DNA of 64,000 nt from NCBI GenBank assembly GCA_903813345.2, contig CAIIXF020000001.1, positions 57,150,270 to 57,214,269 on the forward strand. Direction: 5' to 3'. The position numbers were made by a program, and so were the translations under genes. The notes under the pieces are model-generated. The model was not told where the DNA came from. It saw only the letters and a list, made by a program, of their open reading frames with translations, and searched no databases. Origin of the DNA: Owenia fusiformis (Eukaryota > Annelida > Polychaeta > Sabellida > Oweniidae). Shown piece by piece: positions 1 to 64,000 of this stretch (position 1 is the first letter of the stretch; each line of letters opens with the position of its first letter).

Positions 1-239
1 TCTCTTTTAAGTAAGCAACTCTCACTCTCATGAAAACGTCACGAAAGAACACATGTCTCATCTGAATATCCCTCTTCAGTAAACACCTCTCACAAATGAA
101 AACTTTTTCAGTTTTTGAATGTCTTATTGACGCAACCTCTCTATATGAACATTTTAGACAGTCCCAAAAGTTTTCTATTAAAGACATGCTTTAATGTATA
201 TTTTAGAGTACATGTGTAATTGTTAATATACTTTCATAC
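1..239 (-). other. Start of the intron after the PHD exon
   Basis: AT-rich sequence downstream of the donor at 238-239. No coding or repeat signal is visible. Confidence 0.5.
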
Positions 240-384
240 CTTTTGCACTGCAGTCCTTGCATATAAGCAGATCTTCTGGCTCTCCATTACGATTCACTGA
301 GGTTAGTAGACAATAATCACACCTTGCGTCAGACTTTAAACCATCGTAGCTCTCAAAATCTGGGCCATGTGTCTTCTTGATCCT
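240..384 (-). CDS. Exon encoding the start of a PHD finger (KAT6-like gene)
   Basis: The exon starts after TTGCAG (385-390 on plus) and encodes RIKKTHGPDFESYDG followed by CDYC, a short loop, then EPEDLLICKDC, the zinc-ligand spacing of the first PHD finger in the KAT6/DPF/PHF10 group (CxFC...PEELISCADC in KAT6A). It ends in phase 1 with a G before GTATGA, so the next codon is GNN. The family usually continues (A/G)HPSCL, which fits. The remaining zinc ligands are in the next exon, outside the window. Confidence 0.68.
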
Positions 385-3300
385 CTGCAATGTACATGTA
401 TTGTTCATAATTATAAATAGTATCTTTATATTTCATGCTTTTAACCGTTCATTATAGATAATGTGATAAATGTCGAGTCCTTTAAGTTTACAATCAATGC
501 ACATGTCATATTTTCTATGTGTTTGATGTCTTAATATAAATTTTATATGTTGTTCAAACAAATGTCAAACTTCTTAAGTAACTCATATGAAATCGCTGGC
601 ATGATTAAGAGTCAATAAAGATATATATACAAATGTAAATGTACCTAGAACATGGACTCGATCAAGAACAAAATATAAATAAATAGAACATGTAAACAAA
701 TGAGCAAATGTTATCTAAATATAATGATTTACTCTACAATAAGTCTTGTAAAAGTAATGTAAGGTAAAAAACCTAAAGGTAGTTTATACTCAAGTGCCAG
801 GACAAGTACTGTAAGGGGCTGGTAAGGAGGTACATACATCATGCATTAAATGTGGCCAGCTCTAATTTATATATTTATGCTGTTATTTATGTTTCCATCA
901 ACTTGTTTGTACAATATTCAGTAATGATGTCAACATTCAGTAATGATGTCAACATTCAGTAATGGTGTCAACATTCAGTAGTGATGTCAACATTCAGTAA
1001 TGATGTCAACATTCAAGAATGATGTAAACATTCAGTAATGATATCAACATTCAGTAATGATGTCAACATTCAGTAATGATGTCAACATTCAGTAATGATG
1101 TCAACATTCAGTAATGATGTCAACATTCAGTAATGATGTCAACATTCAGTAATGGTGTCAACATTCAGTAATGGTGTCAACATTCAGTAATGATGTCAAC
1201 ATTCAAGAATGATGTCAACATTCAGTAATGATGTCAACATTCAGAAATGATGTCTACATTCAGTAATAATTATGCCAACATTCAGTAATGATGTCAACAT
1301 TCAATAATGATGAAAAAAGAACTCTGACCCAATGAAAGAAATAGTTCGCCAAAAGAAAATCATAATTATGACAACCTGCAATTAGTACCATCACAAAACT
1401 TTGAAAACAAGCCTTCTTTTATATATATGCTAATAGTAAAGCTTGTAAATGAATCTATGCCAAGTAAACTTTATGACAATCGTGAATTATAAGATACACT
1501 TTGACCTAGAAATTGATTCTGAATTTGTCTATAATACAAAGGATGAATCATACAAGTGTAAAAGAAAAAACATAAATGTAAATGCTGAATGTAATAAAGA
1601 AAATAAACGACAAATCGAAACTACATGGAACATGAAGTCTGACAGATATTTTGAATAATACTTCAATGGGTGACTGGACTCCACTCTCTCTTTACCAGCC
1701 CCATGTAAGACTATATTATACTTCCTTGTTACCATTCCTGTAAATATTTTACTTCATACCAAATTTTATTTTTTTATGAACAGTTTTTTATGAACATTTC
1801 TTAGATGTTTGCTAGATAAGATATACTGCGAAATATATTTGTTGTGTTCAAATTATGCTCATTGAGTATTTAAAAGATAAAACCATATATCAAAAAAATA
1901 CTAAAGGCTCAAACAACCTACATGTAAAGTAAAAGTTATCTCGACCTGACATTTTATTAATACATTTGATGTAGAAGTGATTTCATGTTTTTCCTGGTAT
2001 TATAATAAATGAACATACTGGGAATGTGATTATAAAATGTTAACTTTTAAAATGTTCTGTGATATTTAGATCATTTATCTGTGATTTACATAGTAATATT
2101 TCTTTTTTATCATAAAATTATTTGGTACTTGGGTTTTAAAACTAAGTGGTTCACTCTTAGCTCATTCCAAACTATAAATGTTTTTCCATTTCCCAAACAG
2201 TTATTTCTAAAATATTTGTTTTTGTGGTAAATGTGGTAAATGTTAAATCATCTGATGTAATGCATGGCAATTAGGTTGTATCAATTTGCCCCCCAAACAA
2301 TAGACTAGCAACCTCAAAGTAGAAAATGTCAGTACATACATTTATCGTATGATCTGTAAAATGAAGCCCTCTGATTGGTCAGTTCTTGTGCTGTACCAAT
2401 CTGTATTGCTACTGAGATTGTCCCCGTTGATCATCTCCGTCGCAATACAGAAAATATTGGTACGGAGGGGACAATCTCAGTAGCAATACAGAGGATCACA
2501 CGATAAAAACGTTATTGAATGATTTGAAGTGCAATACAGGATATATTCTGTCTCGATATTCTGTATTGGCACTCGACTTCGTCTCGTTCCAATACGGAAT
2601 TTCTCGAGCAGAATATATCCTGTATTGCACTTCAAATCATTCAATAACTTATAGTACAGTGAAACCTGTATATCCGAACACCTCTGAAATCTAAAAACCC
2701 TTAGTCCCTTTACTTTCTCAAATTGACATTGTTTATAAAACTTTAAAATGTGAACACCTGCTAATCTGGACACTTTTGGCTGGTCCAAGAGGCATTTGGA
2801 TTAGACAGGTTTTACTGTATATGTATTATATATGAGGAATACAGATAATATAAAATGGTAAACTTTCACATCTTTGAACATATAGATATTGTCAAGAAAT
2901 ACAATAAAAGAAGTATGCTCAAAATATGTGATACTACAAAATGAATGTAAATGTAACGAAGTAAAAGGTTTTTAATCCCATACTCCCTAAAATGAATAAT
3001 GATCATGTAAGAACAACCTCAAATTGTAAAATTACGTTTAACACATTATAAGTAAATATCTATAAAATACAACAATCATATATGATAGACAATATGTAGA
3101 ACATTCTATTTACAGTGAGTACCTACATGAAAATCAATAAGTTTTCCCATTTCAACATAAAACTATGAGCTACTATCAAACACAATGTTATTAGTCTGAA
3201 AAACATACTTCAACTTATATATCATGATCCCACATTCATATATACTTACTTTATGACTTCTTCGAGTAAAATTCTTCATTTTGTTTCAAATGGGTTAACA

Positions 3301-6300
3301 GATAACCATAGTTTTCTTATCAAGCAAAGTCTTAAGTTAACCCAATACAGCAACCCCTGCCAACAGTACAGTTCTCAATGTATAAATTAACCAAGGTCAA
3401 ATTGACAGATAAATGAATGCCCGTAGCGTGCTGCCATCTTTCAATAAAAGCAAAAATGTTTCACCATTTCAAACACAAAGCAATAAACGAAATGAATGTT
3501 TCATTTGTTGTGATAGCATTCATCGCTTCGAAAATATTCAAGTGCTGATAACGTGAAAAGGAATTTTCCATCATATACACCGTATTAGTTATTAGCTTAC
3601 ATTTTAAATATCGTTTAAATTTGTTTCACGTTCAGTGATGTTAAGCTATGTTTCATTAATTCAACTAAATTAACCATAGAAATCGCGTATCCGCCATTTA
3701 ATTTTGTTTATTAATAGTTATTTAAATAAGTAGCTGCAATATTATATTGATATGCAACTTGGGATTAAAACGAAAGGAAGTGGTTTTGGTACAACATACT
3801 TGAGGAAAACGTGGACTTTGTCAACCTTTGCATAGTTTCATTTTGCTTCTTAAAAAGCGAGCTTCCTTCTATATTTATGTATTAGTCTCCGACAATCGGG
3901 GTAGCCGTTTGAAGTTGTTACTTGATTTCCCGGATACAGTGCATAATCTTGCCTTTAGAGAGCTATAAATGCTTGCTCTACTATGAAGCCTCTGTCGGTA
4001 ACAGGCCAAGTGAATGCGATACTAGATGATCGCTTATTCAATTCAGGAGAGAATTTGCGCTAACCTGATAGATAGCTGAATTCACCAGGATTCTTCAACA
4101 TGCGGAAATAGCGAGTCATTCACGCTCGTGGTTAAACTAGAGTTTCTCGCAGAATAATAATAGGTTTCATCTGGCCATATATTATTGCTATACTCAACGT
4201 TACATTGGTTACCATAGCCTTCTATATGACGGCCTATGTCTGTCGGGTTTAACACACGCAGTTTTTTTAATTATTGGTTCTTCCACCGATGTCGTCCGTG
4301 ATATCAATTTATAAACACGACCCGGTTGTCATGAACGTCGATTACCATTATAATTCATTACATACAGTGCTCCAGCATTTCTACTAATTATCCAAAAGCC
4401 TTCGAAGCTGAAATATCTATGGCTTTTTCCATATATAAAGCGGCTTCATTCTAGGCGCTAGCTAGGAAATTGCGCGCATAATTTATGCCCAACTCCTATC
4501 GTTCGACGAGCCTTTGGATCACGTAGCAGCAAGTCAACTTGCGGCAAAACTGTGTTGGTTCATGTAGTCTATCTTTATAGATTTGATTGCATCTAGCTGG
4601 CTTTTAAGAATCGACTCACGCAATCAAACGGTGCTAACTGCTTACCACTGTACTATGATTACAGACGAGCAAACTTAGAAAAGACGCAATTAGATGTTGC
4701 ATATTTTGCGTCGAATTTCAACGTATGGAATTTTCATAGGTCAGATCGTATTCGCGTATCTTATAAACAACATCGTTACCTGTTGGTAATTGTATTCATT
4801 TGAGCCAACCATCTCCGTGCGTCATTTCTGATCATGCACGATTCACGTCATCTCCAGAATAGGAGACGATTTACTGCCGTTTCACCGAGAAGTCGCTCTA
4901 ATATTTTAATCATTTCTATTTCGGCATACCAACACGTCAGAGGTGCGTTTCAAATAACACATTTGCTGGCTAAAGAAATGCCTCAGCTAATAGATACGAG
5001 ACCATTTGTAGATTGAAACTGCTCCACATTGAAAAATCTCTACAATTAAATATGTACACCCGCAAAAAGTTTATTTTATAATCAATCAACATGCGCACCG
5101 ATCAAGATTACCGTCAATCTAATGACCCTCGACACAGATTCCAAGGTTCTGCTTTATTTTGAGGATCTCTCCGGTTACTGTCTTTTATGCTCGGAAGCGC
5201 AAATGCCTAGGATTGCCGTCATTTCCGCTTTTCGACATGAAAACAATCGTGTTTGTTGAATGCCTTCAAGTTAAATGCATGTATATGCGAGAGTTGGAAT
5301 TGGAACAGATCTGAATAAAGCGCCGGGAGATTGTTTCGCATGCATCAATTAGTGAATGCCGCCAAATACTAACACAACTATGATGTATATAGCCTGTCTC
5401 AGTATCCGACTGCCGACATTTCATGTCGATTTGTGTGGCTTGTTTTTTAACACACGGCGTTGATCAGAGTTGATAGCGCATCTAGAAAGATAAAGCCAAG
5501 GGATGTATTAACGTTGTCAGTGTAAGAAGACGGGGAAATGATTTCATTATGCAGATGTAGAAAGCGACGATAAATTCAATACTAAACTCGTAGCAGCTAT
5601 AATTTATTGAAAAGAGAAACCGATCATGCTTTCAAAAAAAATTATGGAAGACGTGCGTGCGCATCGGGAATATGCCAATATCCCGAAACCCTCGAACCAA
5701 ATATAACCAATATAACATCTAATTTTTGATGACTTGTTTAATGTTTAACATGCCTACGTAGAAGTAGCATTACAGATTCCCGGGTTAGAAAATCCAGCCG
5801 GCAAAATGAGACTTCCATTTGAAACGTGTATTCAGTCTACCTATCATCAATAATCTATGCGCTTATTTACTCTAACTCAATACTTCAATATTAACATGGA
5901 CATGAGAGTAACATACTTGTGTACCTGAATTAATAATAAACAGCTTTACGAGTAAACTTGCTTTTCATGTAAATTCGGTATTAACTTTAAAGAACAGTCA
6001 ACCAATTTTCAGTTCAACAAATGCTTTCGTTTAAAAACCAGCGATCTGCCGTCAAGGCAGCAATAGTAAGGATACCCTTTGTATCCGTTCGACTACGCTT
6101 CTTAAAAAGGAGCTTCGTCTTCGCACACAGGCCGCAGGGTATAGTAAGGACGTCATTTCGTTCGTAAAATTTAGATCCGATTCTGAACGCGTACGTATCC
6201 AAGTGAATTCGTCGTGGCAAGGCGGATATCGTCGATGCATCATTTATGCGCACCAGAAAGAAATGATCGATTTGCAAATTAATTAACATCAGAATGTTTT

Positions 6301-9300
6301 TGGCAGGACATTTTCAATTGACACTTGTGACATTTGTTATTATAAACATTCCCAGTGCAGCAGATGCAAGCGTTAATCGTTATACAGCTTGTTTGTGATA
6401 ATAGCATGTATGGGTACATAGACGCATGATGGTAATGACGAATGAGATATGATCACACCCGTATAATCATCTTGAATTTCCAAGGTATGAAGCTTAGAAA
6501 ATGAAACCGGTAGGAAGCGAGTATCGGAGTACAACAAACTGCGCCTGTTCCTTTTTAAAATACTGACATGCCTGTCTGACCTTGCACGTGACCTACATTG
6601 TTCAAGGTCACTTTACAGCAGCTGTCAAATCATTCATCTCACCGCGCAGTGTCAAATGAACTTCATCTTTGAACATACTTCAAGTATTGGGCATTTAACC
6701 GAAATTTGTAGAGCTATCCCTAACAGGAAGTTATAATATAAATTGGTCCCTGTGCCCACATGCTTGACGCATATCTGAACAAGTTGGAATTAATGCGTAA
6801 ACCATAAAAACAGACGATACCCTATCGAATCTATATTAATCTCATCTATTATTGATGGGATTCTTTTGATTTGAATGCGACCAACGCATACATGCTGATC
6901 GAGGATGCGCGCGATCATAATGGAAGGTTTGGCTACCTTCTTAGTCTATGCCATCTTTGACCCCGGCTTTGACCGTCCAATGTTTGGACATATCAAATCT
7001 CGAGAAGCCAAATGGTCATAACTGAAGCTGTGATTGCTCAAATTGATGACGGTGATTTAAAGCGTTTTAAAAGGACACTTTCATTTACTAAATGGAAGCC
7101 ATTTCAAATCATTAGTACTGATCAAGGTAAACTGTCTAGGTTTAGCCATATGTGGTCGGATTAACCCCGAGTAAGGCTAATTGAAATAATAAGATCGATG
7201 TGTCAAACAGATATAGGATAGGATGGACAATTACCTTGAAATCTTTATGTGATTACCCGGGCATGAATCGGGAATCAGATCATCATCATCATGACGTCAG
7301 AAGTTGACGTATTTGGACTCTGTAGTCTGCACAATTAGTCAACATGCTATTCTTTTGTACACTGTTTGAGTTTCCTCCTGTTTGAGTACAACTTTAAGCA
7401 CGCAAAATAGAATTGGCGCAAACGATAACCTCTCACATTGAAAATCGATCGATGCATACACAAGTTGGTAATTTAAGATATAAATGTGATATTTCAAAAC
7501 AAAGTTTGAAACTATTTATTCATTCAAATATTATCTCTCATGTCATGTTTTGAGAAAAGCACATTTTTTATTAAAATATTAAAATTTCCCGCCATTTTAA
7601 GCTTTTGAATCGACCAAATAGTCCACTTTTGTCAGACAAATTATATTTCTTAATACTATCGTGAAAAATAGGTCAAAAAAAATTGTTTAGTATGACACGA
7701 ATACAAGTACATTCTGAGGGCGTTGTGCGCATGATACTCGAATAGACGAGCGGCTGTTCGTGTAACACCTTATAATAGCATCTCTCTGTGTAACCCGCAA
7801 GAATGTTTATCAATAAGCGCAAAGTAAAACCCGCCTGAATTATTCATATTTCTTCGGAAACCAGCAAGCATGCTTCGATGAAACGAATGGGATGCTATGA
7901 GTATCAGAATGATGGAAAACACCAAAAAGTCGGGGCATGGGGGATGGGTGGCAGCCAATGTAACACTATGGTTCCGTTTTCAGCTTCAAACGCGGTATTT
8001 AAATTTTCTTTTAACTTGTATCAAACTGCTGATAGAAGTTACAGGGTCGACCAAACAAATGTCATCCAAGAATTATTACTGGCAACGTTTCCTCAGTATG
8101 TTTTTGAGAAAACACATTAATTAGCATCTCATTAAATCTATTCAAGTGACTACTCTCCAGATGTTTATTGAGAAATTCGGCAACACTTCTATTACACCTT
8201 TGTGCTTCTTTGACGCGAATCAGCCTGTAAATACATCGCCTCTTTAAAAATATTCAATCAACAACAATTTCCTCAATCAACGTAACAGTACCAGGCCCGT
8301 AGCCAGAATTTTCCAAGGGGGGGGGTTCACTTTTCCAAAAAATTCTAGGGGGGGGGGTTCTCTTTAGCAAATTTGGCCAAAAATCCCGAACCCCCCGAAC
8401 CCCCCCCCCCTGGCTACGGGCCTGCGTACTATATGAAAGAATCCAACAATAATGAGCCTTTACGTTTATTTGCCGCCGTTTTAGTTGCCCTATCACCTTC
8501 CGAACGCCGGCGTCCAAACATCATCCACTCTGCAGGAAGGAATGAAGGAACAGAATGGATGATATCTGGAGCCTTGCGTTCGGAGGATGTTAACATGAAT
8601 GTACTGTTCGCCTTGAAAACGTGTGTCATAACTGGTAACGTATTTAGAACATTATAAATAATTTTGAATTTTTCTGAATGAATTATCTAAATGAACTGCT
8701 AAAGCGAGTGGCAGTTTTGCGGTCGATCAGTGTTTGGCTTATTTCGATTTCATGCTGAGCATGTAAACAATTCATCGACGAATCGGAAATGTTTAAAGTA
8801 CAATCAGTGGTCAGTATTAAGATACATAAATGGTCGTTACCGTATTATCAAAATGTTTTCCATTGATTAAAACCTGGATTTTTGATTTGAAATGCTGACC
8901 ATGTCAAACATAAATAATAAAACTATACGTCATCTTTTAAGCGTTCACGCACAAAATATATTAATGAAGCATTTCGGAGACTGGGTTTTGTTATCTTGAT
9001 GTGGCTGGAATTTCAAAGCCAAACTCGATGAAAAAATGCTAAACCAATGGATATAAAATTGTTCGAAATCGCGACTCTCGTTCGTCATTTTCACTGGTCA
9101 GTATCAAGCGAAGGTTACGACCGTCACCTTCGCATTTAAGATGGCGGACGGGAAGTGTCCATTTCGAGATTTCTAGTTTTCATCGAATTAAACTACTTTT
9201 TAGTTGACGCAATGCTTTGATATTTGAACTAAATCAGACTTTTAATAAATGACATGGAAACTTGAGTATTATAATTTGTCCGTATATCGTGCGTGGGATC

Positions 9301-12300
9301 CACAGTTCAACGACATCTCTCACAGTTTGAGGGAAGGTAACTGGAAAAAATATGCTACGGTGGTCATGAAACCAAAATCACAATAACCTTCCCTTTACGC
9401 GGTGGAAGATATCATTGAACTGTGGCGATTATGCACAATATATGAACAAGTGATCGTACTCCAAAGTTTCCATGTCATATAGCCCTGGTTTAGTTCAAAT
9501 ATCAATTAATCAATATTATTTCCACGGTGGTAATACTAATAACGTCATTTCTGCGGGCAATATTATAGGAATATCCTATGGTTTTGAAAAAATATCATTT
9601 ATATCCATGAGTGGATATAAATGATATCTTTACGAGTGAGCGCAATGAATGAGTGAAGATATTGATATCCATGAGTGGATATAAATGATATTTTTCCAAA
9701 AAATTTTGAAGGAAAAAATGTTTGAAAAAAAATTTTGAAGGAAAAAATCTAAAAAAAAATTTTAGAAAACAATTTGACAAAAAATTATTGAAAACAATCT
9801 AAACCAACGAATATCACTTTTGAAACCATCGAATATCACTTTTTGAGAAGTGATATTCGATGGTTTGAGAAGTGATATTCGATGGTTTGGGGATTTTTTG
9901 CTAAAATATGATATCTTGATCCACATATCAAATATATCTTCACCTGATATTCGATATACATGTATATCCTTGTAACCATTGGATAAAGTGAAATATCGGA
10001 CCTTGTGCCGTCGGCCCTCGGTCCAATATTTCACTATATTGCCCTTCGAAATGACGTTATTGTACTATTAATATTATTCCATAATAACTAAAAATATCGA
10101 AATCGACACTTCCCGTCTGCCATTTTAAATGCGAAGGTGACGGCCGTAACCTTCGCTTGATACTGACCAGTGATTTTGAAGTTAGACATGTTTAATGCCG
10201 TTACCCATTTTCCTTATGCTTACCAATGACACGAATGGTATGTATCTCATTTGGTTTAACTTGAACATAAATCGACAATAAAAGGATAATCCGAAAATAA
10301 AACCACCTTCCAGAGAAATCCGCCATTAAAAGACCGACCAGATTGTTTCCACGACCAACCGAACTTGTTGTCGAATAGGTGCCGAAAACCCGTGTTTACA
10401 CCTAAAAAATAACATCGCAATAATTACCGATTCTAAAGATGGAACGAAATCCGGTTAACGTCAAGGAAATAGTATGCATTCGTTTATGCAAATATACTGG
10501 ACGATAAACGAAACTAAAATTACACCATGCAGAAAGTCTGCCGCTGTGTTGTTACATCATGCTGTTAAACCAATGTATTCCTTCAGTCATATGAAAGGTC
10601 ATGATGGATCGAGATATTGTAACATGGTCTAGGGATCGTGTGTTCGAGGAGGACCATCGTTAGCTTTATAGCGGCGCATTAATAACTATTTAGTACTCAA
10701 CTCATACATGAGCTAGTAAATGTTGGGACGTATGAAACTCGATATGTTGATCTATGGCAGTTGAACTTTAGTCGAGATTTTCCTTATATTCCATTTCTGA
10801 TAAATGTTACACACACTCGTGGTATATTCGAGATCCGATAATACTTACCACAGTATTATGAGGCTACAGACATGCGATTTAAAAACCTAGCCTTCCCATA
10901 CCCACGAGACGTTATGGAACAAAGTGGCGCTGAATGACGCAAGTTAAAACATCGTGAGACGGCCGCCATTTTGAATGACGAGTGTTGATCTCAGTCCCCG
11001 TGGGCTTTGTGTTATCTTTCTTCCCTTCAAATGTATTCATCGGCTTTATCAAATGTACTCTGACTGTCGTACACGTGTCTATTAAATCGAAAATGAAATC
11101 GACCAACATATTACTTACGAAAACACATAGGCCTATTATTGCGGCAAAAGTACTAATGGTCACGAACGCATAAAATCATGTCCGGCTAAATTACCATTTG
11201 CCGATGAAGTTGCGCTGATCAAGTGGCGTCTATAGACATGTATTTAGCTTCCGCCGTCTATAACACAAGATATATCTTACGTAGTTGTGGCAAATAATGA
11301 TTATTCTCTATGCGCACATATTAACACATGGCAATCAATTAGATAAGATGATATTTTCTGACTGAGCGTACAGTGCACAAATCTACCGACCTCCTCTTTA
11401 TCCGTACCTTCTACATTGCTAATTTGATTACCATAGCAGTGACGTCATCACTCGTTTAATGATTGCTCTCGTTAATCATGAATTTTCACACAGGGCAAAG
11501 TTTTGTCGTGTTCCAATTTATACACATCCGTGCTTCTATAAATAACAATTCTTTTGAACGAAACTCAGAAAAGGATTACATGAATGCATGATAAATACCC
11601 AAGTTGTCGTTTTTACAAAGTAATCACATTTCTTTAACTCGATATACGCACATATAAATGAACAAAGTATTTAGCCAGTTTTAGGCGCTCTTTATAATGG
11701 GTTAAATACTATTTTAGATTAATTGCGGGGAGACATAGAGTTAACGACACTCGGCAAATATCGATTTCCCATATTGGAAACCAAGCCTCGGCAATGTATA
11801 ACGCTACAACTAGCTGAGTATTGACCACGAAGCGCGTATTATCTGAAGAGCGCAAATTGGTAACCGGGACTAACTTGCGCCTATTTCTATGTACAGCGTG
11901 TTACTAAACCTGTTTTATATAGTATCAAGGGTTACTTCACTTGAGAATCTATGTTTATGTTATTGCGTACATACATATATAGGCTTCACATACGTGTGTG
12001 TAGGCCGATACAACATGCGGTCTAAACACGCGTATCTCGGATGAAAAACAATTTAACCATACTCATTTTTGTTTTAGTCTAATTGTAAGTTATTTGCCGC
12101 AATATATTAAGAGACGCGCATTTGTTATTTACAACAGTTTAACACCCAGAGGTTTAACTTTATATGAATACTATATTGTACTAGCATAGTAAACGTTGAA
12201 AAGTGACTTAACATAGACATGTACCACAACGTATTGACTTTTTAATGACATTAAACGACTAAGTCCATCATCATGTTCGCTTTTGCGTTGCATTCCCAAT

Positions 12301-13283
12301 GGACTAAAGGCTTCGGTGATCCACATCGTTAGGCGGTGTATGTACTGTACGATTTAGATGTCGGTTTTTCCGATAGCGATATATAATTGATTGAAGTATC
12401 TTTCTGGTACTTGCTACAACGTCAGGATGCGGCAAATGTGTACTCGGAGAGAAAGAACAGTCACGCGAAGAGAGGCTTCGAAAGTCAATACATTATAGGC
12501 AGTCCTGACGTATGGAGGCCATACAGCCTTTTAATTTCACACGTACTTCCTCAAATGCCTGAAAATTAAAATGACGCACAATGATGACATACATGTTAAG
12601 GCTATCATACAATGTTTGATTAACAATTAACATACCTTTCTTTTGATAGACGCCGGGCGGTCTTTCTCAGACTTGTTAGTCGGGCTTGTATGCTTCCCAC
12701 CTGCCCCACTTGAAGTTTTGCCTGCCGTCTTACCAGGGACGCGCTTGGTATGGTCCCCAACCCCGAACTTGCCATCTTCAAACTGTAGCAAACGACCGAA
12801 TTCGACCTCTCTTTGTAACGCTATTTGAAGGATATTTTGCTGTAGTTTTGTATCTGGATCCTGAATCAGCAACCATCGTTCGATCTCTGCAGCTGTGTAA
12901 CCTTTTTCATTGTCCATCTTCGCCTCCCCGCTTGCTGACAACTCCCCAGACATCTCTCCCGAGGCAGATTCCACAATCCCATCCTCATTTTTCAAACTGC
13001 GGATAGCTTTATCAAGAGCGGCGTGTATTTCTTTAACGTTTAGGCCTAGGTGACTTTTCCTCCATTTTGCGGCATTCCTGTAGCTCGTATTTCCCTTGTA
13101 ATCAACTTTTATAACGATCCCCGCTTGTACTAAACTGTCCAGATCTTCGGCAGTTTCTTCACACGTGAGACCATGACGACGTTGAATCATATGACAGATT
13201 CGCTCAATGTCAGGCCTCGCCTTGCGTTTCCGTAACTGATCTATAGTGTCCAGGATAATGTCTTTATTCTTAACTTCAGCCAT
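240..13283 (-). CDS. KAT6 (MOZ/MORF)-like chromatin regulator, 5' part (2 exons in window)
   Basis: Seen: exon 1 is 12636-13283 (216 codons, donor AAG|GTATGT, phase 0) and exon 2 is 240-384 (acceptor TTGCAG|AGG, 48 codons plus 1 nt, donor AAAG|GTATGA). The phases fit directly, leaving a 12,251-bp intron. The joined product begins with a SAMD1-type winged helix (residues 1-80), then a second winged-helix-like segment (about 82-176), a low-complexity Gly/Ser/Lys linker, and a PHD finger starting near residue 237 with the first CxxC and CKDC pairs visible. Known: KAT6A/B have the order SAMD1-like WH, H15-like WH, two PHD fingers, MYST acetyltransferase, and bind CpG DNA and acylated H3 in the nucleus. 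Inference: this is the N-terminus of an invertebrate KAT6; the rest lies beyond the left edge. Alternatives are other WH plus PHD proteins such as ZMYND11-like or PHF10-like ones. No extra exon was found in the intron, but a small one could be missed. Confidence 0.62.
916..1312. repeat. 19-bp minisatellite, about 21 units
   Basis: Head-to-tail copies of AACATTCAGTAATGATGTC with few substitutions (GGTGTC, CAAGAATG and ATATC variants). One unit near 1262-1280 carries extra bases. It lies in the intron of the KAT6-like gene. No coding potential is evident. Confidence 0.95.
2401..2491. repeat. Hairpin with perfect 25-bp arms
   Basis: Arm 2401-2425 (CTGTATTGCTACTGAGATTG then TCCCC) is the exact reverse complement of 2467-2491, around a 41-bp loop. 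The outer flanks (ACCAAT / ATTGGTAC) also partly pair inside the loop side. It is probably a foldback-type or MITE-derived unit. Confidence 0.9.
2511..2648. repeat. Hairpin with perfect 40-bp arms and a nested inner stem
   Basis: 2511-2550 is the exact reverse complement of 2609-2648. The 58-bp spacer contains a second, imperfect stem (CTCGA...TGTATTGG against CCAATACGG...CTCGAG). The arms share the CTGTATTGC / GCAATACAG word with the neighbouring hairpin at 2401-2491, so the two are probably related. It ends 8 bp from the pogo-type MITE. Confidence 0.92.
2655..2819. mobile_element. Pogo/Tigger-type MITE, about 161 bp, TA-flanked
   Basis: Left end TA-CAGTGAAACCTGT and right end ACAGGTTTTACTG-TA are imperfect terminal inverted repeats of the CAGT(R)AAACCTGT type, which is characteristic of pogo-like IS630-Tc1-mariner elements, with a TA target duplication. 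The inside has no open frame. A second member lies at 41493-41693. Confidence 0.8.
8292..8424. mobile_element. 133-bp MITE with perfect 15-bp TIRs and G/C runs
   Basis: Ends are CAGGCCCGTAGCCAG and its exact reverse complement. The inside holds two runs of about ten G followed by ...GGTTC, and matching C runs on the right, so the whole unit is nearly palindromic. Flanks are AGTAC and CGTAC, a possible imperfect target duplication. A fragment of the same family lies at 18573-18605. The superfamily is uncertain; the CAGG start would suit hAT-like elements. Confidence 0.85.
9219..9505. repeat. Inner inverted repeat nested in the 1.08 kb element
   Basis: TTGATATTTGAACTAAATCA at the left pairs with the sequence ending GGTTTAGTTCAAATATCAA at 9505. 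CATGGAAACTT / AAGTTTCCATG, CCACAGTTCAA / TTGAACTGTGG and GGGAAGGTAA / TTACCTTCCC pairs follow inwards, so the whole unit can fold. Confidence 0.7.
9512..10085. repeat. Second inner inverted repeat with hairpin-dense core
   Basis: The arms around AATAACGTCATTTC (left, about 9538) and GAAATGACGTTATT (right, about 10049) are imperfect inverted copies. Between them are a perfect 16-bp stem around CCATGAGTGG (9588-9623), a partial repeat of it (about 9668-9695), and head-to-head copies of GAAGTGATATTCGATGGTTT (about 9800-9893). It is probably a separate element inserted in the 9092-10172 unit. Confidence 0.6.
12636..13283 (-). CDS. First coding exon: tandem winged-helix region of the KAT6-like gene
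   Basis: The start chosen is the ATG at 13281-13283, in good Kozak context (AACAAGATGG). The open frame continues 11 codons upstream only from a TTG, so the ATG is the first usable start. Residues 6-80 carry the SAMD1-type winged-helix pattern: a basic helix with RKRKARPDIERIC, then HGLT, then GIVIKVDYKGNTSY. Residues 129-176 (YTAAEIERWLL to GKFGVG) look like a second winged helix, as in the H15-like part of KAT6A. Residues 177-216 are Lys/Ser/Gly-rich and probably disordered. The exon ends at ...SIKRK in phase 0. Transcription runs towards the left edge. Confidence 0.75.
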
Positions 13284-15633
13284 CTTGTTAACTCGACAAA
13301 CTGCGGCTAATTTCAATGTTGAAACTCCCTGATAATTTGCGCTCTTTATACTGCCACACAGAATCGTTAACTATGAGCGCAAAACGCGAATAACTAATGA
13401 GGCGCTATTCTGTTGTATACGGCATGTGTTTGTAACACTATAAACTGTATGAATTGTGGGAGAGCTATTAAACACTGTTACAAAGGCTCCGATAAACTAT
13501 CACACTCAATCAATACGAATGTAACTTTAATTTTACTATTGTTTTAATGATGTGTTATGTAGCCTGGTTATCTATAACCTTCAATCTATGTACGATATAC
13601 TATTTATTGTAAAATGAAGCCAATGTGTGGTCTAATTGCGTCCGTAATTACCCAAGCGGCTGTGAATATTAGGTTGCTTGAATATTACCAAAATACTGCG
13701 CGTCTCCTGATTATTCAAGTCTAGGTCGTATCTGTAGAAAGCTTGATAATGTGTATATATGTGTAGCCCTGATAACTGCTAAAACATTGGCTTTGCTATC
13801 CTCGTGTAAACTATCACATCAACCACTATACGCGATCATCAACTTTTACGATTTACTAGTTCTACTTTCGCTAAATAAATGCTGTATTGAATGTCTCAAT
13901 GCTAGACGCGTTTATATTTACAAGCTTTTCATTTGCCGTCTCTGTGTTGAAGCCACGTCGACAAACACGCTGGTTTCATGGTTTATCGAACCACTCAGTA
14001 CATGTGTGTGTATATATGTGTTAGCGCTAAACGCACAGCTCTTTATAATACCTACTAAATTTGGCTAAAATCTGTATCATGTATTCACAACGATTTTCGG
14101 TTGAATGATCGATTTCAGTTTTCTTTGTTTCTTATCCCTCACGCTTTTGTATTTCAACGCTAGAACTCAAGTTATTACAGCTTACTATAACTGAAACGAC
14201 CGGCAAATTACTGAACCTCTCTACTTCCCCATCGACAGATTTGCGTTTCCTGTATGATTCGTTGTTGCTTTGTTCAGCACGTTTGCCTTACTTTCTGTAA
14301 ATTACCATGTGGCTTGAGTGCGATCACTTCTAGCTCGCGTCTTTTCAATCTCACAGTGTAACTTGCGTATTTAGGTATTCGACGGAAAATGTACTTATCG
14401 TATTAACCTGCAGTGGAGGCCGTTTAACTGCGATTGTATATCATGCGAGTTTAGACTATCAAGATATTGACCTTCGTCGTCGTTTCGATGTAAAATCGGC
14501 CGCCATAAGTGTACACCAATATGCGCTAATGTGTGTTTTAGTCATGAGTAACGCTATTAGTTCGTGGGCAATCCTTTATTTGTTAATATTTATATATTTA
14601 CACGGGTTGTAACAACATATTGCAGGTATAGTTATATAGAAGACACCGTGCGCTGATAATTTATGATAAATACTGGGATAAATGTCCCTTCAACGCTACA
14701 TAAGTAATTTGTTGGATCGGTCGGTTTGCCGTTCCGGATTTGTCGCTCATGTTTCATAGAATCTGTATCATTATATTGTTGATTTGTAAAGCGTTGCCAG
14801 TGCTATATATCGGATTATAATATCAGACAGCGTAATTATAACAAGACGCGGGGTCGGGCTCGTGACGCAATTACACAAGTTGTACTCGCTGGCCTCATCA
14901 ATATATTTAACCAACCAGCGGTAACAAACTCGTGCTTTGATAACAAGAAACGTAATCCAAGCAGTCTAACTCGATACCAGCGGTCATATACGGCTAATCA
15001 TCCCAACGATAAAATAAGGCAATATATAATCAATGTAAAATAGTAAAAATACCCGGAATAACACTCAAGGCCATGCAATAATTATAGTCCGCGTATACAC
15101 AACGTGTACATTATACAACAGTCGGATAGTAAGCGCTGAAAAGTGGTAACACCACTTAGACTTGGCAGTTTTGAAAATATTTGATGATTGAATTGAAAGA
15201 TAAATATATAACAAAACGAAATTCTATAGCTTATTTTATTGATTGAAATCGTTGCCAATCGTATGGAACAGCAGTTTGTTAATGATATTACCGTTGAAGG
15301 ACTTATGTATGCAAAAATCAATGGAAGGTGCAAATTCGGCATTGTTATCATGTCCCCAGTCATGTTCTATCTCACGAAGGCCCAGTGCGTTTATTTTTGG
15401 CAAATTTCTGTCCATGTGATTGTCAGTTTTCGCATACTTGATGTGTGCCAAATGAATGAAGTCGAACATAGTACTAAATGGTTCATTCTTTGTCTGATAC
15501 GTACAATATCCTTAATTTGAGGTAGCATTACGAAATTACACATAAACGTTTTCAAATGCAAGAACATACTTGTAAATTCTATTCACAATTTGTATAAATT
15601 AAGAGAAGAAATATGAATACCGTGAATATACAC
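13284..15633. other. 5' flank of the KAT6-like gene
   Basis: This is the 5' UTR and probable promoter side of the minus-strand gene. The transcription start cannot be placed; no clear TATA or initiator was recognised. The stretch is CpG-rich compared with the gene bodies, as expected of an unmethylated promoter and intergenic zone in an animal with gene-body methylation. No coding exon or repeat was recognised between 13,320 and 15,630. Confidence 0.45.
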
Positions 15634-16010
15634 AGTCCATTTCAACTAGGTTGTGTGTCAATGAAACCTAAAAAACAAGCAATCAAAAAACTACAGTGCA
15701 GTATCATATATGGAAAATGCATTCATATTTTACGCGCAAAACGTTTTTATATTTCAGATAAATAGTTTTATGTGCAAATAGACCTATATCATTTTGTCAT
15801 TAATGAAGTTCAACCATGTTAATTTTTGAGAATTACACGTCAGAGAAGCACCAAAATACAAGAGGTCATACATCTTATTAGCCAAACCACAAGCACCGAG
15901 CTACACCAAGTTTTGCGCGTAAAACACGAATGTATCTTCCATATAGTAAGTGGTCTTTAGATTGCTTAATTTTTAGGTTTTATTGACGCACAACCCAATT
16001 GAAATGGACT
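15634..16010. mobile_element. 377-bp MITE with about 110-bp imperfect TIRs
   Basis: The left end AGTCCATTTCAACTAGGTTG pairs with the right end CAACCCAATTGAAATGGACT. Pairing continues through AACCTAAAAA / TTTTTAGGTT, ATATATGGAA / TTCCATATAG and TTTTACGCGCAAAA / TTTTGCGCGTAAAA. No open frame is present. The target duplication is unclear. Confidence 0.8.
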
Positions 16011-18572
16011 CTATTGTATTGTAAGTCATTGTCCTGAGATTGTATGACTGGATGGCGTTAAAGTTGAAATACGCCTCCGCATCTATAGAAATAGTCTATA
16101 AATGATGATAGCGAGATTTCGCTCATGAGTGAAAGCCGCGCAACTTATGTTTATGCGTATAGTTAGTTTTACGTTATAAGTAAAATATTTCAAATGTTCT
16201 TTTCACCAAGAATAAATTCTTTTCTCACCCATTTCTAGTGTGGGATTTGTTATATAGCTTCATACCAAATATCACCATGATTTCCCTTATCAATAACTAT
16301 GTCATACGAGATAAGTATAGTATTTACTAACTTAAACGTTTTATAAGCGATGGCTCCTTCTATGAATAGATACATGTACAGGGGCTGCGTAACAAATGAT
16401 GACGTAGTACACACACTTATCATATGTATAAGTTATAAACTAAAGGATTAATTAACACGCTATTTGCTAAATGCGAAATCTCTCTAATGGTTCTATATAC
16501 TTATACAGTATTTTCCACTATTTTATGAATAATACGTAGGCTACTAAATAAGTAAATAATGTAAACAAATGTTACTTATTTCGGTTTAAAACCTAAGAAA
16601 CAGTTATTTCGGTCGCTTTGAGATTTTTCTAACATAGGAAAAATGCACTGAAAAATTTCCAAAAGTTATTATGATTTCTCGCATACGTTCTCCATATCCG
16701 CCATTTCAAAATTAAACAGTCCTATTTTCACAAACTTAGTTCTCAGAAATTGAGGATTTTGTATCTATCCCCATGGTGACATACATGATGGTATCCCGAT
16801 GCTAAGTCATTGCATATATCAATATTAAATCGATGTACTGAAATCCTCATTATCTCAGAAAACTCAAGTTGATTGAGTCTCAACAAGTAAATCCTTGTTG
16901 GTATTGGAAGAATCCATTTCAATAGTAAGAAAGGGGTTTCTTAGTAGGACATTGGGCTTGCTTTTTAAAACTTTTTGTCGGCATTACCCTGCAAACTAGT
17001 AACATTTATTTACTTTATATTAGTCACTAAAACATTGACGGGAAATTGTTTTTATACGGTTTAAAAAAAGGAACATTGTTTAGATATTCTTTACATGTCA
17101 TGCGTTTAACTGTATTAATTTTGACAGGATCATCGTCATCGAGGCATGTGAATAATCTTTTTGGCTTATTTGAATCCATCGGCGCTTCGGCTCACCACTA
17201 TTTAGCAATAATTCCTATATGCGCCATGGAATTTTAATAACAAATCATCTTTTCGGTCATTTTGAATCTCTATATACCATCTTAAAACTACTTATGATCT
17301 TAAATAGTACTCAAGATAAAAGTACGAGATGAATACTAAATCATGATATATTACACATATTAAGTACAAGCAAGGACGCGTTTATGCTCGCAGATGGGAC
17401 AATTTGCGATAATTTATATTTTAAAAATCTGTTGTTGTACTAGAGACTGCAATATGTTATTTTTTTGTTGACCAGACTTTAAGCAATCATTACCACAAGG
17501 TACCTGTTTGGAATATTGCTTATCTTTTTTAAAAAATATCACTTTAATTTTTAGATAATTAAGAAATATTTTATTTTTTCGGCAAATATAAACTCGGATT
17601 TCTTAACCTAAAATGTATCGATTGCGTTGATATTTTTAGGCATGTTAATAAAATGTATGTGCTACCAACTCTTGAAAGCGGGATGTTTGATATGTCTTAG
17701 TCACATAATTAAGTATGTTTTACTATATGTATACGATTTGTTAAATATTTGTATCCTACACATCGGCAATATTAATATACACTGTTGATGCATTATTTGG
17801 TGAAAGCTATGCCAGAAGGTGCATTTTGATAATATATCTTCGATTGCAGACAATGGAGATATCTGATCGAGTGTAGGTTTTTCTGTCACGAATTCAAGTT
17901 GTCTAGATTAGGCTGTCCAATATTTTGTACCCTCCAAACATTAAAATATCATCTTTGGGAAAAAAAATAGTTTTCGATTATTATTTTTTTGAGAAATGAA
18001 AGTACTTAATAACACTGTTTGAATCATCATTATTTCATTTTTGAATTGTCTTTGTAAAATTCTATTAAGCATGTGTTGAGGATACAAAATGACTTTAAAA
18101 TTATGTGAAATATAAACGTACAATCAAAAGCTAGATGTATTCGTATTTTTATGTTTATATTTAAATTAAAGCAAAGAATGAGTCATTGTCAAACCAAGAA
18201 ACAATATATTTCATTCTCAGTTTCACATATGATCATGCATGTTATAACTTTGTGGGAATAGCGATGTATGTAACATTTACATTCCTATTCAACATGCTAT
18301 GCTTTCTTTTTATTTCCATGACTGACACATAACCATACAACTTTGAATGATGTTTCTCTTTCCCTCATTGCCTACGCTGCGTATTTTTCGTGATATTATA
18401 GTTTGATTGCCGTTTGTGGTTCCCTATGATGAATGTTTCGCCTTTACCCGAAATGATAAATGTTGCTTGCACAACTTAGTCATTGTAAGTGCCAGAATAG
18501 TTTTATACCGATTCCAATGAAAGTGACTGCATCCATTGCAATCTTTAATATTTCAAATGCATGAGCAACATG
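16011..18572. other. Intergenic, nothing recognised
   Basis: AT-rich spacer. Short open frames on both strands show no family motif, no splice context and no repeated units. Confidence 0.4.
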
Positions 18573-18605
18573 CCCGTAGCCAGCTTTTACTAAAGGGGGG
18601 GGGGC
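18573..18605. mobile_element. Terminal fragment of the CCCGTAGCCAG MITE family
   Basis: CCCGTAGCCAG followed by a short spacer and a run of ten G matches one end of the complete copy at 8292-8424. The other end is absent. Confidence 0.65.
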
Positions 18606-18669
18606 TCGAACCCATCCCCCTGCCCACACATCAAGAAATTTCCATGCTAAACCAACACCTGGGGCGACC

Positions 18670-19200
18670 CTGAAATTTCAGATGGTGGGAGACGAAAACA
18701 AGGTATTAACATTTCCGAGAACTTGTAGATGATTTTAAAAATAAAAATTGGTCAATTTGAAGCGAGTTGAAAAAAAACTTTTTTGACCCTGACAAGGTCA
18801 TTGAAGGTAAAATCTCAAATCAGATTGATGATTTTGAAAAAAGGAATTGGTCATTTTGATGCAAGATGAAAAATACCTTTTTGACCTTTGGAAGGTCAAA
18901 TATTTTTTGATCTTGAGAGAATTGAAAATCAAATCTATAGTCAGATTTGAACTTTTGAGAACTTCTGGATGATTTTGAAAAAAGAATTGGTCAATTTGAA
19001 GCAAGTTGAAAAAAGACCTTTGTTTACCCTGACAAGGTCATTGAAGGTGAACTCTCAAATCTAAAGTCAAATTGGAACTTCTGTGAACTGAAAAATAGTT
19101 GAAAAATACCTTTTTGACCTTGAGAAGGTCAAACATTTTTTTGACCTTGAGAATGTCATTGAAGGTCAAATCTATAGATGAAATCAAAAGCTACAAAAAC
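18670..19200. repeat. Degenerate AGGTCA-rich tandem repeat (first of three clusters)
   Basis: About four diverged units of roughly 110-130 bp. Each has a TTGACCTTGA-type word, AAGGTCATTGAAGGT, AGTCAGATTTGAACTTTTGA, GATGATTTTGAAAAAA and GGTCAATTTGAAGCAAGTTG. The same family recurs at 58960-59270 and 61700-63180. No coding potential is evident. Confidence 0.8.
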
Positions 19201-21340
19201 CAAATTAGTCTCATGTTTAAAAAGCCCTATTCTTCACTAAATTGGTTAGATTCTAGGTTTGCTCAGTAACATTTCTCCTACTAATAACGAGAATGACCAG
19301 AATAGTGGAACCAATTCTAAAGAAAATCTTAAAAGATACTTCTGATGGAATGCGCATCGGTTTCTTTACGAAAACTAAGACTTTACTTCATCATCTAGCT
19401 TAGACACATTTTATTTTGCTCGTACAGTCGTAGGTTTTTATTTTATTTTATCAAGCAAAGGGTAACGGTTAAAAATAGAAAATGGAATTTCATCGCTTCA
19501 CAAAAAACGTTGTTCAGTTCAGAATAAAAAAAGTTAGAAACTTTTAAAAAGCTCGATATATCAACCCTTTTATTTTACATTTCCTCGTAGGAGGCGAAGA
19601 AGTAATATTAGGGAGTTTAAGCTTGCATGTAAATCGAAACGCCAACCTATGTGTTGTACATTACCGTAACCAAGCATTATACCATATACTACATTGCTAG
19701 TTTGTGGAGTTTGAACTAAAAGATTCACGGTCAAGTTCACTGTCTAGGATGTTGTTACAGATATTTACATATGAAAATATCTAGAAACTAGATCAAATCT
19801 TTCTGAAACGATGAAAACATCAGTTTGCTCAAATGTCATCACCCTCGTGTTGTACCTACCCTGCGCGTTCACCTTTCACGCTTAATTTGGTACACACCCT
19901 GTGATCATATGACCCACTTTCAAAATTAAGTTAATTAAAACATTTAGCAAATATAATATAAACAAGGCGAAAGGAATATATTACATTAAAATTTAAATTT
20001 GTATATAAAAGAGTAAAAATGAATAACTATTTTGCTTTTCAACATTATTTACAATGTATGATGTTATAAAGTAGGCCATGTCATAGTAAAAGGGTACTCT
20101 TGGAATGATTAATGGAGTCTAATATAAATGTATCCTCCAAAACAGATATGTATTGGAAAATTCATGATTATTAGACACTCTTTTCGGACAAACCATATTA
20201 AATGAAGCCACAAACTTTGTCGTATAGTGAGGGCATCGGAGAAGAACCGAACGGGTAAAATTGTATGAACGAATCTTGCCCATTTCTTATCGCTTTTGAC
20301 ATAGGGGTCGTTCAAAATAATTTGCGGCAAATAATTTCAAACGATAACGTTGACTCTATTTACATTTTTATTTTTACAATTCAATACTAATATCCAAGGA
20401 AGCATGTTTATGTTTGTTTGATACACACAAATGTGATAAATAATATCTTATTTGAAATTGAACCAGACTTATTGAACGATTAACGAAATTATGTTAATTT
20501 TTATTCCTTTGAAAAGTTCTAATGATGTCCCTTACGAATTTATAAAATATAATGTGTTTCCTCTACAATTCAAGAAAAAACCATCGTCATATGAATATTT
20601 TAATTTTCGAATTTTGTATTTTTTGAAATATCAATTATCGTTAATTGGCCCAGATGCAAAAGTGTTAACGTAAAAGTGATAAGTCTGCAACTTTTACCAT
20701 CAGATGTAACAGGCCATTACAAATCGTCTTTCTCGAAAACAAAAATATTTATGAAAAGACTTCACTAGTGCAAAATTCAAATGGTACAATGTACCTCTTA
20801 AGATATTATTCAAACTCTAATATAAACATGGGCGCAAATGAATTTTCGACCGCAACTGTGGGAATGAAGTTCAAATAAAAACAAACTGTTTTTAGTTTAA
20901 ATTTGCCTCGCATATGTACCTAGCTTTGCCTCGTCGAATTTTTTATTTTGGCTACGCCCTTGATTAACATAATTGTTAATTAGTACTAATTAATTAACTC
21001 TCAGATTGTGACATATTCATTTGATGTTACAAGTTACAGTAGCATTATCAATTTTATTCCATAGTTAGCATGATATTCATAGGATAACATGTGAACATAA
21101 AAACGGTATTTTTGTAATCAGTGGTAAAATATGATATTTTTGACAAATTTTCACTTAACCATAACATACGGTTTTTTAGCCATGACATACGACGTCGTAT
21201 GCGATGGTTTATGGATTTTTGCTACTTCAGACTCAAAACGAGGCTAAGTGTCAACATCGCCGGATCGTTTGGAAATTCGAATTAAATAACTTAATTTCCG
21301 ACGATTCTGATGATGACTTTAACTATGGAATAAAAAGAAC
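19201..21340. other. Intergenic, one shared repeat word
   Basis: No gene recognised. The stretch at 19606-19655 (GGGAGTTTAAGCTTGCATGT and following) recurs inverted at about 30548-30594, marking a dispersed repeat. The rest is AT-rich with no recognisable structure. Confidence 0.4.
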
Positions 21341-21474
21341 ATCCTATGATTTACTCGTGATATGATTTTAATCCACTCATGGATATTGATATCTGCACTC
21401 TCTCGCTACGCTCGCTCGTGCAGATATCATATCCATTCTTGGATAAAAATCATATCACTCATAAATCATAGGAT
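21341..21474. repeat. Foldback hairpin around TCTCGCTACGCTCGCTCG
   Basis: ATCCTATGATTTACTCGTGA at the left pairs with the sequence ending ATAAATCATAGGAT at the right. The inner arms (ATATGATTTTAATCCA, GATATCTGCAC) also pair. The loop is the CpG-rich CTCGCTACGCTCGC. A related style is seen at 9588-9695. Confidence 0.8.
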
Positions 21475-21517
21475 ATCCTCTATACATTAAATGGGAAATG
21501 AATCAGACAACATCAAA

Positions 21518-21925
21518 TCCCACCGAACAAAACATGTTTTGATAAAGAGCGGCCATTTTCAAAACTTATTTTTGAATAGAGTTCCTTTGTCCCTAGCTAT
21601 TACTGCCTAATAGCATATACAATTTGAACAAAATCCGTCCACTGGTATTTTGGTTATCAAAGATAATGTTTTTCTACGAAAAATGCCAGCCATTTTGAAA
21701 TTTAGCTGCCATCTTGTAAATTTCTTCTTTAGCAGAGCTCATTTGTCCCCATGCGTAGTAGCAAGATTTGAACATAATCCGTCAACTAGTATTTTGGTTA
21801 CCAAAGATAACATTTTTAACAGAAATGGCCATTTTTATAAACAATGGCCATCTTTTTCTTATCTCTAGGGCAGCATATAAAATTTGAACCAAATTCATTC
21901 ACTGGTATCTTGGAATCTGGACGGA
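21518..21925. repeat. Dispersed GGCCATTTTGAAA repeat, left part
   Basis: Several diverged copies of a unit of about 130 bp: AAATCCCACCGAACAAAACA, then GGCCATTTTCAAAA, TTTGAACAAAATCCGTC, ACTGGTATTTTGGTTATCAA and AGATAATGTTTTT. The series resumes right of the LINE fragment at 22976-23146, and is seen again near 57400-57600. Confidence 0.75.
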
Positions 21926-21929
21926 CCAG

Positions 21930-22975
21930 TTTTTGGACTTCTCCGAGGTGGCCAAGACCGTATCTGCAGCAGGAAGTAGAGCACTGGGTCTAAACTGAAG
22001 TTTAAGGATGGGTATGGTGGACTGCCCTTTGAATGCCATACCCTTGACCTTGTATTGGAATACGCGTCAGAGATCTAGGGACTGAAAAAGCATGCGACTA
22101 TAAACGCGATGTTCCATCGTACGTGTCGTGTCTTCCTTGGTCTAGGGAAATACACCCCTAATATGGCTGTTACTGCCGAAATGGGCTGGACAATACCATT
22201 TGATTCCTATAGGCTGTATATTACAGGGACAGATACATTGTCTTGGATGAAAATAGGATCACGCGAAGGCTAACTGGTTCTTTAATTTAAAAAGGATTAT
22301 TACCAATGATCTGAATTTACAGTTTGATGACACTTTGGATGCGATTATGAATAAATTGATCGATGTTCAGTTCACCTCTTGTAGAGAAAACATCTGGAAT
22401 GATACCCGACGGGATCCTATAGACAACGTAACAAATTGAGAACATTTAGATTGTTTAAGAACGACTGCAATAGCTGAAGTCGATCCTTTCTATCATGGAC
22501 CGGAGAGCGTTTGCTTCGAATTCACTACGATGTGGCGTAGCCCCGATTAGGAACGAGGCGGGAAGAAATGAACGTTTGCCTCTTGAGGAGAGACAATGTG
22601 TTTTGTGCAACGATGGAATAGAGGATGAATATCATGTATTGATGACGTGCAATGCTTATAATTGTGTCAGTCTTTGCTTGAGAAAGTAACAAACATAATA
22701 TGCAATTTTGGATTGGACTCTGACATTCAATTTTTAAAACTTATGAGTGATTCACGCATCTACTTACACGCTGCCAGAGCCTGTGGTCGGATGTTAAAAT
22801 TAAGAGAATGTGCTATTTTTAGATAATTTTACTGACTTTTAATTAATAACTATTGATATTTATTGAATTTTCACATTCCAGTGTCTTAAAGGTCGATGGC
22901 GGCTGGGTTTAGTTGTTTTATTGCGAAATTTTAGTGTACTATTTATTGTAACTATGACACTTAACAAAATAAAAC
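21930..22975 (+). mobile_element. Decayed LINE: 3' end of a non-LTR retrotransposon
   Basis: In the plus direction, broken frames read SEVAKTVSAAGSRALGL, then MFHRTCRVFLGLGKYTPN and MGWTIPF, a familiar C-terminal reverse-transcriptase region. A clear frame at 22495-22689 carries LRCGVAPIRNEAGRNERLPL, EERQCVLCNDGIEDEYHVL and MTCNAYN, the Cys-Cys-His-Cys tail of such proteins. The end near 22822 reads AARACGRMLKLRECAIFR before a stop. The frame is interrupted several times (for example the stop after SRALGLN and the frame change before 22495), and the 5' part with endonuclease and catalytic FADD-type core is missing, so it is a dead 5'-truncated copy. Family (CR1/RTE/L2-like) not decided. Confidence 0.8.
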
Positions 22976-23146
22976 TAGAAAACAGCAACTCCAAGGAGTA
23001 GTAAATCCCACCGAACAAAACATATTTTGATAATTAGTGGCAATCTTGAAAATTTCTTCTTGCAGATATATTAGTATATATCAACTAGTATTTGAGTTAT
23101 CAAAGATTAAGTTTTTTATGAAAAAATGGCGGCCATCTTGAAAATC
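22976..23146. repeat. Dispersed GGCCATTTTGAAA repeat, right part
   Basis: Begins ACTAGAAAACAGCAACTCCA, then AAATCCCACCGAACAAAACA as at 21518, then two GGCAATCTTGAAAA / GGCCATCTTGAAAA blocks. The start motif (CTAGAAA(A)ACAGCAACTC) recurs at 56970. It ends at the 277-bp MITE. Confidence 0.7.
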
Positions 23147-23423
23147 TTAGAACGTCATTGTAGCATGCTATATTCACGCCCGGTGATCGTACAAAATGGA
23201 TGGAGGGGGAGTATCTTAGAAGCGTATCAGTTCAAAAAATACTAGAAGACCTAACATATTTTGCCATGCACTGCGCCTATTCATTTGGCAATTCAGTCGT
23301 AAATTTTCTCTTGAAAAAATAAATCTTTCAAATTTGTTGAGTTTTCTTGCAGAAATCGCCTACTCCCCTCCATCCATTTTGTATCACCGGGCGTGAATAT
23401 AGCATGCTACAATGACGTTCTAA
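23147..23423. mobile_element. 277-bp MITE with about 65-bp TIRs
   Basis: The left end TTAGAACGTCATTGTAGCAT is the exact reverse complement of the right end. Pairing goes on through GCTATATTCACGCCCGGTGA, then AAAATGGATGGAGGGG. The TA inside each terminal TTA suggests a TA duplication of Tc1/mariner type. It sits in the dispersed repeat just left of it. Confidence 0.88.
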
Positions 23424-24576
23424 TGTGAGAAACGATATTTAAATCGACGATGTTGTTGTCTCTTGAACTATTTGTTCGCAAACATGTACATTTTCTTAAA
23501 ATACTAACACATGTTTGTGATAAAAATGGGAATTCTCAATCTGCCTACTACAACGCGTGAAATAAGGATAAAAGAAAAATCGTACATAGAAGGGCGTTTT
23601 CAGCTTTTTGATTTAAGTTTAAACAATCATATTTTTAACTACTATTTCATTTGGTCAATCCGAAAATGCTCAAACTCAAAATCGATTCTAGGGATTAAAC
23701 AGTTTTTTCAAGTTTGGTCAAGTAAATTGTGAGACTGAGAATCAATAACGTAGTTGAGAAAACAACAAATTTGCGTTTTAAATTCGTAAGGCAGCTGAAA
23801 GGGTCACGACAAAGACAAAATGTCGTAAATGCAGAATGCACATTCTAATTCTCCCCTTTGAATACTCTATTTCATAAAATTAATATCATAGAAAGCTCTA
23901 ACATTGTAAACTCTTTCTTCTTGATGGTTTTTGTTTTTATATTTATACTTATGACTATGACAGTAGTCCAGCGGCACCGGAAGTGTCAATGGGTCAATAG
24001 GACCGTGAAATAAATTCAATTTTCAAACCTAAGTTTTTAATGTCCATACGCTATGCAAATGAAACAAACCAAACATAGTCAGGCTTTTACGTAATCCGAT
24101 GGGTAATTTGGAATGCTAATTTAAAAGAATAGAGGGAGTTGTACAGTTATAGGCGACGTTCACGAATCTTGATTACTACTCTAGCTAGCTACAGTAACAT
24201 AAGATGTGACTAAAATTATCAACCTTGTCTTGATTATCAACTAAAGAGCAATGAACTGCGAACAGCAATCTAAAGCAATTATATACAGATAGAGTTACTA
24301 TGAAAAATCACTATAGAGATCAATGTGGAAACCAAGTCTTCGTTAAAACAAAACGCATGATCTACTCCAATTTCCTCTTCATACCGCGCGCCATGCCCAT
24401 AACCTTTAACGTACGAGTGTGACACGGAGTCTGTGTGTACATATTAAAACAAAAAAATGTGTATTTCCCGTCCGTCTGTCCATCTATTTAATTGTCAACG
24501 TTTTTAAACTGTTGTCGATATAAACCCCCGTTAAAATTGTAACCACTTTCCTCGAATCGAACAAAACCTTTTATAC
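23424..24576. other. Intergenic, nothing recognised
   Basis: No gene or repeat that I can support. A 73-codon open frame at 23511-23732 has no recognisable motif. Confidence 0.4.
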
Positions 24577-24586
24577 ATTTTCAGTC

Positions 24587-24888
24587 AGGAGGATTGGCTC
24601 CCAGAGTGCCACATCGATATTCTGTCCCATATATGGGGATGTCGTGCTTCAAAATTAGAATTCCAACAGCCGCTATTTTGTTCACTTCAACATTTGAATC
24701 GTGAAATTTGGTCTTATTTCGTAACGAAAAATTCCAAAACTCACTAGAAATGATCGAGATATTGGTTCGAATCATTTGAACTGTTTATTTTGAATTTATA
24801 ATCGGTTATAATTTCAGAAATTAGCGACGTTCTGGCGTTTTCATTGTTGGAAAATATCGACTTCGATTCTGGGAGCCAATCCTCCTTG
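24587..24888. mobile_element. 302-bp MITE, AGGAGGATTGG ends, copy 1
   Basis: AGGAGGATTGGCTCCCAG at the left and its reverse complement near 24869-24886 are the ends. ATTTTCAGTC flanks both sides (24577-24586 and 24889-24898), an 8-10 bp target duplication, as in MULE or hAT families. No open frame spans the unit. A diverged copy is at 28029-28326. Confidence 0.85.
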
Positions 24889-24898
24889 ATTTTCAGTC

Positions 24899-25792
24899 AT
24901 AAATTGAAAATATGAAGCAGAACTCGTAAAGATGGCAGTTCACGAAATATTCTCGAATGGGCTATTCTTCACACCTGTAATCCCATTGGTTTGTATGTAA
25001 ATATTGCTGTATTAAAACTTCCAATACACAACAAAAACCAAATATAAATAATGCATTTTCTCATCATGATTATTTACTAACAGTTTCAATATTTTAAGGT
25101 TTTGGATCTCCACTGAATAAATCCTTCGAGGTTTTTGAAGTAAATTAGAGTTGCAACAGGCCCAGGATGATACCCCAAATAATGTGTATTATAAATCTCT
25201 TGGACAAAGAGGTACTTTGGATAGTGTTATAAAGGCGAATTCCCCACTTTAAGATGCAGATACAAAATGTCTATTTGATTTAAGGCCTGGTACCATACAA
25301 TATGAGTACAATTTATCATCTATATTGCTGGGTCTGATTGGGAAATTTATTATTAATTTCGAGTAACGAGGACTGATGGATTTGTGGCATTGAAACAATA
25401 TATATTGAAGTAGCATATTATTTGCTTTTTGAGATTAGTATGGTGCCTCTGAGGGAATGAACGTAGTCTGATCCTGTTGTTCTATGTATACAGATGTCGA
25501 CAAAGACAGGTTAAAGATTGGCTATTGATCTTTAAGACTAGGACATCATTTCTACCATTTTTCAACCACAAAAATGTTCGATCCACTTGAACAAGTTTTT
25601 TTTTGTTGCAAGTTCTGCAGATGAAGCATTGACGTAGTCAAGATCTTAAATTAAGCGAGGCAATTTGAATAGGTGAGGCAAAATGTGAGTTGAGGCACTA
25701 TTATACTTTAAATTTGAATTCAACTTCACGATTTCTATTGAAAAATGTCTGCACTTATATTTTGGTAAGATTTTGACAATGCGATTTTACCT
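24899..25792. other. Intergenic, nothing recognised
   Basis: AT-rich spacer before the 51-bp minisatellite, with no supported feature. Confidence 0.4.
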
Positions 25793-27277
25793 CATGCCTT
25801 ACTACGCCAATGGGTAGAGGACGGTGTACGTTGAGGTACACACCATGCCCTACTACGCCAATGGGTAGAGGATGGTGTACGTTGAGGTATACGCCATGCC
25901 TTACTACGCCAATGGGTAGAGGACGGTGTACGTTGAGGTATACGCCATGCCCTACTACGCCAATGTGTAGAGGACGGTGTACGTTGAGGTATACGCCATG
26001 CCCTACTACGCCATTGGGTAGAGGACGGTGTACGTTGAGGTATACGCCATACCTTACTACGCCAATGGGTAGAGGACGGTGTACGTTGAGGTATACGCCA
26101 TGCCTTACTACGCCAATGGGTAAAGGACGGTGTACGTTGAGGTATACGCCATGCCTTACTACACCAATGAGTAGAGGACGGTGTACGTTGAGGTACACGC
26201 CATGCCTTACTACGCCAATGAGTAGAGGACGTTGTACGTTGAGGTACACGCCATGCCTTACTACGCCAATGGTAGCTTATAGAGGACGGTGTACGTTGAG
26301 GTAAACACCATGCCTTACTACACCAATGGGTAGAGGACAGTGTACGTTGCGGTACACGCCATGCCTTACTACGCCAATGAGTAGAGGACGTTGTACGTTG
26401 AGGTACACGCCATGCCTTACTACGCCAATGAGTACAGGACGTTGTACGTTGAGGTACACGCCATGCCTTACTACGCCAATGGGTAGAGGACGTTGTACGT
26501 TGAGGTACACGCCATGCCTTACTACGCCAATTGGTAGAGGACGTTGTACGTTGAGGTACACACCATGCCTTACTACACCAATGGGTAGAGGACAGTGTAC
26601 GTTGAGGTACACGCCATGCCTTACTACGCCAATGAGTAGAGGACGTTGTACGTTGAGGTACACGCCATGCCTTACTACGCCAATGAGTAGAGGACGTTGT
26701 ACGTTGAGGTACACGCCATGCCTTACTACGCCAATGGGTAGAGGACGTTGTACGTTGAGGTACATGCCATGCCTTACTACGCCAATGAGTAGAGGACGTT
26801 GTACGTTGAGGTACACGCCATGCCTTACTACGCCAATGGGTAGAGGACGTTGTACGTTGAGGTACACGCCATGCCTTACTACGCCAATGGGTAGAGGACG
26901 TTGTACGTTGAGGTACACGCCATGCCTTACTACGCCAATGGGTAGAGGACGGTGTACGTTGAGGTGCACGCCATGCCTTACTACGCCAATGGGTAGAGGA
27001 CGTTGTACGTTGAGGTACACGCCATGCCTTACTACGCCAATGGGTAGAGGACGTTGTACGTTGAGGTACACGCCATGCCTTACTACGCCAATGGGTAGAG
27101 GACGGTGTACGTTGAGGTACACGCCATGCCGTACTACGCCAATGGGTAGAGGACGGTGTACGTTGAGGTACACGCCATGCCTTACTACGCCAATGGGTAG
27201 AGGACGTTGTACGTTGAGGTACACGCCATGCCTTACTACGCCAATGGGTAGAGGACGGTGTACGTTGAGGTACACGC
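25793..27277. repeat. 51-bp minisatellite, about 29 units
   Basis: Head-to-tail copies of a 51-bp unit (CATGCCTTACTACGCCAATG, GGTAGAGGACGGTGTACGTT, GAGGTACACGC). As 51 is divisible by 3 and the unit lacks stops in several frames, long open frames result on both strands: MGRGRCTLRYTPCLTTP on plus and GVYLNVHRPLPIGVVRH on minus, 17 residues per unit. The frames have no flanking coding exon and the same substitutions strike all codon positions, so I treat them as accidental. Left units (about 25,880-26,160) carry GGTATACGCC; right ones carry GGTACACGCC. A unit at about 26268-26285 has 6 extra bases (TAGCTTAT area). Confidence 0.95.
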
Positions 27278-28028
27278 AGGGAATCTGGCAGTTTCCACTG
27301 AATGAATTTAGTTATGTTGGAAGTTATCTGAACACAGCCACAACTCTAACCTACTCATTATTGTAGGATTTTTCTGACGCCAAATGTATTTCATTTTTGA
27401 ATACTTACATTTTTTTGTGATAATTAGGTATCGAGCGGCAATTTTGAAAAATGTGGGCCATTTTTATGTACGTTATTTTACTTTTTTGCTATAACTGGAA
27501 AAGTACTGTCAAGCGATTTTGTTGAATATGTAGAAGAATATTACACTGTTACACTTACACATATTACACAATTTGGCTAAAGCGGCAAAGGAATATTTTG
27601 TTCAGAAAGGACATAACGCGGTCGAGTCAAGACATGCGGAACCATTGAGCAATTCACTCAAAATCTTTCAGAATAAGAAAGTAATATGAGGAATGCACAT
27701 TGTGTAATTGGACTTTAATCAATTGGCTGCTTTTCGAGTCTCAAAGCTAAATATTTACTAACTGTCTCAAGCTACATCTATGTACGTTCTGGATCACGTC
27801 ATCTATATCCACCGTGTAAAATGCGAGTAGAAATTATTGGTTCAAGTTGGTTTGCAATGTTACATTGATATTCTCAGCTATGAAAAACAGAATTCGAAAA
27901 CAAACGAAATCTTTAAGCTGGTTCCGATATTGGATTTATATATTGCCTGGAGACTTATTTAACGATATCATATCGATTCCTCTGTGTTGATAAGTAGGTC
28001 ATGCAGTGTAATCACTTCATACCTGCAC
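27278..28028. other. Intergenic, nothing recognised
   Basis: No gene, tandem or inverted repeat that I can support. Confidence 0.4.
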
Positions 28029-28326
28029 CAAGGATGATTGACTCCCAGGGACTCATATTTTCCAACATTGAAATTGTCAGAATGTCGTTATTTTCTGACA
28101 TTATAACTGTGACTATTAATTCATCAAGGGCCAAAAGATTCGAACCAATATCTCGAGCACCTCTTGTGTGTTTTGGGATTTTTTTTGTTTGAAAATAAGA
28201 CCAAAACTCACGATTCAAATTCTGAAGTGAACAAAATGACTGCCGTTTTGAATTCGGATTTTGTAATCACAACATCTCCATATATGGCAGAATATCGAGT
28301 TGGAACACTGGGGCCAATCCTCCTTG
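28029..28326. mobile_element. 298-bp MITE, AGGAGGATTGG family, copy 2
   Basis: It starts CAAGGATGATTGACTCCCAG and ends GGGGCCAATCCTCCTTG. It shares internal words with copy 1 in the opposite orientation (ACGATTCAAATTCTGAAGTG, CCATATATGG, CAATATCTCGA). The flanks CCTGCAC and CCATGCAC are a possible imperfect target duplication. More diverged than copy 1. Confidence 0.8.
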
Positions 28327-30463
28327 CCATGCACCAAGCTGACGATTGGAACATACTGACCATGTAAGCGTAAAGCGGATAACCACGTTTTGTAGTAATT
28401 GAGCCTGATTTGTTGTTACATTCAACTTTTCAAGTGTACATTAAACAAAAAATACGATACCAATTTTTAATAAACCATACATGATCATTTTGAGCTATAA
28501 ATAGTTGATTTTGTTCGAAAACGTACGTCTTTTCTGTTGCTTGTGGAAAAGTGGAGGACGAAGGGTTTTCAAAATTCATTAAAATAGGGCGAACTTACGC
28601 CATTCACCTATTTTCAAACACAGCAAAACATATATTTATTTCACCTAAAATATCAATTGATTTGTGTTTTATGATGCTCCTTACCAATTGTTAATACATA
28701 TACGATATCAGATTTGTTCGCCTTAAATATTTTGAGATATAGAGGCAAATGTGGAGCACGAAAGGATTTCCACATGTATACATTTCTCTCAAAAACGTCA
28801 CATTCTGTGGCTTCTTTTTGCGACGTGTCATTGTGTATTAAAAATAAAACAAAAAATATTATGCAACCGTATCACATTCACTTTTACTGCGGTCATACGA
28901 AAATTAAATACGCCCTAAGTTAACCTCTCTTGAAAGTCTTAAATCAATCCCATAACATTTTTGGATATAACATTTTTTGTATAATATACAATGCATGAAC
29001 TAATTCGCCTCAATGTTCCGACCAACCTGTTTTTAATTAACATTATTGCACTACTTGGGCAATAAATGCAATTTATAGTATTTTTCCCTGAAATTGATTC
29101 GCAAATTGTTTTTTTTACTTGTTACTTGTACTTTACTACGTAGACCTATCTATTATAATTAGACCGACAGTGATTGTTCAACATTTAATGAAAAGATACC
29201 AGGGAACTGCTTCTGATTATGATACAAAGCTGCACACAGGTGACTGAAATACAACAGTAAGAGGTACAGGTCGCCTCTGGAAAAACTACACAATATAATA
29301 AGACAAGCAATCAATAGAACATGTTTTCCTAAGTCATCGTGCTTTCTGTGGAATAATGCATGAATAGTACAATATTTGGGGCAGATGGTGCTCACTGTGT
29401 TATGAACAGAAATGGCCTGTGCAACCTAAATAAGACAAAAAACATATTTTTATCAAAAATGGCCACCATGTAATTTGACAAGCTTTCCCAAAACCTAATC
29501 AGATCTTTGCAGGTACGCTCTTGCATCTGTAAAAATTCAAGTTCAACAGGTAAACGGTTTTCGTGGCTATGGAATTTTGATGACAAGATTTATATGCAGG
29601 CGCCCACCCGCCCGCACGCCCAGACATACGCACGCAAGCCCAGCAGCAAAAAAAACGACGACAATATTTGAAAACGTGCGATAAAAAGAGTCCTAGCAAG
29701 TTTATGTACTAAATTCTAGAAGGAATTCTAGCTACAAGAAATATATCGGAATCTGGGAATCCAGGGTAAACTAGAAACTTGATCATATCATGTCTGATAG
29801 CGTATTGCATCGACACCGATGCAGGAAAGACCTACGAAAGACCTATTCCAATATAATCCAAAGCGTCGAATGCAACAGGGTTCGCGTTAACTGCTATGAT
29901 TAAACCTCCTGGTAGAACTAATGCATTTAGTCAGCTACAGCGGGAGGGTTCGCTTTCCTTCTCATTTAATCTTCTCGTAGCTTTGTTATATATCGGACGA
30001 ATATAGATTACGAGAGCCTCTGGCATCCCAATAAGTATCGGAAACTAATATGTAGCCGTTGAACGTGAAGTATCGTAAATTATAATTTTACATACTGATC
30101 CTCGTGCTGATCAAATACAGGTTACTTTCATAATTGTCGTTTATCGGAACTCCAGTACCATTGATGGAATATTTTAGGTCGTTATTCCTAATTGGGCTTT
30201 GCTAAAGCTTTCTTTGAAAGGGTGTTTGGTCATGGAGAAAATTGACGAGACATGACTTATCATGATAGGAAGTTGGTAGGCAACGTAAACATTTACGTAC
30301 ATGTAGCTGAGCGCTCCAGTCGCCTGAACGACTGGTGGAACGTTTTCGGTTCACGGAGAAGCATATCCCAAAGGACAAGATCAATCATTGGCTTTTCAAA
30401 GATTTCTCATTTTGAATATATCATGCTAGACGCAGCGAATGTCACGATAAAATATGATAAAAA
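28327..30463. other. Intergenic, nothing recognised
   Basis: AT-rich. Short frames, for example near 29499-29699, translate a CCCGCC-rich stretch without family signal. Confidence 0.35.
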
Positions 30464-30594
30464 GGAGTTTAAGCTTGGAATGTTTTTCACGACCTAAACG
30501 TGAACGGAAAATATTTAAACGATACATTTGTATGGGCGGTTGGTCATACGTATAGGTTGGCATTTCGATTTTATATGCAAGCTTAAACTCCCTA
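30464..30594. repeat. Short inverted repeat, GGAGTTTAAGCTTG ends
   Basis: GGAGTTTAAGCTTG at 30467 faces CAAGCTTAAACTCC near 30578. The right part resembles 19606-19655 in inverted orientation, so it is a dispersed repeat. Boundaries are approximate. Confidence 0.5.
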
Positions 30595-31520
30595 TTAGCC
30601 CACATACGGATGTTTAAATAAGTTGAAAATCACACCGAATCGAACAATCAAATCATTGATCCGATGTTGAGCCTCTCATAACAGAAAAAATCTAGCGGTA
30701 ATCTTGGCAAAACTACATTCTTAACACGTATCAATTTCAATCGTAAGAACTGCATCAGACAGATTACAACCGGTCAATTTAAAAGAAATGGTTGTTCCGA
30801 ATCAAGAAGCAATTTTCACACATTTAATGCTTGATTATTAAATTGCTCAAGCACATATTTTTAAACGTTTCTCTTTCTATAGATTTTGTTCATGAACTTC
30901 ATCTGGCACAGTATTTTATATTAGATGCGTTTAAAGAAAAACGGCTGTTTTCTCGGTCGATTTTCCGTTAGCTTTAAAAAGATATTCCCAATGAGTTATT
31001 TTCTGCAAAAGACGAAGATTTGCCGTCTTTTAAAGTTTAGAATTCCCGTTGAAATCTTTAAATGGAGAAGCATTAATTAAAAATGATAATAGTAGCTCCC
31101 CATTGTCTCGCTTAACTATGTGATAAGTCACATCAATTAACAGTGGAAATGCGTAAAAATGTATTTATACATAGCTAGGCAAGGTGTGTCCGGTTTCAGC
31201 CAATCCGAACACAGTATTCAACATGACAGCAGTGCACGAAATAATCAATAACGCATTTGTTTTGTATGGTTGTCAAGGTAAGGAGATTGAAGTTGATGTT
31301 TTGCAAATATTTGACCCTTGCAAAGATTTTCACTGAAAATATGTTCTTTTAGTGATTTTGCATCTTTTAGGTGATTTTTAGAAATTATTTCGCAATGTGT
31401 GAAAATAATTTAAGCCCAAGAATCAATGCCTTGTAGCTGCTTCATTCCACTCGGGCGTTGGTCATGCAAAGATTTGGAAACTAACATTCATGGTATGATT
31501 CAGCAAACAATGCACTGAGT

Positions 31521-31858
31521 CCAGGGAACGTGAATTCGAACGATCCCCAATCCAATCTAAATTTATCTTTTGGGATAAATCTTGGATTACTAATCCGATA
31601 AATATTTGATGAATTCGTACGATCCGATGATTATTAGGGGAACCATCCCCAAGATTTATCCAATTTGCATTGGAATTCGGATAAAGATCCAAAAAGTAAT
31701 CCACCCAAAGAGGTGGATTGAGATTTATCTTGAGATTCCAGGATCGTACGAATTCACAGATTTTTAGATTAATTCTAGGATCAATCCCACAATGCATCAT
31801 TACCATGACAAAATTTATCCGGATTGGATTCCGGATCGAACGAATTCACGGCCCCAGG
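31521..31858. mobile_element. 338-bp MITE with GTGAATTCG-containing TIRs
   Basis: The left end CCAGGGAACGTGAATTCGAA faces the right end CGAATTCACGGCCCCAGG. A second inner pair, TGAATTCGTACGATCC and GGATCGTACGAATTCA, lies about 100 bp inside. AAATTTATC / GATTTATC words recur. No coding frame. Confidence 0.75.
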
Positions 31859-33309
31859 TTGTTTATATTATACAATCAAATAACTCGAAAATGCATAAAG
31901 ATGTAACATCGGGTTGTTTATATTTTACTTATAACGCTTATGTTTGATTTCTCGGTATTTGGACGATCAATTTCATTCTTGTAAAACGACATTAATTATG
32001 ATAATTATAGCCTTTTAATGGCGTGTTTATAACGTGTGGCTAATCACTTAAAAATAAAACGACAGAACGCTAGATTTTTTACCTTAACACATGCTTTTCT
32101 TACTTTGAAAACAAAGAGAGGTTTACCTTGAGTATAATTGTACAGCTTGTATATAAATTCTAACAAACCAAATAACTACACATTATAATTTCTGTCTTTC
32201 AAAAAATAATTATCACAGTTTTATCCTAGATTTCGATGAAAACAATTGAAAACGTACGTTTGCATCTTTCTTGGTCAAACTACAACACGAGAAAAAGACC
32301 AGAATATCTAATCAAATCCCGATTTGTATCCCATTATTAAGAAAATATCCATTAAGAAAATATAAAACATCCTGATTTTCTGTTCAAAACTCCCGATTTG
32401 TTAATGACACATCCCGATTTTTCAGAAACTTGTATTAGGTGATATTATATTGTTTCTTCCATTATATCTGGTAGCTCCATCACTTGTATTATTTTGTTTT
32501 TTAGTCTTACATTACCACGCCTAACCATCGACAACGTACAGTGACAAGATATGCCGTCGTACACTTTAGGTGTACGGTGTCACTATTAACTGATTTGAAG
32601 CGAAAACTATGATGTAGTTTTCAAAAACTAATTTTAGGAGTACATTTAAAAGGATTTCATGTTTGACTTCGCGTGTATTCGATTTGGAAGACATTTACCT
32701 TTTTAATTACGTTAAAAGATTTTCGAGCAATGCTCCATTTTTGTGTTTTTTTACACATTTCCTTTGATCATTTTCTCCCCTGTCGTCTAAGAGTGCCGAA
32801 TATTTTTATGAGAATATGTTTCTCTAAACTACACAATTTAAGACGGTTGAAGGATTTTAAATATTCATGTATTTGGTATAATTTTAAACATCAAAAATGT
32901 ACGTTGTCATCTCAGATGTACGTTGTCCCTGTAATTAAAATGTAAACAATGCAATAATTTAATTTCAAAACGCATTAAGGGTTTTATGAGTAACAATTTA
33001 TGTTCAACTAACATGTTCATGTATCCCTGGTACAGATAAACAGGTAAAGGTGATTTTTACCTCTTGTTGAATGCTATTTTATTTTATGAAAGCGTTGATA
33101 TGGTGATTAATATTTTACCATGGGGTGCTATCTTCCAACCTCTTTGACCATTCGGCGTCGGTACGTTACGTTATGTTGCACTTTTATGAATTTTAATAAT
33201 CTTAAGGAGTTCATGGAGAGATCTATACTAGCTTATCGAAGATGACTTTCGAAATCCCGTTTATGCTATATCTGGAAAGTGCAGAGGTTCAATATAGTGT
33301 TACGCGGTA

Positions 33310-33925
33310 AACACGATACAAAAATATGTCATATTCCGCAACGAATATGGCATATTCACTTGCGGTGTATGACAGATTCACCTGCGGTATATGGCATACA
33401 CACTAACCAATGAGAACGTGATACGGAAGTACGCAATTGTCAATTGCATCGATTAAACGAACAAATAAAACGTTATAAACTATTATAATGATTACTGAAT
33501 CAACAGTACTGTGTATCGAATATATTAACTTAGCAGAAGTAGCAGTCACCAATCTCGCGTAATAAACTTACTCAATCAATCCAGGATTCATATATTAGTA
33601 CTCGACGCACTAACTATATTGATAGTTTTGCATTTAGAGACGATTCTCGAAACCAATCAAATCAAGGCTTTCTGTATCACGTTTTCACCTGCGGTATATG
33701 TCATATTCACCTGCGGTATATGGCATATTCCGCAAGTGAGTATGACATATTCCGCAGGTGAGTATCGGGTATTCACTGACATCAATGTATCGCATATTCA
33801 CTGCGGAATATCGCATACTTGCCTGCGGAATATGCCATATACCGCAGGTGAGTATGGCATATTCACCCGTATCACAAATACCGCGCAACCATGAATGTAT
33901 GCCATATACCGCGTAACATATAGTT
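33310..33925. repeat. Palindromic satellite of GCGGTATATGGCATATTC words
   Basis: Both orientations of CACCTGCGGTATATGGCATA alternate many times (for example 33370-33400, 33690-33730, 33790-33860). Open frames on both strands here (33619-33894 and 33685-33888) are translations of the repeat, not genes. It lies inside the 32512-34788 element. Confidence 0.75.
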
Positions 33926-34059
33926 CAATCAAGTTGAATTAGTAATACTGGATTGTTCCGTTTCAGTTTTAAATGAATCTAATCCCCCTGTCCCTTAGTG
34001 TTATGAAAAATACGTTGTATACATAAGGTTTAACTGTGAATTCAGATATGTAAATTCAA

Positions 34060-34788
34060 TGGGACAACGTACACTTATGATTTTTTTTTTTATTTTAGCA
34101 AAAACGTGAATATTTATTAAATCTTCAGTCGACCTTAATTATGTAACTTTGGGAAACATATTCTCATAAAAATAATTGACACTCTTATCAGACGCTCAGA
34201 TTAATTTATAAAACCTACACCACACCCACATCATCGTTTTTGCTTCATATCAGTTAGAATAGTGACACCGTACATCTAAAGTGTACGACGGTATATTTTG
34301 TCACTGTACGTTATCGATGGTTGGGCGTGATCACCTGCTAGCCCCACCTTATGATTTTTTTTATTATTTTAGCAAAAACGTGAATATTTATTAAATCTTC
34401 AGCCGACCTTAATTATGTAACTTTGGGAAACATATTCTCATAAAAATAATTGACACTCTTAGGCGACAGGGGGAAAATGACCAAAGGAAATGCGAAAAAC
34501 CAACATTTTCCAACCGATCATTGTTGGTGGGTAGATTTCCTACGAAAAAACTCGAGCACTGCCCGAAAATCTTTTCACGGAATTAAAAAGGTAAATGTCT
34601 TCCAAATGGAATTCACACGAAATTAAACATTAAATCACTTAAATATCCCTCAGATTAATTTATAAAACCTACACCACACCCACATCATCGTTTTTGCTTC
34701 ATATCAGTTAGAATAGTGACACCGTACATCTAAAGTGTACGACGGTATATTTTGTCACTGTACGTTATCGATGGTTGGGCGTGATCAC
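34060..34788. repeat. Near-identical direct duplication of the right arm
   Basis: 34079-34185 recurs at about 34352-34460, and 34190-34348 recurs at about 34651-34797, with very few differences. The first copy lacks a block of about 190 bp (34461-34650) that the left arm at 32685-32820 also has in inverted form. So the first copy carries a deletion, and the duplication is much younger than the left/right arm divergence. Confidence 0.8.
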
Positions 34789-34982
34789 CTGCTAGCCCCA
34801 CCATGCGATATGTACAGTTCATATAAGATATGTACAGTTCATATAATAATTTTACAGTGAATAAGCATACAATCACATGCTGGTTTGAGGGGTTGCAAAA
34901 ATACATAAACACCGTTTATATTATCAGTCCATAGGCTGACAGAAGGTAGATTTCGTGTACCTAAAATGGACAGAATATACAA

Positions 34983-35520
34983 TACAGGGCGTTCAATAAG
35001 TACTGATAAATATAACTATTGCTTGAGCACCAACTTGTCACACATCAATGTCATTTCTATATCATAATGATTAACATGGTTTTCATGACCAACACTTGAA
35101 TCAATCATGTCTGCAATTTTTTCTGATAGAAATCCATCCAATATTTACTTTAATGTTTCAATCTGATGATGGGAAGTAATGTTTGGTCGCCCCTGTCTGG
35201 GGTCATCATCATCTGACTTTATCCCTCTTTGAAATAGCGGAACCGACGATACATGTCAGGGGTAGATTTAGTGTCCTTCCCATAACATAATGCATAAGCT
35301 TCGATTCATGAATATCGAATGTCCTTTATTGTATATCCTGTTTTGATTTACCTAAAGGTATATAGAACTTGGTGCTGCTCCTATTTTGATGGTGAATATT
35401 ATTGATATTCTGTTCAGCAGCCATGTTGTTGATGACATATATAATTTCTGAAGTGTTCATGGGATGTAATTTCTCAATGATGTCATACGTCTTCTGATCA
35501 ATCTTAAAGGGGCAACAAGG
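34983..35520 (-). mobile_element. Dead mariner-family transposon remnant
   Basis: TA then CAGGGCGTTCAATAAGTA at 34985 is a mariner-type terminal repeat. On minus, 35183-35215 reads SDDDDPRQGRPN, the DDPRxGRP motif after the N-terminal HTH of mariner transposases. About 35335-35380 reads TKFYIPLGKSKQDIQ, the matching N-terminal helix. These lie in different frames with stops between, and the DD34D catalytic part is not visible. The opposite terminal repeat was not found. Confidence 0.7.
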
Positions 35521-36779
35521 ACTGTAGGAGAAAATTCGAATTTTTTTGAGCTATTAGGTCAATATTTGGCTTAACACCTTCTTTGACATACCTATTTTCT
35601 TAAAATGTATGGATAAACTATCAATTTCAGCATTAAGAAGTGTAAATTCAGTTCAAAGCTTCTATAAAGGGAGTCCCACTTATAGATTTTTAAGATCCAC
35701 CACGTTTCAAGAGGAATATCAACTGAAATAAAGTTCATCCAGGGGGTTTCTTTTTAGATAATGAAAATATATGTTAGTCTTGATGAAATATCCAAAGTTA
35801 AATATATTTTGACACTGGTCGATGATCGTTGAATGGCCCCCTGTACTAATTGTTGCACTTTTAAACTGCTCTGTGGTGTAATTGTATTTTTATGAATCGC
35901 TCCTTTGATGTCATCAATAGGTGTTTTCAAGGTATCTTAGTACAACTGTTTATTTACCAACTATCAAAATGGATTCAAAAATAAAATTAAGTATGAAAAT
36001 GTTCACACATCAAGACGGTTATTTTGAAATCTTTTCGTGCAGACCTGACCCACCTCGAACCACTTTAGGCTCAAATGGAGGTCAGATTATTAAAGCTAAC
36101 CCTTTCAGCTTTCCAATGGCGTATTGAAACTACACTCTATTTTCAAATATCAAATCTTATTTCGGCCGAAAAGAAAAATGCTGATGCATTTTGTAGCATA
36201 ATGGGGCCCACTGCACTTAATGACCCCTATCTCAGCTTATCTTGGTTCAAACTATTAATGTTCTCCAAAGTATAATTTGACATTTAATTAGTTATTTTAA
36301 ACCTAAAATTAATCCATTCTTGCAATAAGGGTATTTGTCTCAGCTTTCCAATGGTGTATTGGAACCGTAGTTCAGAGATGGTCATTTACATCACGCTAGT
36401 TTGCTCTACTATATATCAAATGTCTACAATTGATACCATATTAACATTCAATTTCTATATGATCTTTGCACAGTTCCTTCATTTCGTTCTTGTTAAGAAT
36501 AAAGGTATTTTTAAATTAAATACAAATGTACGTTGGTTTGTTATTACTAGTATATCATATGAATGCAGTGATATTAGAAATCATAGAGGTATCTTTGAAA
36601 CCTATGCCACGTTTTAAATTGTAAACTTAGCTCTGATGAAATATAGTTGGCTTAAGCTGCTGTCACACTAGCCATGTAGGCTCACCGTTCGCCAACGCAT
36701 ACAGGAACAACCCCTACGCATACTAATGGAATGAATTAAAAGTAAGTGGTTTCGGGACGTGTTTCCAAAAGTATTCTGA

Positions 36780-37120
36780 AACCGTTCACTATTTTGTAAA
36801 CCACGATTTTCTCCCGATTCTTCTAAGCCATTCAGATTTTGTTTTGTATACCCCAATTTTATCCCAATTTTTGTTGTGAAATCCCGATTTTATTCCGATT
36901 ATTCCAAGCAAATCCGATTTTATACCTATTTATTTTTTGGTTATCCCGATTTTATCCCGATTTATTTGTAATATCCCGATTTTATCCCGACTTTTTAGAA
37001 TTATTGATTTAGTATTTGTAACCCCGATTTCCTTTACAACATCCCGACTTCCTCCCGATTTTCACCAAGATTTTCTTTGATCCCGATTCCTCGAGATTTA
37101 AAAAAAATATCCCTATTTCT
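36780..37120. repeat. Degenerate ATCCCGATTTT simple repeat
   Basis: At least ten irregular copies of (A)TCCCGATTT(TAT), separated by 5-20 bases. Shorter copies also lie near 32310-32430. Probably a decayed satellite. Confidence 0.7.
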
Positions 37121-37200
37121 ATTTTTTACTTGACAGGTACAGGTATGTAATTATGTCAGACCTAAAACATGAAATATTAATAAATATAAAAAATATTTAC

Positions 37201-37270
37201 TTTATTCCGAGGGACAATATGATATTTGCCGAAGGCCAGAGCGAAATATCATATTGTCACGAGAAATAAA
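37201..37270. repeat. Hairpin with perfect 15-bp core stem
   Basis: GACAATATGATATTT (37213-37227) pairs with AAATATCATATTGTC, and the outer TTTATT / AATAAA also pairs. The loop is GCCGAAGGCC. Same style as the units at 53399-53536. Confidence 0.75.
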
Positions 37271-38913
37271 CCCATACTAAATATCGACCAGTGAATAAGC
37301 TAATATTCCAAAATATTCATAACTCTCTTCATAAAATCATTAGTTCAATATCCATATCTGATTTTTGTATGAAAGAAAATCAGACTATATTTAGTCTACA
37401 AAATATGACATAACTTTATGAAATTTTGAAATATAACAATTTTATTGTATAACATGAACTTAAACGCATCAATATAAAGAATCAAAAATATGGGATACAC
37501 GTTCATCAGGGCATTCGCTTATTGCTCAGATTTATATGACGTCGACTGTGTCAGAGCATGATGATACGTTTTTAAGAGAACCTGTAATAGAACTTAATTA
37601 TGGTCTTCTATGTAGATCTCGTCTACGTAGTATTTCTTTGCCCACTTGATATTGAAGATATTGGAAAAATAGTTGCAGTAAGCTCCTTAAAAACAGTTGA
37701 AATGGGGACAATTATCACTTGTCTTGTCATAAGTAAGTCCACGTTCGCGCACGTGGAAGTTATCTACCAATGTGTAAACCTCGTACTCCATAATTGCCTC
37801 TTCAATACTACCTTTTTATCACAAGAACACCATGTGACTTGATATCAAAACAAACATCCACCACAATGTGGCGTCCGTCTTTTTGGGATGAAATATTCAA
37901 AATGAGTAATCTTTTGGAAATAGACCACGGATAAATCATAATTTAACTATTTTATGCTCATGTCAAACACTGTTTACAATAACTTAATCTCAAGAATTTT
38001 TGATTTTCAACACATGTATCTAACGTGTCATGTAACAAGTTTCAATCGAATTTGAAGGATGTAGTCACTTAGCAACGAATAAGAGGACTGAAGGCCATTC
38101 TGCCTAACATATCTGTTACTCGGAATATCCATTTGCATGAAAGGCATGCTTTTGAAGATAAGAAAACGGAATTGTGCGACTTTTTTGAATCGTCCTAGCA
38201 AAAATAAAAGGATTTATAAGTAACAGTTATATCATTTTTCATGTAACATAAATATGCTTGATGTTTATAATCCTCCCAGATGGTACTGAACATAAAATCA
38301 ACATATATGTCCGAATGAAATATAGTCCTACGCAAATCGTAAAGCAGGGACGACTGAGCAAAAACAACAAATATCTAACGAAAAGCAAATGTCCCAACAA
38401 ATATTTGACAAAAATTTCCTAAAACTTGGATGAACAGAATCGCCCCTCTTGGCCGAATGAATGACAGGCATAAGCAAATGTTTGCTCACAGCAACCATCC
38501 TTGTCATGCGTATTATCATGACTCCATTTCATAAAGTTTGTGACGATTTCTAGCTTATCTTACCATATATCAATGTATCAATTTTAATGAATTTCATTTA
38601 TTGCATTTTCAAATGCGTCCATATTTCATGAGGTCTTATTCAGAATTGAAACAATTCGATTTGCACTCTCCCATTTAATTCAAGTAAAGATGTTTAGCAG
38701 AAAACTGTATTGTACAACCATCGACGGTCCTAGAAATATGTGACATCTATGTGCATGCGGTCGCAATCTATTTTCTAATGGTTACTCCTATCGGTAACGG
38801 TAGTTGACTGAGGGCCTTATGGTATCTACAACACTAAACTAAATGTTTACTGCCAGGGCATTATGGAGGTTATAATAACAAAAGCAATGGATATTAAATA
38901 AAAAATAATATCC

Positions 38914-38919
38914 TTTATT
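38914..38919 (-). terminator. Candidate poly(A) signal AATAAA
   Basis: Minus-strand AATAAAGG followed by a T-rich stretch, placed at the edge of the CpG-poor zone. An alternative nearer signal lies at 40399-40404. Confidence 0.4.
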
Positions 38920-40398
38920 GATTTGGCATTTTACAGATATACTAATGACATATAAATGATAATATCAACTATATTCTACTGCACAACTTACAAATATATG
39001 TATATTTAGTACATTACAATTAATTATCTTGGAAAGCACCATCCGTTTTAGCTGTACTTGTACCTTGGAGTAATTTCACTTATAAAAGTACATTCAGTTT
39101 GTGCATGGGCTTTCCACAAAAAAGCCCATGGTTTGTGTAAACATTCTTCAGTAAAGGCCCATAAACCAGAGGCATATAAAACATGTATAACTTCAGATAT
39201 GTAAAGGAATGAATTGTCTTACTGTGAATTGTCTTACCTTACTCCAAGCAATGGTTTTCACAGAATCTACAGTAGCAACATGGTGTCACCAATGATGCGT
39301 TTGGTTTGTTGTTAGGATTTAAAAAATCTATTTTGAAATGAACGCCAATATGCGAACAAAATATGAAACATCCTAAACGATGTAAAAGAACTGGCCGATA
39401 GTTTAATAATACTGGTCTATAGATGTAATTGTCACCAGTACATTCCAAACATTAAATATTTCCAAACCCTCATCTCTAATCAAATTGTGTGAAATGAAGT
39501 ACTATATTGTCCATGAACGCAAAGTGTAAAGCAGGATGGGATTGTCGTCTGTCTTAGAGACCATTTCTCAGGCACTGGTTGGTTTCAGGGACAATTTGAC
39601 TGCATGAATGAAGAGCGTTCATGTGTACTAATTGAAATACCATTATGTTTATACGTTGCTTTGCATTTCTGACTCATTCTTCAGCTGTATATCATTGTTT
39701 GATTTACATTTAAGTTTCAGAAGTATAAATTAATGAAACCTCTACATGTACATGGTTAAGGTCAAATTCATTAGATTGTTCTGACCTTCAACCGATATGA
39801 ATGAATGTAAAATGAATCAAAATCTCAAGCTTGTGTGTGCATTTGTCTACAAACACTTTCCTTCCTGCTTTGGTCATAGACTAATGACATATTTACAGTG
39901 GAGCATTCCTCAATAATATACATGTACAGTAGCAAATTATCAAAGATATGATGAAACAATGGTTGTTAATGTATATTTGTCTCAATTTCTCATACAGTCA
40001 TACATAAACATCCGTTTTGATATTTTCCATTAATATTTCCAAAGATACAAACACACATTTGCTGTATCTCAGTTCCAACTCCAACTTGGGATGGATGTGT
40101 GTACATAATGGTTGTTGTACCCTTATAACAACAGATGTTTGTTCATGAGTTTTGTAGTTATGCATTCCATGCAAAGGTACATGTAGGCTTGTTTTCACAA
40201 GAATTTTCTCGTATTCCCTGCTTACATAAAGGCTACAAGTGCAATGCCCTCATAAACAAATGCTTGTCTTGTGTGTATTGTAAGTTATACAACATGCTTC
40301 CTGTGTGTCCTTTTTATATTTATGGTATACCTTCCAAGATGCATCAAGTACAGGGCAACACACAAAAAAATCATGAGGATTCCTACATAATTAAGAAA

Positions 40399-40404
40399 TT
40401 TATT
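40399..40404 (-). terminator. Alternative poly(A) signal AATAAA
   Basis: Minus-strand AATAAA about 300 bp after the proposed stop codon. It would give a short 3' UTR. Confidence 0.35.
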
Positions 40405-40701
40405 CCAAAATTAGTGGGTGTCACCTTGTTTGTACTTGGAACATAAAGGCTGGTGCCATAGTTTCATAAAAAAATGATTCTTGTAGTATGTCTTGTATAT
40501 CTTGTATTAGTTTGTGCACTAACACACAAGCACGCATACTTAGGCCACTGTCATGCCTTGTCTTGGTCCATTGGTATTTGGACAACTCGGGGGGCAACTT
40601 ATTCTAGATTTTGTGTTCTATTGATTCTAATTAGAATACGTCCAGTTTGTGTAATCTCGACAGCAAATTTTGTCCAGTGCACATGTAGGTACAAACAAAG
40701 G

Positions 40702-43700
40702 TCATGTCTTTCCAGCAGTTGCAAAGAACTGAACCTGCAAAACATACATAACATTTGAACACTCGTAAAATAAAGTGACATTTGATAAACAATATATAGT
40801 AAATGTGATATTGTAATGTCAATCATTGCAAAAGAAATAAAAATACAATGGTAACATAACAGTGGAAAAAACGTAGTAATGAGTGCCTACTTCTCTTTTA
40901 CAAAAGGTTAAAGGTCAAAATGTATCTATACCCATGTTTGTCATTTCGATTCATGTTCAATTATTTTGTTGTTTGTCACTGAATAAGATGCAATGCAATA
41001 CAGACACAAGTAGAGTACATACCACACTCTCGCCAAGACTAGAGAAGCTGGCTTTACGCTGAACATTTGGGCTGATGGCATCAAGCATTCCACTACGACT
41101 CTCCTTCACCTGCTGATCCTGAACAGAAACATTTACTCAACTAGTGATCCAAATAGTAAACTGGTTATTTACAAAATAAATAATAACACAATGATACAAA
41201 GTGTAAAACATGTCCACATACTTAACACTTCCCAAAATGCACAAGAACTAATCAGTAAAACGTTAATACATGTTCCAAGAAACATCCCTAGAAATTTCAG
41301 ATCGATCTTTCAAACTGTTCAGCTGCAATCGCAGACAAGACATTTAAGACTAAATTTTCAGGATGTTTGTTGCAGTTTTGGAGGATACTGTAAGTACAGA
41401 CAGGTCTTGTTTACTTTTCTAATTTGAAGCTATGATTTTCAGGTATGATGCATCAGACATTTTCATTTAAAGTTGAAAGCTACTGAAAAGCATACAGTAA
41501 ACCTGTCTAATTCAAATGCCTCTGGGACCAGTCAATATTGTTCGGATTAGGAGGTGTTCATACAGTACATGTATCTCAAGATTTGTGCAGCATGTCGGCC
41601 AATGAGAGACAACAAGCTTGGAACTGAGAAAAAGTGCTCACATTGAGAGCTGTTTAGATAAGAGAGGTGTTTGGATATACAGATTTCACTGTAATTGGAT
41701 TCAAAGCAGCATTTCTATGAAAACAGTCAAAACCCAAACCATGAAGACATTATAAATGACATGTAACACTTGCTTGCCTGTATTGGATTACTGAAACCTA
41801 CTGGTACTATCAAGGGGCCAAGACTTGAAGTACTGGATCGTCGTCTCCTGTTCTGACTAGGAGGAGACAAAAGGCTTGGATCCTGGTGGTGCAGAAGTTG
41901 ACAAGCATCAACACTGATTTCTGGTTTGCTTCTACTTTCTAGCTTGCTCCTTGTATGTTGTTCCCTCTCCCTACCATCTCCTGCCCCTCTTCCATCAGGA
42001 ACTCCCCTTCCATCATGAGCCCCTCCTCCCCTGCTGTCACGACATTGGAAACTTTTCCTCCGACTCCTTGGTGAGATTTCTCTCAGTGATGATGTCTGGA
42101 AAAAATGAAAGAATATGAATAGTTGAAATCTTGCTTTTGTTATGAAAAGTATCACTTGAAATTAAAAAATCTTGCTTTTGCTATGAAAAGTATCACTTGA
42201 AATTAAAAAAATATTTATAGCACACGAAGGATGTGATATAAATGCACACAAGTAAATATAATGAATATGATGAAATAAATTGTTTTAAATGATTGTTATA
42301 AAGAGTGAAACCAGTCAAAAGGGAACATCCTAAAAAGGGTCTCGTGAAAATGAACATTTGTGACATAATGGCAAATCCAGATTTGAAATCTTGCTTTAGT
42401 CATGACAATTTGATGGTATCATCCCAAATTGCACACAAATAAATATGATGAATACTGAATACTAGTGAGAATGGGTAATTCCAATTTCAAATTTCAATTG
42501 TAAAAAGGAGCCAACCAGTATCTATAATAAATAAGTTATAGTTAGCTACTTGAACAAGTAGAGATTACAGTACTCACAGAATTGGAATTAGGTGAATTAG
42601 ATTTACAAGATGTAGGCTGGATACCATGAATACTGGAGTGCCTTCTTTGTGGGGTAGGGCTGTATGTAAACTGTTTCCTACTTGCTTGTACCTCTGGGGT
42701 ACCTGGTGCTAAAGAGAAACATAAACATTGATGAATATACGAGGGTATATCATAAAGTTCTCATAATATCTCTCTAATTTTTTTATTTTTCAATATATTC
42801 TGATGAATTTTTCACAGAATGTGAAGTAAAGAATGCTCTATTAATCTATCAAAAAATATTTGGTATAACAGAAATATTATTTAAGAAATGGTTGCCATAG
42901 TAACCGGAAATCAAGACACCCGGGGCAAATAAAAAATCGCACAGGAATAGCCCCAACTAACCATGTTTAAATGCATAATAAGTTATCAAATAAGCTATGA
43001 AACACATCAAATTGTTAAATACAATGTATTCTTGACTGTTTTAAACTATTATAATGGTCATGTGAATTGTGTGATCTCATAATGGATGATTGTAATGCTT
43101 CATTAGAAGTGATGTTAGACACTACAACTGTTTTGTCAAATATTCCAAGGAAAGTAGATTTTCCACTTTAGTTCATCTTAAATAAATAATAGACCACACA
43201 TAGGGTGTAATTATATTGATATCTTTGCAACATATTTGTTTTAGATCATCTTTAGTATGAACAAAGGACTTTTCAAACTAAACTTAACTTTTTATCAGCG
43301 TGAATATTATTTTTCTGATGTTCCCTGCATCTATGCATTATCTAACTCAGTCATTTCTGATCATTAAGCTTTGATTCTCAGAGTCTGGTATCACATCTAA
43401 TGAAACATGTAAACATCCCCTATGACACCACACAATCCACATGATCAATTTATTTTATAGTTAAAGCATTTAACAACATATTCAAGTTAACATTTTAATG
43501 AGTTTGGTAATTTATGAGAGTTTATTATGTATGTAAACAAGGTTAATTAAGCTCATTCTCTCAATTATTTTTATGTGCCCCGGGTGCCTTGATTTCTGGT
43601 TACTATGGCAACCATTTCTTATCTAATATTTCTGTTATACCAAATATTTTTTGATAGATTGATAAAGTATTCTATACTGCAGATTCTATGAAAATTTCAT

Positions 43701-46246
43701 TAGAATATATTGAAAAATAAAAAATTAGAGAGATATTATGAGAACTTTATGATATACCCTCGTATTCATTGTTGCTGTAAGTATGTGAAGGAAATAACAG
43801 AGATCAACCTGGCTATGATGTTAAATATCGTTATATAATAAATTATGCTCATAGACTTTATAATATTTAATTTGCCTATTTTGTTTTATCAGTATTTTCG
43901 ATGGGTTTTATACATGGTTATTAATATGTTGTTTTCTTGTGAAGTTTGTACTTAAAATCTAAAATGCATTTTGTTTTAACATACACTATCTACTTATTCA
44001 AACAAATCAATATATAATTTAGCAAATTAATATATACCGGTAACGACCTATGTATGCAATGTACATGTATGAAAAGGTTTTATATGTACCACATATATAA
44101 AAAATATATAATATTACAGTTGGCATTATTGTCAAACTACATTTTTTTCATTCATTTATTAATTTAGAACTACGGTTTTGTATCAGCAGCACACCTTCAC
44201 AGGTGCGTCTTTACAGTAAAACACACCGGCTTGGTGGGCAAGGCTAAATATAACTAAAATTGCGTCTATAGGTTCTTAAAAAAAAAATTGGCATATAATG
44301 GCTAATTGCAGAAGGTATTTTTGCTGTGTTTGTTGGGAACAAACTCAAGGATAAAAAAATTGAAAATCGTAAGTAAAATGTTTCATAAAATAATATTTAT
44401 GATTGCATAATGAAATTTAAATACATCGATTTTTTCTAATATCGAAGCATCTACAGTTAATGCTAGCTACCTTAGTCTACATATCTAGTATAAACTATAA
44501 CGAATACATCATTAAACAAAAATAATAAGAACTCACAATTTAAACGACTTAATCTCTCACCTAGTAAAAATAAAATGGCAGATGTTAAACTTGAATTTGT
44601 TCAAAAATTAATACTTTGCAAATAAGAGTTGCATGAATTGTTGACGACTATTTTGTTATCGTACTAGAGCAACACATTTATGATGTAACACAGGGGAACT
44701 ATTGAATTGTTAGTAATGCATGACTTGGTTAGTTAAGATTGAGCTCATGCTTACATGTATTTTTCCTACTAACCATTCCTGTCCATTTTCAGTGAAAGTT
44801 GTAAGAAATCAAAGATGGTTCTCTCTCATCTCAATGGATCTTTGACAAAATGTTTTTCAATTAGGTTCCAGATTTGGAAATTAGGATGTTTCAAAAATAA
44901 GCAGTATGGTCAGAATTGGTCAGCATGGAAATGTTAATAATACACATGTATTTTATGTTTACAATACCTAAAGATACACCTTCATCAACTAATGTGATTA
45001 GTGGAAATGCAAAATGTAATTATTAGTAATTGTTAAGAAATTGATTTTTATATTTATATGATGGTCCTGTATACCATGTTTAAATCACTCAAATGAGTAA
45101 ACTGTCTATCTGGTATTACACCATATTATCACAGAAAATTTACAACAATATTCAGAATAAGACAGCTAACTGGTTCAGGTACTAATAAATATTGCTGAAA
45201 ATCATTTGAAGGGTTTTTTATTTCCAATTTAGTTGTATAATAACAGCAAAATGTCACCACCTACTATTTGTTACTGAAGCCAAATGCCAAACACTGAACT
45301 CAGAACACAAACAGCTAAACACCAACCACAGATCGTTGACACAAAAAAAGTTGGAGACTGTACCAATATGTCATCACTTTTGATGGTGACATATAAATTC
45401 GAGAAAATGAATACTTTGAGTACATTTTGAAGTAAAAAGTTAACAAAGTATGAGAACACTAGTAATAATAAATAGAGGATGAGAACACTGGACATACATT
45501 GTAATAAAGAGGTGGATTGGTATTAACTATATTAGCATTTTATGGCAATCTCAATCACCATATTTACAACTCCATAGATGGAATGCCTGCATGTATTGAA
45601 TATATGTTAAAAGTTGGATATAAAACTGTGAGCTACTTTTTATTTATTTCATTAAAACATATTAACATTTGTACATATTTGTGGTCATGACACCTGCATA
45701 GGTATGTAATTGACCACAATATAAATATCTACTATCTAATACTGTGCCCTCAATTTGTTCTAAGACATATCCTAGGTATCTAAGATATTATTTGAGCCAT
45801 TACACTTGGACATCCCTGTCTGGTGAAGAAACCTAGGCGACATTGCCTCTTTAAGAATTAAACATATCAATATTGTATTATTAATATGAGTTAAACTGTC
45901 TTGAAAACCTAGGCATGTAAAGAGGAAATTCATCCATGAAAGTACAACTTAGACAACTATATGTGCAGACTTGAAGGTGAATAAAGCTTACATCTCCAAA
46001 GATTTATATGTGATCAGGATCAAGAGCTAATCTTTAAAAAATAAATAAGAAAAAATATATTATTTGTACTTACAGGACTTTGCCTTTTGTATAGTTTTAA
46101 TGTACTCATCATCTACACTAAGGAATTGTTTGTTACTATGAGGTTCATCAACTGATTGAGAAGAATAGCCTTCACTTTTGGATATGAGGAGTTCTTCCAG
46201 GCGAGGTTTGTCAACCATGCTATGTCTGTGCATCTTGATTGACTGC
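40702..46246 (-). CDS. SCYL2-like exons 13-17: Ser/Arg-rich C-terminal tail
   Basis: 46074-46246 (RQSIKMHRHSMVDKPRLEEL...), 42578-42708 (SPGTPEVQASRKQFTYSPTP...), 41778-42095 (TSSLREISPRSRRKSF...), 41023-41118 (DQQVKESRSGMLDAISPNVQ...) and 40702-40734 (VQFFATAGKT, stop). Basic-Ser motifs RRHSS, RRKSF, RRRRSS and RKASF recur, suggestive of AGC-type kinase or 14-3-3 sites (inference). 41778-42095 includes a Gly/Arg/Asp run (DGRGVPDGRGAGDGRERE). Its donor is CAG|GCAAGC, a GC-AG intron candidate; an in-phase GT alternative lies 27 bp upstream (CCA|GTAGGT). The tail differs from vertebrate SCYL2. Confidence 0.72.
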
Positions 46247-49200
46247 CTGGAGATAAGAAGTAGAAATATCCAATTTAAATGTTGCACCATTACAAGTATT
46301 AAAAATTTGTGGTTGATACTGTAAATGCATGCATATCATAGTAAAAGGATTTGTGGCTATATGGAAGTTATCATGCTGATTAATTATCTTCTCAAATTTA
46401 TATAATTTACATATTAATCTATGTGGTGTGAAGAATGTTTTGACCACAAAAGAAATTGCTGAGCATGTGTTAAAAGTCACGTTTGTTAATCAGACAAGGA
46501 TAAATTCAATACTGAAAACAAACTTTTGGCTATTAAATCCACATATATTTTCAAATGTTACCTGCACGGAGTGTTATAGTTCATCCCTTCTATTTTCATT
46601 TTATTTCTCCGCTGTTTATCAATAATACTAAGCATTTCTTGAAGAAGTTCAATAAGTTGGCTGAACTGAAATTGTAAAATATATACTAGACTTTAAACAA
46701 CTGAAATTGATTAATATGGCATGGAATTAGTACAGATTCAAACTGCAAAGTTAATACTCGAAATATTTAATTATTTATTCAACAATAATTACATATATTA
46801 TTAAATGGTTTGAGGATATACATGTAAACCTGCTTGCTCCATTGAGAGGCCTTAGTGGTATATGGGGGACTTACCTGTTCCATTGTGAGGCCTTAGTGGT
46901 ATATGGGGGACTTACCTGTTCCATTGTGAGGCCTGGATGGACTGTGTATGGTATAAGTGGAGGCATTACTTTTGTAGCAATCAAATTGTGAGTCAGCCCA
47001 AATTTCTTGTCACTCAACATGTGTTTGTATATACCTGTTAAAACATTCATACATAAGCAAAGTTCATTCAGAATATAAGAAGAAACAAAATTTAGAACCA
47101 TTATGAACAAGATAGAATATAAAGGTTTTGTGTATACTATTAGCCTATGAGTAACATTACATGTATGTATAAATGAAACTAGATAATTGATGATACCGAT
47201 TACTGCCATTAGAACTTCTGTGTCCTGGTAGTTGACATCTGTAAGGAAAGGCAACACCTCATCTAAGATAATCATCTTATCAATACTGTCTAGGAGACGG
47301 TCAATACAAGCCAGGGCATTCATACGCATCTGAAAATTACCCAGATAAATAATAAATAGTAAGATAACTTGCTTTTTATTTGGATGTATTATTTCATTTT
47401 AATGGCATATGAATCCAAAACTATTTGTCTGGAAATTAACCCAGTATACCAAATAGTTCTAGATTTTCTTACAGAGAAACAAACAAGAAAATTGATTACC
47501 ATACCTTTTTATGTGTAATAAAATATAAATAAATGGACTGCTTACCTTGGGATTGGTTGCTTTTATGAAAACACTTTTAGCTTTTGGTAGGACTGTTTTC
47601 CTCATGACACTGTCATCAAGATATTCACCTATTGTGCCTATAGTGGCAATGGCAGCTTCCTAGAAGTACAGTATCTCACTTTACTAATTGTCTTGATTTT
47701 ATTCTACATATGCATTGAGACACTGGGTGCAGCATTTGATTTTTTAACACCTATTTGAAGTGTGTATGCAACCAGTTCAATGCAATCACGGTCAATAATT
47801 TGGCCCATTTTACAATTTCTTCATAAGATAAGTGTGTTACTTCATAATTATGTTTTTTGACAAGAATCAAACCATAAGCATTTATAACCACCCATAACAA
47901 TGTAAATATCTTATATATATTATATCAATACATGCTTATATATAACAAGCCTATTTTGAATAAAAATATCTTTCAATTTGAATACTAGTACATATACTAT
48001 AATGTGAATCGTGTTCATATAGTCGCAATAATATTCATATGAATCGTTACATTGAGGAATGACCTTTGATGAAGAAAAGCTGCTATCATGTATGTACCTG
48101 TCCTTGCAGGGAATTTGAGTCCAACATATTCATGATGATTGGCAAAATGTCTGTTTTTATCTCTTCTTTTGGCATTTTAGCTAGCACTATATCAAGATTA
48201 TCCAGTAATAATACTGTTGCCTGTAAAATAGAGGGCAGTTAAGTAATTCTGCATTAAGATAAAAAAATGTGTAAAAACAAGAAATGGATCATGCATTATT
48301 ATCAAAGAATATGTATTGAAAATATTAAGTGATGGTCTATGAGAAATTTCCTGCTCATCTCATTGAAACACCTTACCTGTACAGGCCTCTGCATACAACA
48401 GAGTTGTTTAAAACCTGGATAGATCTTCTCTGCAAACTCCTGGTGAGTTGCCACCTCTGTCATGGCTATAAATACTGGAATAACATTGAGAAGCAAGTCC
48501 TGATTCTTCAGCTCCTGACACAACCTTGGGAAGACATGGCGGTACAACAGTTTCTGAAAAGTTTTGACAAAGCTTTTAAGGATTGACAGACTTCAGTTTG
48601 AACATTGATAGCAACGATTACCCAAGTTTGAGAGAAACAACATCTGAACCTATTCTCCTGTATAAAGGCAAAATCTGCGAGCCCTTACTATAATCAAAAG
48701 GCCTGAAATTATGGTAACCATGACAAATATTTACCTTAGGTATTTCTGGGGTGATCATCTCTAAATCCTCTAAAAATTCTGTCTTGAACTTCTTGTCTCT
48801 GGAGTCCATCATCTCCAGTGTAAATAGGCACTGAACCACAGCATCATTGAAGTACTTTAACTGAAGTAATGAATTAGACAAATGCCATCAAGATTCAATG
48901 AGACATATCTATTTATTTCATTTATTAAAAGAGGACACACCTATTCCCAAAAATTTTCAACATCATCAACGCTCATTTATGAGAAGCTGACAAAGTTAAA
49001 TTAAAATGTATTAATTGAAAAGAAGTATTATATTAAAATGTGATGCACTAAATTAATATAATATAACCTGCATATAATGTGGATTTTTTAAAATAAAATA
49101 TTTTGCTCCAAATATGGAAATAAGAAGTGTCACAAAGATAAGAACTAAACATTGTATTGACAGTTTCTAACATCCTACATCTTCTCCAACATTCTGACAC

Positions 49201-52200
49201 CATTATCATCATTCAAAAAAATTAAAGAAATTAATCCCATTTTGAAGCTTGATCTTTTAGCCATTATTACAATATTAGGGTTATTTGAAATGTTAATGGC
49301 TGGAGTTAATGTTCATGATATCGTATTATGATGAGTATGCAAAAGAATTCCGCCTTCATATATCACGATTATGATATGTCACCAGATCCATGCAGACATA
49401 TTAGTCCTGATGTCTGGATATATCACCACCCACATTTACAATAAACTAGAAATCCCTTGGGGAGTTTCATGAACCAGTAAATGTTGATGATCATTCATTC
49501 TTGATGGGATTGGAATGCTGTGTTGTCAAGTTAAGGAGCAGAAATATTTTTCAGGGAATCAAGAACAACATGTTTTACATAGTGTGACCAAACTTGATAA
49601 CATTTGCTAACAAAGATCCAGATTTTGTCAACAGTTTTTGCTTAAAAGGGCACAACTTTGCTTAAAAGGACACATGCTACGTGACCCTCTACTTTTCTAG
49701 TTTCATGAAAAATGGTGAAATCTGAATGATTCAGAAGTACAGAGATTCTCATATCTCTAATACTTCATGCCTTTTTCATAGATCCAAAAGGTTTCCATAT
49801 TCTATGTCAGGGAAAACAAATAAATTGTGATCATTCTTCTGTGAATTTGTCAGGAAATTAAATGGACTATATTCAAATATTTAATTTCTTAGAATCTGTG
49901 ATGTATGTTATGATATATATCAAAGTTAAGTAGTTAGTAGTAGTTATTAGTTATAATTAAGTACAGTGTAGTTATAAATCAATTTATTTTAAGAGTGTTT
50001 GGTTTTTTAGTCTGGCATTGTTGTTGAACAGTTGGATCAGGAGGTCATTAATGACACTCTTTTTATACATCTGTAGTTTGGGATCTGGATGTTGGGGTAT
50101 TGTCATAGTATTAATGATTGTATGATCGAAGTAAAATTTTCTTTATACAATTACAAATTAAAGAAGTAATGGGTATTCAACAAGGAAAACTTGAAATTTC
50201 AAAATGGTGTATCATATATCAACTCAAATACAAGCATAATTATGATACATGATCAAGAGGTGGGTGAGTGATCCATCGATTTTACTCTACAGTGGAAATG
50301 AACCATATATTCAAAGGATACCAAATTTATAACAACTAGCTGACTGTAAGCATAAAAATGAGTTGTGTATGAACTAGATGAAGCCTTTACCTGGGTAAAC
50401 TGCTGCGGGGTGGGTCTGTAGCGAATGTCACGCTGAATCATCTTTTCAATGGGCTCAACCAAACCAAGAGGCATATTCTGGGCAACATCACTAAAGGCAT
50501 TGTGCATCTAAAATTGAAAGGAAACTTCAATCATCTTAATTATTGCATTATTATACTCTCACAAATCCCCTACTGGAAATGTTCATAATATTTTACTCTT
50601 TCATATTTTCAGCTGAAGACACAATCCATTTACTTTTGAAGAGCCTCCTCCCAAATTAATGATGATGGTGCCATACATATAATCTTTCTTTGCATGTGTA
50701 CACTTGGGTAAAACTAACAAATTGATTGTCTTTAATTCTGAAAGGCGCTGAAAAAAGTTTATACCACTTTAGCTTATATTGTAGTAGTATAGATATGCTT
50801 CAACTTCACTTATTAACACTTATTGCAATTCTCTTGCTTTAGTAATTCAATTTGAGTAACATGACTAATTATAGCAGATACACATGTACTGTATGCCAAG
50901 TGTTATTCTATAGTTAATTTAATGTAGTTAAGTTAATGTTAATATAGTTAAGTTAATGTTATTCTACAATTAATTTGTAACAACATTGTTTAACATAAAC
51001 ATTAGCAACATTGTCTGGACTTATCATATTAAAGTTAATAAAAAAAGCTAACCTCATTCACTTTCTTCACATATAAGGTTGGATTTTGCTGCGACTCTAA
51101 GAGAGATTTGCCTCCATTATAAAGAGCACATACAACCATTCCAAGGGAAAACATATCTGCTAAATTTGTACATGTTTTGTCTATTTGGATCTCTGGAGCT
51201 ATAAAATCCAGATCTGGTTGTGTCATCTTTGCTGCTTTTTGGTTCCACGGTATACAAGGAAAGGAATCCTGTAAAAAGACATTCTAAGTCTTAAGATAAG
51301 GAGAACTACGTATTCGAACATTACAGCCTTATTAACAATACAATATGGCTGGTGTTTGTTCTTCTACATGGATGATTTAACATTAGGAATTCTATTAAAT
51401 TGACGCTGTCTGCAAGCTAAGCCATTTGGATTGAAATAACAAGACAATGGCAACTCCCCAGAGTAATATACCCCCACATACAAACATATTAATGTTTAAG
51501 GAATAAAGCATATTTAACTTCATAAAAGAATCAATTTTTGAAGTGGCAGCTCTTTGAAAAACATTTTTTGGTGTACAACTTGTTACCATTATTACATAAT
51601 ACATCTTTCTACAAAATATGAAAAAAGTTATGCTCCAGACAGACAACAGACAGACAGAATGGAGGTCTTCACTTTATTTTTATTAAACTCCATCCATTTT
51701 GATAATGAAGTGGATCCTAAAAGAAATTACAAACCTTCCCATCTGTTGCTTTTGCCACAAAGCCTAAGCCAGCAAGTTTCCATGTCCCTCTCTTGGTGAT
51801 CACAATAGATTGAGGACAAACATTACCATGAATCAATTGCTCAACATTATGGAGGTAGTTCAAAGCCTCAGACAGCTGAAACAATCATTTCAATAATATT
51901 ATAAAGTTAACAATTAATCTCAAGATTAATTAATATGGAAAATGTGCAAGGAATCAATTGTCTAATCACTTCTTATTATGTCATCATGAATTCAAAAAAT
52001 TAATTGTGATCTTTTGAACAGAGCTCTGAACAATATTATGTCTTTATAGTGAGTGTATCCCTTAGTGAAGAAATGTACCCCTGATTGGATAAAAAGCAAT
52101 GAAAAGAATTGTATGGATCTACAGTACATTGTAATTATCTCTTTTAGGGTTATAAATTACAGTAAAGAGATCATTTCTGGACATGTATACCTCCATTTAA

Positions 52201-55200
52201 GACATAAAGAAACAAAAAGAGTAACATGTTTCTGACCATAATGTACTGAAGGAGGATTCCTACAAATACAATTAACACTATTAAGATTGAACTTAATAGC
52301 TTACCTGGAGAACTCCAAACTTCACTTCAATTTCTGTAAACTGCAGTGCCTGAAAAGAAACAAACAAAATGTTAATCCAATGCAAATGGTGAACATCATC
52401 ATACATTTTATAAATAATTTTAAAAACTGTCTTAACATTTACATAGCATGCTTTAAAGCGTCAATCCAGATTTTCATACCAAGAAACATCAACAATGAAG
52501 ATTTCACGCCAAACCAACTAAATGTTTGTCTTGAAACATGCGGACAAGAAAAGTGAATCACTGCTGCCACCAACCTGGGAAGCTGATGACAATACTGTAC
52601 CGTTTTAGGTAAATTTAAACTATAATTCAATCAAAATTTGTTTCCAAAATATCCACACCATTTCTTAAACTGTGACTCTATTCATAGACAATTAATAAGT
52701 GAATTAATGAGTAATAAGATACCAATAGATATAGATAATGTAATGTTGTTATTTCAATTAGCTACTGAGACTTGCTTTAATAACGAGGGTTACATAAAGG
52801 ACACACTAATCATCCTTGAGAGCTCATCATACCATCCTGAAATTCAATCAATGACACACCTACTCACAATATAATGGCTCAATTTGAGGCAACGGAGGAG
52901 GGAAGATACACAATAACATTCTTCTGCAATCGTGATATCCGCACCTCCTTTGTTTTGAACTTTCAAAAGAGGTGGACGATAAGAGGGGATCTGATAAAAT
53001 CCAAATACATCAATTTATGTCCATAACTTACACCTATATAAATCATACATTCAATCCACCCAACATATTATATCTATGGCATGGTAATACCTTTAAAGGG
53101 CTTTAGTGTACTTGCAATATATTTGCATCTTAAGGAAAATAAAACTAATTTCAGTTTTCCTGCCTGGGGATTAGAGTAAGAAGCGTAAATCAGAGTAGGT
53201 TTGAAACAGGTGATTAAGGAAGAAATTCCATTGTCTGTTGCTTAAATTACTATATCTAGACAGTCTAATGGATTTCTTAATAGATCAAAACAAACTTTCC
53301 TAGGGATGTAACCTACTTCAAGTTTAATATACTTGAAATATATCAACTTGATATTTCCTGCCAATGTGTCACTCAAATACAATGTGAATAAATAGGGGTT
53401 ATGCACTGGGAGGTTTTGGATACAGGGAATATCCCGAGGGATATACAATATATCTTCCCGAGGGACCGAAGGGACCGAGGGAAGATGTATTGTATATCCC
53501 AAGGGATATTCCATGTATCCAAACCGACCGTGCATAACTTGTGTATCTCATACTTGAGTGGGTTAAGGGTAGATATAACCTTTTCCACCTTTTTCAAATG
53601 ACAAGATATTTATATTTAACATTTTCATAATATTCTTTTTGTTGAACATAATGAAATTGTAACATTTAAACTTAAAAAATTAAATTTTAAAATTAAAAAA
53701 TTAAAACTTTTGATATTTAAACTTTTTTAAACTTTTGAAAAATTCCCGGGAGCGGGATGGATATATTATATCTGCCCGCATTTGGCCTGGAGCGGGACAT
53801 ATACAATATATCCTGCCCACTCCTCAGATACGATATATATTCCCGGGTGATATCTACCCCAAACCCACTCAAGTATGAGATACAAAGCTTTAACGTGTTA
53901 CAGGTACATAAAGCAGGTTTGTTTCATCAGCGGACAGCTTTACGTCCCGTATATACACTGTATCTGCCCGCTACGTCAAAATTGCCATTCGCATATTTGT
54001 TCATTACTTTATGATTGGTATGGCCAATATAATATATCTACCCTTTGGACCTACGGCCCTCGGACAGATATATTTTATTGGCCTCGGGATAATCCCAATA
54101 TCCTGAACATCGTATAGGATAATCTCTACGCACTCAGAATAGTTTCAAATAACTTGTAAAATTTAAATGGAAACTCCGCTTTTGTTGAGGTTCACAAAAT
54201 TTTTGAACATTTCAAAAACTGAATTGGTGATTAACAAAGGTTACACAAATATTGACCTACAAATATACTTATCATAATAATTGTAATGGAAATAAGGCAC
54301 CTGGAAAAGTAAAGGTGATTCTATAGATATTCTAGAAGTTATTCATATATGCCTATTTTTGGGGTCACCCTGTACCAATTCCAGTTGTTATTGGTGCTTC
54401 AGTGTCTGCATGTTTATGTTTACTGGACACCCTGTTGACTCATGGCTATTGTCAGGTCTTTAATCCGTCATTGATTGATCCCAAAACTGCCCAGCAAAGA
54501 TTATACCTCATAATATGTGAAGTGTGGCCCTTATCGGCAATAAATCAAGAATAAGCTGCATCATGCATTCACCTTAAACAACAATAGCCATTCACATTTT
54601 TCTCCATTTCAATTACTTCAGGCAGATAATTGTGTTATAATATGAGGAGAATCAGTCTTTCTCACTGTGTAACTATTTTCAATCAATTCCATCACTTAAA
54701 GAGATCGAATTGTCCAGATTTCTCTCTCAGACAATCAGTAATGTCCTAATATAACTGCTCATATAACATCATATATACCTTAGATATATTTTGAGACCAA
54801 ATCATAAGCACAGTTTCACCAATATATTGAGAAAATCAACAAGACAACCAAAGAACAACCAAGTGACTAGAACACAATAAGTCTAAAACAACATACAATT
54901 TTTTCTAGATTTATTTATATTGTAAATTCCTTGTGAGTAATTAATATAACAATCCGAAAGGATAAAAATATGCTGTGATAAAAAAAGAATATAAAAAAAA
55001 GATTGCAGACGCCGGGAATCAAACCCAAACCTTTCGGACAAAAGCATAGGACAAAACTGCACCACACCAAGGCTACATATAGTATGCGTCAAATTCTATA
55101 ACCATATAAATAATTTTAAAAAAGTAATATACACCTCTATTATTTCAAAATGATCAATATATACAAGTTTTTTCATCTAAATTTATAAATAACGATTTAT

Positions 55201-58200
55201 TGAGCATCAAACTTCCCGTTGTCAGTCTTGGCAAATACAATCGGTTCCCGGGATATTGAGCCGAGGCAGACAATCAAAGATCGGAGCACATTGAAGCAGG
55301 TTATTTTAATATAATTTCGAATTTCTACTGATGTAAGTAGAAATTATGGATGTGAACAATCATCAAATTGATACAGTTAACGAATTGGCTGAAGCCCCAA
55401 CATTGGTAAGTCGATAGAAATACTTGTTATACATCATATAACACAAAAATACCAGGGGAGTTAATCTAATCATGCTTTTGGACGATTTGATCTCTTTAAG
55501 CTATGAAGTCTGTCTTGTTTTTAGGTACCAAAAAACCAAGAAGTGCCTCCTTTAACCCTTATCCTCCCAGGCACGCTTTAAAACGTGGCCAGCTACACCT
55601 CCTGTATAGATTCCATGATTCCGTCAAGTCAGCACTACCATTTACGGTTTGAAAAAATAAATAATAGATCGATTTTCTTGCTACTAAAGCTGTTTATTAG
55701 ACCACAATACTGATAAATTGATAGAAAAATGGCGCTTCAGAAGAAACTAAAGCACATTTGGAACAGGTGAATTATGACACATGGGGATGATTATGAAGAA
55801 ACTAGGTGAAATGTGTGTTTGAATTGGTCTTCTCAATCAATTTAAAATTAAAAAATTGAAAAGTAATTATCTCAACCTTGATTTTAAGCTTTCAGAAAGG
55901 GGCAAAATTACACTTTTTCACAATTTTAATCGGGATGATAAGGGTTAAATGAATTGCCCTTGTTTGTTCAATTAAGATCATATATCCTTCAGAATATTCC
56001 ATCAATTTACCCAAAAAAAGATCAATATAATCCTGAAGTGGATGAGATGAAACTGAGACATGCACAGAGCGACTCAAATTTGGCCTATTAGGGAAATAAA
56101 TGCAATCTACATGTTTTATAGTGGTAATGAAACACATAATTCATATCAAAAGTAAAAGGCGTAATGTTTGATAAAAAGCAGAGTATGTATTAATTTGAAA
56201 TTGGAAACTGTAACATAACATAGAAAAATAACTGGAAATGAAGGTTTACAGTCAGAAGGTATCAAAAAAGGAAATAAAGGACCCACGGTCCTGTGCTCAC
56301 ACAGTGTTTTGTGCAGCTAATGATGATTGACTTTATACCTGAGAAAGTTCCCTGAAAATGACAAAGTCCTACATTTTGTCAAATTTTATAGAGTAAACAC
56401 CAAAAACTGTGATTTCAAGAGCTATGAAATCTTCAGAGAACATAAGTTGCATTTAATTTGTGCGGCCAATTTTGACAGACGGACGGACGCCTGGTCTAAC
56501 CCATAGGCTCACTGTGTGAGCCAATAAAACATATATTAGTAGAGTCAATTCTTCAATACAATACAATTACATATCAACAATATCCCAAACAGTTTATGGT
56601 TTCATATTTTAAATCCATTAAAAAATCTTTGCCCCTGCCCCCTTCTATTCACCAAAGTATCATCTTCCAGTTCTCAAATTTCACTAACTTTTCATTTTTT
56701 TCAATTGTTAGTTTCCATTATTCAATGAAATGCATCTTTAGGGTGGTAGACTGTATTTTGAAAAATGGGATATGGGGTGAGAGTGACCTCTCGAAATGTC
56801 ATGATTTTTATGTCTCTCAATATTCAAATGATTTACAAAAATTGGTTTGTTTCATTATTAATATGGACACCTACACATTCACTTAAATCTCTTACCATAT
56901 TTTGACATTACACATAAAGATATTTCAAACACCCACTCAAAAAAACACATAAATATCTAATTTAAATAAACTAGAAAAACAGCAACTCTCAGAGAATAAT
57001 TCCAACCTAGGATCGGGAGGATATTATATTTGATCAAATCACTCTTCATTTTGAGCAATTCTTGATACAGCAGTAGTTTAGTATTGTGAAATTTACACCC
57101 ATGGTGCCAAATAGAACCCAAACTGAGCAGATTATAGCCTAAATCTTTTTCATGAGAATTTACTGGCATTTAGATTTGAGATTCTGAAAAAGGTAGACTG
57201 GTTTCACATATAATTCATATAAATCTACAAAACAAAGAAACAAAAACCATAATTTTAAAATGAAGAAAAAAAGCATTATTGTTTTTCAATGACCTGCAAG
57301 TTATTGATGCTGAAAACTGAATAAATTAAGAATTAAGCATCCATTTGTAAACTTTAACTAAACCTATATAAGCTTCTATGCCCAGCCTTTAAACTTTTGA
57401 TTCAATTCTATAAAGTATATTTGGGTTTTCACAATAGATTGCCATCTTCAGAATCCTTCTTAAGCAGAGGTTTTATGCACATAATATATAAAATGTGAAC
57501 AAAATCTGACAACAGGTATCAGATATTTCAAAAACATAATTTTTAGCTAAACATGGAGGCTATTATGAACACAGCAGCCATTGTGAAAAATGACTTCAAA
57601 ATATTAAATTTGACCCATATCTGTTTACTATACTACTTTTTATGAAGAATTGCAGCCATTTAAAATGAGTAGCCATATTGACAATCCTCTCTCGTGCATC
57701 GGTACTTGAGACTATAAGGCACCACCCCATTACATTTGAACCAAATACATGAAAACATGTATTTGAGTTATCATCAAAACACATGAATGGGCTTGCCAAA
57801 TATGGATGGCCAAAATGATGGATGAATGAACAAACTGATGGATGGACAAACAACTTCTCTATATCCTAAATCAAACTTTGTTTGATGTGATAATTAAACC
57901 TAGGTGTGCATAAGCAAATGGGGTCAGAAGGAAGAAAAATATAAAGCATAACACCTCTAGATTCCTTCTATTACATTATTAAGGACCATTTTATGCATTT
58001 TCGTGAGTTCACACCACATGTATTCAACCACACAAATTTTACACAATACCATTGCTTTTTTGGCTTGAGGCACCAGCTGGCTGTCAAAATAAAAAAATTG
58101 TCAGTCCAGATTGTAACATAAATGTTGCTAAAGCAAAACATTGGTTTTACCGTTGGAAGAGTTAAAGCAAGCTATTCTAAAGCATACCTCATACATAATG

Positions 58201-61200
58201 TATTAGACAAGGATGGTGTAACAATTAATTCAGGTTAGTCAGCACTAGAATGGTTAAATCACTTTATCAAATACATTGTCCATAGTGAGACAAATGCTTC
58301 AGATATTTAAGCATGAGTGTCATGAAAAAGATCAATACTCTATCCAAAATGAATACTCAATTCATGATGGAGATACTGATGATGCATTCAGTCTCAAATG
58401 ATGTGGGACAGAAAAAACACCCAGAACAAAAGAACTAAAATACCGACCACTGACAAGGGAAATTAGCTCCATTGATAAATATTTCAAAAAGTTACTAACA
58501 TCCTTTCCAACATTTTTTCATATTTACAAAATGTAAACAGAGATGTGAACTTGAGAAGGTCATTGAAGGTCAAATCAGAGAAGATGTGATAACCAAGACT
58601 TACTTCTTTTTGCAGAAAAGTTTTTGTTGTCTACAGAAAATACAATCAAATACCCTGAGCATGCACAACATATTATCACACTAAAAATTGTGAAACAGAT
58701 TTGACAAGAGATAAGACAAGATAAGGTCATATTTTATATTAAATTGCTCAATTATATTTTGTAATCATGTCACGATGTGCTATGAAATGAAATAAACCAC
58801 AGTGTTTTTTCCAAAATATGTCAAACCTGGTATTTTCATAAAAGTGGTACTTTGGATGTTGAAATTATTAAGGGACAAGTTGATCACAAGGCATTATCAT
58901 GACAAAATGTCACCATCTTATACCATATCTTATCATATATCATCTGATATCTAGTTGCTTTCGATATTATTAGTTCAATCTTAGGTCAGATTTGAATTTC
59001 TGAGAACAATTTTGAAAAATACCTTATTTGACCATGAGATGGTCATTAAAGGTGAAGAGATTGTAGATGATTTTGAAAAAAATTCGTTGTAAGTTGAGAA
59101 AATACCTTTTTGACCTTGACAATAATGTTATTGAAGATCAAATCTATAGTCAGATTTGAACTTTTGAGAACATGTAGATGATTTTGAAAAAAATTGGTGA
59201 ATTTGAAGCAAGTTGAGAAAAGACCTTTTTGACCTTTTTTTACCTGAACAAGGTCATTGAAGGTCAGTCAACAATATTTGTTGTTGGAAGAAGTTGTCAC
59301 AGACTCCAACTGCTGCCCACCAAGCGCCGATTGCAAACCGCCGCCACAAAAAAACATAACAATATGACACCACTTTTTTGTATTTTATTGTAACATTTAG
59401 GAGGCACATCTAATGCACCGAGGAGCATTTTGGTTTTATAAAATACATGGAGGTGCTGTGCCTCAGAGATTTCAATGTGGGGAGAGCACTGGATTACAAT
59501 TATACCTGAAACAAAATTGTAAATGAAATGTCAAACACATCAGTATACATCTGACACCTCAAGCTATTTCATCAAAAAACAATTGCAATTGATTAAAAAT
59601 AATACGTTCTACTCCCACAATATCTACAGTAATTGCTACACTGTTTCATGAAATATAAATGTCAAACATATCATAATCTATACGAACTAAATTTTGAACT
59701 GGGAACTTTTAATACGAGCTTTTTAAAATTTGGCATTATTGTCTATAACATCTAGCCCAGTCATGATAAATTCACAAGGCCTTAGTTGAATTTTTGTCCT
59801 TTAAACCAGTCAATCCAAGTGGCTGAATTCCGGAATGGTAACGAGGGGGTCCAAAACATTGGAGCATAATATCATGGTTTTGGGATATTTGGAATCTGTT
59901 CTCCTTATGATAATAGACTAGATGCGAGTAGAAAAAATCTTGATTTACACCATTAAATATTCAAAATTCAGTCAAAGCGATGTTATATTTGAAATCTACA
60001 AGTAAAAGTACATCTTGAAATATGGTTTCGAAAATTGTTTATCAAGTTTGAAAATTTAATTATTTTTGAAAGTGCGACTTCTAGTTCGGGTTGATTCTCC
60101 ATAGATCCCGTGTTACAAAATCACAAAAAGTGAAATATCTTTTCCTGTATTGGTCAGATAACATTTTCATTTACTGGACATATTTTGATTTGCATAACTA
60201 TTAGATAAATAAAAGTTATATGAAAATTGAACCACTAAAACAGATGCAATTTAAGTTAAAGGGAACTTTCTACTATACCCGCCATGCTATCTGACCCGAA
60301 CGAGCCACCTGGTGGTGAAACTGGTAACTACCTACTCGCATCTGCGTTATTGTCTCATGGAGGATTTAGATGCTTTATTCTTTATTTGTTTTTATTATTC
60401 ATCCTTTAGGCTCAATCCTTACTTGGGTAGACTGGCTTTTTTCACATCAGCCCTAAGCGCATAATTTCATTCAGTGTTTTCATTTACTTATACTATTTCT
60501 CCTTAGGCTCCATAGCTCAGTGGTAGAGCACTCATCCGAAAAGCAAGGGGTCATGGGTTTAATCACCATAAGGGTAGACTGACTTTTTCACATCAGGCCT
60601 TAGAGCAGAATTTCACTCTTTGTTATCATTAACTGCATCCCATTTTAATTTGTTTTCAATAAAAACACAATGTTCATTTTCCAAACATCTTTGAAGAAAA
60701 TATAAGTTAAACTAATTATAAGAAGAAGGGAACTTAAATTATCCAAAGATATACATGGTTTAAGAGTGTAACCAGAAACCCCGATGATAATAAAAACAAA
60801 TCTCAAATATCCAAGATTCTGATAATACATGACAATATAAAAATACCTAATAAGGCAATAATGCAAGGGGATTGCTAGATATAGTATCCAGAGAATGGGC
60901 TTGGACCAATGGAATATCCATTTAGGCTGAATCTAAATGACAATTACAAAACACTGAAAACAATGTTAATTCAATACCAATCAGCAAGGGGATATATGAC
61001 ACAGCTATTTCAAAAGTGATGGCTGACATAAACTGCACAATATTGTAGTTTACCTGTTCTCAATTTTAGATTGACAATTATTTAGTCAATATAACACAGT
61101 AGGGAATTCGTTTTGGGACCTCTCCATAAATAGTTCACATAAAGCAGAAGCCTGTTGAAGGAAATAATGCCTAATGGTAATGTTGTTTGTCTTTGCAATT

Positions 61201-63749
61201 CTCACATTCTTCCTTTCCCAGGGGTCATCAACATTTTTCATACTGATTGAACATTGCGATAGCGGTTCTGAACGGATATAGGAACTAAAGTAAAATGTAC
61301 AGTTCCTCACCAGTATAAGGGGACCAAAATTGAATTTCTGGTACTAAATCAACAGGTATGCTTAGAAACTTAGAAATTGAGCAATTTCCCATATTGAACA
61401 GAGAATATATAGAGTTCAATTCTGTTCCTAACTAAGATTTCTATGTGAAAGGAAAGGGGTATTAAGACTCTGTTTCTTTATCCATTTGGGAAACTGGGAT
61501 TTGTTTCCCTATGACTGGGTGTACAATTTATTTGTTCTTTTTTGACTGTTTGTTGTATACTGTCACGCTACTTATGTTCAATTCTGTAAAATAATTTATG
61601 TCTTCACTTATTTTTCAGAATAAATCCTGTGACTCAGAGTTTAGTATGGTACTGTAAAACTAGACTTTCAAGATTGCAAGCAATCTCACGAAGGCCCTCT
61701 ATGGCATTTTTGACAATTTGAAGGTCAACTAAAGGTCAAATGTCAAATCCTAGGTCAGATGTGAACTCCTGAGAACTTGTAGATGATTAAAAAAAAAAGA
61801 CTTGGTCAATTTGAAGCGAGTTTAAATTTGACCTTGAAAAATTTCGAAATTGACCTTTTTTCAACTTTTGAACTCTTATATCTCACACTGGGACAAAATT
61901 CTATCAGATGGTCAATTGCTAATATGTGTAGAACCCTTAGAGGAATGTGTATATTTCGACTTCTGATTAAAAATATTGATTTGTAGTCTCGAACTTTGAG
62001 AAACTTAGTTTGTGACCTAATTTGATAACCTTGACCCTTGACCTTGAAAATGTTATTGTTTTAGACCTCAGTAGGTCTTTTATAATTAAGCTTACCCTAG
62101 ATTTGAATCCAAAAACTCAATTTGAAAAATCAACATTTTGACCTTTCGAAGGTCATTGAAGGTCAACTAAAGGTCAAAGGTCAAATGTCAAATCTGAAGT
62201 TCAATATGAACTCCTGAGAGGTTATAGATGATTTTTAAAAAAAGTTGGGTGAATTTGAAGCAAGTTAAAATGTTACCTTATAAACTTTGAAAAATTGACC
62301 TTTTTCAGTTTTTGAGCTCTTATATCTCAAAACTTGGACAACATTTTAATAAATAGCCAATTACTAATATGTGTAGAACCTTGAGAGGAATGTACATCCT
62401 GACTTTCAATTAATAAAAATATTGATTTGTAGTCTTGAACTTGGAGAAACTTAGATAGCACAGTTTGTGACCTAATTTGATGACCTTGACCTTAACATTT
62501 TTACATTTTTTTTTACATCACTAGGCCTTTTGTTATTAGGCTGACCTAAAATTGAATCCAAAGACTCAATTTAAAAAACTTTTCTGACCTTTCGAAGGTC
62601 ACTGAAGGTCAACTAAAGATCAAATATCAAATCTGAGGTTAAATGTGAACTCCTGAAAAAATGTGTAGATCATTTAAAAAAAAAGGTTGGGTCAATTTGA
62701 AGCAAGTTAAAATTTGACCTTATAAAATTTGAAAAATTGACCTTTTTAGTTTTTGAGCTCTTATATCTCAAAACTGGGACAAAATTATATTTTTTTATAA
62801 TATGTGTAGAACCCTTAGAGGATTAATTATTTATTTCAATTAAAAATATTGATTTGTAATCTCGAACTTGGAGAAACTTAGATAGCGCAGTTTGTGACCT
62901 AATTTCATGATCTTGACCTTTGACCTTGAAAGATTTTACTTCTTTAGACCTCAGTAGGTCTTTTGTAATGAGGCTGACCTAAATTTGAATCTAAAGACTT
63001 TATTGGAAAAATCAACTTTTCTTACCTTTAAAAGGTCATTGAATGTCAACTAAAGGTCAAAGGTCAAATCTGAGGTCAGATTCGGACTCCTGGGAACTTG
63101 TAGATGTATATGGACAAAGTTGAGAAACTTGAAAAAAACTTAGATTTGACCTAGATTTTGACCTTTGTCCTTGACCTAGATAAAAAATATTTTCCCTCCT
63201 ATTCCAGCCCAGGTTTCTACACAGCCAATATAATTCGATGCCGTCTCGACATCGAAAAAATTCAGCACTGTTCCGACACCGTTTCGGCACCAAAACCTTT
63301 CGACACCAAAATTTGCTACCGGACTAGTCAGTCCATTTGGTGCCGAAACGGCACCGAAATTTGGTACCGAAACGGCGTCGAAAATCAGATTACATTTTGC
63401 GGGTGTAGTAGGGGCATATAGTAGGTAGTTGAAAGCTAGTTGGAAGTAGAAGAAAAATGCTCTGAATGAATAATAATAAAATAAATAAATAAAGCTACAA
63501 AAGCTATAGAAGGCCCTTTCTTGAGGGCCTCCTAATTAATGAGTCTTCATTTAAGGCAATGTCAAAATTATTAAGTAAGTAGAACTTGGTGGTCATTGCA
63601 CTTTTGGATTCCTCAAATATCTACCATATTCATTTTTATATATGTTTACCTTCATATCCTGAGCTATTGTGTTGGGGGCCCGCTCGTGATTCCCTAACTT
63701 GTTAGCAACACTTGCGATGACACTTTCACAGGCAAAAGCAAGGCTGTCA
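40702..63749 (-). CDS. SCYL2-family pseudokinase (SCY1-like protein 2-like), partial, 17 exons
   Basis: Exons: 63650-63749, 52305-52349, 51735-51875, 51053-51268, 50391-50507, 48735-48860, 48377-48553, 48098-48220, 47546-47659, 47197-47329, 46916-47034, 46562-46665, 46074-46246, 42578-42708, 41778-42095, 41023-41118, 40702-40734. All phases agree, giving about 754 residues and a stop at 40702-40704. Known: SCYL2/CVAK104 is a catalytically weak or inactive kinase-like protein of clathrin-coated vesicles and the trans-Golgi/endosome system, with a kinase fold followed by HEAT repeats. Seen: collinear similarity to human SCYL2 from the DCLAF segment to the end of the HEAT domain, without gaps in the kinase part. 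About 130 N-terminal residues lie beyond the right edge. The tail after residue about 520 does not resemble the vertebrate tail and no typical clathrin box was seen, so a divergent SCYL2 paralogue is possible. The terminal 11-codon exon is the least certain. Confidence 0.87.
41493..41693. mobile_element. Pogo-type MITE, copy 2, in SCYL2-like intron
   Basis: TA-CAGTAAACCTGTCTAATTCA at the left and GGATATACAGATTTCACTG-TA at the right. It shares AATGCCTCTGGGACCAGTCA and GAGGTGTT words with 2655-2819 in inverted orientation. Longer and more diverged than copy 1. It lies between exons 41023-41118 and 41778-42095. Confidence 0.78.
42738..43764. mobile_element. 1.03 kb mariner-type MITE with about 200-bp TIRs
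   Basis: Both ends read TACGAGGGTATATCATAAAG inwards (left at 42738, right ending 43764), with about 200 bp of imperfect pairing through AGTTCTCATAATATCTCTCT, a GGTATAACAGAAATATT block and a GTTGCCATAGTAACC block. The terminal TA would be the target duplication; TACGAGGGT ends are known from mariner elements of marine invertebrates. No transposase frame. It lies in the intron between 42578-42708 and 46074-46246. Confidence 0.82.
43765..46073 (-). other. SCYL2-like intron, right part, nothing recognised
   Basis: AT-rich and nearly free of CpG. No exon with both splice sites and coding frame was found. Confidence 0.4.
46562..48860 (-). CDS. SCYL2-like exons 6-12 in window: HEAT-repeat domain
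   Basis: Seven short exons, six with clear HEAT-like helical pairs: LKYFNDAVVQCLFTLEMMD, KLLYRHVFPRLCQELKNQDL, ATVLLLDNLDIVLAKMPKEE, EAAIATIGTIGEYLDDSVM, MRMNALACIDRLLDSIDKMI and GIYKHMLSDKKFGLTHNLIA. These follow human SCYL2 residue by residue in order (for example LVCLGKILEYLDKWFVLDDI and GIYKCTFTHKKLGITKEQLA). 47197-47329 ends in phase 1 (ATCG|GTATCA) and 47034 completes the Gly. 46562-46665 (FSQLIELLQEMLSIIDKQRR) ends in phase 2. The donor at 46914-46915 lies in a tandem duplication (see 46830-46936). Confidence 0.9.
46830..46936 (-). repeat. Tandem multiplication of an exon end with its 5' splice site
   Basis: The stretch ...CACAATGGAACAG|GTAAGT plus CCCCCATATACCACTAAGGC is repeated: donor 1 after 46916, donor 2 after 46875 (41 bp on), and a diverged third copy ending GCAG|GTTTAC after 46830 (45 bp on). 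Only donor 1 keeps the frame into 46562-46665. Confidence 0.9.
48861..50390 (-). other. SCYL2-like intron, 1.5 kb, nothing recognised
   Basis: AT-rich, CpG-poor, with no repeat structure that I can support. Other introns of the gene longer than 300 bp (47660-48097, 50508-51052, 51269-51734, 51876-52304, 47330-47545 smaller) also hold nothing recognisable. Confidence 0.4.
50391..63749 (-). CDS. SCYL2-like exons 1-5 in window: pseudokinase C-lobe
   Basis: 63650-63749 starts after TTTTCAG, completes a codon with T and reads DSLAFACESVIASVANKLG. 52305-52349 reads ALQFTEIEVKFGVLQ. 51735-51875 reads LSEALNYLHNVEQLIHGNVC...KLAGLGFV. 51053-51268 reads TQPDLDFIAPE...NLADMFSLGMVVCALYNGGK. 50391-50507 reads MPLGLVEPIEKMIQRDIRYR. 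The HRD catalytic motif is replaced by HGN and DFG by GLG, so catalysis is not expected, as known for the family. The APE motif and the helix-F Asp (ADMFSLG) are kept. The first visible intron is 11.3 kb (52350-63649). Confidence 0.9.
53399..53536. repeat. Foldback hairpin, CCGAGGGACCGAAGGGACCGAGG centre
   Basis: TTATGCACTGGGAGGTTTTG at the left pairs imperfectly with the sequence ending CAAACCGACCGTGCATAA at the right, through ATATCCC / GGGATAT and TATACAATATATCTTCCC / GGGAAGATGTATTGTATA. CpG-rich core in an otherwise CpG-poor intron. Confidence 0.85.
53541..54115. repeat. Cluster of related inverted repeats
   Basis: TGTATCTCATACTTGAGTGG (53541) pairs with the end at 53884, and GGGTAGATATAACC with GATATCTACCCC. 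The inside holds a GAGCGGGA / CCCGC unit with TATATTATATC stems. To the right, GCCAATATAATATATCTACC and GACAGATATATTTTATTGGC form a third stem (about 54021-54094). Confidence 0.7.
55010..55080 (-). pseudogene. tRNA-like sequence (possible SINE head)
   Basis: On minus, GGTTTGATTCC is a good B box and TAGCCTTGGTGTGG an A-box-like word at suitable distance, but no acceptor stem can be formed from the ends. Probably a tRNA-derived relic, not a working tRNA. Confidence 0.45.
56970..57860. repeat. Dispersed GGCCATTTTG / CTAGAAAAACAGCAACTC repeat
   Basis: Starts with CTAGAAAAACAGCAACTCTC, like 22977. Near 57420-57600 it has AATGTGAACAAAATCTGACA, a GGTATCAGATATTTC block, CAGCCATTGTGAAAAATG and similar words that match 21518-21925 loosely. 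Confidence 0.55.
58960..59270. repeat. AGGTCA-rich repeat, second cluster
   Basis: About three diverged units of TTAGGTCAGATTTGAA, ATACCTTTTTGACCTTGA, GATGATTTTGAAAAAAAT and GAAGCAAGTTGAGAAAA, ending in AAGGTCATTGAAGGTCAG. Same family as 18670-19200. A lone piece lies at 58550-58575. Confidence 0.75.
59925..60346. mobile_element. Possible short MITE, AGATGCGAGTAG ends
   Basis: AGATGCGAGTAG near 59921 faces CTACTCGCATCT near 60335. Only 12 bp of inverted repeat and no clear target duplication, so this is weak. Confidence 0.35.
60420..60625 (+). mobile_element. tRNA-derived SINE-like unit
   Basis: GGCTCCATAGCTCAGTGGTA begins a tRNA-like stretch (60506-60577) with an A box TAGCTCAGTGG and a weak B box GGTTTAATC. 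The anticodon loop lacks the usual U33, so it is not a good tRNA. A block GGGTAGACTGRCTTTTTCAC then CATCAGSCCTTA lies on both sides (60425-60480 and 60572-60625), as direct repeats. Confidence 0.55.
61700..63180. repeat. About 440-bp tandem repeat packed with AGGTCA half-sites, 3.3 units
   Basis: The marker AATATGTGTAGAACC occurs at 61921, 62366 and 62799, giving periods of 445 and 433 bp. Each unit has an AGGTCATTGAAGGTCAAC block, a TTTTGAGCTCTTATATCTCA block, a TTGATTTGTAGTCTCGAACT block, a TTTGTGACCTAATTTGATGA block and an AGACCTCAGTAGGTCTTTT palindrome. Exact AGGTCAAAGGTCA (DR1) sits at 62171-62183 and 63054-63066, and its reverse complement at 62914-62926. Confidence 0.9.
63226..63394. 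repeat. Palindrome of CGGCACCGAAA words
   Basis: ATTCGATGCCGT at the left faces ACGGCGTCGAAAAT at the right. Inside, TTTCGGCACC and GGTGCCGAAA pair. CpG-rich island in a CpG-poor intron, about 250 bp from the exon at 63650. Confidence 0.7.
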
Positions 63750-64000
63750 CTGAAAATATGCAAATATAAAAATTTTGTAAACGGTGGCTACCCTATAATA
63801 TACATCCACATTGTATCAATTAGTACTATATATTCATATAGTTATGTGTTGTATTCTAACGCTTAAAGTGCAGGGTCAATATCTGTAAATAAAGATGACC
63901 TGATGAATTGACATGCATCTATTTTGTAAGACAAAGTTGAGCTAACAATGAACTCTTGTACCTGGAACACTATTTGAAGATACCAAAAGCGTTCCACTTA
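63750..64000 (-). other. Intron upstream of the first visible SCYL2-like exon
   Basis: Ends with the acceptor TTTTCAG at 63750-63756. No preceding exon could be supported in this short piece. Confidence 0.5.

Follow-up and report, generated by a model that had tools for sequence, protein, structure and literature searches.

A tandem duplication spans the end of one exon, with its 5' splice site, in a SCYL2-like gene of Owenia fusiformis, and the duplication at this exon end is genuine. Judged from sequence and reading frames, it is probably a tolerated tandem repeat, with productive splicing from the first donor and with the second, identical donor acting as a neutral or mildly costly intronic decoy. 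The locus lies on the minus strand of the window, which is the whole 64,000-nt stretch of DNA that was analysed, and its parts are the following (window positions).

46916..47034, minus strand: exon of the SCYL2-like gene, 119 nt; open frame, AG before it and GTAAGT after it, in-frame joins to both adjacent exons
46910..46918, minus strand: donor 1, CAG/GTAAGT, last exon base 46916; the sole frame-keeping donor of the three into exon 46665-46562
46869..46877, minus strand: donor 2, CAG/GTAAGT, identical in sequence to donor 1, would-be last exon base 46875
46824..46832, minus strand: remnant third donor, CAG/GTTTAC by sequence, would-be last exon base 46830
46838..46934, minus strand: tandem array, 41-nt unit, 2.4 copies, 98% matches (Tandem Repeats Finder; repeat-search spacing 41, 41)
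46666..46915, minus strand: intron with donor 1, 250 nt by sequence (209 nt with donor 2)
46562..46665, minus strand: next exon, 104 nt, assigned from frames; use of donor 2 would create a stop, TGA, 34 nt short of its end
47035..47196, minus strand: upstream intron, 162 nt, bounded in the gene model by exon ends 47197 and 47034

Results

The repeat at the SCYL2-like exon end

A protein kinase domain (Pkinase, E 5.3e-14, in hand-joined window frames) lies upstream in the gene. A kinase-like part followed by repeats fits the SCYL2-like name, which was given in the first-pass annotation and beyond the kinase domain is an assumption. Exon 47034-46916 itself had no convincing match in the protein family search, and the best PDB match of the SCYL2-like fragment was to a HEAT-repeat PP2A scaffold (E 0.017).

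On the minus strand the exon terminus reads GAACAG/GTAAGT. Copy 2 is an exact match of copy 1 over 19 exonic and 29 intronic nt, with 0 mismatches, which exceeds the 41-nt period and is far beyond chance for unrelated sequence. The first-pass annotation had described two identical CAG/GTAAGT sites 41 nt apart and donor spacings of 41 and then 45 nt, and both descriptions agree with the sequence, coordinates included. It had also described the exon end as repeated twice more, which is true of the exact copy 2 and less so of copy 3, a partial and diverged copy in which a 4-nt insertion gives the spacing of 45 nt and CAG/GTTTAC replaces the donor; the 41-nt block that ends in copy 3 (46868-46828) shows 88% matches to the block just upstream of it and 66% to the first block. 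A locus with three equal donors was ruled out, as GTTTAC in copy 3 leaves two strong donors. Minisatellite-type tandem growth with a 41-nt unit seems to have happened across the exon-intron junction, and it would have left the second identical 5' splice site within the intron. Because copy 3 is only partial, two rounds are suggested, an older one that has decayed (copy 3) and a younger one that is still exact (copy 2).

When the 161-nt stretch was searched against the 498-Mb genome, the only match reported was the stretch itself, with no second haplotype or paralogue to compare, and this single match is what could be said for an assembly artefact in which a segment of a read was duplicated. 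Copy 3, however, has diverged and carries an insertion of its own, and the other tandem arrays of the window, together with junction-spanning arrays in the genome, make the SCYL2-like array unremarkable, so that we consider such an artefact very improbable. Tandem Repeats Finder gave 12 rows in the window (period 15-80, at least 90% matches), the SCYL2-like array included, which make up 3.8% of its bases, or 1.4% without the array at 25793-27277. In the latter, a 51-nt unit occurs 29 times with 94% matches, and its G+C content looks, by eye, higher than that of the window. A young tandem duplication, also with a 41-nt unit (2.1 copies, 97%), is found at 42126-42210, on the lower-coordinate side of the SCYL2-like array. 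On the acceptor side of the intron, two similar stretches (46664-46682 and 46699-46717; 84%, 35 nt apart) each contain AATTTCAG on the minus strand, a likeness that chance may produce in A+T-rich sequence.

Reading frames from the three donors

Joined from donor 1, exon 47034-46916, exon 46665-46562 and the following exon form one open frame. Donor 2 adds 41 nt, shifts the frame and leads to a stop inside exon 46562-46665, as the first-pass annotation had predicted; the stop is the TGA listed above. From donor 3, a stop is met within the added stretch. These frames point to donor 1 as the true exon end and as the donor most likely used in productive splicing, and donor 2 would lie in the intron as a decoy whose effect is presumably close to neutral. 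The array is most likely tolerated because donor 1 would be the one used. Two further candidates were rejected, namely masking of a donor by RNA folding (z-score 0.72, with a fold at least equally good in 153 of 200 shuffles) and rescue through upstream acceptor-like sites with 46700 or 46742 as the first exon base, for which none of the six donor pairings, checked by hand, was in frame.

The TGA reached from donor 2 lies in the next exon, with one or more exon junctions still to follow, an arrangement that would suit a regulated switch to nonsense-mediated decay, in which donor 2 is chosen in some conditions and turns the gene down. A decay switch had been raised as one possibility in the first-pass annotation, but the duplication is exact and apparently recent, its third copy is degenerate and unrelated genes share the same layout. 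The switch is not supported, since the array is a commonplace tandem duplication, one of the 12 rows of the window, copy 3 has decayed and nothing observed shows regulation, and we give it hardly any credence.

Duplicated donors in the genome

The genome was searched for CAGGTAAGT recurring after 20-50 nt (spacing 29-59 nt), and the 205 hits were reduced by eye to 31 places; the part-searches had given 59, 39, 67 and 48 hits, or 213 with overlapping pairs included, against 205 for the undivided search. On C6, the places L020 and L021 (at 10396718 and 10399240) are near-identical, about 2.5 kb apart and have the same donor-like pair, which points to a larger local duplication; they were counted apart, and merging them would give 30 places. 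Examination covered 30 of the 31 places, C11:5921458 being left out. In 15 of these 30, the SCYL2-like locus included, an open frame runs as far as the first donor copy, and the other 15 were not counted as coding, a judgement call that excluded L041 (138 nt), L088 (120 nt) and L083 (105 nt), whose frames run mostly through repeats, though their length equals that of some counted places. Eight of the 15 are supported by their open frame alone, and the shorter of these may be due to chance; one of the eight we also take to resemble JIP3/4, with no match in a Pfam search.

In 12 of the 15 frame-supported places, use of the next exact donor would shift the frame or introduce an in-frame stop; at L031 and L037 the donor meant is the next exact 9-letter word, variant donors in between being skipped. 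The exceptions are L090, L019 and L056, in which use of the next donor would add 14, 14 and 17 residues, and these three places, in frame and without a stop, count against our preferred reading of a tolerated repeat spliced from its first donor.

Several of the places have features of their own. Long arrays run from an apparent exon end at L031 (C6 near 25,952,000; 44-nt unit, 20 exact donors in the stretch examined), L056 (C9 near 14,148,800; 51-nt unit, 28 exact donors in the stretch examined) and L090 (array start C7:31,300,059; 42-nt unit), and the introns of all three hold many exact or near-exact donors. L002 and L035 (C1:15724956 and C8:7116370) are near-identical, with donor-like words at 17-nt spacing and no coding frame before them. 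L015 and L041 (on two chromosomes, C4 and C9) belong to a single repeat family (CATACAACACACTATATGAG...) that carries donor-like words, apparently not at coding exons.

In the whole genome, clusters were found at rates of 31 per 4020 for CAGGTAAGT, 19 per 4453 for the reversed word and 16 per 3910 for the shuffled word, rates that are approximate because the word counts include array copies. The odds ratio of the donor word against the pooled controls was 1.85 (Fisher p 0.017; 0.046 and 0.040 against the controls singly), with the reservations that occurrences are not independent and that the count of the first control word, which is similar to short TGAA/TGGA repeats, may be raised. Donor-word clusters are no rarer than control-word clusters; there is no depletion, and a slight excess is observed, for which chance, some property of the control words or a genuine bias could be responsible. 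Since some occurrences of CAGGTAAGT are not working donors, the figure is not a per-donor rate. That tandem growth across the donor word is not rarer fits what is expected if it does little harm.

Conserved exons with the same layout

Known families were matched by 6 of the 15 exons (CTDNEP1, PPP2R5, VPS29, kringle, kinase and PF15874). In three of them the match reaches the final complete codon ahead of the junction, with 41 residues matched for CTDNEP1 (6 exact donors), 33 for PPP2R5/B56 (5 exact donors) and 32 for VPS29 (3 exact donors in the stretch examined). The PF15874 match is above the family cut-off, and those of the kringle exon (E 5.7e-5) and of the protein kinase exon (E 2.2e-4) are both below it.

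In CTDNEP1 donor 1 is separated from the next exon by 871 nt and in PPP2R5 by 592 nt, introns that are in both cases longer than that of the SCYL2-like locus. Compared with solved relatives, the first-donor joins were gapless across the junction, over 85 residues for CTDNEP1 (E 5.7e-42) and over 76 residues for PPP2R5 (E 2.7e-39). None of the later exact donors kept an open frame (0 of 5 in CTDNEP1 and 0 of 4 in PPP2R5), and the frames thus indicate that in both genes the known protein would be restored by the first donor only.

Discussion

Tolerance and first-donor choice, both among the outcomes named in the first-pass annotation, appear to fit the SCYL2-like locus best, because the ends of other conserved exons share its layout and the two joined genes would need their first donor. 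Survivorship counts against this reading, as harmful arrays would be gone already.

Choice between such donors has been approached in human cells. In five minigenes with a pair of identical CAG/guaagu donors and flanking introns of 365 nt, the upstream donor is reported to be used exclusively, and in the same source a survey of near-equal human donors describes a preference for the upstream donor with a long downstream intron and for the downstream donor with a short one, the line being at 250 nt (PMC9225289). According to an account of DOK7, a nearby bound SR protein also shifts donor choices of this kind (PMC5585400). The SCYL2-like exon is like the minigenes in its two CAG/guaagu donors, and unlike these designed constructs it is a natural locus with shorter introns (PMC9225289). 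Its introns, 162 nt upstream and 250 or 209 nt downstream, lie on the line of the human survey, which, as far as it is described there, therefore gives no clear prediction of donor 1.

The same border position could be taken in favor of leaky competition, in which both donors are used, the donor-2 transcripts are degraded on account of their premature stop and gene output is lowered with no regulatory role: the donors are identical, their context is near-identical and the short introns border on the class with downstream preference in the survey as described (PMC9225289). Such a leak would be compatible with the results from the rest of the genome, which nevertheless speak against it, as the same layout occurs at other conserved exons, several of them with more donors, and the clusters show no depletion against the control words. 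We regard leaky competition as unlikely, and the tolerated repeat with first-donor splicing is the reading that we retain.

The locus had been called a natural test of donor choice, which is a fair description and, given the genome-wide class, one that reaches wider than was claimed. It is possible, although we advance this tentatively and with some doubt, that junction-spanning tandem repeats with multiplied identical donors, from 2 to more than 20, form a class found throughout the genome of an animal outside the cephalochordates and that its spliceosome reliably takes the first of them whatever the copy number or intron length, even with introns of about 250 nt, where human trends are unclear. 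Choice among identical nearby donors has been studied with designed minigenes. The O. fusiformis genome offers natural replicates with varied unit length, copy number and intron length, in genes with a known correct product (VPS29, PPP2R5 and CTDNEP1 among them), and as a class they hold more interest than the SCYL2-like locus by itself.

Among the open-licence papers listed in searches for junction-spanning tandem repeats and duplicated donors, no equivalent outside cephalochordates was recognised, and the search for donor-junction minisatellites listed no paper. The G+C content of Branchiostoma, about 41%, is above the 34.5% of the window. A search for the GFP family was blank, as were its controls. 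The amphioxus repeats, termed mirages, are described as minisatellite-like tandem repeats across exon-intron boundaries, reported in the globin genes BflGb6 and BflGb9, with Adh3 as a cited case; according to this description, regular splicing is seemingly undisturbed and haplotypes differ in copy number (PMC3087553). PGBD5 and TnC are reported as additional mirage genes (PMC3902484). The SCYL2-like array resembles the mirages as described in that its units hold the exon end, the splice site and the intron start. Its tandem units cross the exon-intron boundary (19 + 29 nt repeated at 41-nt spacing) and the normal exon end is kept, the frame being maintained from donor 1 and lost from donors 2 and 3. 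The 41-nt unit also falls within the 10-72 bp given for the Adh3 mirage (PMC3087553). Unlike the amphioxus mirages, the SCYL2-like array has only two good copies.

A related event is reported for potato RdRp, in which an intron was gained through a small tandem duplication over an exon-intron boundary (PMC4974935). As in the potato case, so far as the source describes it, a small tandem duplication over the boundary has copied splice signals; unlike it, the extra copies of the SCYL2-like locus lie inside an existing intron, on its donor side, and no new intron has been formed. On the grounds of its sequence, the SCYL2-like array is a tandem duplication of the kind known from amphioxus and one of a class in the O. 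fusiformis genome.
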